Assembly: GCA_024742495.1 (NCBI GenBank)
Contig: JANSYJ010000003.1
Span: 372,001-436,000, forward strand
Direction of reading: 5' to 3'
DNA: 64,000 bases
Source: Bacteroidota bacterium
GTDB taxonomy: Bacteria; Bacteroidota; Bacteroidia; Flavobacteriales; Schleiferiaceae
In this document: in pieces, positions 1 to 64,000 of the stretch
Position numbering within the stretch: position 1 is the stretch's first letter
How the letters are laid out: every line of letters begins with the position of its first letter
Notes under the pieces: generated by a model
Told to the model about the DNA's origin: nothing
Seen by the model: only the letters and a program-made list of their open reading frames with translations
The model's database searches: none
Position numbers and translations under genes: made by a program

Positions 1-355
1 ATGGATTAATGGCAATGGCTAACCAATCATGGTTTTGATTAACATCATCTCTTTGGGTAATTTGTTTGAGAATAGAATCGGGGGCAGGATCCTTCATTAT
101 TAAGCCAAAACAGATGGCTTCATCGGTATAAAAGACTTTTACTTTAGTTTCAAACTGTTTGGGGATTTCGTCACCATTTCCAGGCGAAAGCATCACAAAA
201 TCAAGGGCTTCTGGGGCATGCTGCCAAATCGAATCATTTAAGAAGCCATCTACAATTATATCGGCATCCGTTTTTAGAGGTTCCAAACTTTTCTTCTGGG
301 CATTTGCCGTGGAAAAGCAGAGTAGGCAGAGCAAAAATGCGGTTTGTTTAAACAT
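1..355 (-). CDS. CBM9-like / DUF5916-type exported protein (partial, N-terminus only)
   Basis: The reverse strand is open from an ATG at 355 to the window edge, giving the first 118 residues of a larger protein. It starts with a signal peptide (residues 1-19, ending A-N-A-Q) followed by a region reading I-I-V-D-G-F-L-N-D-S-I-W, then a V-K-V-F-Y-T-D-E-A-I stretch and an R-D-D...D-W motif. This order is that of the carbohydrate-binding family 9-like domain at the N-terminus of DUF5916 proteins, which usually continue into a large outer-membrane-type C-terminal domain. The C-terminal part lies outside the window, so the family is a motif-level call. It is divergent from sucC. Confidence 0.7.
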   Translation of the reverse strand, partial: MFKQTAFLLCLLCFSTANAQKKSLEPLKTDADIIVDGFLNDSIWQHAPEALDFVMLSPGNGDEIPKQFETKVKVFYTDEAICFGLIMKDPAPDSILKQITQRDDVNQNHDWLAIAINP

Positions 356-435
356 TATTAAACAGGGGAGATTAGTAAATGCGGGCAAAGGTAGATAAAA
401 GGCTTGCAAAATTTTCCTGCCTTGATTTTGGATGG

Positions 436-443
436 TATTTTTG
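436..443 (+). promoter_or_regulatory. -7 promoter element upstream of sucC
   Basis: TATTTTTG matches the Bacteroidota -7 consensus TAnnTTTG exactly and lies 26 bases before the chosen sucC ATG. No convincing -33 TTG is present at 19-21 bases upstream, so only half the promoter is supported. Confidence 0.4.
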
Positions 444-469
444 CGGCGATTAGCATAAATAGCAAATTC

Positions 470-1660
470 ATGAATTTACACGAGTATCAAGGAAAAGATA
501 TTTTAGCCTCTTATGGAGTACGCGTACAACGTGGTGTTGTAGCCTCTACCCCTGATGAAGCAGTAGCGGCGGCTGAAAAGCTAAATGAGGAAACAGGAAC
601 CTCCTGGTGGGTGATTAAAGCTCAGATTCACGCCGGTGGCCGCGGTAAAGGTGGTGGCGTAAAATTGGCCAAGTCATTGGACGACGTTCGCCGCATTTCC
701 GGAGAGATTCTCGGTATGATGCTTAAAACGCCTCAAACTTCGGCTGAAGGTAAATTAGTAAACCAAGTGCTTGTTGCAGAAGACGTTTACTATCCCGGAG
801 AGAGCGAGACTTCTGAAATTTACATGTCGGTTCTTTTAAATAGAAATACAGGTCGCAATATGATCATGTATTCTACCGAAGGAGGAATGGATATCGAGGA
901 AGTAGCGGATAAAACTCCAGAGCTTATTTTCACTGAGGAAATTGACCCTAAAGTAGGTTTACAAGGTTTCCAAGCTCGCAAAATCGCTTTCAACCTAGGT
1001 TTGAGTGGATTGGCATTTAAAGAAATGGTGAAGTTTGTGAGTAGCCTTTATAAGGCCTATGACGGAATTGATGCCAGCTTATTTGAGATTAATCCAGTAT
1101 TAAAAACTTCAGACGACAAGATTTTGGCCGTTGATGCTAAGGTAACCTTAGACGATAATGGCTTATTCCGTCACAAGGATTACGCTGAACTTCGCGACAA
1201 GCGTGAGGAGGACCCAATTGACGTAGAGGCAGGAGAAGCAGGTCTAAACTTCGTAAACCTTGATGGCAATGTTGGCTGTATGGTTAACGGTGCTGGACTG
1301 GCCATGGCAACCATGGATATTATTAAAATGGCGGGTGGAAATCCTGCTAACTTCTTGGATGTTGGTGGTACCGCTGATGCCGCAAGGGTAGAAAAAGCTT
1401 TTAGAATTATCCTTCAGGATGATAATGTAAAGGCCATCTTGGTGAATATTTTTGGTGGTATTGTTCGTTGTGACCGCGTGGCACAGGGAATTATTGATGC
1501 CTATAAAAACATCGAGAATATTAACATTCCAATTATTGTGCGATTACAAGGTACCAATGCAATTGTTGCTAAGGAAATGATCGACAATTCAGGTTTGGAA
1601 GTGCACTCCGCTATCGCATTGGCAGAGGCTGCTTCTAAAGTTCAGGAATTAGTAGGTTAA
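470..1660 (+). CDS. sucC: Succinate-CoA ligase (ADP-forming) subunit beta
   Basis: Beta subunit of succinyl-CoA synthetase in the TCA cycle; it binds the nucleotide and, with the alpha subunit SucD, interconverts succinyl-CoA and succinate with substrate-level phosphorylation. The protein begins M-N-L-H-E-Y-Q-G-K, the standard SucC start. An N-terminal ATP-grasp domain (glycine-rich A-G-G-R-G-K-G-G-G near residue 50) is followed by the C-terminal ligase domain with the signature N-I-F-G-G-I-V-R-C-D. Length is 396 residues, normal for the family. An upstream in-frame start at 404 would add 22 residues lacking homology, and the -7 element at 436-443 lies between the two. sucD is not adjacent, which is common in this phylum. 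Confidence 0.96.
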   Translation: MNLHEYQGKDILASYGVRVQRGVVASTPDEAVAAAEKLNEETGTSWWVIKAQIHAGGRGKGGGVKLAKSLDDVRRISGEILGMMLKTPQTSAEGKLVNQVLVAEDVYYPGESETSEIYMSVLLNRNTGRNMIMYSTEGGMDIEEVADKTPELIFTEEIDPKVGLQGFQARKIAFNLGLSGLAFKEMVKFVSSLYKAYDGIDASLFEINPVLKTSDDKILAVDAKVTLDDNGLFRHKDYAELRDKREEDPIDVEAGEAGLNFVNLDGNVGCMVNGAGLAMATMDIIKMAGGNPANFLDVGGTADAARVEKAFRIILQDDNVKAILVNIFGGIVRCDRVAQGIIDAYKNIENINIPIIVRLQGTNAIVAKEMIDNSGLEVHSAIALAEAASKVQELVG

Positions 1661-1683
1661 TTACTGCCTAACTAGATATTTAG

Positions 1684-1711
1684 ACCCCGGCTATGCAGTC
1701 GGGGTTTTTTT
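1684..1711 (+). terminator. Rho-independent terminator after sucC
   Basis: ACCCCG and CGGGGT form a 6-bp stem around a 10-base loop, followed by a run of T. It begins 23 bases after the sucC stop. Confidence 0.85.
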
Positions 1712-1754
1712 ATACTAAAAATCAAAAGAGCCGTTATTGAGGCAAAAAGATAGC

Positions 1755-2114
1755 ATGAAAAAGAAGGGACTTACCTATTTGATTTTCACTATTGTGGTAC
1801 TCCTATTAATAATAATCTTTCGTCCTGTTCCGCAAATAGAAGAAGAGGATGCCCTCGTTTATGAAGGTCTTGTGGCGGATATTTATGAAACGGGAGAAAA
1901 GGATATTGCCTTTAAGCTCGAAGACGGAATGCTCTTTTATATTAATCGAGGTTTGGAGAGTGGATTGAACATCGATAGCCTAAAAACCGCTTATATGGGA
2001 AAAGAGCTATTATTTAAATATCCCGATTATTGGACGCCCTTGGATCCAAGTGGCAGTCATAAACATGTATCGCAAGTGGAATTTGGCGAACAGCTTATCT
2101 ATTCAGAATTCTAA
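1755..2114 (+). CDS. Small membrane-anchored hypothetical protein
   Basis: Family not recognised. The ATG at 1755 gives 119 residues starting M-K-K-K-G, then a single hydrophobic helix (about residues 6-23) and a hydrophilic region presumably outside the inner membrane. A TTG at 1737 would add six residues; the ATG is preferred because it gives a clean K-K-K n-region before the helix. The soluble part is acidic early (E-E-E-D) and aromatic-rich later. It follows the sucC terminator, so it is probably transcribed separately, and it converges on the next gene. Confidence 0.6.
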   Translation: MKKKGLTYLIFTIVVLLLIIIFRPVPQIEEEDALVYEGLVADIYETGEKDIAFKLEDGMLFYINRGLESGLNIDSLKTAYMGKELLFKYPDYWTPLDPSGSHKHVSQVEFGEQLIYSEF

Positions 2115-2120
2115 TTTCTA

Positions 2121-2465
2121 CTAATCTTTTCGCTTTACCTTTCGATTGGTCTTACGACGATATTTTTCGTTTGGCATGGTTACGGTCGTTGTCGTAGGGG
2201 TATAGATCCCGATGGTTAAGGTAGACACGACCATGTCGGTAGGAGTAGCCCTAGTATACACGTGGTAATTTATAGTATCACCCACCATTTCATCAACCTT
2301 ACAGCGCTTTACGGGAATTACTCCCATCATTAGGAAATGATTCTTCTTAGTGATTTCTCGTGTTTTCTCTACACGTACACCGTTTCCTATGTTATAGTGG
2401 TGACTAAAACAGGAGCTTAACAGAAATGCGCAGAGCCCCAGCCAAAGCAGAGATTTAAGTTTCAT
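2121..2465 (-). CDS. Bor-like small lipoprotein
   Basis: A 114-residue lipoprotein with lipobox L-L-S-S-C (Cys about residue 19). Its layout resembles the Bor/Iss family: an H-H-Y/K-N-H-F segment, a cysteine in the middle (R-C-K-V), and a conserved-looking end T-L-T-I-G-I-Y-T-P-T, matching I-T-L-G-I-Y-T-P in lambda Bor. Bor proteins are outer-membrane lipoproteins linked to serum resistance in enterobacteria; the role in this phylum is unknown. The ATG at 2465 was chosen over an upstream TTG. The C-terminus is very basic (K-Y-R-R-K-T-N-R-K), which is unusual for Bor. Similarity was judged by eye. Confidence 0.6.
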   Translation of the reverse strand: MKLKSLLWLGLCAFLLSSCFSHHYNIGNGVRVEKTREITKKNHFLMMGVIPVKRCKVDEMVGDTINYHVYTRATPTDMVVSTLTIGIYTPTTTTVTMPNEKYRRKTNRKVKRKD

Positions 2466-2486
2466 TACAAACAAATTTGCCGCAAT

Positions 2487-3158
2487 TTACTGCGGTAAAA
2501 CGAAGGAATCAATATTTAAGTTCTCTAATAAGGGGATGGAAATATTTTCATCCCTATACCAAAAACCAAAACGCAAGCCCCTGCCTGCAAAGTTTCGAAG
2601 TTCAACGATGGCTAAATCTAATAATTGGGCATCTATAGATTTCTTTTCTTCCCAAGAGATATCGATTAGTGTAGTAAGAATTTCAAGATTTAAGAAACTG
2701 TCAACCAATAGTTTGGTGTCGGCGAATAGTTCTGGCATCTTCGCGGCATTAGCGCGAAAGTTCACATAGGTGGCCCCTTGGTTAACCTTGATTAATTCGG
2801 TTTTTCCAGCTCTAACTAATTCCGAAACTGGGGCCTGGGTATATTGCCAAATCTTATCGATGGTAGAAAGAAGCTCTAAGTAATTTGCGCCAGTTTTACT
2901 TTCATTGAGCTCCGGATAGTCATTTTCCATGGCATTGCGGTAATCAAATACTCTGCTGATGCTTGAGGCATCAAAAGCATTATCCGCTTCCTGCATGTAG
3001 AAGTCGAAAAGTAATTCCCGACTAAGTTTCATCTCCTCAGCTATTGATGAGCCAGCATTTAAAGCCTGTAGCTTGGATTTAATTGCTATTGATTCCTGAA
3101 GCTTTTGAGCGTCCTGTTGCAATGGCTTCTGCCATTTGAGCGTATTTAGAAAAAGCAT
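2487..3158 (-). CDS. Hypothetical helical protein
   Basis: Not recognised. 223 residues, no signal peptide and no membrane segment, so probably cytoplasmic. The first 120 residues look mainly helical and polar (repeated leucine/glutamine heptads such as L-Q-Q-D-A-Q-K-L-Q-E-S); the rest is mixed, ending in an aromatic G-R-G-L-R-F-G-F-W-Y segment. The start is an ATG. It lies 21 bases upstream of the Bor-like lipoprotein on the same strand, so they may be cotranscribed, and it is divergent from the sensor kinase. Confidence 0.6.
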   Translation of the reverse strand: MLFLNTLKWQKPLQQDAQKLQESIAIKSKLQALNAGSSIAEEMKLSRELLFDFYMQEADNAFDASSISRVFDYRNAMENDYPELNESKTGANYLELLSTIDKIWQYTQAPVSELVRAGKTELIKVNQGATYVNFRANAAKMPELFADTKLLVDSFLNLEILTTLIDISWEEKKSIDAQLLDLAIVELRNFAGRGLRFGFWYRDENISIPLLENLNIDSFVLPQ

Positions 3159-3245
3159 ATACTACAATATATCTACCAAAAATACATAAATTTTTACAGT
3201 GTAACTCAATGTTAATAAGTCATTTAATAACTATTATCAAAATAT

Positions 3246-4331
3246 TTGTCATATTTGCCATTGAGAATTTCACTAGTGAAGGAAATAAGTACAAAATCGA
3301 AGGTGTTTAAACTAGAGATGGACTTGCATACAGGCCAGCTAAGGCCTTCGCCCTCATTCTACTCTATAGCAGGGCTAGATGCGAAAAGTAATGCTGAAGA
3401 AAAAGCCTTGTTTGATGCCGTTCATGCGGATGACTTGGAAGGTCTAAAAGCGACCTTTGAAGCGGTTCAGCAATCGAAGAAAAGTGCTTCACTAGATTTT
3501 CGAATTATTGATTCTTTAGGTACCCTTATCTATTTAACTGCGGAAGTGAGTCTTGAAACCCATAGGCAGATGGAGGAGCCCATGCTATCCCTTTTTGCGA
3601 TAGTTAATAATGAGCAAGTGCGGGTTCAAAAGCGAATCCGAGAAATGGAGGACCTTTTGGAAATGAAGGATCAGGCGATATCAATGATAGCCCATGATCT
3701 AAGGAATCCGATAGCCCAGTTAGATGGGATCTTGAAAATGCTCTTGCATGAAACGGAGAATAGCGAGGCCAAGGATCTCATTAATATGGGAAGCGACTCG
3801 GTTAATCATGCTTATGAAATCCTCAGGGATTTGAATGATGCTACGAGGAATAAAGTGGAGGGAAAGAGCATTAGTCTTAGTCCAACCGATTTAAACGCTA
3901 TGCTTAACAAATGTGCCGAGGCCTTTAAGTTAAGTCTAGAATCCAAGGGTTTGCATTTAAGTGTAAAAGCGCCCAAGGATTTTTATGTGAGTATTAATGA
4001 GCAGAAAATGATTCGCGCTATTGAGAATCTAATTTCAAATGCCATCAAATTCTCAAGCGAAGGCAAGGGCATTGAATTAATGGCTTGGGAAGAAAAAGAT
4101 CGCTACTGCATAGCTGTGCAAGATTCTGGTATTGGAATGCCAGAACACATTCGCAAAAGTATTTTTAATGGAATCTCTAAAAGTGTGCGAAGAAGCGGAA
4201 CTGCTGGCGAAAACTCGGTAGGTATTGGCTTGAGCATCGTTAAAGGAGTGGTTGATTTACACCACGGCCGAATTGTAGTGGAGAGCAAAGAAGGAGAAGG
4301 TTCTAAGTTCACGATTTGCCTTCCTAAATAA
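3246..4331 (+). CDS. PAS-domain sensor histidine kinase
   Basis: A soluble two-component sensor kinase. Residues about 15-120 form a PAS-like fold (F-K-L-E-M-D-L-H-T-G). A short coiled linker leads to the HisKA H-box M-I-A-H-D-L-R-N-P (phospho-acceptor His150), then a HATPase_c domain with N-box I-E-N-L-I-S-N-A, G1 box D-S-G-I-G-M and G2 box V-G-I-G-L-S-I-V. No membrane segment is present, so it probably senses a cytoplasmic signal. No response regulator is adjacent. The reported start is a TTG; a GTG at 3276 would give a shorter protein that still contains the whole PAS fold, so the start is uncertain. Confidence 0.88.
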   Translation: MSYLPLRISLVKEISTKSKVFKLEMDLHTGQLRPSPSFYSIAGLDAKSNAEEKALFDAVHADDLEGLKATFEAVQQSKKSASLDFRIIDSLGTLIYLTAEVSLETHRQMEEPMLSLFAIVNNEQVRVQKRIREMEDLLEMKDQAISMIAHDLRNPIAQLDGILKMLLHETENSEAKDLINMGSDSVNHAYEILRDLNDATRNKVEGKSISLSPTDLNAMLNKCAEAFKLSLESKGLHLSVKAPKDFYVSINEQKMIRAIENLISNAIKFSSEGKGIELMAWEEKDRYCIAVQDSGIGMPEHIRKSIFNGISKSVRRSGTAGENSVGIGLSIVKGVVDLHHGRIVVESKEGEGSKFTICLPK

Positions 4332-4369
4332 GAATCCCATTCTCATAATAAATTAGTGAAAAAACAAAA

Positions 4370-4391
4370 CCCCACATAAATGCGGGGCTTT
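4370..4391. terminator. Bidirectional terminator between convergent genes
   Basis: CCCCACAT and ATGCGGGG pair with one mismatch around a two-base loop. The + side runs into CTTTATT and the - side into a T-rich stretch, so it can serve both the kinase gene and the motor operon that ends here. Confidence 0.7.
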
Positions 4392-4444
4392 ATTACATGG
4401 AATTGTATAAGCTTAATCCATGCTGAGGGGGGGTATTAAAATTG

Positions 4445-6553
4445 TTATTCTCGAGCTTTATCTAGGAAAATGGATAGTCCTAAATGTCCTTGAAAATACC
4501 AGTCGTTTAATCCATCTACTGATCTGGAAATATTATCGCGAGGCAAATCCAAATTCCCTACTGCTCTAGAGAGGTCGCCATAAGTCGCTTCGGTTTGATG
4601 ATGCTCTAAAACTGAATTTCGATCACCGCCATACCATAAACCCGGACCGAAGTCATCAAGGTAATCGGTGCTGGTATATTGTCCTCGAATCTCACCCTTA
4701 AGGGCGAAGTTTTTAAATAACCAAGTAGTGGAAAAACTCAAACCCGCTGTAAATGCCAATTGCGAATAGGCTTCGGCGCCAGGTAAAAAGTTCTGCCCTT
4801 CAGAGCCAAGCTCCCGAAGATTAATGCGCGTTGGTTTCGCCCGCTCGAGGTATTCAAAGTAATTCTCATCCTCCAGGCGGCTTAAGTATTTGGTGCGATA
4901 AGGGGTAAAGTGCATGGCGCCGAGAGAAAGGCCTAAAGCTGGTACGAGGGTGGACCATTTATTGGCTGGAAGGCGATAGGGCCTAAGATGCCAAATTCCC
5001 TCAAGCTCTAAAATATTCATATTGGTGATGAAATTGGCTTGATAAGACCATTCGTCGAGCTCTACTTCCTCATACTCCTCATTATGACCCATTAATGGCG
5101 CGGTTCCAGAGAAAAAGCCCGCCGCAGAAAAATCATGGATGGAAATGCTACTGCTGTAATAATTAAGCTTAGCCGAAAAGCGCGTGTTAAAATTGTATTG
5201 CAAATAAGCTCCAAAGCTAATATCGATAGTTGATGGCAGATAAATAAGATCGTCAATCAAGCTAAACTTAGGTTTAATATCCCCGGCGCCATAGAGAGCG
5301 CCGCCGCCCCAAAGTCCAATTTCCCAACTTTTAAGGCTTTGAGTATTACGAGTGAAAAAGTCGTGGGCCTTTTGCGCTCCTAACTCAATACTATTCAAAA
5401 AGACGGAAGAATTTTGTACTTCTTCAAGGGCAATCGTTTCGGCCTTTTCTTCTACATATACTTCTTCATTTTCAGGAGCTACAGGGGTGCTATCGATTTT
5501 AGGCAATACTATTTTATAGAAGTTGGCTAACTCTAAAAACTTTGCTGCCTCGCCTTGGTATTTCAAATAAACGGTATCCTTTGAAACCGAAAAATCGAAA
5601 TCCAAAGATTGAGAACGTGCATCGAGCAGTTTAAACTGAAGGTTTTTTCGTTCAATTTGTTTTACGCGCAAACTTAAAAGGCCTGGGCTATGACTAATAA
5701 CACTATAGTCGGTTTGCTCCTTGCTTTTAAGAGGCCTTAAATTTAGAATGTTAATTCGACCAATGCGGGGATCAATCGTTTGGTCCAAAACAGGAACAAA
5801 AGGCGCCTCTGTGGCTACGGATTTCAGGTCGAGCTCCTGATCGAAATTACTACTTAAGGAAATGTAAATTGGTTGATATTCAAAGCGATTACGATCAAAA
5901 ATAAGCTCACCAATAGGAGGGAGTTCCACGGCCTCTTTGTAAATTTCTAGGTGTAATACCGATTGCTCTGGCCCATCGAAATAATTATCTCGAAATAAAA
6001 TTTGATCGATCTCATAGTTAACCTGTGGGCTGCCATAGGCTTCAATTACGATTCCCGCTCTATTGTTTTGCACCTGCAGATTTCTTATTTCAATATCGAG
6101 CTCCGAACCTTTGCGAAGGTCCACGAAAGGATCGCCGAGGTAAAAAACGGGCTCCCCACTAGTTGAACCGCTAAAGTTGAGATTGGTGAGTATTACCTCA
6201 TCACGCTGCCAGAAAGGATCAAAACGCAAGGCCTGTACTAAACCTTTAAAATGCACATAACGAATTTTGAGCTTGGCACTTGCGTTTTGACCTTGAACTT
6301 GGATACCAATTGCTGGGCGTAAAGGATCTTGATTAATTATTTCAACCGGATGGTCTTCATCACCTTCGAGGCAAAGTGAACCTTCTACTATTAAAAGAAC
6401 TCCAGGGCCTAATTCAATCACACCACCTGCGTAGGATTCTAAACTGTCTTGCTCATTAATAAAGGTGCTTTGGGAGAATCGGAGCGTATCTTGAGCCATC
6501 CCCGATAGGTAGCTGACAAAACAAAGGAGGAAAAGGGGGTATTTATACTTCAT
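4445..6553 (-). CDS. Beta-helix plus outer-membrane-barrel protein of the GldLM-like operon
   Basis: Last gene of the GldLM-like operon. The signal peptide (ends M-A-Q-D) is followed by about 350 residues with alternating short hydrophobic strands and repeated asparagine (L-T-N-L-N-F, I-R-N-L-Q-V, F-R-D-N-Y-F), the look of a right-handed parallel beta-helix. A glutamate-rich linker (about residues 365-390) leads to a C-terminal barrel of about 300 residues with G-L-W-G-G-G-A-L-Y-G at its first strand, E-G-Q-N-F and T-D-Y-L-D-D, features of the DUF6089-type outer-membrane barrel. It plausibly sits in the outer membrane with the beta-helix in the periplasm. The ATG at 6553 gives a clean signal peptide; an ATG at 6565 is possible. 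It overlaps the upstream GldM-like gene. Its role as the output partner of the motor is inferred from operon position. Confidence 0.72.
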   Translation of the reverse strand: MKYKYPLFLLCFVSYLSGMAQDTLRFSQSTFINEQDSLESYAGGVIELGPGVLLIVEGSLCLEGDEDHPVEIINQDPLRPAIGIQVQGQNASAKLKIRYVHFKGLVQALRFDPFWQRDEVILTNLNFSGSTSGEPVFYLGDPFVDLRKGSELDIEIRNLQVQNNRAGIVIEAYGSPQVNYEIDQILFRDNYFDGPEQSVLHLEIYKEAVELPPIGELIFDRNRFEYQPIYISLSSNFDQELDLKSVATEAPFVPVLDQTIDPRIGRINILNLRPLKSKEQTDYSVISHSPGLLSLRVKQIERKNLQFKLLDARSQSLDFDFSVSKDTVYLKYQGEAAKFLELANFYKIVLPKIDSTPVAPENEEVYVEEKAETIALEEVQNSSVFLNSIELGAQKAHDFFTRNTQSLKSWEIGLWGGGALYGAGDIKPKFSLIDDLIYLPSTIDISFGAYLQYNFNTRFSAKLNYYSSSISIHDFSAAGFFSGTAPLMGHNEEYEEVELDEWSYQANFITNMNILELEGIWHLRPYRLPANKWSTLVPALGLSLGAMHFTPYRTKYLSRLEDENYFEYLERAKPTRINLRELGSEGQNFLPGAEAYSQLAFTAGLSFSTTWLFKNFALKGEIRGQYTSTDYLDDFGPGLWYGGDRNSVLEHHQTEATYGDLSRAVGNLDLPRDNISRSVDGLNDWYFQGHLGLSIFLDKARE

Positions 6554-7934
6554 CGCCAATAACATTAATGATTAAGCGGTCGCTGATGCTAAGTGGACCA
6601 TCCAGGCTTTGGACCGTTACTTCCTGGATTTCGATATACTGCAAGTCTTCAACCGCTTGCGCTGTTAAGACAATAGATTCTTCAAAGCTCATTAGTTCCG
6701 AATGATCGGGATGGTGGAACAGGGCTTTGATGGATTTAATTTGAAACTTTAAACCTTTGGGTTGATTTGGGAAAAGTACTTTTAAAGGAATCTCTTTTAG
6801 GCGGCGCAAGCGACTGCGTGAAACTTCATTGGCTGATATGCCGCTGGTGTAAATTAAGGGTGCAGGCAATGGATGCACGTAAACTGAATCTTGAAAGGCA
6901 AGTGCCTGCAATTCGCTCGTAAAGCCCTTGATACGGCACCAACCGGAGCGTATCGGTTGTATTCTTAAAATTTCCTCCTTCTTTTTAGGACGGGAGCCAG
7001 CCATGCAGTCGCAGCTGTATTTAAGTGCTTTTTGCCAACTATTAAGCGGGATGTCGAAGGCTAGTCCGGTGTAATTGGCTAAATCTTGAAAGGGAAGGCT
7101 ATTGCGGAAATTACCGGGTAGTACTTTAAAGGAATAAAGCTTTTGCTCTTGATTTAAGGTAAAAGTAAACTCGTAATAGCCTGTGTCCAGGGCCATAAAG
7201 CGCAGCGTGTCATTTTCCCAAACATATTCTTCGCCCCCCTTATTATTCACTTTTATTTCCAACATGGGACGCTCTTGCCCAGAATAAACAAAATAGGCGG
7301 TATCGCCGATATGCAATCGATCGATATTGTAAGCGAGAATAAAGCTTGGCTTTCCCTTTGAAGCTTCATCGCTAATTTCTAATTCACCCTGAAGCAGATT
7401 TAGTTTTAAAATTAAGTCCGAAAGTTCTAATCGGGCAACAGAAGCGGGAACGTGTTTAAATTTCCATTCCAACCATGTCAGTGCCGATTCCTCACCTAGG
7501 CCATGTATTAAATCTTGTTCAAATAAGTAGGCAAATTTTTGGCGAAGAGGATCATTCGGATTTAATGCAAAAAGTGAATCTTTAACTTTTATCAAAACCT
7601 GAAAAAGGCGTTCTCCTTCGGGCGAATTAAGGTAAAACTGATCACTTAAGGCATAGTTCTCGGGCTGCTTGAGTTTACCAGTTTCGGGCTTAAGACCAAC
7701 GAGCTCAGTGAAGGACTGATCGATATTGAGAATAATGCTTTGCGCTGATTGCAATAGGGGGGATGCTAAATTCTCGGATTTCACCGAAAGGAAGGTGTTT
7801 CGCATTTCTGGACTAACACGCAACCAATCGATTGGAATTTGAATAATAGATAGGGAAATGAATAGCAGGTATAAAATGCTAATCAGCTTATAGCGAAGGT
7901 TTTTCGACTTTTTTATTCGGATATACTTCGCCAT
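6543..7934 (-). CDS. GldM-like motor protein, paralogue B
   Basis: 463 residues. One N-terminal membrane helix (about residues 17-35, around L-Y-L-L-F-I) is preceded by a basic segment; the rest is periplasmic. GldM features visible: helical first domain with T-W-L-E-W-K-F-K-H-V-P followed by a helix, then beta domains and an end segment with P-L-P-A-P and L-K-F-Q-I-K-S-I, like the last two domains of GldM. In gliding bacteria GldM is a dimeric shaft that turns inside a GldL ring and spans the periplasm. Arg14 aligns, ungapped from the L-Y-L-x-F motif, with the membrane-proximal Arg9 of Flavobacterium GldM. It shares I-x-K-S-K-N-L with the upstream paralogue, indicating duplication. Its start overlaps the preceding stop by one base. 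Confidence 0.8.
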   Translation of the reverse strand: MAKYIRIKKSKNLRYKLISILYLLFISLSIIQIPIDWLRVSPEMRNTFLSVKSENLASPLLQSAQSIILNIDQSFTELVGLKPETGKLKQPENYALSDQFYLNSPEGERLFQVLIKVKDSLFALNPNDPLRQKFAYLFEQDLIHGLGEESALTWLEWKFKHVPASVARLELSDLILKLNLLQGELEISDEASKGKPSFILAYNIDRLHIGDTAYFVYSGQERPMLEIKVNNKGGEEYVWENDTLRFMALDTGYYEFTFTLNQEQKLYSFKVLPGNFRNSLPFQDLANYTGLAFDIPLNSWQKALKYSCDCMAGSRPKKKEEILRIQPIRSGWCRIKGFTSELQALAFQDSVYVHPLPAPLIYTSGISANEVSRSRLRRLKEIPLKVLFPNQPKGLKFQIKSIKALFHHPDHSELMSFEESIVLTAQAVEDLQYIEIQEVTVQSLDGPLSISDRLIINVIGDEV

Positions 7935-9337
7935 TATTTCCTGCGTATTAAGGTTCGACCATCACGATAAGTATTTCCATTTTTTCCAATCACTCTAATG
8001 TCCTGAAAGGCAAAGAGACTGCCACCGGGCGCATTTTGGATGGCTTCTTTCATATCGGGACCAAGAAAACGGGTGGCATTCCTAAGTATCTTTTGACGAC
8101 CATTTGGCTGCGTAATTTTTAATTGAAAGCTCACAACTTGCCAAAAGGGATTAAGCGCTTGCAAGCGGATGGCTTCCTGGCCGGTATTTTCCTTTCCCGC
8201 GATATCCATTAAAGCTACATCAATAAGCTTTACATCCTTGGCGTAGAGGTTAATAGAGTCTAGTTTCTTGTCTTCTGCCATCATGTAAACCGTAAATATC
8301 CCTGATGAATAAGGGGTAATCCTTAATTCGTCGTTTTTGAATTCGATTTCAGCATTCTTCGATTCAAACTTTACTTCTGGATGAGGAAGGTAATTGGGGT
8401 TTATAAAAATGGATTGGCTTTCTCCAACTTGACTAAGGAAAGTGCTTTGTTCTTCACGAAATCTAAACCCGGCTTGGTTTACTGTAAAGTTGTAGAAATA
8501 GTGTTCCCCTTCGTAAAGTAAGTCTAAACTGTAATGGCCCGTTTTTGGCGGCTGGTACTCGAAATAGATATAGGCCGAATCGCTGAATTTGGGTTCAATA
8601 GAAACTCTGTTTACCCAAGCCTGAAACAATTTTTCTTCAGACGCGGCTTTTAGTTTAAAGAAGAGCTTTTCGCCGGGAGCGAGACTCTTTTTAAAATTAT
8701 GAATAAGATCCAAAGCACCTATATCCAATGCTTTAGGGTTTTGTAGACTTGGTTTCTCTCCTTTTAAGTACTGAAGGCTATTCATGAGAATTAAGCTGCG
8801 GATGTGCTCGAGCACTGAGGTCAGCGCGCCATTAGGGGTGTCTTTAAAGAAGAAGTTTAAGCCAGCATGTTGCTGACCGTTAAAATCATCCAACAGAAGC
8901 AGATCACTACTTAAGTCCTTTCCAGTACTGGCTTTATAGGTTTTCACAAATGCTTCCAAGCTTTGGAATAAATCTTCTCCGGCCTTGCCTTTTAGTAGTT
9001 GCTCATTTGCAAAGTGACTTTCCTTTAATTTTTCGCCGCTCATTGTGGCACCTTGGAGATAGTCTTTTAAATCTAATGCCAGCCTACTTATACTTTCGAG
9101 ACTTGCCAGGCTTTGCATTTTCAGTTCTTCTTGCTGCTTATTGACCGTTTTGAATTCTTTTAATTGCTTTAGAAGGGCCTTATTTAGTTCGGTTTGAGCA
9201 GGTTCTAAGTTCTGATAGTGCTCAACAAACTTCCCCGGACTGGATAGAAAGAGGAAGAGGATGAAAACCAAATAGAGGAAACTTAATTTTTTAAAAATCA
9301 AGTTTTTAGATTTTGATATTTTAACGGTATTCGGCAT
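7934..9337 (-). CDS. GldM-like motor protein, paralogue A
   Basis: 467 residues with one N-terminal helix carrying F-L-Y-L-V-F-I, nearly identical to the M-Y-L-V-F-I-A of canonical GldM. The first periplasmic domain is helical and charged and contains F-F-F-K-D-T-P-N-G-A-L followed by a helix, the GldM pattern. The C-terminal part matches the last GldM domain: V-V-S-F-Q-L-K-I and L-F-A-F-Q-D-I-R-V-I-G-K-N-G. At the position of the conserved membrane-proximal arginine this copy has Ile14, with Lys16 and Lys17 nearby, unlike paralogue B. It starts three bases after the GldL-like gene. Two unequal GldM copies behind one GldL suggest a heteromeric shaft; that is inference. Confidence 0.85.
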   Translation of the reverse strand: MPNTVKISKSKNLIFKKLSFLYLVFILFLFLSSPGKFVEHYQNLEPAQTELNKALLKQLKEFKTVNKQQEELKMQSLASLESISRLALDLKDYLQGATMSGEKLKESHFANEQLLKGKAGEDLFQSLEAFVKTYKASTGKDLSSDLLLLDDFNGQQHAGLNFFFKDTPNGALTSVLEHIRSLILMNSLQYLKGEKPSLQNPKALDIGALDLIHNFKKSLAPGEKLFFKLKAASEEKLFQAWVNRVSIEPKFSDSAYIYFEYQPPKTGHYSLDLLYEGEHYFYNFTVNQAGFRFREEQSTFLSQVGESQSIFINPNYLPHPEVKFESKNAEIEFKNDELRITPYSSGIFTVYMMAEDKKLDSINLYAKDVKLIDVALMDIAGKENTGQEAIRLQALNPFWQVVSFQLKITQPNGRQKILRNATRFLGPDMKEAIQNAPGGSLFAFQDIRVIGKNGNTYRDGRTLIRRK

Positions 9338-9340
9338 TGT

Positions 9341-9925
9341 TTAGGCCTCCATCACTTGGTCGTAGCGATCATTAATCGCTCTTAGATTATCATTGTAATG
9401 GTCCATAAGCTCATTGAAAGTGCTCATCTGGCTTTTCATTTCTTCCGAATTGCGAGCAGAATCTTCGATATTCTCTCGAATATCAACTAAGCTTTCCGAA
9501 AGGCTTTGGATGTTTTGGCTTAGGTCGCCAAGGGTGCTAGCGAACTGGTTCATGGCATTACCATAGGCCATAGCATTAATGGTCGACTGCGAGTCATCCG
9601 CTTGCAATTGTGGAAAAACTTGTTCCCATTTGTATTCGATTTCCTCTTCCTTACGCTCGAAAGCGGAGATGAGAAAAACGATGGCCTCTATACTTAAGCC
9701 GATAATAAACAGCTCGTTAGCGAAAGCCCAACCCAAGAATTTAAACATAGCACCAACCAAAACTACTGCGGCGCCAAAACCGTAGATAAAGGTTATTATA
9801 TCTAGCTTACCCTTAGCCTCTACCTTCGTATGTACCGACGCTTCTTTCTTGAGTTGGGCATTTCCATTTTTAGGAATATTTCTAGTCATTTTTGACGTGT
9901 TTTTAAGTTTGGCTTGCTTTTTCAT
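9341..9925 (-). CDS. GldL-like proton-channel motor protein
   Basis: 194 residues. Two closely spaced membrane helices (about residues 43-64 and 70-89) carry G-F-G-A-A-V-V-L-V-G-A-M-F-K and G-L-S-I-E-A-I-V-F-L-I-S-A-F-E, the hallmark of GldL, the ring-forming proton channel of the gliding/type IX secretion motor. Glu80 and Glu90 keep the ten-residue spacing of the two conserved glutamates of Flavobacterium GldL (Glu49 and Glu59), so proton use is plausible. After the helices comes W-E-Q-V-F-P-Q-L, then a long helical cytoplasmic tail. Unusual is a basic N-terminal extension of about 40 residues before helix 1; canonical GldL starts almost at the helix. It overlaps the upstream gene by four bases. 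Confidence 0.88.
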   Translation of the reverse strand: MKKQAKLKNTSKMTRNIPKNGNAQLKKEASVHTKVEAKGKLDIITFIYGFGAAVVLVGAMFKFLGWAFANELFIIGLSIEAIVFLISAFERKEEEIEYKWEQVFPQLQADDSQSTINAMAYGNAMNQFASTLGDLSQNIQSLSESLVDIRENIEDSARNSEEMKSQMSTFNELMDHYNDNLRAINDRYDQVMEA

Positions 9926-10461
9926 GAAACTGACTTCTTTAAAAAGTGATCTTGAAATTGGTTCCAGCTGGCTAGATTCTGTTTCAATCCACGTTTTAGC
10001 ATAAGCTTATTGAAAGCAAGGAATAGGATGATGAGAATTATACCGGTGGCTGCGGCATATATAAGCTCCAGCTGAATGCGACTATCTAGAGTAGACTGCA
10101 TTTTTTGGGCATATTCATTTTGGGCTTCAAACTTGGCTTGGAAATCGAGGAGGGCATTATTAAGCGCCCGCTCTGTTTGGGCTTGGCTAGCTTGAAAGCG
10201 TTCCATATTCTTGGTAAAGGCTGCCAATTCCAATTGAAGATTTTCATTTAATGAATCGTTGCGACTGCGGATAATCTCCAATTGATATTGAAGGTTTCGA
10301 AACTGCTTAGATTGAATATTTAGACTTCTATTTAGGTATTGGGTTTTCGCCTCGAGCGATTTAATAGAAATCTGATTTTGTTGGATCAAGAGACTATCAT
10401 TTTGCGCTATACAAAGGGGTGAAGCCAAAATGTAGAAAAAGAGACAATAATGTTTCAGCAT
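9922..10461 (-). CDS. Signal-peptide, coiled-coil, single-helix protein of the GldLM-like operon
   Basis: First gene of the operon. 179 residues: signal peptide (about 1-19, ends C-I-A-Q), a predicted periplasmic coiled coil (about 22-130, rich in Q, N, L and E), one membrane helix (about 132-151), then a short basic cytoplasmic tail. It therefore probably hangs in the inner membrane with the coiled coil in the periplasm. It is not GldK or GldN and I do not recognise the family. The ATGA overlap with the GldL-like gene argues for translational coupling and a shared complex. Possible roles are motor assembly, peptidoglycan anchoring or plugging; none is shown by the sequence. Confidence 0.7.
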   Translation of the reverse strand: MLKHYCLFFYILASPLCIAQNDSLLIQQNQISIKSLEAKTQYLNRSLNIQSKQFRNLQYQLEIIRSRNDSLNENLQLELAAFTKNMERFQASQAQTERALNNALLDFQAKFEAQNEYAQKMQSTLDSRIQLELIYAAATGIILIILFLAFNKLMLKRGLKQNLASWNQFQDHFLKKSVS

Positions 10462-10484
10462 GATTTGAACGGTTGGGGGTCATT

Positions 10485-10514
10485 CAAATGTAGTTTTTAA
10501 CTACTTATTAACAA
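10485..10514 (-). promoter_or_regulatory. Promoter of the GldLM-like operon with an inverted repeat in its spacer
   Basis: On the reverse strand TTG (10512-10514) is separated by exactly 19 bases from TACATTTG (10485-10492), matching the Bacteroidota -33/-7 consensus. The ATG follows at 10461, so the leader would be short. Between the boxes, GTAGTT-TTT-AACTAC (10490-10504) is a perfect 6-bp inverted repeat and a possible operator. The region is very AT-rich. Confidence 0.6.
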
Positions 10515-10522
10515 GTCTTGTC

Positions 10523-10635
10523 AAATATTTTTTGATACATATTTATATGGAATTTATATTACTATAAAATATTGATATTAAATTATTAAGAAAAGTTTCT
10601 TCGATATAAATGATATTACTAAATATTTTTTGATA
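10523..10635. repeat. AT-rich direct repeat pair upstream of the motor operon
   Basis: A 15-base sequence, AAATATTTTTTGATA, occurs at 10523-10537 and again at 10621-10635 in the same orientation, just upstream of the promoter. It may be an upstream protein-binding or curved-DNA region. Confidence 0.5.
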
Positions 10636-11107
10636 TTAAGAACACCTTGTTTTATGGCGTGTTTTCATGGATAAGCGCACTTCATTGAATTTTCGTCTGA
10701 AAGAAGCCATTGTAGAAAAAGTTAGAATTTTATCTCTCGGTTTTTGTTATTTGTAGTCAATCTCTATTGCTGGTGATTTTTGGAGCTCAGACCGCTGCGC
10801 TTTGAGCTCAGACGGCTTCGCTTTAAGGGCAGATCGCTTCGCTCTTAGATGTTAGACCTGAGACCGGTCGCTTCGCTCCCTTTTAGATTAATTTGCTGCT
10901 AAGAGGTTGGTTATGGTTCCAAATAGTCATTCTCTAATCCGACTCAATACTATTTAGTGAAAACCTGTTTCAATATTGAATCGCTGTTTAAGTTTTAACT
11001 GAAAACGTATTGACGAATTGCTACAACTAGCAAAAAACGGCACTTCGGAGCGAGGAGGGCCCTGAGCAGCAATAATCGCTCGCGGGGCAGCCCTTAGAAA
11101 AAAGGAG

Positions 11108-11340
11108 CTAATAAAAATGAATAGGATTTTAATGAAATCGTCATTCGTGCTGGCCCGGCCCAAGAGTCGATGGTCTGTGGGCAAACCGCAGGTTGGACCG
11201 CAGAATTGCCTTTTCAGGGGCCTAGCGTTTTTGCCTACTTTTTGGGCAATGCAAAAAGGAGGAGGAGGAAGATCGCTTCGCTGCTAGAACTGAGAACTGA
11301 GATCAGTCGCTGCGCTCCTTGAGAGACGAATGGCGTTTTA
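11108..11340. repeat. Duplicated intergenic element, copy 1
   Basis: Starting near AATAGGATTTTAATG and ending near GGCGTTTTA, this copy matches 11724-12028 with only scattered substitutions. It is uninterrupted: the core CGCTTCGCT is followed directly by GCTAGAACTGAGAACTGAG. Confidence 0.8.
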
Positions 11341-11723
11341 GAATAGCAGGTAATACTCAATAGCTAGAGTTTCCAGGAATATAATAAAGCACCGCTTTTA
11401 GAACATTTATAGCTAACTGTATTGCTTAGTTGCCGGCCCTAGGGTGCTGCGCTTTTAAAATGGAAGTAGGCGACTGTTTGAGTTGGGAGTTGAGGCTGAA
11501 AGCCGAAACCATGAACTCCTTTAAAAAATTAATTAGTTGTTCATAACCGACGGCAGGAGATCGCCCACCGAAAAAGGAGACTACAAACATTTGAAAAGTA
11601 AAGTACCCAGGCCATGATTTTTTGGTTCTTTTTACGAATGGCTTGTTCATTTTCAAAGGAATTCGTGAGCTCCGGCTGAAGCCGTCGGTTCATCCAAGAA
11701 AAAAGAAAAAAAAGAAGGAAGAA

Positions 11724-12028
11724 ATATTAAAATTGATTAGGATTTTAATGAAATCGTCATTCGTGCTGGCCCGGCCCAAGAGTCGATGGTTTGTGGGCAA
11801 ACCGCAGGTTAGACCGCAGAATTGCCTTTTCAGGGGCTTAGCGTTTTTGCCTAATTTTGGGCAATGCAAAAAGGAGGAGAAGAATGATCGCTTCGCTTTT
11901 ATGGTTCGGCAAGCTCACTATGACAGTGTAAACCTTGTCACCCCGAGCTTGTCGAGGGGCCGCTTCGCTGCTAGAACCGAGAACTGAGATCAGTCGCTGC
12001 GCTCCTTGAGAGAGGATTGGCGCTTTAA
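11724..12028. repeat. Duplicated intergenic element, copy 2, carrying a 72-base insertion
   Basis: Same element as 11108-11340 in direct orientation. After CGCTTCGCT (11889-11897) it carries 72 extra bases that end in another CGCTTCGCT (11961-11969), after which similarity to copy 1 resumes. The insert contains a TGACA...TTGTCACCCCGAGC unit. Confidence 0.8.
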
Positions 12029-12202
12029 AGTAATGAGCATTTTACTGTAAAAAATCTCACCTTGACAGCCTAAACCTTGTCATCCTGAGCAAAGTCGAAG
12101 GGCTTACCATGACATCGTTTAAGTTGTCACCCCGAGCCTATTGAGGATGAACAAGCTCACCATGACAACCTAAACCTTCTTAACCTGAGATTCTCGTGGG
12201 GC
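11898..12202. repeat. Cluster of REP-like units
   Basis: Four related units of the form TGACA-n-AAACCTTGTCAyCCyGAGC lie at about 11919-11960, 12062-12102, 12105-12146 and 12162-12202 (the third and last degenerate). The TGACA/TGTCA pair and the CCCCGAGC/GAGGGG pair can each fold. Similar intergenic units are known from many bacterial genomes; no REP-associated transposase is in this window. Confidence 0.6.
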
Positions 12203-12239
12203 AAAAAATATAAGCGATAGTGTTTTAGCTGAAGAGGCC

Positions 12240-13175
12240 TTATGGACTGCTAATGTTCTCCGCATTTCGGAAGTGATCATAGTGGAAATAGGTAAATCCT
12301 CTAAATTTTAGATGCTTGTCCAAATCTTGATCTACCGCTTTTAATTCTTCGAAGAACTTTTTTTCTGCGAGATGAAAATCATGCCGTTTGAGATAAGGGC
12401 CCAAATAGCGTGACTCTAAGGAGTATAGTATTGAAACCTGAATATGGGGTCTTTCCCGCTCCAATAGGTGCAGACGCTTTTCTACATATGGAAACAGGTA
12501 TGCTTCTCTTTTCACATAATCATGCACCAAAAGTCGATCTACATGGGTGCATATTTGCTTGACCTCCGCCTCCTTGAAATGGCCAATGTAGGCCTCTACC
12601 AGTACTTTCTTTTCTAATTCATCGGCAAGAGCCCTTACAATTTCCAGTGACTTTATAAAAAACTGAAAGGAACTAGCTCTATCACAAGGCATTTGGTTTT
12701 TTTCAAGATAGCTAGTACAGTAATAGCCTCCCGGATCAGATTGAGAGTTATTCCAGTATTCATATTCCAAATTATAGATATCGAATCTTTCTAAACTGTC
12801 TTTACTTGATCTATTATAGGGATGGATAACCTTGAGAAAAAAATCCCCGCTTTCACCAGCAGCACTAAGCTTTTTAAGTCCATACTTGGTTTTAGCTTTA
12901 CGAATGAAATTGGCTAAAATTTGATTTTCCGAATACTTAGTTAGAGGGTACTTCTGATTTACAAGATGCAGGTCATAAAGAATTAGCTCAGTTATTTGAT
13001 GCTGCCGTATAAAGGCAAAGAGCTGCTGTTGTTGCTGCTCCGATTCTAATATTTGATTGAACTTATTAACGTAAAGACTTCGATGCTTGTAGGGGTCCGC
13101 AGAGGCATACAAGAATTGACTCCATAATAGAAGTGAAGTGATTAATAAATAAGTAGGCTTTAATATGAGCTTCAT
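12240..13175 (-). CDS. Exported hypothetical protein, possible TIM-barrel fold
   Basis: 311 residues with a signal peptide (hydrophobic 8-21, ending Y-A-S-A). Not recognised as a named family. Alternating strand-like and helix-like segments (I-T-E-L-I-L-Y-D-L-H, K-K-L-S-A-A-G-E, K-K-V-L-V-E-A-Y-I-G-H, V-D-R-L-L-V-H-D-Y-V) suggest a beta/alpha barrel like those of exported glycosidase-like proteins, with acidic residues at strand ends (D52-like, E in A-G-E, E in V-E-A). That is a fold guess, not a function. The ATG at 13175 is used; the frame extends to an upstream TTG. It is a single gene next to the repeat island. Confidence 0.6.
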   Translation of the reverse strand: MKLILKPTYLLITSLLLWSQFLYASADPYKHRSLYVNKFNQILESEQQQQQLFAFIRQHQITELILYDLHLVNQKYPLTKYSENQILANFIRKAKTKYGLKKLSAAGESGDFFLKVIHPYNRSSKDSLERFDIYNLEYEYWNNSQSDPGGYYCTSYLEKNQMPCDRASSFQFFIKSLEIVRALADELEKKVLVEAYIGHFKEAEVKQICTHVDRLLVHDYVKREAYLFPYVEKRLHLLERERPHIQVSILYSLESRYLGPYLKRHDFHLAEKKFFEELKAVDQDLDKHLKFRGFTYFHYDHFRNAENISSP

Positions 13176-13296
13176 CAAAGAAAAATAGTGATAGCATTTG
13201 AGGCCTTAAAGGCTTTAAAATTCGACAGGACTAGCTGGCAAACGAGTAGTTATAAGATTCTCAATTTTTAGTCAGATTCCAATTGAAAATCGCTTA

Positions 13297-13596
13297 TTAC
13301 TTTCTAGTCATTTGATTTTGATCATCATAAGGAGCGCCAATCTTTATCCAGTAAATTATCATGGTAGGAATAAAAAAGAGGCAAAGAGAAACTATCCACA
13401 GACCCTTGTTTTTAATGGACTCCAACTTTTGAATTCTCTTAATATAATGACGGATGTAAAAAATGAAGGCGAGAGTACCCAGACTTAGTGCAATCATATC
13501 AAAGCCATTTCCACTGCCGGTCCCTATTTCATGAGCGGAATTGCCCATTATATAGCATAAAAAGAAGGGTTGGTAATAATGGATGAATTGATGCAT
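13297..13596 (-). CDS. Small membrane protein, hypothetical
   Basis: 99 residues with two clear hydrophobic helices (about 32-48 and 66-84) separated by a basic loop (R-H-Y-I-K-R-I-Q-K), and a weaker hydrophobic N-terminus. No family recognised. The start could also be the internal methionine at residue 17, which would leave the two helices. It is on the same strand as its neighbours but 60-120 bases away, so cotranscription is uncertain. Confidence 0.45.
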   Translation of the reverse strand: MHQFIHYYQPFFLCYIMGNSAHEIGTGSGNGFDMIALSLGTLAFIFYIRHYIKRIQKLESIKNKGLWIVSLCLFFIPTMIIYWIKIGAPYDDQNQMTRK

Positions 13597-13660
13597 AAAC
13601 TGAATTTTTCGCGAATGGACTTAGCAGATAAACAAGACGAATGAAAGGAAGGTTTAAAGT

Positions 13661-14182
13661 CTAGAATTCTTCAAAGGCATAAATGAGGCCCAAATTAATT
13701 TGTTGCAGAATTGGGCTTACGTCTTCAGTATAAGAGGCCAAACTATAACCAAGGCCGACTTTAAGCCCCCAATTTTTATTAAAAAATATATCATAGTTTA
13801 AGGTGCCAGTATAGCCACTACGCGTGTAATAGGTAAGCGGCAGGGTTGCGGAAGCACGATCTATTCCTAGGCGCTCATAAGTCCCTACTGTGCCGAATCC
13901 AAGACTTAAATATAGATTCTCAACGATGTAAAAATCTAATCCCACCGCATAGGTTGGCAAGTAATTGATGCCCAATGCCGCCCAGCCTCCTAAGCGACCT
14001 TCACCCATAAAAGGCAGTGTTTTTTTTAATTGAATTCCAAGCCTTGCATAGCTTGGTCCATATCCAGTGCCAAATTGCCAATGCTTCTGCAGGCTATGGG
14101 CACCTTTCGCCAAGTCGGGATTTCCCGCAAAGGCATAATTAATAGCGAATAAGACCGCAAGGCCTAAGGTTTTGAATTTCAT
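13661..14182 (-). CDS. Outer-membrane beta-barrel protein, hypothetical
   Basis: 173 residues with a signal peptide (ends Y-A-F-A-G). The mature part is a run of amphipathic strands with aromatic residues and alternating hydrophobics (L-G-G-W-A-A-L-G-I-N-Y, L-Y-L-S-L-G-F-G-T-V-G, W-G-L-K-V-G-L-G-Y-S-L-A), ending in I-N-L-G-L-I-Y-A-F-E-E-F, typical of a small eight-stranded outer-membrane barrel. Ligand or role cannot be read from the sequence. Confidence 0.65.
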   Translation of the reverse strand: MKFKTLGLAVLFAINYAFAGNPDLAKGAHSLQKHWQFGTGYGPSYARLGIQLKKTLPFMGEGRLGGWAALGINYLPTYAVGLDFYIVENLYLSLGFGTVGTYERLGIDRASATLPLTYYTRSGYTGTLNYDIFFNKNWGLKVGLGYSLASYTEDVSPILQQINLGLIYAFEEF

Positions 14183-14302
14183 GTAAGCAGGTTTAAAGGG
14201 GGAAATTAGGATATAGACCTAGCATATTCAAATTGAGCGATGCGAATGTTTGATTGAAAAGGGCAAAACTAATCTCGGAATTGAAGCGAAAAATGACGGC
14301 AT

Positions 14303-14328
14303 AAAAAAACCGAAGTTAAATACTTCGG
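14303..14328 (-). terminator. Terminator of tRNA-Leu
   Basis: CCGAAGT and ACTTCGG form a 7-bp stem with a 5-base loop; on the reverse strand it is followed by seven T. It lies 12 bases after the tRNA end. Confidence 0.85.
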
Positions 14329-14339
14329 CTTTTAATAGG

Positions 14340-14423
14340 TGCCCAGAACAGGATTTGAACCTGCACGACCTTACGATCACTACCCCCTCAAGGTAGCGTG
14401 TCTACCAATTCCACCACCTGGGC
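14340..14423 (-). tRNA. tRNA-Leu (anticodon GAG)
   Basis: 84 nt. The 7-bp acceptor stem (GCCCAGG with TCTGGGC), anticodon loop TTGAGGG, extra variable arm typical of a class II tRNA, and the T-arm GGTTCAAATCC are all visible on the reverse strand. CCA is not encoded. Confidence 0.95.
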
Positions 14424-14443
14424 TTATCCAATTCACATTGGCC

Positions 14444-14470
14444 AAAAAAAAAGCTCCGCTAAACGGAGCT
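14444..14470 (-). terminator. Terminator of tRNA-Lys
   Basis: AGCTCCG and CGGAGCT form a 7-bp stem with loop TTTAG on the reverse strand, followed by at least eight T. It separates the two tRNA genes transcriptionally. Confidence 0.85.
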
Positions 14471-14475
14471 TTCGG

Positions 14476-14548
14476 TGACTCAGCAGGGGTTCGAACCCTG
14501 GACCCTCTCCTTAAAAGGGAGATGCTCTACCAGCTGAGCTACTGAGTC
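14476..14548 (-). tRNA. tRNA-Lys (anticodon TTT)
   Basis: 73 nt. Acceptor stem GACTCAG with CTGAGTC, D-arm AGCTCAGCTGGTAGAGC, anticodon loop CTTTTAA and T-arm GGGTTCGAACCCC are visible on the reverse strand. CCA is not encoded. Confidence 0.96.
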
Positions 14549-14690
14549 GTTGCCACCCCTTTGTTTTGGGGCTGCAAATATAAAGGGAAACTTTTATTCT
14601 AACCAAGGCATAAGCTGAAAAAAATGTTACGAGAAAGAGAATATATTTCTACCACTCTGAGATTCACTTTATAGGCCCTAATTTAGCCGC

Positions 14691-15200
14691 ATGAAAATTT
14701 CCTTACTTGGTTATATGGGAGCAGGGAAAAGTAGCCTCGGACAAAGCTTGGCCTTAAAACTTGATCTTCCATTTATAGATTTAGATGAGCAAATCGCAGC
14801 TAAAGCAGGGCAATCCGTTTCGGAGCTTATTTTAAATAAAGGAGAAATTTACTTTCGCCAATTAGAGCGAGAAGTGCTTTTAAATTGCCTGCAATTGCCA
14901 GCCTTTGTTTTAGCCTTGGGAGGAGGAACCCCCTGCTATTTTGATAATATGGAAAAGCTTAACGCTAATTCCACAAGTTTCTATCTCGAAAAATCCATTG
15001 GCGATCTATTCGAAATACTGCAAAAGGATCGCAGAGAAAGACCTTTAATTGCACATCTTGAAGATGATGATTTAAAGGAATTTATTGCCAAGCACTTATT
15101 TGAAAGACGCAACTTTTACGAGCAAGCCATTTTTAAGGTTTCTCAAAAACAAAAGGACCCAAATGAACGTCTTGAAACTATAATGACTTACTTAAAATGA
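14691..15200 (+). CDS. aroK: Shikimate kinase
   Basis: Phosphorylates shikimate at O3 with ATP, the fifth step towards chorismate. 169 residues, normal length. Walker A G-Y-M-G-A-G-K-S-S at residues 7-15, the D-x-D of the shikimate site (F-I-D-L-D-E), F-R-x-x-E-R-E and L-A-L-G-G-G-T-P are all present, as is the lid region with R-R-E-R-P-L. A near-consensus -7 element (TAATTTAG at 14679-14686) lies only four bases before the ATG, so the transcript may be leaderless. It overlaps the nitroreductase gene by four bases. Confidence 0.95.
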   Translation: MKISLLGYMGAGKSSLGQSLALKLDLPFIDLDEQIAAKAGQSVSELILNKGEIYFRQLEREVLLNCLQLPAFVLALGGGTPCYFDNMEKLNANSTSFYLEKSIGDLFEILQKDRRERPLIAHLEDDDLKEFIAKHLFERRNFYEQAIFKVSQKQKDPNERLETIMTYLK

Positions 15201-15784
15201 AGGAGGCCCTTAAGAACCTAGTTGATATCATAAGCGATAGGCGCACGATAAAGCCTGATCAATACAGCGGAGCAGTTTTGGATGACAGCCTAATCCAGAA
15301 AATTTTAGAACAAGCGAATTGGGCGCCTACCCATGGCTATACTGAACCCTGGCGTTTTGTGGTTTATAAAGGCGCCGCTCTCGAGCGTTTGGGCGAATTC
15401 CTAGCGAATTTTAACCAAGGAGATCCTGAGGCCCCAGATTTTAATAAAATACGCTACAATCGCATTAAGAGTAGACCTAGCATGGCTTCGCACGTAATTG
15501 GTATAGCGATGTTGCCCGGTACCAATCCTAAAATCCCAGAAATTGAGGAAGTATCGGCAGTTGCCATGGCAGTCCAAAATATGTGGCTTACCTGTCACGC
15601 TATGGGATTGGGTGCTTATTGGAGTACCGGTAAAGCCGCTTTTAGTGACGAATTCTGCGAGTTTATGGGTTTTGATAAGCAGTATAAAAGTTTAGGCCTT
15701 TTCTATATAGGGGCCACCGAAAAAAATAATCCTCCCGGAAGGAGGATTAGTAATATCGATACAAAAGTGCGCTGGGAGTCTTAG
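15197..15784 (+). CDS. Nitroreductase family protein
   Basis: FMN-dependent NAD(P)H oxidoreductase fold of 195 residues. The N-terminal R-R-T-I-K-P-D arginine cluster that contacts FMN phosphate, the A-N-W-A-P-T-H-G-Y-T-E-P-W-R-F motif, A-V-A-M-A-V-Q-N-M-W in the dimer helix and the late G-A-x-x-S-T-G-K and G-L-F-Y-I-G-A segments match the family. The substrate is not predictable. ATGA overlap with aroK indicates one transcription unit; it converges on the TolC-like gene with a four-base overlap of the 3' ends. Confidence 0.88.
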   Translation: MKEALKNLVDIISDRRTIKPDQYSGAVLDDSLIQKILEQANWAPTHGYTEPWRFVVYKGAALERLGEFLANFNQGDPEAPDFNKIRYNRIKSRPSMASHVIGIAMLPGTNPKIPEIEEVSAVAMAVQNMWLTCHAMGLGAYWSTGKAAFSDEFCEFMGFDKQYKSLGLFYIGATEKNNPPGRRISNIDTKVRWES

Positions 15785-17202
15785 TCTTCGAATAAGATAC
15801 CAGCCTCCGCTTTTAATTTGGCTTCAACCAGCTGTAGCTTGGCTTCGGTTTTTATTTGCTTTAGTCTGCTGTCGATATACTTAAGCTCGCGAGAATTCAC
15901 CAAAAACAAGGAACTTTCGCCATTACGGAATTTGATGTTTTCCGCCTCGAGTAGACGATTGTAATTAGCAACCATTTGATTTACGCTTTGCAACTGCTGG
16001 GTCATCAGCACAAGCTCAGCCTCATAGGCCTGAACCTTATTTTGGATTTGGATGCGCTTGAGCTCTAAGTCCAATTCACTCTCTTGAATTTTAACTTTGG
16101 ATTTCATCACTTCACCGCGCCCTTTGCGCACGAAGAGGGGGAAGCTGGCTTTTAGGCCCCATGAATAATTGTCTGGCGAGTATTCAGCAAAAAAATCATT
16201 TTGGGTAGGGGCGTTTAAGAATTTGTAATTCACCGTTAGTTCCGGTTTAAGCAATTCCTGATTCAACCTTCTTTCAATATCCAGTCTTTCAATTTTCAAT
16301 TGATAAGCATTTAAAGCTGGGTGGCGCTCAAACCAGTCGGCCGGTAATATATTGAGCAGGGGACTGTAATCATAAGCCGGACGTACCGCTCCCTGCAATT
16401 GCATGGGAATTTGTCCATCCATCCAAAGGAAAGAGTTTAGGACATTACTTTGAAAAATGTAATTCGCTCTCGCGGTTTGTAATTTCACCTCTCGATCCTG
16501 AACTTGAATGGCTGATTCCAGCGTATCAATAAAGGGCTCATCACCTATAATAGCGGCCTGTTTTACAGAACGAAAGCGAAACTGGGCCTGGTCTAAAGCT
16601 TCTTCATAAACCTTTAATTCCTGATAAGCGGCGTACCAATCCCAATAGCTTTGTAAAGCTTCGAGGAATAACTGGTTGAGCGCTAAATCGATTTCGAACT
16701 CTGCAGCATCTTCTAAAATACGCGCTTGTTTAAGGGCGGCTCGACGCTCATCTAAAAACAAACCTTTTCCTAAGGTCCAGCTAATATCGCCATACCACAA
16801 TCCACTTCCGGGCACGGTGGCTTGATTATTCAAAAAAACACCATCGTTTAATTCATAGCCTGCTTTAGCCTTTAGGCCAAACCAACCCGGCACTTCCAAG
16901 CCTGAGTTTTGCAGAGTATAATAATCCGTTTTCTTAAAACGCTTTTGATCCACATCACTAAAAAGCTTGGGATCGAAACTTCCGCTGGCTTTTAAGCGTT
17001 GAGCTCGGGCACGATCCTTTATTAGTCGCGCTTTTACCGCCATGGGATGATGTCTTTCTACGATGTTTAGAAAGGTATCTACCGGCAAGCTTACCGAATC
17101 TTGGGCTTGAAGACCAAAGGCAAGCAAAAGTAAAAGCCCGATATAGGATAAACTACTTCTTTCCACCTTGCTTTGCGTCTTTAGATTTTTGAGAATCACC
17201 AT
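15781..17202 (-). CDS. TolC-family outer-membrane efflux protein
   Basis: Outer-membrane channel of a tripartite exporter and last gene of the TetR/ABC/HlyD operon. After a signal peptide ending F-G-L-Q-A-Q come long coiled-coil helices rich in Q, E, L and K in two repeats, with short beta segments (S-W-T-L-G-K-G, S-W-G-L-K-A-S-F-P-L-F) placed as in TolC. The start is uncertain: the frame extends far upstream inside the HlyD gene. The ATG at 17202 gives 473 residues; a GTG at 17166, with 14 bases of overlap, would give an even cleaner signal peptide. Confidence 0.85.
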   Translation of the reverse strand: MVILKNLKTQSKVERSSLSYIGLLLLLAFGLQAQDSVSLPVDTFLNIVERHHPMAVKARLIKDRARAQRLKASGSFDPKLFSDVDQKRFKKTDYYTLQNSGLEVPGWFGLKAKAGYELNDGVFLNNQATVPGSGLWYGDISWTLGKGLFLDERRAALKQARILEDAAEFEIDLALNQLFLEALQSYWDWYAAYQELKVYEEALDQAQFRFRSVKQAAIIGDEPFIDTLESAIQVQDREVKLQTARANYIFQSNVLNSFLWMDGQIPMQLQGAVRPAYDYSPLLNILPADWFERHPALNAYQLKIERLDIERRLNQELLKPELTVNYKFLNAPTQNDFFAEYSPDNYSWGLKASFPLFVRKGRGEVMKSKVKIQESELDLELKRIQIQNKVQAYEAELVLMTQQLQSVNQMVANYNRLLEAENIKFRNGESSLFLVNSRELKYIDSRLKQIKTEAKLQLVEAKLKAEAGILFED

Positions 17203-18532
17203 TTTCAGGGACATAAAAATCAGCTGGGAAGCCATTAATTTGTCGCCATATTTCATACCACACTGGCACATCCTGAAGAAGAGCAAAGGTTTTTGCACCC
17301 GCACCAGGACGAATACCATCAGGCCAATCCACTGCTTCAGGATCTGGAGCTACCAATATGCGATAGGTACCATTTTCTGAGGTGAAATTATCAATAGCTA
17401 CAATCCTTCCACCAAAGGTGCCCACGGAAACCCCTGGCCAACCACTAAAGAAAATAGCTGGCCAACCATCGAATTGTATTCGCACTTCTTCACCAACATG
17501 CATCAAAGGGTAGTTTAAAGGACGAACGTACATCTCAATGGCGAGGTCGTAATCTGCAGGCATAATGCTCACAATCTTTTCGCCTTCCTTTACGGTTTCT
17601 CCCAAACCTGTTTTTACCGCCTTCGTGATGTAGCCATCCTGTGGCGCGGTGAGGTAGTAATTGCTTGTTCGCACCTCATAATTACTGTACTTGTTTTCCA
17701 GTTTCGAAACTTCCGCTTCAGTGGAATACATGGAGGAGAGGGTAGCATAGCGCTCGCTTTCGGCTTTGCTAATCTTGCTGTCGTAATCGGCGGCTACGAA
17801 GTTTAGCTCTACTTGAGCATTGATAAGCTCATTACGAGAAGCCAATAGTTTGCTTTCTTGGGCAACGCGCTTGGAAGTAGTTTCTTGTAACTTCTGACGT
17901 CGCTTTTCTAAATCAGTACGAGAATAGAGCCCCTGATTAAACAAGGTATCCATACGTTTCATCTGTGCGGCTGCAATCTCTTCATTGGTAACTGCTGCCA
18001 CCAGGTCAATCGAATCTGCGGTAACCTTAAGACGATTAATCTTAATCTTATTCTTCGTTTGCTGAAGCTTTAAACGACGATTTTCCCTTAAGGCTCTAAC
18101 CTGAGTTTCCAAGGCCTGAGCCTTTTGCCCATAGTTTTCCTGTGAAGAACTTTTAGACTTAATCTGCGCATCAGTACGCTCCAATAAGCGGGGATCGAAA
18201 TAGTCGTCTTTAATTTCTGAAATGTAAAGGATGGTGTCTCCCTTGCGTACAAAGTCGCCTTCTTGCACATACCAGGCTTCAATTCGACCACCAATTACCG
18301 ATTGAAGGGTTTGTGGTCTTTGATCGGGTTGTAAGCTCGTTACATAACCCTTGGATCTAATGTTCTGAGTCCAGGGTAAAAAGAGCGCACCTACAATAAA
18401 AACGATAAATGTTAGGAAAAGGCGCTTACGACTCTTCTGCATTTTGGCTTCATCTAAAAATACGCGCATACTGCCGTAATTGCGTCGATTGATCTTATTC
18501 GAAATCGAATTTTTAGGCGATATATTTAGCAT
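17153..18532 (-). CDS. HlyD-family membrane fusion protein
   Basis: Periplasmic adaptor linking the ABC transporter to the TolC-like channel. 459 residues: cytoplasmic N-terminus of about 37 residues, one membrane helix (L-F-L-T-F-I-V-F-I-V-G-A-L-F), half-lipoyl motif (V-I-G-G-R-I-E-A-W-Y-V-Q-E-G-D-F-V-R-K-G-D), a long coiled coil, then the second lipoyl half (A-P-Q-D-G-Y-I-T-K-A-V) and a beta-barrel domain. Its ATG lies inside the end of the ABC gene (7-base overlap), so translation is probably coupled. Confidence 0.92.
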   Translation of the reverse strand: MLNISPKNSISNKINRRNYGSMRVFLDEAKMQKSRKRLFLTFIVFIVGALFLPWTQNIRSKGYVTSLQPDQRPQTLQSVIGGRIEAWYVQEGDFVRKGDTILYISEIKDDYFDPRLLERTDAQIKSKSSSQENYGQKAQALETQVRALRENRRLKLQQTKNKIKINRLKVTADSIDLVAAVTNEEIAAAQMKRMDTLFNQGLYSRTDLEKRRQKLQETTSKRVAQESKLLASRNELINAQVELNFVAADYDSKISKAESERYATLSSMYSTEAEVSKLENKYSNYEVRTSNYYLTAPQDGYITKAVKTGLGETVKEGEKIVSIMPADYDLAIEMYVRPLNYPLMHVGEEVRIQFDGWPAIFFSGWPGVSVGTFGGRIVAIDNFTSENGTYRILVAPDPEAVDWPDGIRPGAGAKTFALLQDVPVWYEIWRQINGFPADFYVPENGDSQKSKDAKQGGKK

Positions 18533-20232
18533 GGTAGATCGTTTTTAAGTTCATCAAAACTTCCAATCTTCACGATTTTACCTTTTTCTAAAAGGATTAT
18601 GCGATTCATCCGCTTCAGCGATTCTAAATTATTAGTAGCCATTACCACCGATTGGCCGCAGTCAAAACAAAGGTGATCCAACCAGCGATTGCGGGTGGCA
18701 TCATCTACATCAAACCAATTATCTTCTAAAAGAAGGAGGCTATGCGTACCGGCTAAACTGCGGGCCATAAGCAGGCGATTGCGCGTACTAGAGGCTAAAC
18801 CTAAGCCTCCGGTGGGTAAAGCGGTGTAAATACCATTGGGCAGATCCTCCACAAAATCCTTTAAGCCAACCAATTCTAATAGCTCCATCACATTCTCGGG
18901 GCTAACACTTTTTCGCCTTAAACTGATATTGTCTAGAATGGATGCTTCAAATATTTCTTCTTGTCGCAGGTTATCGCCAATAAGGCTCCTCAAGCTTTCT
19001 AATTGTACCTTATTGTAAGGGATATCATTGTAAAGCAGGCTGCCTTCATAACTATCAAATAATCCGGCGATAAGCTGCAATAGCGATGATTTACCGGAAG
19101 ACATGCCACCAGCAATACCAATCTTTTCGCCGTGATTAATTTCAAAGTTTATATCCGAAAGAATTCGGTGACCCCACTGAGGAGAGTTTAAATTCAAGTT
19201 TTTAACCTTCACCTTAAGCTTATCCCCATTCTCCAATCTTAATTGGTCAGACTCATCCTGATTTTCGAGTTCCAAGTCGGTAACGGCTCCCAGTTTTTCC
19301 AAACCAGTAAGAACATCATAAATGGTTTCAATGCTGTAAACCAGTTTTTCAACTGATGAGATAATTTGCACAATTACAATTTCTGCAGCCACAAACTGAC
19401 CAATATTCATCTGTGCATCAAAAACGAGTAAACCACCTAAAAGAAGTAAGCCACCGGCAATGAGTACTTTAAAGAATACCAGAGACCCATATTGGCGCAG
19501 TAAAACGCTAAAGTGTGCTCTTCTCGATCTTAGGTAATTGGTGCTAAGCTTATCTGCTTGCTCCATGGGCAAGTCGGTGCGCCCTGCCATTTTAAAGGTG
19601 GATAAGTTTCGACCTAATTCTTCCAGCCAGGAAACAACTTCATATTTACTGTTGCTCTCCTGGATACTCGTTTCCAGTCCCCTCCGTGAAGTTAAACGGA
19701 AGAAGATCATTAAAACAAAAATTAGGAAGAAGCCAAAAGCAATAAAGAAGGGGTGGTAGAGGGAAAGCAGGATTAAGCCAAAAACGATTTGCAAACTGGC
19801 CACCGAAAAATCAAACAATAACTTGTAAAGGCCCTTTTGTACGGTAAGGACATCAAAAAAGCGGTTGACTAATTCAGGCGGATAGTAGTTTTTTAATGCA
19901 CTTAGCTTAATCCGTGGGATACGGTAGGCAAATTCTATGGAGGCATTTACAAATAAGCGTTGCTGAATTCGCTCCGCTACGCTCAGTTGAAAAATTTGAA
20001 AAATTCCGGCTAAGGCCAAACCAAGTAATACCACTATTACCAATACCACCCAAGCGGTAGAGGAGGTACCACTTTGAATGAGATTAATAATTGCTTGAAT
20101 TCCAAGAGGAATGGATAATGTCAATAAACCATTAAAAAGGGCATAAACATAAATTTTGCCCACATCCTTGCGCTCCGTTGAAAGGAGCTGCCAAAAGCGT
20201 TGTAAGGGTAATTTAGGATCTTTTAGCGCCAT
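18526..20232 (-). CDS. ABC exporter (fused membrane and ATPase domains) with degenerate ATPase motifs
   Basis: 568 residues: about six membrane helices (30-300) then a nucleotide-binding domain. The arrangement with HlyD and TolC proteins is that of a type I secretion/export system; no peptidase domain is present. Walker A is intact (G-G-M-S-S-G-K-S, 375-382) and a Q-loop glutamine is present (L-R-Q-E-E). However the signature motif is L-A-S-S-T (479-483) instead of L-S-G-G-Q, Walker B reads L-L-L-L-E-D (499-504) with Glu and Asp exchanged relative to D-E, and the switch histidine is replaced in M-A-T-N-N (531-535). The domain may hydrolyse ATP poorly or not at all. The transported substrate is unknown. 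It overlaps the tetR gene by 20 bases. Confidence 0.88.
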   Translation of the reverse strand: MALKDPKLPLQRFWQLLSTERKDVGKIYVYALFNGLLTLSIPLGIQAIINLIQSGTSSTAWVVLVIVVLLGLALAGIFQIFQLSVAERIQQRLFVNASIEFAYRIPRIKLSALKNYYPPELVNRFFDVLTVQKGLYKLLFDFSVASLQIVFGLILLSLYHPFFIAFGFFLIFVLMIFFRLTSRRGLETSIQESNSKYEVVSWLEELGRNLSTFKMAGRTDLPMEQADKLSTNYLRSRRAHFSVLLRQYGSLVFFKVLIAGGLLLLGGLLVFDAQMNIGQFVAAEIVIVQIISSVEKLVYSIETIYDVLTGLEKLGAVTDLELENQDESDQLRLENGDKLKVKVKNLNLNSPQWGHRILSDINFEINHGEKIGIAGGMSSGKSSLLQLIAGLFDSYEGSLLYNDIPYNKVQLESLRSLIGDNLRQEEIFEASILDNISLRRKSVSPENVMELLELVGLKDFVEDLPNGIYTALPTGGLGLASSTRNRLLMARSLAGTHSLLLLEDNWFDVDDATRNRWLDHLCFDCGQSVVMATNNLESLKRMNRIILLEKGKIVKIGSFDELKNDLPC

Positions 20233-20905
20233 TCTGTAAAATACTTAGAGTAAGGGTTTCCATAAAGTTGATCAAGTTCTCATCCTTCATATCAATATCG
20301 GTGATAGAAGGCATGTGAACGCCAAAAAATTTCTGTAAGTGATTGGCCTCAAGAAGGGTAGAGGCCAAGGTGCGTGGCTGCTCAAAATCGGAGCTAATGC
20401 CCGAAATAATGCGCACTAGGCGTTCAATCAGGTTTTTGTAATTTTTAAAATATCCGTTCTTATTTTCTGCGTCTATTTCTTTGGTTAAAAAGGCTTTGGA
20501 GGATTCGGAGATCACAATGCGTTGTAAAACCTCTTCATTTACATGAGAGAAGTTCTGATCTTGAGTTACCGTTTCACAGATTACCCGAATGCTGTTTTTT
20601 AACTGATCCTCGCAATTATTAACATTGGCTGTAGCAAAAGCCACTTTGTACTCTAACCAAGCCCAATACCAAGATATAAGGTATAAGAGCAATTTATGTT
20701 TATTCTCAAAATAGCGATAAATTGTACTTTCTGGTGAACCTATTGCCGTTCCAAGCTTTTTAAAGGTGAAGCTTTCGAAACCCAAATCTTCAATTAAGAT
20801 GATGCTGGTCTCAATAATCTTCCGCCCCAAGTCGGAGCTATCCGGATCCTTTACATATAGTTGTTCCGGTATTTGAATTTTTAAGCTACCTAGTAGTTCT
20901 CGCAT
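20213..20905 (-). CDS. TetR-family transcriptional regulator
   Basis: 230 residues. The N-terminal helix-turn-helix reads I-I-E-T-S...G-F-E-S-F-T-F-K-K-L-G-T-A-I-G-S-P-E-S-T-I-Y-R-Y-F-E-N-K, the TetR signature; the rest is a helical ligand-binding domain. It is the first gene of the export operon and its product probably represses it through the palindrome at 20930-20946. The ATG at 20905 was chosen over a TTG at 20926, which falls inside the -7 element. It is divergent from the antiporter gene. Confidence 0.88.
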   Translation of the reverse strand: MRELLGSLKIQIPEQLYVKDPDSSDLGRKIIETSIILIEDLGFESFTFKKLGTAIGSPESTIYRYFENKHKLLLYLISWYWAWLEYKVAFATANVNNCEDQLKNSIRVICETVTQDQNFSHVNEEVLQRIVISESSKAFLTKEIDAENKNGYFKNYKNLIERLVRIISGISSDFEQPRTLASTLLEANHLQKFFGVHMPSITDIDMKDENLINFMETLTLSILQNGAKRS

Positions 20906-20923
20906 GTCCCATATTTTCAATCG

Positions 20924-20955
20924 CAAAAATAATAGTAATACTATTAATACTGCAA
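20924..20955 (-). promoter_or_regulatory. Promoter of the tetR-ABC-HlyD-TolC operon
   Basis: On the reverse strand TTG (20953-20955) and TATTTTTG (20924-20931) are 21 bases apart, fitting the Bacteroidota -33/-7 pattern. The -7 box ends 18 bases before the tetR ATG. Confidence 0.55.
20930..20946. promoter_or_regulatory. Candidate TetR operator
   Basis: TAATAGT-AAT-ACTATTA is a perfect 7-bp inverted repeat with a 3-base centre. It lies between the -33 and -7 boxes of the regulator's own operon, the classical place for autorepression. Confidence 0.6.
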
Positions 20956-21025
20956 GTTTTTCTTTTTGTTCAAGATTTGGTGTTAAATATTTTTAAACTG
21001 AACTTGCTCACCTTAGAATCAGCCT

Positions 21026-22270
21026 ATGGACTTTTTTGGGATTTTAGCAGTACTCACAAGCCTTGCCGCTCTTTTCGCCTTTGTAAATACGCGCTACCTC
21101 AAGCTGCCCTTCACTATTGGCTTAATGATTTTGGCGATGGTCTTTACGCTACTCATCATAGGTATCGGCAAGCTTTACCCACCACTAGTTGAGGATGCAA
21201 CCAAAGTAATACTGCAGCTCGATTTTAAATCTTTACTACTCGATGTAATGCTTAGCTTCTTGCTCTTTGCCGGTGCATTGCACACCAAGTTAGATGCCCT
21301 TAAGCGCAATCGCGGTCCCATTTTAACCTTAGCTACTTTCGGAGTGGTAGTTTCGGCGGGACTGATAGGACTCTTGCTTTACTACTTGTTAATCCTCATT
21401 AATTATCCAGTTGACCTTATCTACTGTTTGCTATTTGGCTCCATATTGGCGCCTACAGACCCTATTGCGGTATTAAGCATTTTAAAGCAAGCTGGTGCCC
21501 CTAAGAAGCTCGAGACTAAAATTGTTGGGGAATCACTCTTCAATGATGGCGTTGGCGTGGTGGTCTTTCTGGTTTTGCTTTCGGTTGCTAAAACGGGAAT
21601 TGAAAATTTCGACATCGCTCATGTAGGACTGGTTTTTTTAGAAGAAGTAGGAGGTGGGATTTTACTAGGTTTAATAGGCGGTTTCTTAGCCTTTCGGCTG
21701 ATGCGCACCATAGATCATTACGAAACCGAAGTAATGATCACCTTAGCAGTGGTAATGGGGCTGTACAGCCTTGCTTCGGCACTTCATTTTAGCGGTCCAT
21801 TAGCGGTAGTGGTAGCGGGATTGTTTATTGGTAATCGTTCTCCAGATATCGCTTGGACTAAAGAAACTCAGACTTATATCGATAAATTTTGGGAGCTTTT
21901 AGACGTATTTCTAAATGCCATACTCTTTGTGCTCATTGGCTTAGAGTTATTAGTAATAGAAATAAACCCATTTTACCTGGGCTTGGGTCTAGCGGTAATT
22001 CCCATCTCCTTATTGGCGCGCTATCTTGCAGTTTTATTGCCGGTTCAGTTTTATAAAAAGCGATTAGACTTTGTGCCTAAAACCGCATTCTTACTTACCT
22101 GGGGCGGTATTCGTGGCGGCATTTCAATTGCTTTGGCTTTAAGCCTAGAGGCAGATATGCATCGGGAACTCTTTTTAACCTTGGCTTACATTGTGGTGGT
22201 TTTCTCTATAGTGGTGCAAGGCCTTAGTTTAGCTACGGTGCTAAAGAAAGTACTGGGCAAAAGCGAATAG
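21026..22270 (+). CDS. CPA1-family sodium/proton antiporter
   Basis: 414 residues with about twelve membrane helices. The core motifs of CPA1 exchangers are present: G-S-I-L-A-P-T-D-P-I-A-V in one discontinuous helix and E-S-L-F-N-D-G-V-G-V-V-V in the ion-binding helix (N-D pair, electroneutral type), then G-G-I-R-G-G-I-S-I-A-L-A-L late in the protein. It likely expels Na+ or Li+ in exchange for protons at the inner membrane. There is no long cytoplasmic regulatory tail. It is probably cotranscribed with the next gene, 16 bases downstream. Confidence 0.92.
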   Translation: MDFFGILAVLTSLAALFAFVNTRYLKLPFTIGLMILAMVFTLLIIGIGKLYPPLVEDATKVILQLDFKSLLLDVMLSFLLFAGALHTKLDALKRNRGPILTLATFGVVVSAGLIGLLLYYLLILINYPVDLIYCLLFGSILAPTDPIAVLSILKQAGAPKKLETKIVGESLFNDGVGVVVFLVLLSVAKTGIENFDIAHVGLVFLEEVGGGILLGLIGGFLAFRLMRTIDHYETEVMITLAVVMGLYSLASALHFSGPLAVVVAGLFIGNRSPDIAWTKETQTYIDKFWELLDVFLNAILFVLIGLELLVIEINPFYLGLGLAVIPISLLARYLAVLLPVQFYKKRLDFVPKTAFLLTWGGIRGGISIALALSLEADMHRELFLTLAYIVVVFSIVVQGLSLATVLKKVLGKSE

Positions 22271-22286
22271 ATTCAAGAAGGGAGGA

Positions 22287-22826
22287 ATGACAATAAACTC
22301 AATCGAATTGAAGCTTGTAGCGCTTTTGGAAGAGGCATCCTGGCCCTGGCGGCTTCCAAGTTTAGCAACGCTTTCCGCGGATGGCCCACAACAACGCAGC
22401 TTGGTGCTTCGCCGCTTTAATCCGAAAAAATGGGAATTAGTCTTTTTTACTGATTTTAGAAGTACAAAAATTAAAGAACTGCAAAAGGACCCTCGTGCTT
22501 CCCTACACTTTTACGACTCCGAGAAACAGCTGCAACTGCGTTTAAAAGGGATAATTAACATCGAGCATCAAAGCCCTGCTAGTCGGGAGGCCTTGGCCGA
22601 AATCCCAATAGATCGACGCGGCGACTACCAATCAGGCTTAGCGCCGGGAGAAGTTCTTTCCGATATTTCTGAGACATCAGGAACTAAGGCTGAGGCAAAT
22701 TTTGCCCTCTTGCGTTTTCAAACGAAAAGCCTCGATTATTTAGAAATAAATAGAGTGGGTCATCGTCGCCTTAAAGCTGAATATATTGTGGAGGCTTGGA
22801 CCAATTGGACCATTATCCAAGCTTAA
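22287..22826 (+). CDS. Pyridoxamine-5'-phosphate-oxidase-like FMN-binding protein
   Basis: 179 residues with the split-barrel flavin-binding fold. R-S-L-V-L-R-R-F and W-E-L-V-F-F-T-D-F-R-S-T-K resemble the FMN-phosphate-binding strands of PdxH and the Alr4036-type family. The characteristic PdxH C-terminal substrate segment is only partly recognisable (H-R-R-L-K-A-E), so a role in vitamin B6 synthesis is not assured. The 3' end overlaps the convergent gene by four bases. Confidence 0.78.
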   Translation: MTINSIELKLVALLEEASWPWRLPSLATLSADGPQQRSLVLRRFNPKKWELVFFTDFRSTKIKELQKDPRASLHFYDSEKQLQLRLKGIINIEHQSPASREALAEIPIDRRGDYQSGLAPGEVLSDISETSGTKAEANFALLRFQTKSLDYLEINRVGHRRLKAEYIVEAWTNWTIIQA

Positions 22827-23593
22827 TCAAATTGTTGTAAAAAGCCTTCTAGCTCGCGCTCTTGCATATAACGTCTAAAGCAAGCTTGTACCGCCAGTAG
22901 AAATTCATAATCGTTTAATCTATTCATATTTACAGGTACGTACTTACAGTAAAACATGAAGGCTTCTAGTTCGTCTCTGTCCAATCCGGTTAGGCGAATT
23001 ACCGCCATTCTGTTATTGGATTCTTCGAGCTTGGAACGGTAGGCGTCTTCCGCTCTAAGCTGAGCTAATTTTCGCAATTGTCGCGGCTTAGATCCAAAAA
23101 GGTTGTAGAGGTATTCGGCGGGGTTATCCAATCCGGCAGCCACAATTTTAGGGTCTTCAATTTTGTCGTTGGAAGGAATGTTCGGCTTCTGCAAAACCAT
23201 TTGCTTGGGTTTGTTGGTAGTAAGCTCGTAGCTAAATACCGAAACTTCTTCCAGAAGATAGTTCTGCTCTTCCATGGCTACAATGATATCTGCTATTTGG
23301 GTGCTATCATTATTGTAGATGAAGTAAAAATACTTGTAAGCAATATTTGAGAAAATAATACTGTCGCCGAGTTTCAGGTCGATTTCAAAATAACCATTGG
23401 CATCGCTGATCGTACCTTTTAAGGTGCGTTTATTTATGACGTGTACTCCCGGCACCGTTTCTTTAGAGTGTCCGTCTAAAACCCAGCCATCAAGCGTTTT
23501 CAGGCTATCCTGAGCATTTAAGCAAATTCCCATTAGACTGAGTACAAGGACTAAGCTGAATCGACTAGAGCGTGTATCTTTGTGTTTTCGCAT
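22823..23593 (-). CDS. Exported protein with carboxypeptidase-regulatory-like domain
   Basis: 256 residues. After the signal peptide (ends C-L-N-A-Q) comes a beta-sandwich of about 75 residues of the CarboxypepD_reg-like type (L-D-G-W-V-L-D-G...V-P-G-V-H-V...G-T-I-S-D-A-N-G-Y-F-E-I). This domain commonly precedes TonB-dependent receptors; here it is followed by about 150 mainly helical residues and no barrel. The role of this short architecture is unknown. It is divergent from ettA, with the two promoters overlapping. Confidence 0.75.
   Translation of the reverse strand: MRKHKDTRSSRFSLVLVLSLMGICLNAQDSLKTLDGWVLDGHSKETVPGVHVINKRTLKGTISDANGYFEIDLKLGDSIIFSNIAYKYFYFIYNNDSTQIADIIVAMEEQNYLLEEVSVFSYELTTNKPKQMVLQKPNIPSNDKIEDPKIVAAGLDNPAEYLYNLFGSKPRQLRKLAQLRAEDAYRSKLEESNNRMAVIRLTGLDRDELEAFMFYCKYVPVNMNRLNDYEFLLAVQACFRRYMQERELEGFLQQFD
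23575..23582 (+). promoter_or_regulatory. -7 element upstream of ettA
   Basis: TATCTTTG matches TAnnTTTG exactly and lies 42 bases before the ettA ATG. It overlaps the start of the divergent gene. No good -33 partner was found. Confidence 0.4.
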
Positions 23594-23624
23594 TTATATT
23601 CTAAACAGTTTTACGAAAGTAATT

Positions 23625-25319
23625 ATGTCCGACGACAAGAAGGTTATTTTTTCCATGAGCGGGGTAACAAAAACCTATGCTCAGAATAATAAAACAGTAC
23701 TTAAAAACATTTATTTAAGCTTTTTCTACGGGGCAAAGATCGGTATCCTAGGGCTTAACGGCTCGGGTAAGTCTACATTGCTTAAAATTATTGCCGGTAT
23801 TGAAAAGAATTACCAAGGCGATGTGGTTTTCTCCCAAGGCTATAATGTTGGCTATTTGGAGCAAGAGCCAGAACTCGATGAATCGAAGACGGTAATTGAT
23901 ATCGTTAAAGAAGGAGCCGCGGCTACCGTGGCCATTTTGGACGAATACAATAAAATTAACGACGATTTTGGTTTACCTGAAGTTTATGAGAATCCCGATA
24001 AGATGGAAAAGCTCATGGCTCGCCAGGCCGAATTGCAAGATCAAATTGATGCCTCTAATGCTTGGGAGCTTGATACCATGCTGAATAGAGCGATGGATGC
24101 CTTGCGTTGTCCAGAGCCGGATACGCCAATTTCGGTGCTATCTGGAGGAGAACGCCGCAGGGTAGCCCTTTGTCGTTTACTTATCCAGCAACCAGATGTT
24201 TTATTATTGGATGAGCCAACTAACCACTTAGATGCCGAATCGGTACTGTGGTTAGAGCAGCATCTACAGCAGTATAAAGGGACAGTAATTGCGGTAACTC
24301 ACGACCGTTACTTCTTAGATAATGTAGCGGGATGGATACTAGAACTAGACCGCGGTGAAGGCATTCCTTGGAAAGGAAATTACAGCTCTTGGTTAGATCA
24401 AAAATCAAAGCGCTTAGAACAAGAAGAGAAACATGCCAGTAAGCGCCGCAAAACGCTAGAGCGAGAGCTCGATTGGGTTAGAATGAGTCCCAAAGGTCGC
24501 CAGGCCAAAGGAAAAGCACGTTTAACCAATTATCAGAATCTTTTAAGTCAGGAGCAAAAAGAGCGTGAAGAGAAACTAGAAATATTTATCCCTAATGGTC
24601 CGCGTTTAGGAAGCAATGTGATTGAGGCCAAGGGTGTTAGCAAGGCTTTTGGTGAAAAGCTGCTTTATGACAATCTTAACTTTGACTTACCACCAGCGGG
24701 AATCGTAGGAATTATTGGCCCTAATGGCGCTGGTAAAACCACCATCTTCCGCATGATAATGGGACAAGAAGAGCCCGATTCTGGGAACTTCTCGGTAGGT
24801 GAAACAGTGAAGATATCTTATGTAGATCAAAGTCATAAGGACCTTGTGGCGGATAAGAGTATTTATGAAGCCATTTCTCAAGGCGACGAAGAAATATTAG
24901 TTGGAGATCGTAAAACCAATGCCCGCGCTTATTTAAGTCGATTCAATTTCGGAGGTTCGGATCAAAGTAAAAAAATTGGTGCCCTTTCTGGTGGTGAACG
25001 CAACCGCTTGCACTTGGCCATGGCCCTTAAGGAAGGAGGTAATGTATTACTTCTAGATGAGCCTACTAATGATTTAGATGTTAACACTTTAAGAGCCTTG
25101 GAAGAAGGTTTAGATAACTTCGCGGGATGCGCGGTAATTATCTCTCACGACCGCTGGTTTTTAGATCGTATTTGTACCCACATCTTAGCCTTTGAAGGCG
25201 ATTCTAATGTGTACTATTACGAGGGTGGATTTAGTGATTACGAGGAAAACAAAAAGAAACGATTAGGCGATTTAGAACCTACTCGCATCAAGTATCGCAA
25301 ACTGCTGAAAGATCAATAG
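23625..25319 (+). CDS. ettA: Energy-dependent translational throttle protein EttA (ABC-F)
   Basis: Ribosome-associated ABC-F ATPase that binds the E site and gates the first peptide bond according to energy state. 564 residues with two nucleotide-binding domains: Walker A G-L-N-G-S-G-K-S-T and G-P-N-G-A-G-K-T-T, signatures L-S-G-G-E-R-R-R and L-S-G-G-E-R-N-R, Walker B L-L-L-D-E-P-T-N-H-L-D and L-L-L-D-E-P-T-N-D-L-D. The start M-S-D-D-K-K and I-Y-L-S-F-F-Y-G-A-K-I-G match EttA rather than Uup. The basic linker helix (R-R-K-T-L-E-R-E-L-D-W-V-R) is present. Upstream in-frame codons back to 23580 are not used because the -7 box lies there. Confidence 0.95.
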   Translation: MSDDKKVIFSMSGVTKTYAQNNKTVLKNIYLSFFYGAKIGILGLNGSGKSTLLKIIAGIEKNYQGDVVFSQGYNVGYLEQEPELDESKTVIDIVKEGAAATVAILDEYNKINDDFGLPEVYENPDKMEKLMARQAELQDQIDASNAWELDTMLNRAMDALRCPEPDTPISVLSGGERRRVALCRLLIQQPDVLLLDEPTNHLDAESVLWLEQHLQQYKGTVIAVTHDRYFLDNVAGWILELDRGEGIPWKGNYSSWLDQKSKRLEQEEKHASKRRKTLERELDWVRMSPKGRQAKGKARLTNYQNLLSQEQKEREEKLEIFIPNGPRLGSNVIEAKGVSKAFGEKLLYDNLNFDLPPAGIVGIIGPNGAGKTTIFRMIMGQEEPDSGNFSVGETVKISYVDQSHKDLVADKSIYEAISQGDEEILVGDRKTNARAYLSRFNFGGSDQSKKIGALSGGERNRLHLAMALKEGGNVLLLDEPTNDLDVNTLRALEEGLDNFAGCAVIISHDRWFLDRICTHILAFEGDSNVYYYEGGFSDYEENKKKRLGDLEPTRIKYRKLLKDQ

Positions 25320-26194
25320 TGTGGCTTAAACTGCAGTATCAAATACGCTACTATTGGGCTAAGCTATTTCCCGCAAAGGAAATTGTGCAGGGCCCTTTAG
25401 TGCTTACTGCTGTTTTTAAGAATGAGGCGCCCTTTTTAAAAGAATGGCTAGACTTCCATTATAATCAAGGCTTTAGCCGAATTTACTTAGTCGATAATTA
25501 CAGTAATGATCATCCGGAAACGGTTCTAAAACCCTATATCGCCTCGGGACGCTTAGTTCTCAGTAAAAGCCAATCGCCACAAATGAATGCTCGCATACAG
25601 GCCATGGAATTAAACCGTAGCCTGAGACAGATCAAGCAGAGGGAGGGTTTAAATTGCTGGGTAGCGGTAATTGACGTTGATGAATTTTTGTTTAATCCGG
25701 CGAGCAAGTCCATTCCAGAAGTGCTTAAGCAATTCCAAGGCAGGAAGATTGCGGCCGTAATGATTAATTGGCTGATGTTCGGAACATCGGGAATTAAGCA
25801 ATTGGCTGATGATAAACCGATGACCGAGCAGCTCATTAGGCGGGCACACTTGAGTTTAGGCGAGCATCAAATGGTAAAGCCTATACTTTATTTGGCTAAT
25901 GTCCAGGGTTTTTTGGAAGGCCCGCATCAAGCATTTGCAAAGGCTAAGGCTTCTTTTGTTTACACTGATGGTGGGGCATTTAATCATGCTAATGATCGAA
26001 TCTTAGAACAGGAGCTTAGACTGCATCATTATTGGTACCGCAGCGAGGATTATTACAATAGCGAGAAACGGCTGAAGCGCAGGGCCTTTGGTGATGAAAG
26101 AAGCGGAAAGCGGGAGGCAGATCATATTAGGGCTTGTAATTACGAGGAAGACCGCAGTATCCTGCCACTGTTAAAAAGGAAGCCTAAGCGTTAA
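25319..26194 (+). CDS. Glycosyltransferase, family 2/92-like
   Basis: 291 residues with a GT-A-like fold: V-L-T-A-V-F-K-N-E-A-P-F-L-K-E-W-L-D-F-H-Y at the N-terminus, I-Y-L-V-D-N-Y-S-N-D and the metal-binding V-I-D-V-D-E-F-L-F. This pattern, with W-L-D-F-H-Y/G-x-x, is that of the DUF23/GT92 and related GT2_4 transferases that act on surface polysaccharides or glycans. The acceptor is unknown. The GTG start overlaps the ettA stop by one base, so it is probably translated by coupling. Confidence 0.82.
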   Translation: MWLKLQYQIRYYWAKLFPAKEIVQGPLVLTAVFKNEAPFLKEWLDFHYNQGFSRIYLVDNYSNDHPETVLKPYIASGRLVLSKSQSPQMNARIQAMELNRSLRQIKQREGLNCWVAVIDVDEFLFNPASKSIPEVLKQFQGRKIAAVMINWLMFGTSGIKQLADDKPMTEQLIRRAHLSLGEHQMVKPILYLANVQGFLEGPHQAFAKAKASFVYTDGGAFNHANDRILEQELRLHHYWYRSEDYYNSEKRLKRRAFGDERSGKREADHIRACNYEEDRSILPLLKRKPKR

Positions 26195-26235
26195 TAATTT
26201 TCGACTCTAAGCGCATTTTGGCTTTATCAAGGACT

Positions 26236-26243
26236 TAAATTTG
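26236..26243 (+). promoter_or_regulatory. -7 element four bases before the ligA start
   Basis: TAAATTTG matches the consensus exactly, and the ATG follows after four bases. If used, transcription would start at or next to the ATG, giving a leaderless message. Confidence 0.45.
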
Positions 26244-26244
26244 A

Positions 26245-28778
<2,534 letters not shown>

Positions 28779-28780
28779 TA

Positions 28781-29665
28781 ATGCCGGATTTTAAAGGAAC
28801 AGGGGTGGCCTTAGTTACCCCATTTGATAAGGATTTAAATATTGACTTTAACGCCTTAGAGCGATTGGTAAGTCATTGCATTGAAGGAGGCGTAAATTAT
28901 TTAGTGGTAATGGGAACCACCGCCGAAAATCCCACCTTAAACCCGGCTGAAAAGGATGCGGTTTTAAAAGCGGTAATTGAAGCAAATGCCAATCGAGTTC
29001 CGGTGGTTTATGGCATTGGCGGCAATAATACTCAGGCTTTGCTGGAAGAACTTAGAAATCGTGATTTAAGTGGTGTTAGCGCCATTCTTAGCGTTTCCCC
29101 CTATTACAATAAACCCACCCAAGAAGGTATTTATCAGCACTTTAAGCTTTTAAGCGAGCACAGTCCTTTGCCCATTATTATTTACAATGTTCCGGGACGA
29201 ACAGGAAGTAATATTAGTGCAAATACCACCATTCGACTAGCCAGAGACTTTGCCAATATTATCGCGGTAAAAGAGGCCAGTGGCGATATGGATCAGGTAA
29301 TGAAGATTATAAATGAAGCGCCTAAGGACTTTTTAGTAATTAGCGGTGACGACAATTTAACCCTTCCGATGATTGCCTTAGGTGGCGCGGGGGTTATCAG
29401 CGTAAGCGGACAAGCATTCCCAGTTGTATTTACTGAGATGGTGCGCAAGGCCCTAGCGGGAGATATTAGTGGAGCAAGACCACTGCATTATCGATTATAT
29501 GAGATTACCAATATGCTTTTTGCAGAAGGAAATCCTGGTGGGGTAAAGGCCGCTCTAGATTTACAAGATCTTATGGAGCCTTATATGCGTCAACCCCTAT
29601 GGCCCATTTCCAATGGCCTGAGAAAGGATTTGGAGAATGAAATGATTAAGCAGGGATTGCTTTAA
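28781..29665 (+). CDS. dapA: 4-Hydroxy-tetrahydrodipicolinate synthase
   Basis: Condenses pyruvate with aspartate semialdehyde, the first committed step to diaminopimelate and lysine. 294 residues, (beta/alpha)8 fold. Visible motifs: G-T-T-A-E-N-P-T near residue 45, Y-Y-N-K-P-T-Q-E-G (catalytic tyrosine region), Y-N-V-P-G-R-T-G (tyrosine and arginine of the active site) and V-K-E-A-S-G-D (Schiff-base lysine). G-T-T-A-E instead of the more usual G-T-T-G-E is a conservative change seen in relatives. Confidence 0.95.
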   Translation: MPDFKGTGVALVTPFDKDLNIDFNALERLVSHCIEGGVNYLVVMGTTAENPTLNPAEKDAVLKAVIEANANRVPVVYGIGGNNTQALLEELRNRDLSGVSAILSVSPYYNKPTQEGIYQHFKLLSEHSPLPIIIYNVPGRTGSNISANTTIRLARDFANIIAVKEASGDMDQVMKIINEAPKDFLVISGDDNLTLPMIALGGAGVISVSGQAFPVVFTEMVRKALAGDISGARPLHYRLYEITNMLFAEGNPGGVKAALDLQDLMEPYMRQPLWPISNGLRKDLENEMIKQGLL

Positions 29666-29809
29666 ATAGAGCTTCTAATTTTTTAAAGGAAATCAGCCAC
29701 ATTCCTTTAAGAAGCATTGCTTTTGGCTGAAGCGATGAAACTCAGCTATTCCCTTAAGGGTGCTGGCTTTATTATCGATTAAATCCATCTTCCCTAGAAC
29801 AAACAGGCT

Positions 29810-30196
29810 ATGAGATACAACGATTTAATGTTACTGCATTTAGTAACGGTCATACCCTGTTTTATCATCGGAACAGTGTTGTTGCTGATTAAGAAAGGAA
29901 GTCCTTTCCATAAAAAGGCCGGGAGAGTTTATATGATTCTAATGCTGCTTACCGCGGCCATCACCTTATTTATGCCAGCACAGGTAGGACCAAGGTTTCT
30001 AAACCATTTTGGCTGGATTCACAGTTTTAGCTTTTTAACAATCTATACGGTTCCAACTGCCTATTCCGCGGTGAAAAAGGGAAATATTAAAGCGCATAAG
30101 CGAAAAATGATTCTGTTGTATTTCGGGGCTATTATTATTGCGGGAGGATTCACCTTTTTCCCTGGTCGCTATTTGTACGAGCTTTTCTTTGCTTAA
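29810..30196 (+). CDS. DUF2306-like four-helix membrane protein
   Basis: 128 residues with four membrane helices and a repeated H/K-R-K-A-G-R-V-Y / K-A-H-K-R-K-M pattern, as in the DUF2306 family. It is probably an inner-membrane protein of unknown function; histidines in L-H-L and I-H-S could bind haem or metal but this is speculative. Solo gene. Confidence 0.7.
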   Translation: MRYNDLMLLHLVTVIPCFIIGTVLLLIKKGSPFHKKAGRVYMILMLLTAAITLFMPAQVGPRFLNHFGWIHSFSFLTIYTVPTAYSAVKKGNIKAHKRKMILLYFGAIIIAGGFTFFPGRYLYELFFA

Positions 30197-30282
30197 AAAT
30201 AGATTGATTTTAGGTTAGGACTAAGGCTCATACGCTACAAGCCCTTTCAATACTTGGGGCTTTGTTTCTAAACATCAGCAGA

Positions 30283-30957
30283 TTAAATATTCCGGCTGAA
30301 TTTACATTTAGGAAAACTTGAACATCCTAGAAATTCGAAACCTGTCCTCGGGCCATTTTTTGCCTTTCGTATTACCAAGTTTGATCCGCAATTAGGACAA
30401 ATAGATTTTGACCCATGGCGCTGTTTTAAAGACAATAGGTGATCCTTCCTCGAAATTAGGGATTCCGATTTTAGTACTTTTAAAAGCATCACTGTTTCTT
30501 CAAGCTCTGTATCTGAAAGTACTTGATGCTGAAACTTTCTTATATAGCGGATTAACCCTTTGTCGATAACGTTTTCAGGCAGAGCCGTTTTAAAGCTGGA
30601 TTCTCCAACAAAATAAACAACCACATTGATTAATGATTCTTCAATATCTAAGAATTCTGCCAGAATTTTTTTTTGCCTATAGCATTGCTTTAGTGGATTT
30701 TGAAATTGGTACTTTCTATTAAACAGGGTCTGCGTCCAATATTTACTATGCTCAGATCCAAAAACCCAAGCTTTCAAATTCTTCGTTTCTACAATAAAAA
30801 AACCCTGTCTAGAAACAATGAGATGATCTATTTGACTGCTTCCTTTTTTTGAAGGAATAATTAGATTGTGAAATCGGTGGTAGCTTTTTCCATTAAGGAA
30901 AAGCCACATAATAAATGCCGTCTTTTTTTCACCAAACCATCCCTTAAGGCGTCTCAT
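30283..30957 (-). CDS. NERD-domain protein with C-terminal zinc finger
   Basis: 224 residues. The N-terminal half carries the nuclease-related domain (S-Q-I-D-H-L-I-V-S and F-F-I-V-E-T-K-N, the D...E-x-K triad of the restriction-endonuclease-like fold), followed by W-T-Q-T-L and Q-N-P-L-x-Q. The C-terminus has C-P-N-C-G...G-C-S-S-F-P-K-C, a topoisomerase-type zinc finger. NERD proteins are found in defence and DNA-processing contexts. An intact D/E/K triad suggests it could cut nucleic acid. It lies 55 bases after the toxin-antitoxin pair on the same strand. Confidence 0.82.
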   Translation of the reverse strand: MRRLKGWFGEKKTAFIMWLFLNGKSYHRFHNLIIPSKKGSSQIDHLIVSRQGFFIVETKNLKAWVFGSEHSKYWTQTLFNRKYQFQNPLKQCYRQKKILAEFLDIEESLINVVVYFVGESSFKTALPENVIDKGLIRYIRKFQHQVLSDTELEETVMLLKVLKSESLISRKDHLLSLKQRHGSKSICPNCGSNLVIRKAKNGPRTGFEFLGCSSFPKCKFSRNI

Positions 30958-31012
30958 GTGAAGATTTGAAAATTAGGCTAGTTTTTAAAGATATAATTAG
31001 AGGGCTTTTGCT

Positions 31013-31306
31013 CTAGGCGATTGAAATGTTCAGGTTTTTACCTAATCCAATTTCTATTAGTTTGCAATAGGTAGAGATTTGTATGTCGCTTAAACCACGT
31101 TCAATTCTGGAGATATAGCTTTTTTTGGTACCCGTTCTTTCCGCGAGTTGCTCTTGGGTTAAATTGGCTTCTTGTCTCGCCTCTTTTAACATAAGCCCTA
31201 GTCTGAAAGCGAGCGAGTCTGTGTCGAATTTATCGCGTGACTCCGTGCCTTTACTGCCGTATTTACTTTCTAATATTTCTTCGAAGCTTGTTGTATTTTT
31301 CATCAT
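31013..31306 (-). CDS. HigA-type antitoxin, XRE family
   Basis: 97 residues. A helix-turn-helix of the XRE type (L-T-Q-E-Q-L-A-E-R-T-G-T-K-K-S-Y-I-S-R-I-E-R-G) occupies residues about 45-80. It should neutralise the upstream toxin and repress the operon. Start is an ATG at 31306 that overlaps the toxin stop in TGATG; further ATGs follow immediately. Toxin-before-antitoxin order is typical of HigBA. Confidence 0.85.
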   Translation of the reverse strand: MMKNTTSFEEILESKYGSKGTESRDKFDTDSLAFRLGLMLKEARQEANLTQEQLAERTGTKKSYISRIERGLSDIQISTYCKLIEIGLGKNLNISIA

Positions 31307-31650
31307 CAATTGTCTTTATCTGCGAGGTACTCCATTTTTATCTTTTCTGCCTTCCTAATCTCCTTTCTGGGCGTTTTCTGAGTTTTTTTCACAAAGCAGT
31401 TGCAAAGAACCACTAATTCGGCACCATCAAAAAAGCAAAGAATTCGAATGCTTTTAAATGTTGTGATAACTCTAAGCTCAAAAATTCCATCGGTATTTTG
31501 AAGCAGCTTCAAAAATTTAGCAGAAAGGTTCTTTTCAAATCTTATGAGGTCTAAGACATATTCAATTTTAAGTTGAACCTTTTCATCCTGAGCTAAGTAG
31601 AAATCGAGAATTAGTTTTTGTATGCAATGATTTTTCGTGCCACATTGCAA
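31306..31650 (-). CDS. HigB-type toxin (Gp49-like)
   Basis: 114 residues of the RelE/HigB superfamily: D-F-Y-L-A-Q-D-E-K-V-Q-L-K-I-E-Y-V-L at the start, then G-I-F-E-L-R-V and R-I-L-C-F-F-D-G-A-E-L-V-V-L, and K-K-T-Q-K-T-P-R-K-E-I, the usual Gp49 order. Such toxins cleave translated mRNA on the ribosome. No ATG or GTG is available in frame; the only upstream start is a TTG at 31650, so the N-terminus is uncertain and might indicate a damaged start. It is followed directly by the antitoxin gene. Confidence 0.75.
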   Translation of the reverse strand: MQCGTKNHCIQKLILDFYLAQDEKVQLKIEYVLDLIRFEKNLSAKFLKLLQNTDGIFELRVITTFKSIRILCFFDGAELVVLCNCFVKKTQKTPRKEIRKAEKIKMEYLADKDN

Positions 31651-31670
31651 AGTTAACCAATTAGTTAACC
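31651..31670. promoter_or_regulatory. Repeat upstream of the HigBA pair, possible operator
   Basis: GTTAAC occurs twice, at 31652-31657 and 31664-31669, each self-complementary. On the reverse strand TAACTTTG (31648-31655) matches the -7 consensus but overlaps the TTG start, and no -33 partner is seen. Autoregulation of the pair is the likely reason for the symmetry. Confidence 0.35.
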
Positions 31671-31760
31671 TGCATGCTTTACATGATGAACTATTCTGAC
31701 AATGGGCGGATTTGATTTACAAAATGAATTATTATCAGGCTGACTCATAATATCTTACAC

Positions 31761-32321
31761 TTAAGATCTTCTATCCATCCACTCTTCCCTTAATATGCTG
31801 TAATACAAAGTGTCCCGTCTTCGGCCATGGGCCATCACGGTATGACTTCTCAAAAGACCTTCCTTCACCAGTCCAATTTTTTCCATTGCCTTTCTAGCCG
31901 GAATATTTAAGACATCGGTTTTAAACTCTATTCGCAAGACCTCAGTTTCCCGAAAGAGATAATCAATTAGCATTTCTTTTACATGGCCATTAGCTCCAGT
32001 ACCCTGATAAGCCTTTGCGATCCAAGTCCAACCAATTTCTAATCGACGATGGAAGTCTGAAATATTACCAAGGCGGGTGGTACCAATTATGTTTCCACTA
32101 GCTCTATCCACTATAGTAAAGGCAAGGGATTTTTGACAAGCAATTTCATCCACTGCATTTTCAATCCATGCTTTCAAGGTTTTTTCATCGGAGAGATCAG
32201 TGGTGAAATAGTACCACATTTCGGTATCGGAGCATAATGGAAGCATTTCATCATAATCCCTCAATTGCATTGGTCTTAGGTAAAGCTGCTCCGAGTGAAT
32301 GCTGGTTTTGAAATCAATCAT
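31761..32321 (-). CDS. GNAT-family N-acetyltransferase (RimJ/RimL-like)
   Basis: 186 residues. Q-L-Y-L-R-P-M-Q at the N-terminus, I-I-G-T-T-R-L-G and E-I-G-W-T-W-I-A-K-A-Y-Q-G-T-G-A-N (acetyl-CoA-binding R/Q-x-x-G-x-G/A-like loop) and the L-x-x-N-x-P-A-R-K-A-x-E-K-I-G-L pattern place it in the RimJ/RimL group. It could acetylate a ribosomal N-terminus or an antibiotic or other small amine; the substrate is not predictable. Single gene. Confidence 0.85.
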   Translation of the reverse strand: MIDFKTSIHSEQLYLRPMQLRDYDEMLPLCSDTEMWYYFTTDLSDEKTLKAWIENAVDEIACQKSLAFTIVDRASGNIIGTTRLGNISDFHRRLEIGWTWIAKAYQGTGANGHVKEMLIDYLFRETEVLRIEFKTDVLNIPARKAMEKIGLVKEGLLRSHTVMAHGRRRDTLYYSILREEWMDRRS

Positions 32322-32382
32322 AAAATGCTCATTTGAAATGATTTAAAGCTTCGACCTTATAAGGAATGATATAGCAATTTTA

Positions 32383-32916
32383 TTATTTTGAACTGTAGTA
32401 AGCTTCTCTACCCAGGCCGATAGTCCAAAAATAGTGAGCCTCCATATACCATTCTTCCTGCTCTGGATTTATACCATTTGCTTTGCAGGTTGCCATTTTA
32501 TCGGCAAGCTCCGCTTCACTGGAATTGCGGTAAATGCCTATAGACGAGCCGTGGAAGGCGTAACAATAAGGTTCTTCCGTGGAATCGACCAATCCAGTAT
32601 TGTGGCCTTTCAAAACCTCAATTAAATCGCTACTCTTAGTTTTAAAAGGATTGAGCCCATAAATTTCAAGCTCAATGTTTTCGGTGACTGGACCGTAAAT
32701 GAACTCAATAAACTCAAGTCTTTGGTTTTTATCCAAGTCCATTCGAAGTTCTAATTCCTCATAAAAGAGTTTATTATCGTAAACGCTATCTGGTTTTCCG
32801 AGTTTGGACTCAAGTTCGGGCCTCGACAGGTTAAATTCAATTGTACCAGCTCCCTGTATATTAATTCCCTTTAGCGGTTCTAAAAAAATTTTGATCATGC
32901 GCTTTGTGCTTTCCAT
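32383..32916 (-). CDS. Hypothetical cytoplasmic protein
   Basis: 177 residues, acidic, no signal or membrane segment. Family not recognised. The arrangement I-Q-G-A-G-T-I-E-F-N-L-S-R-P-E-L-E-S-K-L-G-K-P recalls small orphan proteins of polymorphic-toxin immunity type, but that is a weak resemblance. The true start may be the internal methionine at residue 7. Single gene. Confidence 0.6.
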   Translation of the reverse strand: MESTKRMIKIFLEPLKGINIQGAGTIEFNLSRPELESKLGKPDSVYDNKLFYEELELRMDLDKNQRLEFIEFIYGPVTENIELEIYGLNPFKTKSSDLIEVLKGHNTGLVDSTEEPYCYAFHGSSIGIYRNSSEAELADKMATCKANGINPEQEEWYMEAHYFWTIGLGREAYYSSK

Positions 32917-33000
32917 GTTTAAGCATAAGAATTATAAAGCCGGGCAAGAATCGATTCTGTTAGCTTTCAATTGATTTTAAACAAGACTTCCGATTGAACT

Positions 33001-33726
33001 TTAAGTCTTTGGCAGATATAATTTCATGGTCCCAATTTCTAATTCGTCCAAATGCCCCATTTTGCTTTCATCTTTGGTGATCAGGTGCATGTGTAGAAAT
33101 GAATCGTGGTGGGTAAAAACGCCCTGATGCTCTGTTGAAAAAAAGCCAATTATTTGAACCTCCTCATTGCTTAGGTTGTAATTGATTTGCCCTTGATGGG
33201 CCTCTTCTGGCGAGGAAACTTTTGTTCCTCGGGGCAAATTCTGAATATGGATATTGGCGCTTGAAACATCACCAATTAACTTAAAAGCGAAAGGTCTTTT
33301 ATAGTCTTTGGATTTTTCATCTATAAATTGCTCTACATCGTTAATTGTTTTAATTTCAGGTGGTAATGCAATCTCATTCCATTCTTTCACTTGAGTGTAA
33401 ACAAAGAAGGGAGCGCCGAGGTCGTAGCTTTTTTCAAGCTTAATGCTAGAATCTGAATTCACTGTAGAAACATAGCTTATACCATTATTGATGAGCAATT
33501 CGCCCCCTAAATGACTTAATGGCCCCAGTCCGTAAAGACCGGTTTTATCGGAAATAGTATCAAGATTAATACTGGGACCTAATTGCCCTTTCCACATCAC
33601 ATTTTTCATGGCGCCAACGATCTTAATGTCCGAATAGCCCTTGGATTCCGATTTTTGCTCCTGCCCCGATTGACAACTGATTAGGCCAGCGCCTGCAAGC
33701 AGCATAGCAATTAGCTTCTTTTTCAT
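33001..33726 (-). CDS. Acetolactate-decarboxylase-like lipoprotein
   Basis: 241 residues. The fold signature of alpha-acetolactate decarboxylase is clear: L-Y-G-L-G-P-L-S-H-L-G-G-E-L-L-I-N-N-G (Glu76) and the zinc-binding H212-M-H214...H225. The enzyme converts acetolactate to acetoin. Two things are odd. It has a lipoprotein signal (L-I-S-C, Cys18), placing it outside the cytoplasm where acetolactate is not made. And by ungapped alignment the catalytic arginine of the family falls on a histidine (His160) in V-S-S-A-N-I-H-I. It may have another substrate. Confidence 0.8.
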   Translation of the reverse strand: MKKKLIAMLLAGAGLISCQSGQEQKSESKGYSDIKIVGAMKNVMWKGQLGPSINLDTISDKTGLYGLGPLSHLGGELLINNGISYVSTVNSDSSIKLEKSYDLGAPFFVYTQVKEWNEIALPPEIKTINDVEQFIDEKSKDYKRPFAFKLIGDVSSANIHIQNLPRGTKVSSPEEAHQGQINYNLSNEEVQIIGFFSTEHQGVFTHHDSFLHMHLITKDESKMGHLDELEIGTMKLYLPKT

Positions 33727-33833
33727 TACTCCTTCGTTTATGTCAGTTAATACCGTATCAATTTTAGTTTTGGCGTCTAAATTAATTCAAAAGGAACGGA
33801 GCTACTGCGCTCAGATTGCAAATTTTCATCAGC

Positions 33834-34514
33834 TTAAGCTAAACTAGCTTTAAGGGCTTTTGTAGCGCTAAGTTTCCCGCCTTTTGCAATCAACCAAATC
33901 GCCAAGGCCAATTCGCCAAAAATCATGGGTAGGGCTAAAGCCAGCTCCAGGGTCTCCAAAATGTCAGGATTAAATCCAATCAGTTTTAAAATGCTGGTTA
34001 AACTATAGGAGAGGCCGGCGACTAAGGCCATGATCCAAAGGAGGGGGTGAATGCTTTCATGCCATTTCATTAAAAAACCAAGCAAGAAGATGTGAACACC
34101 AAAAATTATAAGACCAAAGGTCCATATCCAGTGAAAGGTTTTGAAGTTGGATAGTATCATCGCATCCGAAAGGGGGGTAGTCGATAAATTCTGAAATAGA
34201 AAGAAGCCTGCCCAAATAAAAATAAGGGTATAAACAAAACGCAAAGCAGCTGAGATTCTCGCTATTTGAGGATTATCCTCAAGAAAGAACCTAAAGAAGG
34301 TATAGGAAGCAAGAAGATCCAAGAATTGAATAAAGAGCAGTCCCGCTAGCATAGCATAATAGAGCTTCTGCTCCGATTGGATAATGCTCATTAAGGAAGC
34401 CGCTTCATTGGGAAGCGTAAAATGAGGCATGGCACGGCCAAAAACAAAAGCAGAAGCTAGGGCCATTAAAACAATTGTCCAGCCCGTAATAAGGGCGGTT
34501 AAACGTTGATTCAT
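33834..34514 (-). CDS. DUF4386-like multi-helix membrane protein
   Basis: 226 residues with about six membrane helices, the DUF4386 layout (R-F-V-Y-T-L-I-F near the third helix and a G-L-I-I-F-G-V-H-I-F-L-L-G segment). Inner-membrane protein of unknown function. Single gene, 107 bases downstream of its neighbour's start. Confidence 0.75.
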   Translation of the reverse strand: MNQRLTALITGWTIVLMALASAFVFGRAMPHFTLPNEAASLMSIIQSEQKLYYAMLAGLLFIQFLDLLASYTFFRFFLEDNPQIARISAALRFVYTLIFIWAGFFLFQNLSTTPLSDAMILSNFKTFHWIWTFGLIIFGVHIFLLGFLMKWHESIHPLLWIMALVAGLSYSLTSILKLIGFNPDILETLELALALPMIFGELALAIWLIAKGGKLSATKALKASLA

Positions 34515-34639
34515 AATAATTTGGATTTAGATAAAAAGAATAGTCTTGTATTTTTAATGGATGGTGGCTTCATTGTAAGTCCACTTAAATTTTGGAGGCA
34601 TCGCAAAAAAGCCAAGTGTTTTTTCCTTAGAAAAAACCA

Positions 34640-34822
34640 TTATAAGGCCCCAATCAATCTTCCGACATAGGGTTTACTGGTGCTCATCATGTTGTCGGCC
34701 TTGTTTATTGTAGAAGCGTGAAACTGGATTAATAGCTCATTGGCTTTAGCGGATGATTTTGCCACCAGATCTACTTTAAAGATTTCTTCTTCGCCATAGG
34801 CGATTGTAATAATTGCTTTCAT
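34640..34822 (-). pseudogene. Truncated medium-chain dehydrogenase/quinone oxidoreductase remnant
   Basis: The ATG at 34822 starts M-K-A-I-I-T-I-A-Y-G and continues A-N-E-L-L-I-Q-F-H-A-S-T-I-N-K-A-D, the first 60 residues of an alcohol-dehydrogenase/quinone-oxidoreductase-like protein of the MDR family (normally about 320 residues). It then stops at G-A-L where relatives continue into the GroES-like fold. No continuation was found in the following 80 bases in any frame I read. It is the remains of a gene lost by deletion. Confidence 0.6.
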
Positions 34823-34896
34823 GGTTTTGTGATTCTGATTTCTATAGGCAAATGTCCGCGCATCGCATTGCCCACGGGTTCGCAATCACAAGCATC

Positions 34897-34920
34897 GGTT
34901 CTGAATTACAAATCAGAACC
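34897..34920. promoter_or_regulatory. Perfect 8-bp inverted repeat upstream of the remnant gene
   Basis: GGTTCTGA-8 bases-TCAGAACC. It is not followed by a T run, so an operator is more likely than a terminator. A short reverse-strand frame (about 30 codons from an ATG near 34999) ends in it; its reality is doubtful. Confidence 0.4.
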
Positions 34921-35154
34921 ATATTTCTTCCCGAAGCTTTCAATCAAAGCAGGCGATTCCACGGTATTTCCCTTATTGTCTTTTTCAAGATGATGCATAT
35001 GGGAACCCTTTTAAGCTAAAGGGTGCAGCTTAAGATTTCTGATTTCATCAGGGTGCCAACAAAAATGAAATTCGCAATATTTACATCTAGCCTAGAGTTT
35101 CTATTCGTTTCTTTTGCACTCATTAATGAATGCCGAAACCGTTTTTAAAAATAT

Positions 35155-35838
35155 ATGCCAGTCATGTGGGAATACTTGAAGGGCCTTTTCTTAGTTGTTT
35201 TCTTGCTGAGCTTTAGTTTAAAAGGCCAAAATTTGCTGGGAAGCTTCTGTGAAGAATTCGAAGGAATTGCGGAGCATGCGATGCGCTATCGATTTGATGG
35301 CAATGGCCAATTTGACTATCAATATTGGGATGATGTTGCGGATGAATTCGGTTCGGGTTCTTATGTCATTCAGAATGATTCCTTGATATTAAACTTTAAA
35401 GCGCTTCCTTCGGAATGGAATTCTCCGCAGATCAAGGCTCAGGATAATGAGAAGGAGTATAGTTCGTTCCTCATGCTCAATCCCGTTCCGACTTTGGGAA
35501 AATGGCAAGTTTCTTATCGCCTCATGCGAGGTGACAGTTTGATAGAACGGGGTAAAGCCGATTATTATGGCCGTTTTGAAATTCGCTTAGAGCCGGATCA
35601 AAGGCTGGAGCTTTTTGCACATTCTGGCAATGCCTTCGACGATATGCTGATACCTCTTCAATTTGAAATTAAGGGAAAAGAGAAACAAAAGGATTATATC
35701 ATTATCGCCACCGGTATAAGAACCTACTGCCACATCCTGGCAAAGCAAAGAAAGGCCATACCCATCCGAATAAAAAGGAAAGGCTTCGCTTTAAAATACG
35801 CCGGGGATTGGATAAGCTTTAAAGACTGTTATAATTGA
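35155..35838 (+). CDS. Exported hypothetical protein
   Basis: 227 residues with a signal peptide (ends L-K-G-Q). Beta-rich, with W and Y spaced through strands (M-R-Y-R-F-D-G-N-G-Q-F-D-Y-Q-Y-W-D-D), like a calycin-type or copper-resistance-like domain, but I cannot name a family. The internal ATG at 35164 is an alternative start. It ends just before the next gene's ATG and is probably cotranscribed with it. Confidence 0.62.
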   Translation: MPVMWEYLKGLFLVVFLLSFSLKGQNLLGSFCEEFEGIAEHAMRYRFDGNGQFDYQYWDDVADEFGSGSYVIQNDSLILNFKALPSEWNSPQIKAQDNEKEYSSFLMLNPVPTLGKWQVSYRLMRGDSLIERGKADYYGRFEIRLEPDQRLELFAHSGNAFDDMLIPLQFEIKGKEKQKDYIIIATGIRTYCHILAKQRKAIPIRIKRKGFALKYAGDWISFKDCYN

Positions 35839-35840
35839 TT

Positions 35841-36800
35841 ATGAAAAGTGCTTTACTATTGTTTTTACTCTTTTTAAACACTTGCCTATTGGCGGATGAA
35901 GCTCCCCATAGGATGGAGGATTTGCTTCAAAAGACGCAATTGATCGTGCACGGCAAGATTAGTTCTCATACATCAAGCAGCTTCACCATAAATGTATTAG
36001 ATATCTTATATAATTACCGCACCGGTATCAAAGAAGGCGATTACCTCCTAATCCAAAATGATTTTAGCATTGTTTGTCCAATTGATGTTCCCTTAGAATA
36101 TGCCCAGCAGAAAAAGGAAGCTATATTCTTTTTGAGTTATGTAAAGAACAAATGGTATATCACCATGGGCGATGTGGCCTTTTTTAATGGCAACAAGGCC
36201 GAATTAGCTTTTTATGTTGAAGGTTATATCTACCGCGGCAACTTAGCTCAATGGAAATCTGATTTAGCGGGCTATTACCGCCATTTCAAACGCAATAGTA
36301 AACAGAAACTAATTCCCAAGCTGGATAGGGAATCTTGGTCGGAAGTAGAGGGGCTATCGGCCTTAGCCCAGTTGCAATACAGGTCTTTTTACAAAGATCA
36401 TTTTCGCAGTTTAAATGAGCATCCTCGATTGCAGCGATTAGAAGTTTTTGCCCCAAAAGGGGAAGAACCTTTCCAAAGCATGGCCACGGTTCCAGGAATT
36501 ACGGAGCCCATTTCTTACGAAAAAATGCAAGAAATTGGTGAAATAATCGCCGCCAATGCCAGGTCAAAATACCCCGAACTGGAAGCTAATAATATTGAGG
36601 GCTTTGTTTATTATACCTTATCATTTAGGGCCGACGGAAGTATTGCAGCGCTTAAAATTGAAAGACCACTCCACGGAAAGATTCACGAAGCCCTAAGAGA
36701 TTATTTCCAAGAACACCCGAATTGGCCGCCTACCCTTAATGCCGAGGGAGAAGCCATTCGGTACAGGCAGATGTTGCACTTGCGGTTTAAAGCCACTTGA
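35841..36800 (+). CDS. Exported hypothetical protein with TonB-like C-terminal domain
   Basis: 319 residues; signal peptide ends L-L-A-D. The C-terminal 70 residues (V-Y-Y-T-L-S-F-R-A-D-G-S-I-A-A-L...N-W-P-P-T...M-L-H-L-R-F) have the TonB C-terminal pattern, but without a proline-rich spanning region or an N-terminal membrane anchor. The middle part is unassigned. The ATG at 35841 was chosen over an upstream TTG at 35835. Confidence 0.6.
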   Translation: MKSALLLFLLFLNTCLLADEAPHRMEDLLQKTQLIVHGKISSHTSSSFTINVLDILYNYRTGIKEGDYLLIQNDFSIVCPIDVPLEYAQQKKEAIFFLSYVKNKWYITMGDVAFFNGNKAELAFYVEGYIYRGNLAQWKSDLAGYYRHFKRNSKQKLIPKLDRESWSEVEGLSALAQLQYRSFYKDHFRSLNEHPRLQRLEVFAPKGEEPFQSMATVPGITEPISYEKMQEIGEIIAANARSKYPELEANNIEGFVYYTLSFRADGSIAALKIERPLHGKIHEALRDYFQEHPNWPPTLNAEGEAIRYRQMLHLRFKAT

Positions 36801-36948
36801 GATGATGAAAACGGAGAGCGAAAGTTCTGACATGATGGGACCGTTAGTCCCCCAATATTCCAACAGTTCTAAATTAACGATTTAAGGGGCTTAAGGCAGC
36901 TCTAAACCTAAATGGCGGATAATTGTAAGTGCTTTTATAAGAGCATTA

Positions 36949-37407
36949 CTAGTGGAATAATCTAGGGTCCAAAGGGTAAGGTTCCGTGGCGGTGATTTTA
37001 ATTTTAGCGAAATCGGAATGTTTGGGGTTTAAAATAAAATTGAATTCCCCTTTTACCACAACACTTGGTACTTTTAAAACGGGGAATTTACCTTCCCGAA
37101 CGAATTGGTCACCGATAGTTTGACTATCAGGTTGTGCCGGTAATGAATTCCATCCTGCTGGTAAATCTTTTATTTTTAATTCAGCAATGACAAGGGTATC
37201 AGGGATTTCTATTTCCACCATGAAATAATCTTTGGGGAGTAGTCCGAGAGGTATGTGGACGGCAACTTCACTATTTGCCAATGCCCGTGTTTGAGCAGTG
37301 TAGATTAGTTCAGTTCCCTTGGAGTTCCATCTTTGACCATTAAGGGATGCTCCATAACCGGAAAGTGTATTTTTATATTTCTGTCTACTTAAGCGGTAAA
37401 CTTTCAT
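36949..37407 (-). CDS. RES-domain toxin
   Basis: 152 residues. M-K-V-Y-R-L, G-Q-R-W-N-S-K-G-T-E-L-I-Y-T-A and A-L-A-N-S-E are the hallmarks of the RES domain, a NAD+-degrading toxin family. It is preceded by its antitoxin gene with a one-base overlap, the normal order for RES-Xre pairs. The toxin looks complete. Confidence 0.88.
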   Translation of the reverse strand: MKVYRLSRQKYKNTLSGYGASLNGQRWNSKGTELIYTAQTRALANSEVAVHIPLGLLPKDYFMVEIEIPDTLVIAELKIKDLPAGWNSLPAQPDSQTIGDQFVREGKFPVLKVPSVVVKGEFNFILNPKHSDFAKIKITATEPYPLDPRLFH

Positions 37408-37901
37408 TAGATAAATATCCCGTGTTCAATTCTGTTTAATTCGGAGATTACGATGTCTTTACCATAGGATGTATCCAATAGGTCAATCGGTTTATTATCA
37501 CCCAAGGCAATAGATGGAGTCTCTAACCATAGGGTGAAATTTTCCGGACTGTCAAATACTTCATTTCCAAGACTTATAACTTCCGCTAATTCAAATATTT
37601 TCTCACTTTGGATTTGCTTAAACACATGATTTTTCTCCTTGCGGTATCGTTGTAAAGTCCTGATGTTTATGTCAAGGAAATTCGACCATTGCTTGTCATC
37701 AAAAGGGGAGTTAGATTTTATTTCCGTGAACAGTATGGTGGTGACCCCTTTTTTAACCGCCCTGGCAACAAGCAGTTTGTCACTTAAAAACCTAGTATAA
37801 CTTAGCTCACTGTTCTTTAAGTCTTTAGCTCTTTTAAAGCCCTTGAGATATTCTTTAAGCTCACTATTCTTTTTGATATCCTTTTGAGAAATGGTACGCA
37901 T
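37407..37901 (-). CDS. Xre/MbcA/ParS-type antitoxin of the RES pair
   Basis: 164 residues. The C-terminal part has the toxin-binding (DUF2384-type) pattern: F-D-S-P-E-N-F-T-L-W-L-E-T-P-S-I-A-L-G...P-I-D-L-L-D-T-S-Y-G. A helix-turn-helix-like part precedes it (N-I-R-T-L-Q-R-Y-R-K). The ATG at 37901 is used; the frame extends upstream to 38015 but those residues have no homology and cross the promoter. TAATG overlap with the toxin. Confidence 0.85.
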   Translation of the reverse strand: MRTISQKDIKKNSELKEYLKGFKRAKDLKNSELSYTRFLSDKLLVARAVKKGVTTILFTEIKSNSPFDDKQWSNFLDINIRTLQRYRKEKNHVFKQIQSEKIFELAEVISLGNEVFDSPENFTLWLETPSIALGDNKPIDLLDTSYGKDIVISELNRIEHGIFI

Positions 37902-38205
37902 AGCTAATGGTTTTACAAATTGAAAAACGACAATTCTACATTTGTGTACGACAAAAATACCAAATTTTCCACTAATACCTTGTTGCCCAGGCCAGGACCA
38001 AGCGAATATTGACATTTTCGAAGCTATTCCAAAGACTGTAACCGTTCATCCCTTGATTGCAAATGTCCGGTTGAAGAACAAGCACCTCAAAAAAGGGAAA
38101 ACCTTCAGGCCCATCTTTTATATGTTTTGGATAGGTGTGACCAATCTCAAATTAAAAGCCTAATAGGGTGTTTTATCCTTCTCTATTTCGATGCTTTTTG
38201 ATGAA
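37902..38205. promoter_or_regulatory. Intergenic region upstream of the RES/Xre pair
   Basis: 304 bases without a convincing gene. On the reverse strand TATTTTTG (37952-37959) fits the -7 consensus about 50 bases before the antitoxin start, and TTGTCGT occurs twice close by, a possible repressor site. A forward frame at 37942-38163 has no family and is judged accidental. Confidence 0.4.
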
Positions 38206-38823
38206 TTATCTCACCCTCACACCATCAATGCGAATCTGATCTGCCCCATCTTCCTTGAAGAAGTTGATCCATTGTACTCTTTTGCTGTTTGGATTGGAAT
38301 GAACCAGAAGATTTGAAATTGTGTAACAATAAGAATGATCTCCCCATCTAATGGAAATGTAGTGACTGCCATCATGGGACATGCGGTAATCCTGTTTGAC
38401 CGGATTGCTATTGATAGTGTCAATTTGCTGTTTAAAAAAGAAGCTTAAACCTGTAGCCTTTGAGACATGAAGCGTATCGGATCTAGTAATCTGTGAAGTT
38501 TCTTTATTATAGTTTAGTCTTAATTGGAAGGTCTTTCCATCCTTCTTCCAAAGTGCTTTTCCATATCCATTAAATCCGTTAGTGTAAATCCAATGACGGT
38601 AGATAATAATTGTATCAACACCGGATGATTGAAGGTACTTCTGAAGCTTAATCATCTCCCTATCAAGGGGGTGAAAGGATTCTGTATCCCCACATATCTT
38701 TGTCTGTCCATATGATGTAGCACCAATCATGAACAGTGCAAGCATGTATATAAGCTTAAACTTTTTTTGAATTAGCTCAGATACAGGTTGTGATAGATAG
38801 TTTATTCTATTTTTCCTCCCCAA
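38206..38823 (-). CDS. Exported hypothetical protein
   Basis: 205 residues if started at the TTG at 38823. A hydrophobic segment (L-I-Y-M-L-A-L-F-M-I-G-A-T-S-Y-G-Q, residues about 24-40) is a signal peptide with a long n-region. The first ATG (38745) would leave too short an n-region. The mature part has two cysteines and an aromatic, beta-rich end. Family not recognised. It overlaps the upstream gene by 22 bases. Confidence 0.55.
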   Translation of the reverse strand: MGRKNRINYLSQPVSELIQKKFKLIYMLALFMIGATSYGQTKICGDTESFHPLDREMIKLQKYLQSSGVDTIIIYRHWIYTNGFNGYGKALWKKDGKTFQLRLNYNKETSQITRSDTLHVSKATGLSFFFKQQIDTINSNPVKQDYRMSHDGSHYISIRWGDHSYCYTISNLLVHSNPNSKRVQWINFFKEDGADQIRIDGVRVR

Positions 38824-39212
38824 AATTTAATCTTTTTATTTTGAGTCTTTGACTCAATCAAGAATCTATGAAATCTAATCAGTCCGTTTAGCAATCTATG
38901 GTTTCGGGACATTCTCACAAAAAACTCATACTTAACGTTCCTATATTCATTCGATATTGAAGTCAAACCTCGCGGAACATTTGGCTTATAGTCTTTTAAT
39001 AAATGGTCTAATCTTTTTTCCAGCCCATTTATCAGAAATTCGATTTGTTCAGCACTAAGCTCAACTTCAGTACTGTTTTCACTTAAGGATTGATTGAACT
39101 TAAAATCAAAGTCAATAAAAAGTTGGCCAAGGTAAATATGGTAGTCACTTGCGATTGACCAATATATTCTTGACTTAGAATCGTCAACATATTTCCAATT
39201 GATTCCAGGCAT
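38802..39212 (-). CDS. Hypothetical cytoplasmic protein
   Basis: 136 residues, no signal peptide; W-K-Y-V-D-D-S and Y-H-I-Y-L-G-Q-L-F-I-D-F-D-F are followed by a helical region with many R and L. Not recognised. It starts at an ATG and overlaps the downstream gene, so both belong to one small unit. Confidence 0.5.
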   Translation of the reverse strand: MPGINWKYVDDSKSRIYWSIASDYHIYLGQLFIDFDFKFNQSLSENSTEVELSAEQIEFLINGLEKRLDHLLKDYKPNVPRGLTSISNEYRNVKYEFFVRMSRNHRLLNGLIRFHRFLIESKTQNKKIKFWGGKIE

Positions 39213-39365
39213 TTTAATTTATTGCAATGAATGAAAATAGCCATTAACCATAGCCCTCAACGTCATTCCCTCAAATCTACAAAATGCATAAGCACCTTCG
39301 TAAACCCAAAGCCTTGTGCTCAGCTCTGAAAAGCAAGGCGTAAGGACGATCAAGGAACAACGAAA

Positions 39366-41024
39366 TCAATAAAAATAAAGCCATAAACCTACTACCGTTG
39401 CAATCAGTAAGCCGGTCCAAATGAGGTCGGATTTTATGCTGCCGCTTTTTAAAGTAGCATCGCTAGATTGGCCGCTATTTAGGTCTTTCTCAACCGCAGG
39501 ACTTCCCAAGCTCACCACAACCATAATTACTATGCTCACCACAAAGAGGAAGATTGCATAATGCAAGAAATTCATTGTCACCAAAGTGCCAAGCAGGGAA
39601 CTGGGATCTAAGCTTAGTTGATTGCCCTGTGTTAAGAATTCCAATACCAAACGACCAATGCCTAATACAAAACCGGTCCATAAGGCCGCCAAAGCGCCTT
39701 TGCCATTAACTCGCTTGTAAAATATACCCAGCAGGAAAGCCGCAGCAATGGGAGGGGAGATATAAGCTTGCACGCTCTGTAAGTATTTATAAATACCGCC
39801 ACCTTCGGTAAGCGCTCGCATAAAAGGAATCCAAGCCAAGCCGATGAGCACCAGTACCACAGTAGCAATGCGGCCGGTGTTTACCAATTCCTTCTCACTG
39901 GCCTTGGGGCGCCATTGCTGATAAAAATCGATGGTGAAAAGGGTAGAGGTGCTATTAAAGACACTGGACAAGGAGCTCATTAATGCGGCTAGAAAACCAG
40001 CCACAATTAATCCTTTGATGCCAGTTGGCATTACCTTTAAAATTAAGGCAGGCAAGGCGGCATCAGTGGTGGTACGTACTTCTCCAGTTAAAGGATTTTC
40101 TATGGTAAACAAATCGGGATATTCACTTACAGATAAGGCATAAGCGATAATACCAGGAAAAACGAAAATGAAGAGCGGTAGCAGTTTAAGGAAGCCACCG
40201 AAAATGGTTCCCTTGCGAGCGGTTTCTATATTCTTGGCGGAAAGCACACGCTGCACGATAAACTGATCGGTACACCAATACCAAACCCCTAAAATTGGAG
40301 CGCCCAATAAAACTCCGGTCCAAGGATATTCTTCATTGCGACACAAACTCATAAAGGTATCGGCATTGGGTGCATTGCTATCAATAGCAACTAATACCTG
40401 ATCCCATCCACCAATGGCCTGAAGGCCAAAATAGGTAGCAGCAATGCCACCTAAAATAAAAATCAGACTCTGGATCATATCGGTATAAATAACCGCCTTT
40501 AGTCCACCCAAAATGGTGTACAGCCCAGTTGCAACAACGGTAATAATGGCGCCTGTCCAGAAAGGAATATTCAATAAGACTTCAAAAACCAAGGCCCCAG
40601 CGAAAATGGTGAAGGAGATCTTGGTTAACACATAGGAAATAATGGAAATTACCGAAAGGTAGGTTCGTGCCCCACGATTATAGCGTTTCTCTAAAAACTC
40701 GGGCATAGTAAAAACCCCGGATCGCAGGTAAAAAGGCACAAATACCCATCCCAATAATAGTAAGATTAATGCGGCTAAAATTTCAAATTGCGCTTCTGGA
40801 AATGCCCCTCGAGCGCCGGCACCCGATAAACCAATTAAATGCTCGCTACCAATATTGGAGGCAAATAAACTGGCGCCAATGGCAAACCATCCTAAATTTC
40901 GCCCTCCTAAAAAATAAGCGGCAGAATCGGCTTCCTTTCCACGCTCAGAGCGGGTTACCCAGGCGGCAATTCCAAAAATGATTACAAAATAAAGACCGAT
41001 AATGGCATAGTCGAGAAACTGCAT
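39366..41024 (-). CDS. Sodium/solute symporter, SGLT-like (SSS family)
   Basis: 552 residues, about fourteen membrane helices. G-G-R-N-L-G-W-F-A-I-G-A-S-L-F-A-S-N-I-G-S-E-H-L-I-G and Y-N-R-G-A-R-T-Y-L-S-V are typical of the sodium/glucose-type branch, close to vSGLT. Likely imports a sugar or similar solute with Na+ at the inner membrane. The exact substrate cannot be told. No sugar-utilisation genes are adjacent. Confidence 0.9.
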   Translation of the reverse strand: MQFLDYAIIGLYFVIIFGIAAWVTRSERGKEADSAAYFLGGRNLGWFAIGASLFASNIGSEHLIGLSGAGARGAFPEAQFEILAALILLLLGWVFVPFYLRSGVFTMPEFLEKRYNRGARTYLSVISIISYVLTKISFTIFAGALVFEVLLNIPFWTGAIITVVATGLYTILGGLKAVIYTDMIQSLIFILGGIAATYFGLQAIGGWDQVLVAIDSNAPNADTFMSLCRNEEYPWTGVLLGAPILGVWYWCTDQFIVQRVLSAKNIETARKGTIFGGFLKLLPLFIFVFPGIIAYALSVSEYPDLFTIENPLTGEVRTTTDAALPALILKVMPTGIKGLIVAGFLAALMSSLSSVFNSTSTLFTIDFYQQWRPKASEKELVNTGRIATVVLVLIGLAWIPFMRALTEGGGIYKYLQSVQAYISPPIAAAFLLGIFYKRVNGKGALAALWTGFVLGIGRLVLEFLTQGNQLSLDPSSLLGTLVTMNFLHYAIFLFVVSIVIMVVVSLGSPAVEKDLNSGQSSDATLKSGSIKSDLIWTGLLIATVVGLWLYFY

Positions 41025-41094
41025 AGTTTGGCTTATGGTACTATGTACAATAATACAAAAAGCAAGGACTCATAAACCAAACTAATTCTCTTGC

Positions 41095-41694
41095 TTAAAT
41101 CACTCGGCCATTCTCTAAGTTTCCTTGATTTCGGCCCATCTTTTTTAGATAGTCATTAAAAAAGCCTTCAAGCAGGTTTTCATAGCTGTCTTCGGTGGTG
41201 GTCATAAAAATGGTAACCACCATATTATCAATTTGCGCCACCAGTAAAGTACCGGCGCCAATGGAGCGATCCTTTATATAGTATTCCGTGCAGTGATAGC
41301 TATCACAAGAGAGCTGTAAGCCAGTCTTAGGTCGAGCATCAAATATGGCATCGCTAAACTGCCGACTAAATATTTTTATATTCTCCGCTTTAGTAGATTG
41401 TGCCTCTGCTTCATTTTCCTCAAACTCCATCATATAAGTATAGTAGAGGCCTATTTCCGCTAATTGCGCTTCATCATCGTCAAACTCATATTCTATCATA
41501 TAAGTGCCATCGAAAAATCGTATCAATCGATTCGATTCCCAGGGCGATTGATCGTCGACCTCCAAATCATAATATGCCGAAAAATCATCGATTGTGGGGA
41601 CAAAGCCAATTGGTTTTAAAGAAATGTTTTTCTTGATGCTGCATCCTCCAATTAATAGTAAGAGTAGGATTATGGGGCCGATCTTAGTCTTCAT
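41095..41694 (-). CDS. Hypothetical lipoprotein
   Basis: 199 residues with lipobox L-I-G-G-C (Cys about 18). Acidic middle (E-F-D-D-D-E-A, E-E-N-E-A-E-A) followed by a region with two cysteines (C-D-S-Y-H-C). Not recognised. It overlaps the upstream gene by 11 bases, so they share a transcript. Confidence 0.65.
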   Translation of the reverse strand: MKTKIGPIILLLLLIGGCSIKKNISLKPIGFVPTIDDFSAYYDLEVDDQSPWESNRLIRFFDGTYMIEYEFDDDEAQLAEIGLYYTYMMEFEENEAEAQSTKAENIKIFSRQFSDAIFDARPKTGLQLSCDSYHCTEYYIKDRSIGAGTLLVAQIDNMVVTIFMTTTEDSYENLLEGFFNDYLKKMGRNQGNLENGRVI

Positions 41695-42259
41695 TTAGCT
41701 GTAATTCTTCTCGTATTGATTTCATCTCTTCGGCACTGAGATCTCGCTTGTAGACCCATCTACCTTTTACTCTTTCTTCTATATATCCTTTTTCTTCCGA
41801 AAAACTGATCCGCCAATTTACCGTCGATTTCGCTCCTCTAGCTTGGAAAGCCAATTTTTCTTCTTGATTCATTTCAGAAAACTCTAGGATATCAAAGACT
41901 TCGAATTGCACTTCTTTGCTGCCAGCCCTATGCCCCTCACTGTAAAAATCAGGCTCCTTTAGGGTATATACGCCGATGCGTTGGGGCCTAAAACGAAAGG
42001 TAAAGCTAGTTGTTCTGCTGAGCACGCCATTGGTGGAAACGGCACCGCGACTAAGACTTGAATGGTTCAACGAATTGCCATCGATGCTAATAGAGCCAAT
42101 AGAATCAATTGCGGCATTGTACTTAAACTCGATGGTTATATATGCAATACCTCTTTCATCATCAATGAAAGAAACCTTAGTTTCAAGCTCTATTTTTTGC
42201 CCATCTAAACTTAAAATGGACAAAAACAATAGAAGCATATTGATGAATGTAATTCGCAT
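41684..42259 (-). CDS. Exported BatD-like hypothetical protein
   Basis: 191 residues with a signal peptide (ends S-L-D-G-Q). F-T-F-R-F-R-P-Q-R-I-G-V-Y-T-L resembles a strand pair of BatD (oxygen-tolerance) proteins, but the rest, including the W-R-I-S-F and E-E-R-V-K-G-R-W-V-Y parts, is not assignable. Coupled to the lipoprotein gene downstream. Confidence 0.5.
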   Translation of the reverse strand: MRITFINMLLLFLSILSLDGQKIELETKVSFIDDERGIAYITIEFKYNAAIDSIGSISIDGNSLNHSSLSRGAVSTNGVLSRTTSFTFRFRPQRIGVYTLKEPDFYSEGHRAGSKEVQFEVFDILEFSEMNQEEKLAFQARGAKSTVNWRISFSEEKGYIEERVKGRWVYKRDLSAEEMKSIREELQLNED

Positions 42260-42429
42260 AGCTCAAAAATAGGATAATGGCTTGAGCTATTAATGGAAAG
42301 GCTCTATTCGCATTTTATATTGACTAGTCAAACCCCTAAAAACAACCATCCACGGTCCATATTCCTCGCTTCAAGTCCAAGGGCTTGCCCAAACATTCGC
42401 TTATGCCAATCTTCGTTAAAAATTAAAAC

Positions 42430-43344
42430 ATGCAAACAATACTCGGTGCAGGAGGCGTAATTGGAAATGAATTGGCAAAGGCCCTGGCGGATTACAATAC
42501 TCCAGTCCGCTTGGTGGCTCGAAATCCTAAAACCGTAATGGGCAATGAAGAACTCTTCTCCGCCGATTTAATGGATGCCGAAGCGACCTTGAAGGCGGTA
42601 GAGGGCAGTTCGGTGGTTTATTTAACAATAGGCTTACAGTACAATCGAGATATTTGGCGGAAGATGTGGCCGCAAATCATGCAAAATGTAATTAAGGCCT
42701 GTCACTTGCATCAAGCTAATCTGGTTTTCTTTGATAATATTTATTGTTATCATCCCGAAGGTTTTTCCGATATAAGAGAAGACCATCCTAAAAAACCAGT
42801 CTCGGAGAAGGGCAAAGTGCGCCACGCGATTTTGGAAATGCTTTGGCGAGCTCATAAAGCAGGGGAAATTAAAGCTACCGTGGCTCGATCCGCCGATTTT
42901 TACGGACCCAATGCGGGTGCGGTGAGTGTTCTTAACGAAGGGGTTTTAAAACCTTTAAAAGCAAATAAACGTGCTAACTGGTTTGGCGCCGCCCACTTCA
43001 AGCATTCATTCACTTATACCATTGACGCGGCAAAGGCCACCGCCATGCTAGGGAACTCAGATAAAGCTTGGGGTGAAGAATGGCATCTCCCCACGGCTAA
43101 AAACCCATTAACAGGTCAAGAGTTTGTTGAGAAATTAGCGGCCTTAACAGGAGCAAAGCCAAAAATTCAAATAGCGGGACCCTTCTTACTCAGCTTAGTA
43201 GGATTATTCGTTCCTATTATGAAAGAGTTTAAAGAAATGCTTTATCAATACGATAGAGATTACATCTTTAATTCTGATAAATTTGAGGCGGCTTTTGAAT
43301 TTAAACCTACTTCTTACGATGAAGGTTTGAAAAGCTTAATCTGA
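42430..43344 (+). CDS. NAD-dependent epimerase/dehydratase family protein
   Basis: 304 residues of the extended short-chain dehydrogenase type: I-L-G-A-G-G-V-I-G-N-E-L at the N-terminus binds the dinucleotide, V-V-Y-L-T-I-G-L-Q-Y-N and F-F-D-N-I-Y-C-Y follow. The usual Y-x-x-x-K is not obvious, suggesting an atypical (NmrA/epimerase-like) member. Probably first of a short run of + genes. Confidence 0.82.
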   Translation: MQTILGAGGVIGNELAKALADYNTPVRLVARNPKTVMGNEELFSADLMDAEATLKAVEGSSVVYLTIGLQYNRDIWRKMWPQIMQNVIKACHLHQANLVFFDNIYCYHPEGFSDIREDHPKKPVSEKGKVRHAILEMLWRAHKAGEIKATVARSADFYGPNAGAVSVLNEGVLKPLKANKRANWFGAAHFKHSFTYTIDAAKATAMLGNSDKAWGEEWHLPTAKNPLTGQEFVEKLAALTGAKPKIQIAGPFLLSLVGLFVPIMKEFKEMLYQYDRDYIFNSDKFEAAFEFKPTSYDEGLKSLI

Positions 43345-43354
43345 TTGAAACTCT

Positions 43355-43873
43355 ATGAAAAAGCAAGTACTATTCCTTTTATTAGCCATACCCTTTATTG
43401 CTTGGTCCCAAGGTGAAAGCAAGCAAGAAATTGGCTTGCACATGTCGAGCATCAATAATTTTGGGATGATTTATAAAAACGGACTAGAAAGCGGTAATTT
43501 TTGGCGCTACCGAGTGGCAGCACTGCAAGTCAACTCTTTTTCCAGTAATCCAGGGGATAATATTTCCTTTAACCTAGCCTTTTCGGCGGGCTATGAAAAG
43601 CGCAAAGACATAAGCACTAAACTGGAGTTTATTAGTGGGCCGGAATTTCAGTTTGGATTGGGTGGTTCAGAAAATACCTCTACTATTTTTCTAGCCTTTG
43701 GCTATGTATTGGGGGTTCAGTACAATTTAAATGCAGATTTTAAAATTGGCATTGAAGCCATTCCGGCTTTGCGCTATAGTTACAGTGAAAATGCTAATAA
43801 TTCCAATTCTGATCAGTTTAGCCTAAGCGCTAACTCTCAATTCGCTAGCCTTTTTATCGTCCATCAATTCTAG
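43355..43873 (+). CDS. Outer-membrane beta-barrel-like protein
   Basis: 172 residues; signal peptide ends A-W-S-Q. Amphipathic strands (W-R-Y-R-V-A-A-L-Q-V, F-N-L-A-F-S-A-G-Y, V-L-G-V-Q-Y-N-L) and a terminal F-A-S-L-F-I-V-H-Q-F are typical of a small outer-membrane barrel. Starts 10 bases after the epimerase gene. Confidence 0.62.
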   Translation: MKKQVLFLLLAIPFIAWSQGESKQEIGLHMSSINNFGMIYKNGLESGNFWRYRVAALQVNSFSSNPGDNISFNLAFSAGYEKRKDISTKLEFISGPEFQFGLGGSENTSTIFLAFGYVLGVQYNLNADFKIGIEAIPALRYSYSENANNSNSDQFSLSANSQFASLFIVHQF

Positions 43874-43882
43874 ACTTTCTAA

Positions 43883-44998
43883 ATGAAAAGATTTCTAAAG
43901 TTCTTAAAGCGTATGTTTCTTATCCTAATTTCTCTGATTGCGCTTTTTGTTTTGGCGGTGGTGCTCTTTTTACAGTTTGCACCTCAAATTGGCGAAAAAC
44001 CAAAGGGCGAAGATCTAGAGCGTATAAGTCAGTCTCCCCATTGGAAGGATGGAAAATTTGTGAACATCATTCCTACTAAAATGGCAGGATTTTCTGATGT
44101 AATCTCTACCATGGGTGAGTACTTTAATGCCATTAACACTGCGCCTAAGGATAGTTTAGAAACCTATTTTGGCGCTAATAAAGAGGCCATTGATAGCCTG
44201 ACCTACATTACCTGGTATGGACATTCCGCCTTCCTTTTTGAAATGGATGGCAAGAAAATATTGATTGATCCCATGTTGGGAGATTATGCCGCTCCCCTCA
44301 GTTTTGGTAGTAAGCGGTATCCCTATAAAAAGGCCATTCCCATTGATGAATTGAAGGATATTGATGCGGTGCTTCTATCCCATGATCATTACGATCATTT
44401 GGATTACCCTACGATTCAAAAAATTAAGGGAGAGGTAAAGCATTGGTATACGGCCTTGGGGCTCGGCTCTCATCTAAAAAGCTGGGGTATTGCCGCTGAT
44501 GCTATCACGGAGCTCGATTGGTGGCAAGAATCCCAATTGGAAGAATTTCGATTAGTCGCTTGTCCTTCCCGTCATTTTTCTGGTCGCAGCCTGGTAGGAC
44601 AGAGCAGTACCCAATGGGCATCCTGGTATATAATGAGTGCTAATCGAAAAATCTATTTCAGTGGTGATGGGGGATATGGTCCTCATTTTAAGGAAATTGA
44701 AGCGCGTTATGGCGCTCCAGACTTTGCCATGCTAGAATGTGGTCAGTACAATAAGGCTTGGAGCGATATTCACATGATGCCCGAGCAAAGTGTAAAAGCG
44801 GGGCACGACATGAAGGCGAAATTAATTATGCCTATTCACTGGGGGGCTTTTACATTGGCGATGCACGAATGGACAGATCCCATCGAACGCTTTAAAGCAG
44901 AAGCGGTAAATCTGGATATGGAAATGATTCATCCTATGATAGGAGAGCGCTTCGCCTTAGAAAAGGATCGCCCGCTAACCGAATGGTGGAAGCAGTAA
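43883..44998 (+). CDS. MBL-fold metallo-hydrolase, NAPE-PLD-like
   Basis: 371 residues: N-terminal membrane helix (about 13-30), then the metallo-beta-lactamase fold with Y-G-H-S-A-F-L, D-P-M-L, H-D-H-Y-D-H (metal site), H-F-S-G-R and F-S-G-D-G-G-Y-G-P-H-F and I-M-P-I-H-W-G-A-F. The H-W-G-A-F and D-G-Y segments are characteristic of the NAPE-PLD/UlaG-like branch. It could hydrolyse a phospholipid or lactone at the membrane. Substrate not known. Confidence 0.85.
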   Translation: MKRFLKFLKRMFLILISLIALFVLAVVLFLQFAPQIGEKPKGEDLERISQSPHWKDGKFVNIIPTKMAGFSDVISTMGEYFNAINTAPKDSLETYFGANKEAIDSLTYITWYGHSAFLFEMDGKKILIDPMLGDYAAPLSFGSKRYPYKKAIPIDELKDIDAVLLSHDHYDHLDYPTIQKIKGEVKHWYTALGLGSHLKSWGIAADAITELDWWQESQLEEFRLVACPSRHFSGRSLVGQSSTQWASWYIMSANRKIYFSGDGGYGPHFKEIEARYGAPDFAMLECGQYNKAWSDIHMMPEQSVKAGHDMKAKLIMPIHWGAFTLAMHEWTDPIERFKAEAVNLDMEMIHPMIGERFALEKDRPLTEWWKQ

Positions 44999-45006
44999 AC
45001 AATAGT

Positions 45007-45028
45007 AAAGCCCTTTATAGCGGGCTTT
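45007..45028. terminator. Terminator between convergent genes
   Basis: AAAGCCC and GGGCTTT form a 7-bp stem with an 8-base loop; weak T runs on both sides. Position between two converging genes supports it. Confidence 0.55.
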
Positions 45029-45040
45029 AGTTTCTTAGAA

Positions 45041-45622
45041 TTATTTAATCTGGCTGAAAATTTCCTGCGGTAATATCTGAGCCATAAGCTGCTCTTGGCC
45101 TTCTTGTAGGCTTAGATAGGTCCAATTACTTTTACCATCATTTGAAACCGCTACCGCAGTTTCGCTAAGTTTTACCGTGAAGAAGCCGCTTGCTTCATCT
45201 AGACTCACATTTTCGGCGCCGTACTTTTGAGTGAAACCGGTCATCAATTGCTGATTCATCATCTTAGCCATTTCTGGGCTTTGCGCCTTAAGCTTTAGCT
45301 GCATGGAGGTTTTATACTTGAGAATGGCAAAGTATTCTGAGCCCACTTTTTTGGCTTTTTGGACATCGGTAATCGACAAATCACCAAACTTGATCTCCAT
45401 CATGGGATTTTCCATGGTGGACTTTAAAGTGTTTAGCATTTGATCCTTAGGCACTACCGTGAATAGCTTGGGGTAGATATAATCCATGGAAGCCTTTAAA
45501 TCTCCTTCTTTAATAAGGTTCTGATATTTTTCAAAACCCGCTCTAATAGCCTTTTCCGATTGAGCTGAACTGCTATTTAGACTGAGGAAACTGATAAGTA
45601 ATAGGGCCGCTATTCTGGTCAT
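45041..45622 (-). CDS. Exported hypothetical protein
   Basis: 193 residues with a signal peptide (S-L-N-S-S-S-A-Q). A helical segment rich in Lys and Met follows, then beta strands. Sequence style is that of small periplasmic proteins of unknown function with an NTF2-like fold; no family named. Single gene. Confidence 0.6.
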   Translation of the reverse strand: MTRIAALLLISFLSLNSSSAQSEKAIRAGFEKYQNLIKEGDLKASMDYIYPKLFTVVPKDQMLNTLKSTMENPMMEIKFGDLSITDVQKAKKVGSEYFAILKYKTSMQLKLKAQSPEMAKMMNQQLMTGFTQKYGAENVSLDEASGFFTVKLSETAVAVSNDGKSNWTYLSLQEGQEQLMAQILPQEIFSQIK

Positions 45623-45722
45623 GGATGTAAAATTTTGACTAAACTAAGCATAATCCCAATGCTTCCTTTAATAGGTAGGCTGAAGTATTTTTCGTTTCAA
45701 TCTAGCCTCCATCTATTTCCAA

Positions 45723-46859
45723 TTATTCATCAGCTGCAGCTGAAAACCAGCGCGGTAAAATAAAACGCTTAAGATAAATTAAAGCCAAGCTCGTTAAGGG
45801 AATACCGATGATGACCCCTAAGGTTCCCAAGGTATAGGTCCAAAAGCTTAAACCAAAAACCATAATCACCGGATTTAAACCAATATGACGTTCCATAATT
45901 CTGGGAATCAGAATGGCTTCCTCTAAAATATTTGCCACGATAAAGAGGCCCAAAACTATAGCCATTATCCACCAATAGGATAAGGCAATTTCGGTGCTTA
46001 ACACTAAACTAGAGAGAGCAATAGGAATAAGTAGAATGTACTGGAAGTAAGGGATGTAAAGCAAAATAACTAAAGCGATGATGTAGATGACAGTACCCGG
46101 TAAGTTTAAAGCTAAAAAGCCAATTGCATAAAGGGGTAAGAGCCACAAAACAATTCGACTACGTAATTTGAAATAGCGTACAAAGCTGTTATTGAAGTCT
46201 TCCCAAAATAAATTCCACGAACTCTGTAAATGTGGGTTTTTGTATCGACTGCGAACTTGATCGAAATAGGGAAAATGAAACAGTATTAAAACCAAATAAA
46301 GTAAGAAGGAGGCCACTTTAAGCCAAAAGTTTATCTCAGGTAATTGAAAGCTTTCTCTTTCCTCTTCTGTATTGCTTTTAAAGAGTTCAGGGATTTTTTG
46401 CAATTGCTCCCCCAGGCTTTTTAAGCTGCCTTGGTCTTCCCCCAAACTGTCTAGCGAACCTAGCTGCTCTTGCACCAAAGCCTCTATTTCATTTGGATCG
46501 TATATCGCCGATACCCAATCTTTTACTTTTTGAGCACCAGCATCCAGCTCCGACTGATTTTCTTCCACTAAAATTTTGAAGCTATTGCTAAATCGCTGAA
46601 CATCGTGAATAATAAAATTAGTGGTGAAGGCCAAGAATAGCAGAAGGGAAGCAATAGCGGCGATTAAAAAAAGACTTACCCTTAGTTCCCAATTTTTAAT
46701 GATTTTCTGCCAAGATTTAAGCTTATCGCCAATAAAGTATGCGCAAGCCAAGGCCAAAAGAAAAGGGAAGAAGAGCGCCTGATAGTAAATAAGCACGCCA
46801 ATAAGCAAGACCAAAGCAATTTCGGGAAATCGGCTATTCAATTTTCGAAGAAGGTTCAT
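45723..46859 (-). CDS. AI-2E/PerM-family membrane protein
   Basis: 378 residues, about seven membrane helices arranged as in the PerM/YdiK family: a P-F-L-L-A-L-A-C-A-Y-F-I-G early segment, a long soluble loop (about 90-175), then F-V-R-Y-F-K-L-R, Y-I-P-Y-F-Q and I-I-G-I-P-L near the end. Family members export small molecules (AI-2, solutes) or act in osmotic stress. Role here unknown. Confidence 0.82.
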   Translation of the reverse strand: MNLLRKLNSRFPEIALVLLIGVLIYYQALFFPFLLALACAYFIGDKLKSWQKIIKNWELRVSLFLIAAIASLLLFLAFTTNFIIHDVQRFSNSFKILVEENQSELDAGAQKVKDWVSAIYDPNEIEALVQEQLGSLDSLGEDQGSLKSLGEQLQKIPELFKSNTEEERESFQLPEINFWLKVASFLLYLVLILFHFPYFDQVRSRYKNPHLQSSWNLFWEDFNNSFVRYFKLRSRIVLWLLPLYAIGFLALNLPGTVIYIIALVILLYIPYFQYILLIPIALSSLVLSTEIALSYWWIMAIVLGLFIVANILEEAILIPRIMERHIGLNPVIMVFGLSFWTYTLGTLGVIIGIPLTSLALIYLKRFILPRWFSAAADE

Positions 46860-46895
46860 TGTTTGATTTATCCGTTTGTTGGTAAAGAATTGAGC

Positions 46896-47603
46896 CTAAT
46901 CTAGCATTAAACTGCGATCTAAAAAAAGCAAGGCATTTCCTAGTGAATCGTGAAGGCTTAAGCGTTTGTAGCTGTGTACTTTATACTTGTGCACCTGGCG
47001 TAGCTTGGCCGTGTATTTATCACCATAAAGGTGAGGCTCACAATAGAGTAAAGTGGAGAACATTTCCTTTATTTTAAAATGACCAACACTATCAATTTCT
47101 GCTCTTCCGCCAAAACCATTGCAGCCATCGTGCCCACCATAAGTAGAATCGGGTCCAAAACTGAGGCTGAAATGTCCACCATGCGCGGCATAGCTATATC
47201 CCTGCATTAAATTGAGGCGCCAGGAACTGTTAAATATTGATGTGTCATTATTGAGTTTTCGCCATCGGCCATTTCCCAAAAGCTGTTCATCTGCAAAAGC
47301 ATAAGATGTATCCATTTGGAGCCTAAATTCATCAAAACTTATGTTTAAAACCCCGCCTTCATCATTTACCACAATACCTTTAAAACGCTCTAGGGCTGTA
47401 TTATTTCGCCAATCGCGTTTAGCCGCTTTCACTTTGCCATTGGACTTAATTAAAAGTTCCCAATCCTCAGATTGGGCCTCGGTACGAATTTGAAGCTGAT
47501 AAATTCCCGGCCAATGCGAATTAAGCATGGGCTTGGGTTGAAGCAAGCTGCAAGCAGAAAGTAAGGGTACTATAAAGAGCCATTGAAACCAAAGCTTTCT
47601 CAT
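46896..47603 (-). CDS. META-domain lipoprotein
   Basis: 235 residues, lipobox L-L-S-A-C. The C-terminal half is a META/HslJ-like domain with the diagnostic G-C-N-G-F-G-G-R and S-S-W-R-L; Y-C-E follows. The N-terminal half is another beta domain with W and D residues. The ATG at 47603 is preferred over one nine codons upstream, because it yields the clean M-R-K-L-W signal. HslJ-type proteins are linked to novobiocin and heat tolerance; the role here is unknown. Confidence 0.78.
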   Translation of the reverse strand: MRKLWFQWLFIVPLLSACSLLQPKPMLNSHWPGIYQLQIRTEAQSEDWELLIKSNGKVKAAKRDWRNNTALERFKGIVVNDEGGVLNISFDEFRLQMDTSYAFADEQLLGNGRWRKLNNDTSIFNSSWRLNLMQGYSYAAHGGHFSLSFGPDSTYGGHDGCNGFGGRAEIDSVGHFKIKEMFSTLLYCEPHLYGDKYTAKLRQVHKYKVHSYKRLSLHDSLGNALLFLDRSLMLD

Positions 47604-47614
47604 TCCTCCAAAAT

Positions 47615-47647
47615 AAAAAACCCCGAGCATTAATTATACTCAGGGTT
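47615..47647 (-). terminator. Terminator of the fabH-like gene
   Basis: AACCCTGAG and CTCGGGGTT on the reverse strand form a 9-bp stem (one G-T pair) with an 11-base loop, followed by six T. Confidence 0.8.
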
Positions 47648-47669
47648 TAAGAATCGTTTAAAAAAGATT

Positions 47670-48677
47670 TTATAGTTGTATTAGAGCGCTAGCCCAGGTA
47701 AAGCCACTACCAAAAGCGGCTAAACAAAGGAGATCACCTTCCTTTACTCTTCCTTCTTGTTTCGCCTCGCTTAAAGCGATGGGAATGGATGCTGCCGTGG
47801 TATTCCCGTATTTCATGATATTATTAAAGACCTTGTCGGGACCAAGGCCCATTTTCTTCTGTACAAATTGCGAAATACGCAAATTGGCTTGATGGGGTAT
47901 CAGTAAATCAATATCGGAAGCGTCCTTGTTAACATCGGCAAGTGCCTCTAATATAACTTCCTGAAAACGGGTTACGGCATGTTTAAAAACAAAGTTTCCG
48001 TTCATATAAGGGTAGTAGCTCATATCATCCGGATCATTCTCTGCGATAATGCGATCCACCCAACGATCGGTAGCAGGACCTAATAATGCCAGTTCTTTGG
48101 CATGCTTTCCTTCCGAATGCAATTTAGTGGTTAATACCCCCTTCGATTGATCATCACTCGCCTGTAAAACCACCGCACCGGCACCGTCGCCAAAAATTAC
48201 CGAAACGCCACGACCTCGGGTTGTTTTATCCAAACCACCACTGTGTAACTCGGATCCAATTAGCAGTACGTTTTTATACATACCGGTTTTAATAAATTGA
48301 TCGGCAACCGACAGGCCATAAACAAAGCCACTACACTGATTGCGAACATCTAAAGCACCAATGGTATCAATACCTAAATTCTCTTGAACTTGAACGCCCG
48401 GTCCTGGGAAGTAATAGTCGGGCGAGAGGGGAGCAAAAATGATGAAGTCGATATCTTTTGGCTCCAAGCCGGCATCAGCAATGGCATTGCGCGCAGCTTT
48501 GGTGCCCATGCCAGAGGTACTATCTTCTCCTTCTGCGCTAACCCAGCGTCTTTCCTGTATTCCGGTTCTTTCTTGTATCCATTGATCTGAAGTTTCCATG
48601 ATTTTAGATAAATCATTGTTGGTCACAACATTCTCAGGAACATAATGTCCCACTCCGGCTATTACCGTTCTTTTCAT
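47670..48677 (-). CDS. fabH: 3-Oxoacyl-ACP synthase III family protein
   Basis: 335 residues. Catalytic Cys115 in N-Q-C-S-G-F, His in I-P-H-Q-A-N and Asn in Y-G-N-T-T-A-A-S give the KAS III triad. T-G-I-Q-E-R-R and S-P-D-Y-Y-F-P-G are also present. It condenses acyl-CoA with malonyl-ACP to begin fatty acids, or a related product. It could also be a specialised KAS III, since the chromosome may hold another copy. The symbol is a family-level call. Confidence 0.85.
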   Translation of the reverse strand: MKRTVIAGVGHYVPENVVTNNDLSKIMETSDQWIQERTGIQERRWVSAEGEDSTSGMGTKAARNAIADAGLEPKDIDFIIFAPLSPDYYFPGPGVQVQENLGIDTIGALDVRNQCSGFVYGLSVADQFIKTGMYKNVLLIGSELHSGGLDKTTRGRGVSVIFGDGAGAVVLQASDDQSKGVLTTKLHSEGKHAKELALLGPATDRWVDRIIAENDPDDMSYYPYMNGNFVFKHAVTRFQEVILEALADVNKDASDIDLLIPHQANLRISQFVQKKMGLGPDKVFNNIMKYGNTTAASIPIALSEAKQEGRVKEGDLLCLAAFGSGFTWASALIQL

Positions 48678-48731
48678 AGTTCAATATTGAATTCCTAAAA
48701 GGTAATCACAAATAAACGAAAATTGTGCTCC

Positions 48732-49997
48732 TTAGTGAATAGCCTCATAATAGGCCTTTAAGATGGAATCACGAAAATCGGGATGGGCAATGCTTGCCAT
48801 CGCTTCGGCTCTTTGTTTTAGGCTTTTCCCATAAAGGTCGGCAATACCATATTCGGTTACAATAAAGCGCACATGGGACCTGGTAGTAACTACTCCGGCA
48901 CCGTTCTTAAGGAAAGGCACAATGCGGGTTTGTCCATGTCGAGTTGTAGAAGGCAGTGCTAAAATGGGTTTTCCACCCTTTGATAACATGGCACCGCGAA
49001 TAAAGTCCATTTGTCCACCCACACCACTGTACATCTTGGGACCAATACTATCGGCACAAACTTGCCCGGTAAGATCGATTTCCACGGCGGAGTTAATACT
49101 CACCGCTTTGGGGTTTTTGCGAATAACAGCGGTATCATTCACATAACCGATGTCCAATAAATTAACTTGTGGATTATCATCAATAAAATCATAAAGCCTT
49201 TTGGAGCCCATCACAAAACCACTGATGATTTTCCCTGGATGGGTTTTCTTCTCCAAACCATTTATAATGCCCTTTTCAACTAAATCCAATACGCCATCAG
49301 AAAACATTTCGGTGTGGATACCCAAGTTTTTTAAATGTCCCATTTGACTTAAAGCGGCATTCGGAATGGCCCCAATGCCCATTTGCAAGCAAGATCCATC
49401 TTCAACCAATGAAGCGACATTCTTACCAATCTGCATTTCCACTGCAGTGGGCTCGACAGGTTCATGGGCCGGAATGGCTTCATTAACTTCAACCAAAGCA
49501 TCGAATTTAGAAAGGTGAATAAGGCTATCGCCATGGGTGCGAGGCACCTGCGGATTTACCTGGGCAATAACGTGTTCCGCAGCTTGGGCGGCCGCCAAAC
49601 TCGCATCTACGGAAGTGCCCAAAGAGCAGAAGCCATGTTGATCCGGTGGCGAAACTTGCATTAATGCCACATTGATGGGTAAAACTCCCTTGCGAAACAG
49701 GTAGGGTATTTCGGAAAGGAAAACCGGAGTATAAGAGCCATTTCCAGCTTTAATGGTGTGGCGCACATTGGCACCTACGAATAATGAATTTACATGAAAG
49801 CTATCGGCATATTTAAGATCGGCATATGGAGCCGCGCCCTCGGTGTGCAAATGGCATACTTCAACATTTCTCAACTCGGCATAACGCTCGGTCATTGCCT
49901 GGATTAAGGTTTGGGGAGCCATAGAAACGGAATGTACATAAACACGATCATTGCTGTTGATCACTTTTACAGCTTCTGCGGCGCTGGTATATTTCAT
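48732..49997 (-). CDS. Acetyl-CoA hydrolase/CoA-transferase family protein
   Basis: 421 residues, class I-type CoA-transferase fold. The catalytic glutamate lies in H-T-E-M-F-S-D-G-V-L-D-L, with G-I-G-A-I-P-N-A-A-L and G-V-G-G-Q-M-D-F-I-R-G-A before and after, as in 4-hydroxybutyrate CoA-transferase and acetyl-CoA:acid transferases. It moves CoA between carboxylic acids; the preferred pair is unclear. It is transcribed from the same side as fabH but separated by a gap of 54 bases. Confidence 0.85.
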   Translation of the reverse strand: MKYTSAAEAVKVINSNDRVYVHSVSMAPQTLIQAMTERYAELRNVEVCHLHTEGAAPYADLKYADSFHVNSLFVGANVRHTIKAGNGSYTPVFLSEIPYLFRKGVLPINVALMQVSPPDQHGFCSLGTSVDASLAAAQAAEHVIAQVNPQVPRTHGDSLIHLSKFDALVEVNEAIPAHEPVEPTAVEMQIGKNVASLVEDGSCLQMGIGAIPNAALSQMGHLKNLGIHTEMFSDGVLDLVEKGIINGLEKKTHPGKIISGFVMGSKRLYDFIDDNPQVNLLDIGYVNDTAVIRKNPKAVSINSAVEIDLTGQVCADSIGPKMYSGVGGQMDFIRGAMLSKGGKPILALPSTTRHGQTRIVPFLKNGAGVVTTRSHVRFIVTEYGIADLYGKSLKQRAEAMASIAHPDFRDSILKAYYEAIH

Positions 49998-50080
49998 GAT
50001 GGGTATATATTTTAAGCAAGATTACGATGGCTGAAAAGCCCAAACTATGATGCTTATCAGGCTTTGTGAATATATTTCAA

Positions 50081-50107
50081 ATGGCAGAAAATTTGTCAGT
50101 TTGCCAT
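50081..50107. promoter_or_regulatory. Inverted repeat upstream of htpG
   Basis: ATGGCA (50081-50086) and TGCCAT (50102-50107) are 15 bases apart and frame a TTTGTCAG segment. It is placed about 120 bases before htpG, in a region with no gene. It may bind a regulator of the heat-shock gene; no CIRCE element was seen. Confidence 0.3.
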
Positions 50108-50227
50108 GCGGATTTCGGTCTGTTTTTCACTCATTTTTCCATTGGAAAGCGATGCCCGACGATTCGTCAGTTTTTAGTCCACGGCATAAGCTTTGCCCTT
50201 CAACAGCCATCAATAAAAAATTAAACT

Positions 50228-52114
50228 ATGAGTACCGGTAAAATAAACGTTACAGCGGACAATATTTTCCCGATCATCAAGAAGTTCTTGTATAGTGATC
50301 ATGAGATCTTTTTAAGAGAGTTGGTATCCAATGCGGTAGATGCTACTCAAAAGTTGAAAACCCTCAGTCGCATTGGTGAAAGCGATGCGGAATTGGGCGA
50401 TTTAACCATCCAAGTAAAATTGGATAAGGAGAACAAAACGCTCACCATTTCCGACCGCGGTATCGGCATGAGCCCCGAGGAAGTAGATAAATACATCAAC
50501 CAATTGGCTTTTTCGGGAGCAGAAGAGTTTGTGAAGAAGTACGACGATAAGGCGGATGGTGCAGCCATTATAGGACACTTTGGCCTTGGTTTTTACTCCT
50601 CCTTTATGGTGGCTAAAAAAGTGGAGATATTCTCACGTTCACACAAAGCCGATCAGCCAGGATCATACTGGTCTTGCGAAGGAAACCCCGAATTTGAATT
50701 AAGTGAAAGCGATGTTCGAAGCGATCGCGGAACCGATATCGTATTGCACATTAATGATGATTCTACGGAGTTTTTAGAAGAATCTCGCATTAGCGAATTG
50801 CTTAAGAAATACTGCCGCTTTTTACCGGTAGCCATTCAATTTGGCGAAAAGGAAATTACCGAAACCGAAGGGGAGGGCGATGATAAAAAGGAAACTAAGA
50901 AAACAGTTGCCGACATTGTAAATGTTACTGATCCTGCCTGGACCAAAGCACCAGCGGATTTAGAAAATGAGGACTATAAAGCCTTTTACCGCCAGTTATA
51001 TCCCTTCACCTTTGAAGAGCCATTATTCCACATTCACCTAAATGTAGATTACCCTTTTGATCTTAATGGTATTCTATTCTTCCCGCGTATTAAGCCCAAT
51101 ATGGACTTACAGCGAAATAAGATTCAGCTCTATCAAAATCAGGTTTTTGTAACCGATAATTTAGAGGGAATTGTTCCCGACTTCTTAACCCTATTACATG
51201 GTGTTATTGATTCGAAAGACATTCCATTGAATGTTTCACGCTCATACCTACAGGCAGATGGGGCGGTAAAGAAAATCAGTGGACACATCACCAAAAAGGT
51301 GGCCGATAAGCTCAGCAGTCTTTACAAGAAGGATCGCGCCGATTTCGAAAGTAAGTGGAACGATATCAAAATGATCATCGAATACGGCATGTTGAGCGAT
51401 GAAAAATTCTTTGATAAAGCTCAAAAATTCGCCTTGTATCAAAGCGTGGATGACAGTTATTTCACTTTTGAGGAATACATCGATAAGATCAAAGAAACGC
51501 AAAAAGATAAAGATGGAAATTTAGTGGTGCTTTATGCGGCGCACAAAGAAGGACAGCATGGCTACATCAAAAAGGCCCAAAACAAAGGCTATGATGTATT
51601 GCTTATGGATGGTCCTTTGGTAAGCCACTTAATGCAAAAGCTTGAGGGCGGAGATGAGAAGGTTCGTTTTGCCCGCGTAGATAGCGACAGCATTGAAAAG
51701 CTAATTCCTAAAGATGAAGAGCAGGTATCTCTATTAAGCGAAGAGCAAAAAGAGAAGCTTAAGCCTATTATTGAGGAACAGGTTGATAAAGCAACTTACA
51801 CTGTGGTGATGGAGTCTTTGGATAGTTCCGAAGCGCCCTTTACGATTACTGTTCCCGAATTTATGCGACGCATGAAAGAAATGCAAGCTACTGGCGGCGG
51901 TGGTATGATGGGTATGGGCGATATGCCCGACATGTATAATTTAGTGGTAAACACCAATAATCCACTGATTACCAAAATTATGGATGAGAAGGACGAAGCC
52001 CAACGAAACGCCCTCATTAAACGAGGGAAGGACTTGGCCTTACTCGCACAAAATCTCCTACATGGTGAGGAACTCACCAATTTTGTAGAGGAACAATTTA
52101 GTCGCTTGAACTAA
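50228..52114 (+). CDS. htpG: Chaperone HtpG (Hsp90)
   Basis: ATP-dependent chaperone. 628 residues. N-terminal ATPase motifs: E-L-V-S-N-A-V-D-A, D-R-G-I-G-M, G-H-F-G-L-G-F-Y-S and the R-G-T-D region; the middle domain with R-N-K-I-Q-L-Y-Q-N-Q-V-F-V and S-R-S-Y-L-Q is intact. A Met/Gly-rich loop near residue 560 (G-G-G-G-M-M-G-M-G) is present before the C-terminal dimer domain. The start matches S-T-G-K-I-N-V. Confidence 0.95.
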   Translation: MSTGKINVTADNIFPIIKKFLYSDHEIFLRELVSNAVDATQKLKTLSRIGESDAELGDLTIQVKLDKENKTLTISDRGIGMSPEEVDKYINQLAFSGAEEFVKKYDDKADGAAIIGHFGLGFYSSFMVAKKVEIFSRSHKADQPGSYWSCEGNPEFELSESDVRSDRGTDIVLHINDDSTEFLEESRISELLKKYCRFLPVAIQFGEKEITETEGEGDDKKETKKTVADIVNVTDPAWTKAPADLENEDYKAFYRQLYPFTFEEPLFHIHLNVDYPFDLNGILFFPRIKPNMDLQRNKIQLYQNQVFVTDNLEGIVPDFLTLLHGVIDSKDIPLNVSRSYLQADGAVKKISGHITKKVADKLSSLYKKDRADFESKWNDIKMIIEYGMLSDEKFFDKAQKFALYQSVDDSYFTFEEYIDKIKETQKDKDGNLVVLYAAHKEGQHGYIKKAQNKGYDVLLMDGPLVSHLMQKLEGGDEKVRFARVDSDSIEKLIPKDEEQVSLLSEEQKEKLKPIIEEQVDKATYTVVMESLDSSEAPFTITVPEFMRRMKEMQATGGGGMMGMGDMPDMYNLVVNTNNPLITKIMDEKDEAQRNALIKRGKDLALLAQNLLHGEELTNFVEEQFSRLN

Positions 52115-52130
52115 GACCTAATTCAAAAAG

Positions 52131-52157
52131 CCCCTTCGATATCGGAGGGGTTTTTTT
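52131..52157 (+). terminator. Terminator of htpG
   Basis: CCCCTT and GAGGGG surround an inner palindrome and lead into seven T, 16 bases after the stop. Confidence 0.85.
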
Positions 52158-52287
52158 AGGACTAATTTTTTGGATTTACCATTTAAGAGCTACGGAAAGA
52201 TTAAATGCCAATAAAATTCAATAAGCTTAGTCTTGGCCTAATCGATAAATTCAGCGGATACTTTAACTTAGCAGGAAATAACCAAAC

Positions 52288-52986
52288 ATGCATAAAATTA
52301 CCAGTCTTTTATTAATCCTAGCCTTTGCAAGCTCCTGCATGATGGGAGTTGTTGGTAATGGCAAAGTTCAAGAACAGAATCGCGAGGTTGAATCCTTTAA
52401 CAGTATCCATGCATCGGGAATGTTCGAAATCCATATTCAACAAGGGGAAAGCGCACGTATAAAATTAGTTGCGGATGAAAACCTTCACGAATTAATTACT
52501 ACCGAAGTGCGCAATGGCACGCTGATGATTAGCAGCAGTGAAAACATTAGTAAAGCCAAGGAATTAGACCTTTATATTACTATTCCAGAACTCAATGAAC
52601 TGGACCTTTCCGGAGCAGTGTCGGTAGATACAAAAGGAGAGCTTTGGTCGGAGAATATTGACATTAGCTCCAGTGGCGCGGCGGAAATTAACATGAATAT
52701 CTCAGCCTCTAAAATTCGCTTGAGCCTCAGTGGTGCTTCCGAAGTGGATTTAAAAGGACAATGCGACGATGTAAGCGTGGATGCCAGCGGAGCCTCCGAA
52801 ATCAACATGTATGATTTAGAATGCCGCCGTATGCGCCTCGACTTAAGTGGTGCCAGTGAGGTAAGCGCTTTTGTAAGCGAAGAATTGAAAATTAGCGCAA
52901 GTGGTGCTTCTGATATTCGTTATCGGGGGAACCCAAAAATTCAACAGAGTTTAAGTGGGGCGGCGAGCCTCAAAAAAGCAGAATAA
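52288..52986 (+). CDS. DUF2807 (GIN-domain) lipoprotein
   Basis: 232 residues; lipobox L-A-F-A-S-S-C. The mature part is a right-handed beta-helix of repeats such as L-S-G-A-x-E-V, S-G-A-S-E-I-N-M, ending in S-L-S-G-A-A-S, typical of the DUF2807 head domain. Probably surface- or outer-membrane-attached; the partner is unknown. It is followed by the phosphomutase gene 20 bases downstream. Confidence 0.85.
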   Translation: MHKITSLLLILAFASSCMMGVVGNGKVQEQNREVESFNSIHASGMFEIHIQQGESARIKLVADENLHELITTEVRNGTLMISSSENISKAKELDLYITIPELNELDLSGAVSVDTKGELWSENIDISSSGAAEINMNISASKIRLSLSGASEVDLKGQCDDVSVDASGASEINMYDLECRRMRLDLSGASEVSAFVSEELKISASGASDIRYRGNPKIQQSLSGAASLKKAE

Positions 52987-53006
52987 TTACCCTTTAAAGT
53001 TAAGCA

Positions 53007-54716
53007 ATGAACAATGCTGCAGAAAGAGCCAAAGCTTGGCTCAAGCCCCCCTATGATGTAGAAACCCAAAAAGCAACGCAGGCCCTTTTAGATCAAGGTG
53101 GTGATGCTTTAGCGGATGCCTTTTACCAAGATTTGGATTTCGGAACTGGCGGACTACGCGGGATAATGGGCGTGGGAACCAACCGCATCAATAAATACAC
53201 CCTGGGAGCAGCAACCCAAGGCCTGGCCAATTATTTAAACGCTCAATTTCCTGGCGAGGAGGTAAAAGTTGCTATTGCCCACGATAGTCGACATAATTCT
53301 AAATCCTTTTCGCAGCAGGTAGCGGAAGTATTATCGGCCAATAATATTAAGGTTTATCTCTATGAAGATTTAAGGCCTACTCCAGCACTTTCCTTTGCCA
53401 TCCGCCATTTGGGCTGCCAAAGCGGTATTGTTTTAACGGCTTCTCATAATCCTCCGGCCTACAATGGTTATAAGGTTTATTGGAATGATGGCGGACAATT
53501 AGTGCCACCCCACGATAAGGCGGTAATAAATGAGGTAAGAGCTGTGGCCGCCGATGCGGTAAATTACCAGGCGAAGCCAGAATTAATTGAGATGATTGGC
53601 GACGCCGTTGATCAAGCTTATTTAGCCGAAGTTAAAAAGTTGAGTTTAAGCAGTGGTGGCAAGGAAGATCTTTCCGTAGTATTCACCAGTATTCACGGTA
53701 CTAGCATCACCTTAGTACCACCAGCTTTAGAGAATGCAGGATTTAAAAAGGTTTCTATTGTTGAAGAACAAGCTAGTCCAGATGGCGACTTCCCAACTGT
53801 AAAATCGCCCAACCCCGAGGAAGCAGAAGCCCTTGATATGGCTCTTAAACAAGCGGAGGAAATTGACGCTGATATGGTTATTGGAACTGATCCCGATGCA
53901 GATAGAGTAGGGATTGCGGTTCGAAACCTTGAGGGGAAAATGGAATTGCTAAATGGCAACCAGGCCGCCTCGGTATTGATTTACTATTTACTGGAAAAGT
54001 GGAAGGAAAACGATAAACTCACTGGTAATGAGTACGTAGCTAAAACTATTGTTACCACCGATTTAATCAGCTCTATCGCCGAGGCTTATAATGTTCCTTG
54101 TCCGGAATGTTTAACCGGTTTTAAATGGATTGCCGATATCATTCGTAAACGTGAAGGAGAAGCCACCTTTATCGGTGGTGGTGAGGAAAGCTATGGCTAT
54201 ATGATTGGCGATTTTGTACGCGATAAAGATGCCGTGGCTTCAGCAGTGATGTTAGCGGAAACCGCGGCCTATGCTAAGTCTAAGGGCAGCAGCTTCTATG
54301 AAATGCTGGTAGAGGTTTATGCTAAATTTGGCTATTACCTCGAAAAGCTGGTTTCGCTTAAGCGTGAAGGCATGAAAGGACAGGAAGAGATTGCGCAAAT
54401 GATGCAGGATTTCCGGACCAAAACGCCAGCAACTATAGCCGGTGAGAAGGTTATAGAAGTGAGGGATTACCAAAGTTCTGAAAAACGCTACACTGAAGAC
54501 GGAAGGGTTGAAGCCATTGACCTACCACAGAGTAATGTGGTTCAATTTGTAACGGATAAAGGAAGCAAGATTACCGCTCGTCCTAGCGGCACCGAACCCA
54601 AGATTAAATTTTACGTTAGTGTGAAGGATCAATTAAAAGATGCAGCCGATTTCCCTGTCATGAAAGCAGCCTTGGAACGTCGAATTGATTCGATTACTAA
54701 AGAATTAGGATTATGA
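53007..54716 (+). CDS. Phosphoglucomutase/phosphomannomutase family protein
   Basis: 569 residues, alpha-D-phosphohexomutase superfamily, long type. Catalytic serine in L-T-A-S-H-N-P-P, metal loop G-T-D-P-D-A-D-R, sugar loop G-G-G-E-E-S-Y-G and phosphate-binding R-P-S-G-T-E-P are all visible. It interconverts hexose 1- and 6-phosphates. Which sugar is not determined by motif. It overlaps the next gene by four bases (ATGA). Confidence 0.92.
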   Translation: MNNAAERAKAWLKPPYDVETQKATQALLDQGGDALADAFYQDLDFGTGGLRGIMGVGTNRINKYTLGAATQGLANYLNAQFPGEEVKVAIAHDSRHNSKSFSQQVAEVLSANNIKVYLYEDLRPTPALSFAIRHLGCQSGIVLTASHNPPAYNGYKVYWNDGGQLVPPHDKAVINEVRAVAADAVNYQAKPELIEMIGDAVDQAYLAEVKKLSLSSGGKEDLSVVFTSIHGTSITLVPPALENAGFKKVSIVEEQASPDGDFPTVKSPNPEEAEALDMALKQAEEIDADMVIGTDPDADRVGIAVRNLEGKMELLNGNQAASVLIYYLLEKWKENDKLTGNEYVAKTIVTTDLISSIAEAYNVPCPECLTGFKWIADIIRKREGEATFIGGGEESYGYMIGDFVRDKDAVASAVMLAETAAYAKSKGSSFYEMLVEVYAKFGYYLEKLVSLKREGMKGQEEIAQMMQDFRTKTPATIAGEKVIEVRDYQSSEKRYTEDGRVEAIDLPQSNVVQFVTDKGSKITARPSGTEPKIKFYVSVKDQLKDAADFPVMKAALERRIDSITKELGL

Positions 54717-55951
54717 GATTAAAGACTGCCCTATGGGTTTTAAGCGCTTTCATTTTTATGGCTTGCAATGAGTCAAACAAAGAAGGAGAAAGGCTTGAAA
54801 CCAGTCCATTAAGCGAAGGTATTTGGCAAGGTCAAATTGAACAAAACGACAGTACAAGCTTAAAGTTTAACTTTAACATTGAGCATTTAAGCGACTCTAG
54901 CTATGTGTTTAAGGTGATGAATGCTGAGGAAGAGATTAGCGCGACCATGTGGCAAATAGCTCCCGATAGCTTTAAAATTGAGATGCCCGTTTTTGCCAAC
55001 TATTTTCTAGTTAAAAGGAGTGGCGATCAATTAAAGGGTTTTTATATAAATCCCGACGCGGATGATTATAAGCTAGCTTTTTCGGCTATTGCTAATCGTT
55101 CCGAACGCTATCCGAATGAAGAAGATTTAAGCGAGCTCGGCGGCTACTGGAAAGTGGTTTTTGAAAAGAATACTGAGGATGAATATGCGGGTTTGGCCTA
55201 TTTCGATTGGAAGTCTGAGGAAGGTCTTTATGCCACCATTATGACCGCCACTGGAGATTACCGTTATTTAGAAGGGTCTGCAGCGAATGGCAATTTGCAA
55301 TTTTCGGCCTTTGATGGCGCCCATCTATTTAGTTTTAATGCCAGTGTAGGCGATACTTTACGAGGATCTTTCTACTCCGGTAGATCCTATCATGCTAATT
55401 GGATTGCTTATCGCGATTCCAGTTTCCGCTTACCCGATCCCGATACTTTAACTTATATTAATGAAGGCTATACGGGAATTGATTTTGCCTTCCCCAATTT
55501 AGAGGGTGATACGATTCAACTGCAAGATGAACAGTTTGAAGGAAAGGCCGTAGTCGTGCAAATTAGTGGAACTTGGTGTCCGAATTGTTATGATGAAAGT
55601 CGCTATATGGCCGACATTTACCAGCAATACCAAGACCAAGGCTTAGAAATAGTTTGCCTCAGTTTTGAGCGTACTAGAGATTATGCCACTGCCCAAAAGC
55701 GATTGGCGAAAATGAAAAGGGATCTCAACATTCCTTACACTGTTTTGCTTGCTGGCGCTACCCGTGAAGATAAAGCGGCAGAAAAGCTACCAATGCTCAA
55801 TCATATAATGAGTTATCCTACCGCTATCTATTTGGATAAGAACCATATGGTTCGGAAAATTCACACCGGCTTCGCCGGACCAGGAACGCCGGTTTGGGAA
55901 GACTTTGTGAGTGAAAATGATGCATTTTTGCAAAAGCTATTGAACGAATAA
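54713..55951 (+). CDS. TlpA-like thioredoxin-domain lipoprotein
   Basis: 412 residues; lipobox F-M-A-C. The N-terminal half is beta-rich and unassigned. The C-terminal half is a TlpA/ResA-type thioredoxin domain with the redox motif W-C-P-N-C and the cis-proline in S-Y-P-T-A. It should reduce disulfides or serve a periplasmic thiol pathway, anchored by lipid. It follows the mutase gene with a four-base overlap. Confidence 0.85.
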   Translation: MRLKTALWVLSAFIFMACNESNKEGERLETSPLSEGIWQGQIEQNDSTSLKFNFNIEHLSDSSYVFKVMNAEEEISATMWQIAPDSFKIEMPVFANYFLVKRSGDQLKGFYINPDADDYKLAFSAIANRSERYPNEEDLSELGGYWKVVFEKNTEDEYAGLAYFDWKSEEGLYATIMTATGDYRYLEGSAANGNLQFSAFDGAHLFSFNASVGDTLRGSFYSGRSYHANWIAYRDSSFRLPDPDTLTYINEGYTGIDFAFPNLEGDTIQLQDEQFEGKAVVVQISGTWCPNCYDESRYMADIYQQYQDQGLEIVCLSFERTRDYATAQKRLAKMKRDLNIPYTVLLAGATREDKAAEKLPMLNHIMSYPTAIYLDKNHMVRKIHTGFAGPGTPVWEDFVSENDAFLQKLLNE

Positions 55952-55974
55952 AATCACCTCTTTAAAATTTAACA

Positions 55975-56862
55975 ATGCAGAAAATAGCAGTAATTGGAGC
56001 AGGAACCATGGGAAATGGAATCGCCCATGTATTTGCTCAAAATGGTTTTGATGTAAACCTAATTGATATTTCAGAAGAAGCCCTGGAAAGGGGCATTTCT
56101 ACCGTGACCAAAAACTTAGATCGCATGATCAAGAAGGGCGCGATAGATGAGGCTAAGAAGGAAGAAACCCTAGCCAATTTAAGCACCACTACCGATATGG
56201 CCACTGGCTTAGATGATGTGGACTTGGTGGTAGAGGCGGCAACGGAGAATGTAGATCTTAAGCTGAAAATTTTCGGTGATATGGATAAATTTTCCAAGCC
56301 GGAAGCTATTCTAGCGTCCAACACTTCATCCATTAGTCTTACGCAGATAGCCGCAGTTACTGGCCGTCCAGATAAGGTTATTGGAATGCACTTTATGAAT
56401 CCAGTGCCGGTCATGAAGCTGGTAGAAGTAATTCGTGGTTATGCTACTTCCGATGAAACTACGAAGACCATTATGGAGCTTTCCGAAAAACTAGGGAAGG
56501 TTCCAACCGAATGTAATGACTATCCAGGCTTTGTTTCAAATCGGATTTTAATGCCGATGATTAATGAAGCCATTATCACCCTTTTTGAAGGCGTTGCTGG
56601 GGTAAAGGAAATAGATACCATTATGAAGCTAGGGATGGCACATCCAATGGGGCCTTTAAAGCTGGCTGACTTCATTGGCCTAGATGTATGCCTCTCCATC
56701 CTAAATGTATTGCATGAGGGTTTCGGAAACCCAAAATATGCTCCTTGTCCGCTCTTAGTAAACATGGTGCGTGCCGGTAAACTAGGCGCTAAATCTGGAG
56801 AAGGATTTTACGATTACAGTGAAGGGCCAAAAAGCGAAACCCTTTCGGCTCAGTTTCAATAG
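55975..56862 (+). CDS. 3-Hydroxybutyryl-CoA dehydrogenase
   Basis: 295 residues. NAD-binding G-A-G-T-M-G-N-G at the start, E-A-A-T-E-N, S-N-T-S-S-I and the catalytic H-F-M-N-P-V-P in place; then N-D-Y-P-G-F-V-S-N-R and G-M-A-H-P-M-G-P-L. Single-domain type, acting in beta-oxidation or butyrate/PHB metabolism, oxidising (S)-3-hydroxybutyryl-CoA. Family call only; fadB-type fusion is excluded by length. Confidence 0.92.
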   Translation: MQKIAVIGAGTMGNGIAHVFAQNGFDVNLIDISEEALERGISTVTKNLDRMIKKGAIDEAKKEETLANLSTTTDMATGLDDVDLVVEAATENVDLKLKIFGDMDKFSKPEAILASNTSSISLTQIAAVTGRPDKVIGMHFMNPVPVMKLVEVIRGYATSDETTKTIMELSEKLGKVPTECNDYPGFVSNRILMPMINEAIITLFEGVAGVKEIDTIMKLGMAHPMGPLKLADFIGLDVCLSILNVLHEGFGNPKYAPCPLLVNMVRAGKLGAKSGEGFYDYSEGPKSETLSAQFQ

Positions 56863-56882
56863 AAGAAATTTCATCTTTAAAG

Positions 56883-56915
56883 AAGGCCTCTGATTTTCAG
56901 GGGCTTTCTTTTTTT
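56883..56915 (+). terminator. Terminator after the dehydrogenase
   Basis: AAGGCCTCTGA and TCAGGGGCTTT form an 11-bp stem (two G-T pairs) with a TTT loop and T-rich end. Confidence 0.85.
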
Positions 56916-57013
56916 AATCTAGTTTATCGATAAAGATATAGTCGAACAAGCTGCGCTTTGTCATGTTCTAAAAGGCCAATCGACTATACCTTGCAAATCG
57001 AAAATAAATTGAA

Positions 57014-57598
57014 ATGGACTTAGATATAAGCATGGAAACCAAATCTTATAATTACCAAGAATACCGCGCCCTAATTGATGAGGAGCGTGCTCAAGGAAAA
57101 GCAACTGGCGGAAATACCAGCGATGATTATTTGCGCTACACCGATTTAAATACAAATCGGATGGATAAATGGGATAAACGCTACGAATTGAGTGAGGAAC
57201 TTAAAAAGAATCTCGATCAATTAGAGCAGCAGGAGCATTGGCTATTGTTAACTGAAGGTTGGTGTGGCGATGCAGCCCACTCGGTACCGGTGATTGCTAA
57301 AATGGCCGACTATAGTTCTAAAATCAAGCTCGACTTGCTTTTGCGAGATGAGAATTTAGAATTAATGGATAAGCATTTAACCAATGGAGGCCGTTCTATT
57401 CCCAAACTTATTCGCTACAGTGAAGATGGAAAAGTGCTAGGAGAGTGGGGGCCTCGGCCCGCAGCGGCGCAGCAAATTATGCTCGATGGAAAAGCTCAAG
57501 GCTTGGAAAAAGCCGATATAAATGTTGAACTGCAAAAATGGTATGCCCGCGATCGTGGGGCGAGCATAGACCAAGAATTTCAGGATTTATTGAAATAA
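57014..57598 (+). CDS. Thioredoxin-like protein with a monothiol W-C-G-D-A motif
   Basis: 194 residues, no signal peptide. A thioredoxin-like core reads L-L-L-T-E-G-W-C-G-D-A-A-H with the second cysteine replaced by alanine; later G-R-S-I-P-K-L gives the cis-proline. Relatives usually have W-C-G-D-C. It may act as a monothiol or structural protein. The start at 57014 is one of two possible ATGs (the other 57032). Confidence 0.78.
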   Translation: MDLDISMETKSYNYQEYRALIDEERAQGKATGGNTSDDYLRYTDLNTNRMDKWDKRYELSEELKKNLDQLEQQEHWLLLTEGWCGDAAHSVPVIAKMADYSSKIKLDLLLRDENLELMDKHLTNGGRSIPKLIRYSEDGKVLGEWGPRPAAAQQIMLDGKAQGLEKADINVELQKWYARDRGASIDQEFQDLLK

Positions 57599-57604
57599 GA
57601 CAAA

Positions 57605-57638
57605 GAAGCCAGCTGTAAAAAGCTGGCTTCTATTTTTT
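57605..57638. terminator. Terminator between convergent genes
   Basis: GAAGCCAGCT and AGCTGGCTTC form a perfect 10-bp stem with a 6-base loop, T-rich on the + side; ends within the gap before the convergent gene. Confidence 0.85.
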
Positions 57639-57671
57639 AAGAATAGGTCTTAGTCCAAAGCTTTTATCGAA

Positions 57672-57929
57672 TTAAGCATCGGGCGCTTCTAAATTGCGAT
57701 CGGCAGCGCTCTTATAATTCTTGTACATGGCCTCAAATATGCGATAGGTCTCCTCGCTAAAGCTGGCGTCGAGCCATTTTTGTACATCGGCTTGTGAGGC
57801 TGCGCGAGCTTTAGGAATTTTAAAGCATTGCTTCATTGGTCCGGTTTCTATCTCCACATACCAATGTTGCTCTTGGGCGTATAATATCACTTTAAACTTC
57901 GGATGGGGCAGAGGGCCTACAATTCTCAT
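57672..57929 (-). CDS. Small hypothetical protein
   Basis: 85 residues, no signal peptide. Starts M-R-I-V-G-P-L-P-H-P and has W-Y-V-E-I-E and W-L-D-A-S-F. Not recognised. It overlaps the FAD-oxidoreductase gene by four bases, so it is probably cotranscribed. Confidence 0.6.
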   Translation of the reverse strand: MRIVGPLPHPKFKVILYAQEQHWYVEIETGPMKQCFKIPKARAASQADVQKWLDASFSEETYRIFEAMYKNYKSAADRNLEAPDA

Positions 57930-59173
57930 GATTTCTGATGATTTAAAATAAGCGCCTTAGCGGCTAATTCTCCACTTAACATTGCCCCATTCAAAGATGG
58001 GTTTAAAAGGAAGTCGCCCGCTAAATAAATTCCTTCCATAAGTCTACTTTCTTCAAAAGGTCTTTCATACACCACCTGATCAATCCTTGGTAAGGCCTTT
58101 TTCACCTTAAAGGAACGCAGCAGCTTCCAACCTTTAGATTTCAGTCCTAGTAAGGGATAGAGCTCTTTTAATACCGCCGCCTCCAATTCATTTTCACTTA
58201 AACCCGGATCGCGTCTTAAGCTAATGGAATACAATTGTTTGCCGCTTTTTGCATAAGCGCTTTGCACCGCTGATAGGCAGGCCACATTATTTATAAGGGC
58301 ATTTTTGGCATAGCTTAAGCTGATGAGCTTTTTGCTAAAAGGTCCCTTGCTGCCTTCGAAATACAGTTGTAGGGTTTGGTTCCAGTCTAAGCTATCTTCC
58401 AATTGCGGAATAAGCTCTTGGGGATCGGTGGCAACAATGATTTGCTGCGCTTCAATCTCATCGCCATCCTCAAAGATCACTTTCCCTTGCTTAATTTCTT
58501 TCACCTTAGTATTCAGGCGGAATTCGGTCTTTTCTAATTGACTCTTAAGCTGTTGGGCTACCGCTTCAATTCCCTTTTCAGGAAGGAGGGCATCTCCCTC
58601 AGCAAACATTTTAAAAATGAATAGAAATTGACGGGATGAAGTTTCTAATTCAAATTCTAAAAATATTCCCCCAAAAAAGGGCTGAAAAAATCGCTCGATT
58701 ATGCGTTTCGAAAAACCATAGTCTTTTAAAAAGGCCATGGTACTTTGATCTTTTTCATCATAAATCTCCGCAGGGGATTGTGCCATCACCTGCTTGCGAA
58801 GCTTGGCCATCTTTAGCTTATCCGAGATACTGCCCACCGCACTAAAAATCATGGGGATTAGGGCCAAAGAATTTCGATTTACATCTTGCACCAAAATGCT
58901 TTCCTTGCCATTAAAGAGAAAAGCGCCCGGACTAAAAGCCTTGGTTTTTAAAGCTTTTAAGTCAAGATGTTTTTTAACCATAGGGTAGGCGCTTAGTAGC
59001 ACCTGAAATCCATGATCCATTAAATAGCCATCGAGCTGATCGCTTTTTAAGCGCCCTCCAACTTGCGGCGCAGCGTCAATCACTAAGGTTTTAAGTTTAT
59101 AGGATTCTAATTCCTTGGCCGCAATCAGGCCAGAAACACCGGCACCAACAATTACTGCATCATAATTCGCCAT
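57926..59173 (-). CDS. FAD-dependent oxidoreductase (amine-oxidase/desaturase-like)
   Basis: 415 residues. N-terminal Rossmann motif V-I-V-G-A-G-V-S-G-L-I-A-A-K-E-L with an acidic residue (I-D-A-A) after the second strand and the G-G-R-L motif are typical of flavin amine oxidases and phytoene-desaturase-like enzymes. The C-terminal Y-L-A-G-D-F-L-L-N-P-S-L-N-G-A contacts FAD. Substrate unknown. Start overlaps the upstream stop by one base (TAATG). Confidence 0.85.
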   Translation of the reverse strand: MANYDAVIVGAGVSGLIAAKELESYKLKTLVIDAAPQVGGRLKSDQLDGYLMDHGFQVLLSAYPMVKKHLDLKALKTKAFSPGAFLFNGKESILVQDVNRNSLALIPMIFSAVGSISDKLKMAKLRKQVMAQSPAEIYDEKDQSTMAFLKDYGFSKRIIERFFQPFFGGIFLEFELETSSRQFLFIFKMFAEGDALLPEKGIEAVAQQLKSQLEKTEFRLNTKVKEIKQGKVIFEDGDEIEAQQIIVATDPQELIPQLEDSLDWNQTLQLYFEGSKGPFSKKLISLSYAKNALINNVACLSAVQSAYAKSGKQLYSISLRRDPGLSENELEAAVLKELYPLLGLKSKGWKLLRSFKVKKALPRIDQVVYERPFEESRLMEGIYLAGDFLLNPSLNGAMLSGELAAKALILNHQKS

Positions 59174-62100
59174 TAGTTGTCGAGCTTAAGGTTGAACTGT
59201 TTACGAAGAGCTTCAAAATTTGGCCATTCTTGATCTTCAAATTTTTGCCAATCCTCTATAAAGCGTTTCTCGGTTTCCTTGTACTGCTTTTGGAGAATCT
59301 CCGCTTGGGAGGGCACGCCATCCCAGGAATAGCCGGTATATCTAGAAATTGCATAATACTGACTCTGAAGCGTATTAGGCTGATCGTAATAGCCATCTAC
59401 TTTGCGGCCATACATCTCTTCCTCAAATTTCTTCAAATCCTTTTTAAGGGGCTTGAGCGAATCCTGGTAAGCCTTTAATTCCTTAGGCTCAAGCTTCAGT
59501 TCAGCGATATCTTCACTAATTCTAATTTTAAGTTTCGCCTCTTTCAAGGCATCAGCCACTTGGTTAATTTCTCGCAATGAGCCATCCAAATTCATTTTCC
59601 AATGGTACTGGTCCTCAATGGAGCGAGCACTAATACGATCTTCCAAACGTGGATCTATTTCATAGGTATAGGTGCCTTCTTTTTGAACGCCGCCATAGTT
59701 TACTCTTATTGTATATGTACCCAAAGGCAGAGCAGCAGCGCTTCTTTCGGTAGTATCTGTTAATTTACGGTCCTGACTAGGAAAGCCTATGCCACTGGCA
59801 TAAAGGGATAAGCGATATTGCTTTAAGCCTTCACTAGCTTTTCGATATTGGGTGCTAAGCAATCCGTTTTCATCGTGTATTTCAAACTTAATTTGCTTAG
59901 ACTTTAGCGAATCTTCCTTTTTAAAGGAATTGACCAGAAATACTTTCAAGCCATTAGATCGATTGTCGCCTTTAAAAACACCATCCGCTGGAAAGCGAGA
60001 ACCATCCGCTCTTTTGTAGGCAAACTTGTAGCCACCTTCAATGTCAATAAGCTCTAGCTTGTCTAAATCCGATTTCATGCTTAGCTCCACACTTTGTCTT
60101 AAAGGGCCTAAATCGTCTAGGATCCAGGCGGCACGTCCGAAAGTACCCACGATAAGGTCATCCTCACGAGGGTGAATCTTTAAGTCTGAAACGGGAACAG
60201 TAGGGAAGTCCTTGGACCATTTCTGCCAATGCTCACCCATATCCCAAGAGAAGAACAAACCTCTTTGGGTACCCACGAATATTAAATTAGGGTTTTCAAT
60301 ATCCTGCACCACACTAATCACATAAGCCGGCAGGCTGGCGCCGATGTTTTTAAAGCTCTTACCATAATTCTCGGTGTAAAAGAGCATAGGCCTTTCGTCG
60401 CCACGACGATAATCATTGGCGACTACAAAAGCAGCACCTTCCTTATGTTTAGAATGTACAATTTGTGGTATCCAAGCGCCGGCAGGCATTCCCTGTAAAT
60501 TATCGCTTAATTCCGTCCAGTTTCCGCCTCCATCTTTAGTAAGGTGTAAACGACCATCATCGGAGCTTACCCAAAGTTCACCTTGCTTATCGCCTGGTTC
60601 AATGCATAATAGAGTAGTGTAATTTTCGGCGCCCGTAACATCGTAGGTAAGGCCGCCGCTTTCTCCGTAATTCTGCTTAGTACTATCATTAGTAGTAAGA
60701 TCGGGTGAAATTACTTCCCAATTAGCACCTCTATCCTTAGATTTAAAAACATATTGAGCTCCAAAGTAAATAGTCCCATCCTCAAATGGATCTTGGGCAA
60801 TAGGAGCATTCCAATTGAAACGAAGATCTTTATTTTCTGGATGTACTGGACGAATCATGGTGGTATAACCGGTTTTTGTGTCCACGCGACCTAAATAGCC
60901 TTCTTGACTCATAGCATACACATATCTGCTATTAGAAGGATCAACTGATACATCAAAGCCATCTCCAAAAAATAGTTCTTCCCAATAATCATTGCGAATA
61001 CCATCTGCTTTAAACACGTAAGCAGGACCTTTCCAAGAACCATTGTCCTGCATACCACCGTAAACATTATAGGGTGTTTCCATATCATAACTAATATGGT
61101 AAAATTGCGCTAGTGGTAAATTGTTGACAAAGCGCCAACTTTCCCCGCGGTCCCGACTAATATTTAAGCCACCATCATTGCCATTAATAATGTAGGAAGG
61201 ATTTTCAGGGTGAATGAAAAAGGCATGATGATCGGGGTGAATATAATTATAAGGGGCAATTACCTGCCAGTTTTTACCACCATCTTCAGATCGGCTAATT
61301 ACCGACCAAATACTATAAACTCGATTTTCATTTTGGGGATCCACGTAAATCTCGGCATAATAAAAAGGTCTATTGCCAATATTTTCATCCTGTGAAATCA
61401 TCCGCCATTTAGCACCGCCATTATCGCTGCGGTATAAGGCATTCTTCCCTTTTTTCTCCACCAAGGCATAAATGCGATCTGGCTGAGATGCAGCAATAGC
61501 AATACCCATACGGCCTAATTCACCTTTTGGTAAACCGTGCTTTTCCGTTTTCTGTTCCCAAGTTTTTCCACCATCATAGGTGATGTATAAGCCACTTCCT
61601 TTCCCTCCAGATTTAAAGAACCAGGGATTACGGCGATGCTCCCACATATTTACAATGAGCTTTTCTGGGTTTTGCGGATCCATAACCATTTCTGCTGCGC
61701 CAGTGCGCTCATTATTATAAAGTATCCTTTCCCAGGACTCTCCACCATCGGTGCTTTTATAAACCCCTCGATGCTCTGAATCGGCCCATGGATTGCCAAT
61801 TGCCGCAACGTAAATTGTATTTGATTGATGAGGATGTACAATAACCCGATGGATGTGTCTGCTTTGCTCCAGGCCCATCAACTTCCAAGTTTTTCCGCCA
61901 TCTAAACTTCGATAAAGGCCAGCGCCTCCGGTATTAGAATTCCTTGGATTTCCTTCTCCAGTACCCAACCAAATTAAGTCGGGATTATGTGGATCCAAAG
62001 CAATAGCACCAACGCTACTAACCGCTTCATTATTAAAAATACAGTCCCAAGAGGTACCACCATTCCTGCTCTCCCAAAGACCACCAGAAGCGGAACCGGC

Positions 62101-62274
62101 ATAAATATGGTTCTCGTTACGCGGATCTACCTTTATGGCCGTAATCCTTCCACTCATGCCGGCTGGACCGATAGAGCGAAACTCAATATCATTTAAAAAC
62201 TTTTTGGGAATGCTGTCTTGGGCATAAACAAGATTAAGGCTTAAGAAAGCCGCAATGAGTAAAATTCTTTGCAT
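59173..62274 (-). CDS. Exported VPS10/sortilin-like protein with BNR repeats
   Basis: 1033 residues with a signal peptide (ends L-V-Y-A-Q). Repeated S-x-D-G-G-x-x-W motifs (R-S-L-D-G-G-K-T-W, K-S-T-D-G-G-E-S-W, Y-D-G-G-K-T-W, S-K-D-R-G-A-N-W) form one or two seven- to ten-bladed propellers of the VPS10/BNR type (about 30-680), followed by a helical C-terminal region. No type IX sorting domain is visible at the end. It probably resides in the periplasm or outer membrane; relatives are often annotated as glycosyl-hydrolase-like, without proof. Confidence 0.88.
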   Translation of the reverse strand: MQRILLIAAFLSLNLVYAQDSIPKKFLNDIEFRSIGPAGMSGRITAIKVDPRNENHIYAGSASGGLWESRNGGTSWDCIFNNEAVSSVGAIALDPHNPDLIWLGTGEGNPRNSNTGGAGLYRSLDGGKTWKLMGLEQSRHIHRVIVHPHQSNTIYVAAIGNPWADSEHRGVYKSTDGGESWERILYNNERTGAAEMVMDPQNPEKLIVNMWEHRRNPWFFKSGGKGSGLYITYDGGKTWEQKTEKHGLPKGELGRMGIAIAASQPDRIYALVEKKGKNALYRSDNGGAKWRMISQDENIGNRPFYYAEIYVDPQNENRVYSIWSVISRSEDGGKNWQVIAPYNYIHPDHHAFFIHPENPSYIINGNDGGLNISRDRGESWRFVNNLPLAQFYHISYDMETPYNVYGGMQDNGSWKGPAYVFKADGIRNDYWEELFFGDGFDVSVDPSNSRYVYAMSQEGYLGRVDTKTGYTTMIRPVHPENKDLRFNWNAPIAQDPFEDGTIYFGAQYVFKSKDRGANWEVISPDLTTNDSTKQNYGESGGLTYDVTGAENYTTLLCIEPGDKQGELWVSSDDGRLHLTKDGGGNWTELSDNLQGMPAGAWIPQIVHSKHKEGAAFVVANDYRRGDERPMLFYTENYGKSFKNIGASLPAYVISVVQDIENPNLIFVGTQRGLFFSWDMGEHWQKWSKDFPTVPVSDLKIHPREDDLIVGTFGRAAWILDDLGPLRQSVELSMKSDLDKLELIDIEGGYKFAYKRADGSRFPADGVFKGDNRSNGLKVFLVNSFKKEDSLKSKQIKFEIHDENGLLSTQYRKASEGLKQYRLSLYASGIGFPSQDRKLTDTTERSAAALPLGTYTIRVNYGGVQKEGTYTYEIDPRLEDRISARSIEDQYHWKMNLDGSLREINQVADALKEAKLKIRISEDIAELKLEPKELKAYQDSLKPLKKDLKKFEEEMYGRKVDGYYDQPNTLQSQYYAISRYTGYSWDGVPSQAEILQKQYKETEKRFIEDWQKFEDQEWPNFEALRKQFNLKLDN

Positions 62275-62283
62275 AGTTGGTCT

Positions 62284-62871
62284 TTAGTGTAAAGTTGGTC
62301 GGATGGCTAAATCACTGAGAATATCAGCCTCTAAGGAAGCTAAAACTTCCCACCTTTCAAAAACCTCTGGGGCGGGAAAATAGTTCAAGGCCATATCTAC
62401 AAAGACATGGCCGTGCTTGGCTTCACTGAGATAAATCATTCGGTAAAAATCGGCCAGCTTTTTATCCTCTATATGATCGCTTACCATTTTAAAGCGCTCA
62501 AAGCCTCGGTTTTCAACAATTGAGGCGATGATTAAGCGATCGCGAAAACGTTCTTCTCGTCCGCTGTGCATGGTTTTCAGGAGCTTATCGATGTAGATGT
62601 CTTTTTCGATACTATGGTTAAGCTGTAAACCTCTCTCCTCCATAATTTTGTAAACCAAACGAAAGTGCTCCAATTCTTCAATGCCGGTGTGGATGAGTTC
62701 CGGAATGATTTCCCTGCGGTCCGGATATTTGGCCACAAAGCTCATGGCCATGCCGCTAGCTTTTCGCTCGGCGTCAGCATGATCTTTTAAGAAGTGATCG
62801 AAATCGTTGAGAACGGCCGCAATCCAGGCCGGGGAGGAATCTATCTTTAGTTTTAAGTCGCTGCTTTTCAA
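62284..62871 (-). CDS. miaE: tRNA-(ms2io6A)-hydroxylase-like protein MiaE
   Basis: 195 residues of the MiaE diiron family: the E/H ligand pattern H-A-D-A-E-R-K, E-E-L-E-H-F, E-N-R-G-F-E-R and S-E-A-K-H-G-H are in the expected order. The enzyme hydroxylates the isopentenyl group of ms2i6A37 in tRNAs. It is the first gene of the unit running down to 57672, nine bases before the next gene. Confidence 0.9.
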   Translation of the reverse strand: MKSSDLKLKIDSSPAWIAAVLNDFDHFLKDHADAERKASGMAMSFVAKYPDRREIIPELIHTGIEELEHFRLVYKIMEERGLQLNHSIEKDIYIDKLLKTMHSGREERFRDRLIIASIVENRGFERFKMVSDHIEDKKLADFYRMIYLSEAKHGHVFVDMALNYFPAPEVFERWEVLASLEADILSDLAIRPTLH

Positions 62872-62932
62872 GGGTATGTTTCTTTTGGCAAGTTCAAAGA
62901 TAAACAGCCCTTCGGATTTAAGGATTGCGCTT

Positions 62933-62940
62933 TAAATTTG
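62933..62940 (+). promoter_or_regulatory. -7 element five bases before the glycosyltransferase start
   Basis: TAAATTTG is an exact match, followed by the ATG after five bases; a leaderless message is likely if it is used. Confidence 0.4.
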
Positions 62941-62945
62941 GGGCC

Positions 62946-64000
62946 ATGGCAAAGGCTTCAAACCTTCAATCTTTACAGGTATTTTACCACCAACGCTTTG
63001 CGGCCGAATATTCCTTGGAGCCCTTGGAAATTAGTCCCGCCACTAAAGCGCTAATCGTAGTTCCTGCCTATAATGAAAATCCCGATTACTTAATCAAAAG
63101 CATTGAGCAATGTGCATTAACTAATCCTAATGAAATTGCTTTGCTATGGCTGGTCAATCAAGCAGAAGGAGAGGAGCACTATGATTTTCATAAAAAGCAA
63201 TTCCGGGATTTAGAACAGCGGCAGCTTGCGAATGAAATGAAAATTTACCCCTCTGCTGTTTTAGATTTAAAGCCCAAACAAGCAGGGGTAGGTTTGGCTC
63301 GGAAAATTGGTATGGACCTGGCTTTGGATGCTTTTGGGGCCATTGATTTTGATGGGCTTATCGTTTGTTTGGATGGCGACTGCCAGGTTTCTAACAATTA
63401 TTTGCAAAGCCTGATTGAATTAGCGCAAACTCCACTTAAAGGACTGGCTATTCACTTCGAACATCCTTTAGATGGTTTATCCGAAACGGATCAGGAGTAC
63501 ATTATTAAGTATGAAACTTGGCTACGTTACTACTCCCAAGCTTTAGAATGGGCTGGTTTGCCATGGTATCATCATACCGTGGGCAGCAGTATGGCCTGTC
63601 GCGCTAGTACTTATGCCCAAATTGGAGGTATGAATCGAAGAAAGGCGGGCGAAGACTTTTACTTCTTGCATAAGCTAATGCCACAAGGAAATTTTGTGAG
63701 TACAGCAAATGCGGTGGTTTATCCACAAGCACGCATTTCAGAACGAGTTCCCTTTGGCACCGGAAGAGCCATGTTGGAAATGAAGATCGGGAATAAGGAT
63801 TTTCTGAATCTTTACAATCCATTGATATTTAAAATATTAAAGGATATTATCTCAAACGAAAATTTAAGTGCTGAAAAATTAGTTGAAAACGCCTATTGGC
63901 TTGATTTCATGAAGGAACATCTTAAAATTGAAAGCTCCTATCAAGCGCTATTAAAAAGGCTTAATACCAGCAATTTTCCCAGTCAGTTTTTACTTTGGTT
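62946..64000 (+). CDS. Glycosyltransferase family 2 protein (partial, runs off the window)
   Basis: The frame is open from the ATG at 62946 to the end of the window: 351 residues without a stop. K-A-L-I-V-V-P-A-Y-N-E-N-P begins the GT-A fold, L-D-G-D-C-Q-V (about residues 143-149) supplies the D-x-D nucleotide-sugar/metal motif, and G-S-S-M-A-C-R-A-S-T-Y-A-Q-I-G-G and G-E-D-F-Y-F-L are the usual later motifs. Acceptor unknown. The C-terminus lies outside the window. Confidence 0.85.
   Translation, partial: MAKASNLQSLQVFYHQRFAAEYSLEPLEISPATKALIVVPAYNENPDYLIKSIEQCALTNPNEIALLWLVNQAEGEEHYDFHKKQFRDLEQRQLANEMKIYPSAVLDLKPKQAGVGLARKIGMDLALDAFGAIDFDGLIVCLDGDCQVSNNYLQSLIELAQTPLKGLAIHFEHPLDGLSETDQEYIIKYETWLRYYSQALEWAGLPWYHHTVGSSMACRASTYAQIGGMNRRKAGEDFYFLHKLMPQGNFVSTANAVVYPQARISERVPFGTGRAMLEMKIGNKDFLNLYNPLIFKILKDIISNENLSAEKLVENAYWLDFMKEHLKIESSYQALLKRLNTSNFPSQFLLW

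Follow-up and report, generated by a model that had tools for sequence, protein, structure and literature searches.

A GldLM-type accessory cassette with two unlike shaft proteins and a PorG-like outer-membrane barrel protein in Bacteroidota

Introduction

We propose that a five-gene cassette of Bacteroidota encodes a ring-free motor of the GldLM type, probably with a heterodimeric shaft, that acts directly on a PorG-like barrel in the outer membrane. This is the reading that we consider probable, with real room for doubt. Type IX secretion and gliding are powered by GldLM, or PorLM, a proton-driven motor of 5:2 composition. The cassette encodes a coiled-coil protein (C), a GldL-like channel (L), two GldM-type shafts (M-A and M-B) and a beta-helix and barrel protein (O). 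It lies in a stretch of 64,000 nucleotides, here called the window.

Results

The cassette occupies positions 4445-10461 of the minus strand, where five open reading frames overlap or lie end to end (Table 1). A preliminary description of this DNA had listed the same reverse-strand genes (a coiled-coil protein, GldL, two GldM-like proteins and a beta-helix/barrel protein), and the reading frames, profiles and structure model agree with it. It had also placed them behind one consensus promoter. The motif TTG-N19-TAnnTTTG, which we take to be the promoter consensus of the Bacteroidota type, has a single exact match in the window, but 1.7 matches are expected by chance, and the promoter is therefore weak evidence. 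Terminator-like sites number 7 in the scanned region, against 8.8 expected from shuffles. Both signals are weak, as both scans stay inside chance counts.

Table 1. Features of the cassette and of its immediate flanks, in window positions
Feature	Position	Strand	Description and basis
C	9922-10461	-	ORF; signal peptide, then a coiled coil in the periplasm, a single membrane helix at the C-terminal end and a short cytoplasmic tail that is conserved
L, GldL-like channel	9341-9925	-	ORF; Pfam and NCBIfam GldL matches
M-B, GldM-type shaft without Arg9 equivalent (Ile14); Lys17 basic	7934-9337	-	hhalign
M-A, GldM-type shaft with Arg9 equivalent, Arg14	6543-7934	-	hhalign and fold matches
O, beta-helix and PorG-type outer-membrane barrel	4445-6565	-	ORF, model, folds, PorG profile
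Putative promoter, Bacteroidota type, TTG-N19-TAnnTTTG	10485-10514	-	Exact match, 24 bases ahead of C
Intrinsic-terminator-like stem-loop, 14 pairs, T tail	4394-4363	-	Downstream of O

On another contig, the same genome carries a canonical porP-gldK-gldL-gldM-gldN cluster with a second GldL; sprA (again on another contig), gldJ and porG are also found outside the cassette. Because this normal set is present elsewhere, the cassette is accessory. The preliminary reading would have failed had this been the only GldL/M set of the genome, and that is ruled out. Its statement that GldK, GldN and SprA are absent holds for the cluster but not for the genome.

L scores above the cut-offs of both family models (Pfam GldL_N: E 2.8e-24, 85.5 bits, cut-off 24; NCBIfam TIGR03513: 94.8 bits, curated cut-off 68.3) and matches the solved GldL chains 7sau, 7sat and 6ys8. 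Judged by its sequence, it is a genuine GldL (TIGR03513/PF22827). Glu80 corresponds to the essential Glu49 and Glu90 to Glu59 of Flavobacterium GldL, so that the two conserved glutamates are where the preliminary description had seen them, and Tyr48 and Lys62 are kept as well. Among 36 of 46 accessory L proteins (alignment A9, near copies omitted), the Glu80 position is Glu in 36/36, as it is in 35/35 canonical GldLs, and position 90 is Glu in 30, Gln in 3 and Asp in 3. In contrast, a His found in all 35 canonical proteins is Gly in 34 of the 36 accessory ones, which form one clade separate from canonical GldL in the tree. That the cassette motor is energised may be inferred from the conserved charged residues.

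The shafts follow L in the operon, as GldM follows GldL, and like GldM they have an N-terminal membrane helix and Ig-like domains. Both families align with canonical GldM over their full length (hhalign; M-A, 99.9%, E 5e-31, 441 columns; M-B, 97.4%, E 1e-11, 433 columns) and with each other (99.8%), while O, the negative control, gives 0.2% against GldM. Against the GldM models, neither shaft protein of the window itself gives a match up to E 1; TIGR03517 is matched by 7 of 38 M-A or single-shaft relatives (best 2.9e-32). For the predicted fold of M-A the first four structural matches are PorM/GldM chains, and in single-sequence scans of M-B filamin-type repeats score better than GldM. M-A and M-B are thus GldM-type shafts by full-length profile homology, and the predicted fold supports M-A only.

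Unlike canonical GldLM, the cassette usually has two unlike shafts, with the equivalent of GldM Arg9, which stands where the membrane helix begins, in M-A alone. This Arg is present in 38/38 M-A or single-shaft proteins and 18/18 canonical GldMs but in 0/35 M-B, whereas position +3 from it is basic in 35/35 M-B, 0/38 M-A or single-shaft proteins and 0/18 canonical GldMs (alignment A7; 35 of 39 M-B, namely the window's and 38 from other loci, incomplete ones omitted). The Arg-Glu ion pair of GldM and GldL is implicated in proton use in one study (PMC12239597). One channel with two unlike shaft paralogues is also the composition of AglR-AglQ-AglS, the Myxococcus gliding motor (PMC9389320), though its proteins are of the MotA/MotB type and its outer partners are others.

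Relatives of the cassette were found at 45 named loci, a count made within the best 80 of 104 confirmed stretches of the named scan, which were picked by two peptide patterns. The five-gene order recurs, as a search of other genomes was expected to decide, and is intact in 30 loci; there, M-A and M-B are always paired, adjacent and in the same order. Four loci (L064, L066, L067 and L068) have a version with one shaft only, and two shafts are therefore not needed for basic function. Canonical GldM is a homodimer in the known structures. The cassette could accordingly supply two separate homodimeric motors, L5:(M-A)2 and L5:(M-B)2, that share one type of L ring and form no heterodimer. The single-shaft cassettes and the 5:2 stoichiometry given in PMC9389320 agree with this, and our data do not bear on dimerisation. 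However, the constant pairing of the two genes speaks against it, and an (M-B)2 shaft, with Arg gone from both chains, would abolish the ion pair described in PMC12239597. We regard separate homodimers as unlikely, though by no means negligible.

Gene for gene, M-A and M-B form pairs in the trees, and purifying selection acts on both. They group together in a careful shaft tree (99/94; 40 of 94 rows) and fall apart in an earlier quick one. AU tests reject a clade of M-A with the second copies of Bacteroidales (p 0.0147) and a clade of M-B with the Bacteroidales first copies (p 7e-5), and hence a single duplication shared by all two-shaft loci. Long branches meet in this tree, and the groups were named after the earlier tree had been seen. 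With that warning, the sequences indicate two independent duplications of the shaft gene. In L061 the upstream shaft copy has Gln in place of the Arg; in L062 and L063 both copies retain it.

The predicted architecture of O is a signal peptide, a periplasmic beta-helix (about 27-353), a linker, a helix (387-405) and a barrel (about 410-700). Its model (mean pLDDT 83) has the beta-helix and, in residues 410-700, eight long strands that form the barrel, for which OmpA and related small barrels are matched. The structure match lists miss parts of the models, so that a fold absent from them carries no meaning. By sequence, the O family matches no solved structure. The PorG profile is found in 29 of 32 O proteins at E <=0.01 (best 6.4e-34), and the window's own O reaches 16.9 bits against PorG NF052316, below the curated cut-off of 130. 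The alignment of these 32 proteins (A5) omits cut or split O; one of those included, L034, runs off its contig. A cysteine in the C-terminal tail is present in 31/31 canonical PorG but 0/32 O; for PorG it was read in 30 loci and the window's own genome, each time in the longest open frame across the locus centre. This cysteine makes the covalent link to GldK, according to PMC12635249. The barrel of O is of the PorG (DUF6089) kind, with eight predicted strands. It differs from PorG in its length of about 700 residues, in the beta-helix fused in front, in the absence of the GldK-bonding cysteine, and in being encoded beside its own motor.

ExbBD-TonB and TolQR are proton-driven inner-membrane complexes that act on an outer-membrane partner, and the same plan is inferred for the cassette. 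A Ton/Tol-like energiser could pull on or gate O, in transport or in outer-membrane or glycan maintenance, with no rotation of cargo. The beta-helix is similar in fold to polysaccharide lyases and to tailspikes (Z scores reaching 18.8) and may bind glycans, and two Bacteroidales relatives have a protein upstream of L, SPOR-like in one of them (L062, E 0.0074, below the cut-off; no match for its L063 equivalent). But L belongs to another protein family, GldL, with no MotA, ExbB or TolQ among the families listed to E 1 (a filter drops most matches above about 0.1), and eight-stranded barrels lack the usual transport pore. The beta-helix is a common fold that does not reveal function, and there are no catalytic-residue data; nor were glycan or transport genes found to recur beside the cassette over the 45 loci. 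We consider such an energiser quite unlikely.

C is conserved in position among the loci and only weakly in sequence, and it matches no Pfam family. Its topology is read from its sequence. Some of the frames behind the profile used for C (L021-L023) had been assigned by position alone, and the C matches in L057, L058 and L065 are circular, since these are the same contigs. Peptidoglycan binding is not claimed for C, as the only lead is the sub-cut-off match at L062.

Unlike the canonical operon, the cassette has no gldK, gldN or porP beside it at any of the 45 loci in the flanking sequence available, which reaches at least 8,000 bases upstream of L in 28/45 and downstream in 23/45 and is short at some. 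The preliminary reading would also have been refuted had homologous clusters always included type IX genes, and here, too, it survives. O follows M in 37/37 loci whose contig is long enough. No other neighbour family occurs in more than 6/45 loci, and those few are close relatives, so that the cassette looks self-contained and neighbours are ruled out as a functional clue.

The cassette is present in 6/7 genomes of the genus, 11/88 of the family, 1/394 drawn from the phylum and 3/393 from another order. Such a patchy spread might suggest a decaying or redundant gldLM duplicate with no present function. This is contradicted in one close species pair, where dN/dS is 0.016-0.057 across the five genes and indicates purifying selection (0.011-0.43 in another pair), and it fits poorly with the intact order in 30 loci and with a separate, ancient clade. 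We find it scarcely credible. Recurrence in 45 loci, together with purifying selection on all five genes, shows that the occurrence of the cassette is not mere chance.

One flagellum can be driven by alternative stators. In the same manner, the accessory motor might drive the canonical GldK/GldN ring or track, with O as an outer-membrane guide or brake. The cassette genomes have the parts: gldK is present in 43/44, gldJ in 40 of the 45 genomes searched, and PorG in 31 of 32 (the PorG search took in 32/44 cassette genomes). M retains the full-length GldM architecture, and the barrel of O is of the PorG kind. Co-occurrence is weak evidence, however, because most members of the family have type IX secretion in any case, 85/88 genomes having a GldL of canonical score. 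Furthermore, the tail cysteine that links to GldK is missing from all 32 O proteins, and O is tied to the cassette while K and N are never inside it. An alternative stator therefore seems unlikely to us.

Discussion

The earlier interpretation, a motor that acts on an outer-membrane target other than the type IX translocon, is supported by these findings. Both outcomes that would have refuted it were not met, although the PorG-type barrel and the gldK genes of 43/44 cassette genomes qualify it. For these two reasons, full independence of the cassette from type IX secretion is likely but not proved; given the frequency of gldK and gldJ, a link to the secretion system or to the gliding track is not excluded. 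The cysteine loss in O, the division of the Arg between M-A and M-B and the two shaft duplications go beyond what had been described before.

The sequences establish what the cassette consists of and how it evolved; its assembly and action are inferred. In the ring-free motor that we favour, the cassette would form a second, dedicated assembly of the GldLM type, inferred to be 5:2. Five copies of L would make an inner-membrane proton channel around two shaft helices, and C is proposed, by inference only, to hold this ring. The shaft would most likely be an M-A/M-B heterodimer, in which the channel glutamate pairs with the Arg of M-A only, the basic residue of M-B lying about one helix turn further. 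The shaft would cross the periplasm and contact O directly, a contact that is also inferred. The periplasmic beta-helix of O would stand in for the ring or track of GldK/GldN as well as for the PorG-GldK cysteine link, and the PorG-type barrel would thereby be turned or pushed within the outer membrane. Rotation and any cargo are likewise inferences.

A stronger form of this reading can be offered only tentatively, as possible but short of likely. The cassettes would be a track-free and ring-free branch of GldLM. Their shaft would have to be a heterodimer, with its basic residues placed at two depths, and would drive one outer-membrane barrel without an intermediary. Duplications of a Flavobacteriales type and a Bacteroidales type would each have been followed by loss of the Arg from the upstream copy (all M-B; Gln in L061), and because this happened in each line, asymmetry of the axle would have been selected. 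If this is true, one turn of the motor would comprise five strong steps instead of the canonical ten, or the Arg-Glu stepping model needs rethinking.

It is not settled how a 5:2 motor steps. Canonical GldLM has two identical shaft chains, so simple mutation cannot separate the part of each chain. The cassette shafts evolved to be unlike at the residue expected to pair with the glutamate, and stayed so; thus they provide a natural test of how the motor turns. Since neither the ring or track nor the type IX translocon is encoded beside the cassette, the way in which force passes from the shaft to the outer membrane could be examined in a system of five proteins. The presence of gldL and gldM alone does not imply a type IX system, and the cassette may add to the known roles of proton-driven motors in this phylum.

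The cassette and the canonical set of the same genome

The preliminary description was right about gene content: five genes were found on the minus strand at window 4445-10461. They lie head to tail with overlaps of 1-23 bases, except that a gap of three bases separates L from M-B. A histidine-kinase-like gene (window 3246-4331) adjoins the cassette; such a gene is also beside O in loci L014-L017 of the same genus, and not elsewhere. The upstream side varies among genomes of the genus, and here about 1.7 kb (window 10515-12240) holds only short, unconvincing ORFs.

Genes of the accessory cassette
Gene	Window position	Strand	Feature
C	9922-10461	minus	ORF
L (GldL)	9341-9925	minus	ORF
M-B	7934-9337	minus	ORF
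M-A	6543-7934	minus	ORF
O	4445-6565	minus	ORF

L scores 94.8 bits against the curated GldL cut-off of 68.3. It is not from the genome's only GldL/M set, since a canonical gldL lies at G000:C28:155648 within porP-gldK-gldL-gldM-gldN. The genes of this set were named by gene order and sequence reading, and gldL additionally by profile match. SprA (2556 bits), PorG (139.9 bits) and GldJ (over its cut-off) are also present. Thus, the described absence of GldK, GldN and SprA holds for gldK and gldN in the cassette but not for the genome, where gldK, gldN and SprA are found elsewhere.

Distribution of the cassette

Of the 88 genomes searched in the family, 85 match L at E 1e-10 or better; two matches, one canonical-scoring and one accessory, are present in 11. 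Accessory GldL is found in 6/7 genomes of the genus. We read the cassette order in ten other family genomes carrying two GldLs, though O is cut by the contig end in some and C is assigned by position only in L021-L023. Searching named bacterial and archaeal genomes with an alignment of accessory GldLs, we kept the best 80 of 104 loci, which split into two kinds without mixture. Homologous clusters do not always include type IX genes: a profile check of the surrounding DNA gave no match to gldK, gldN or porP in any of the 45 loci L024-L068, though flanks are short in some. In L069-L103, gldK or gldN is present in 35/35 (gldK 34, gldN 33). The order C-L-B-A-O is seen in 30 of the 45 loci, the contig ends before O in 8, and 7 are variants with two shafts (L061-L063) or one (L064, L066, L067, L068). 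O follows M in all 37 loci whose contig continues. The cassette is rare, being present in 1/394 genomes drawn from the phylum (E 1e-28) and in 3/393 of the order of the L061 genome, all three already among the known loci.

Two different accessory cassettes (L031 and L038) map to genome G507, which reflects either a genuine second cassette or contamination of the assembly. Larger membrane proteins stand in the place of C at L062:458-1666 and L063:7691-8908; the former matches a SPOR-like domain only weakly (E 0.0074, under the cut-off), a possible peptidoglycan tie.

The channel and the two shafts

As described, Glu80 and Glu90 of L are ten residues apart, like Glu49 and Glu59 in the GldL of Flavobacterium johnsoniae. 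In that organism, PMC8986121 reports, secretion and motor function depend on Glu49, and Glu59 is required for SprB movement but not SprB secretion. Tyr48, Lys62 and Glu80 are invariant across accessory and canonical GldL in the alignment, while the position of residue 65 of L is His in 35/35 canonical and Gly in 34/36 accessory proteins. In a tree of 36 versus 36 rows, accessory GldL forms one clade (support 99), with some long branches meeting at the split.

Profile scans matched neither M-A nor M-B of the window, taken individually, to any GldM model. As families, M-A with the single M proteins (hhalign 99.9%, E 5e-31, 441 columns) and M-B (97.4%, E 1e-11, 433 columns) match canonical GldM and each other (M-A against M-B, 99.8%), and the unrelated O profile used as control gives 0.2%. 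Pfam GldM_1st and TIGR03517 match 18/38 and 7/38 M-A/single proteins. For the predicted M-A model (mean pLDDT 79.9), PorM and GldM are the top three Foldseek matches and the top four in a second structural comparison (Z 9.6-12.8). Multi-domain PorM/GldM superpose with high rmsd, as expected of a jointed rod, and the PorM C-terminal part fits at 3.7 A over 177 residues. For M-B, where the evidence is from sequence alone, single-sequence scans find filamin-type repeats in 9/35 members and GldM_4th in 6/35, and filamins outrank PorM against the PDB. Because the outer domains of GldM are likewise Ig-like, we regard these matches as a caution, not a contradiction.

The shafts differ at the position equivalent to Arg9 of GldM, which is Arg in 38/38 M-A/single M and 18/18 canonical GldM proteins and in 0/35 M-B (Ser 14, Asn 11, Ile 5, Thr 4, Leu 1). 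Three positions further on, M-B is basic in 35/35 (Lys 26, Arg 9), against 0/38 and 0/18. The window pair aligns without gaps (SKNL-RYKLISI-LYLLF in M-A, SKNL-IFKKLSF-LYLVF in M-B). The upstream shaft copy of L061 (L061:9540-11060) has Gln at the Arg9 position, apparently an independent loss; both copies in L062 and L063 retain Arg.

In a careful tree of 40 of the 94 rows, M-A and M-B are each one clade and sister to each other (99/94); a separate clade (100/100) unites the two shafts of L061-L063. Joining the Bacteroidales copies to M-A (p 0.0147) or to M-B (p 7e-5) was rejected, with groups named after a preliminary tree, built quickly from all 94 rows, in which M-A and M-B were not joined. 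The tool gave a long-branch warning. With that caution, the trees indicate two independent shaft duplications, one in the M-A/M-B line and one in the L061-L063 line. For all five genes, dN/dS is 0.016-0.057 in the L016/L017 pair; the L021/L022 pair gives 0.011-0.43, with C the weakest. Therefore, M-B is no decaying copy.

A proposed outer-membrane partner and mechanism

In the predicted O model (mean pLDDT 83), a parallel beta-helix (residues ~27-353) is followed by a disordered linker and a helix, and then by eight long strands. Lyases and tailspikes are structural matches of the beta-helix, with Z reaching 18.8, and OmpA is one of the barrel (Z 15.3 over 173 residues). Both ends of an even-stranded barrel of this kind are periplasmic, and therefore the beta-helix is placed in the periplasm. 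The PorG profile matches 29/32 O proteins (best E 6.4e-34; window O, E 0.004), and DUF6089 matches 6/32. One O, at L034:4385-7012, runs off the contig end and is longer than the others, at least 876 residues. Several PorG-type barrels are adjacent at G539:C44:8595-11065, and comparable pairs occur in other genomes searched.

PMC12635249 describes PorG as a barrel of 8 strands and reports that a cysteine in its C-tail is bonded to Cys343 of GldK, within the moving track. A cysteine lies within the last 45 residues in 31/31 canonical PorG cases read, whereas none of the 32 O proteins has one there; O has a fused beta-helix instead. The absence of the GldK link thus coincides with the absence of GldK and GldN from the cassette. 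The main rival reading has the accessory motor driving the GldKN ring of the canonical set. GldK is indeed matched in 43/44 cassette genomes (42 over the curated cut-off, one split over two contigs), and GldJ in 40/45, our own included (10 over cut-off). However, co-occurrence of gldK is not decisive, since nearly all family genomes have a canonical-scoring GldL.

Searches of open-access literature, from which most subscription journals and all preprints are missing, turned up no account of a second GldLM set, a heterodimeric GldM or a PorG with a beta-helix; this does not prove that none has been published. Rieu et al. (PMC9389320) leave open the heterodimer question for AglQ/AglS, the two shafts of another 5:2-type motor, and state that direct evidence on how GldL is anchored is lacking.

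We favor direct drive of O: L is probably the channel and M-A with M-B the axle. Protons would pass through L, and the axle would act directly on O, with no ring, track or disulfide involved, and C may keep L in place. The number of steps, the rotation and the cargo are all inferred. The earlier proposal of a proton-powered motor acting on an outer-membrane target other than the type IX translocon is right in outline, and the outer partner and the asymmetry of the axle go beyond what that first reading could see, in a variant of a known motor family.
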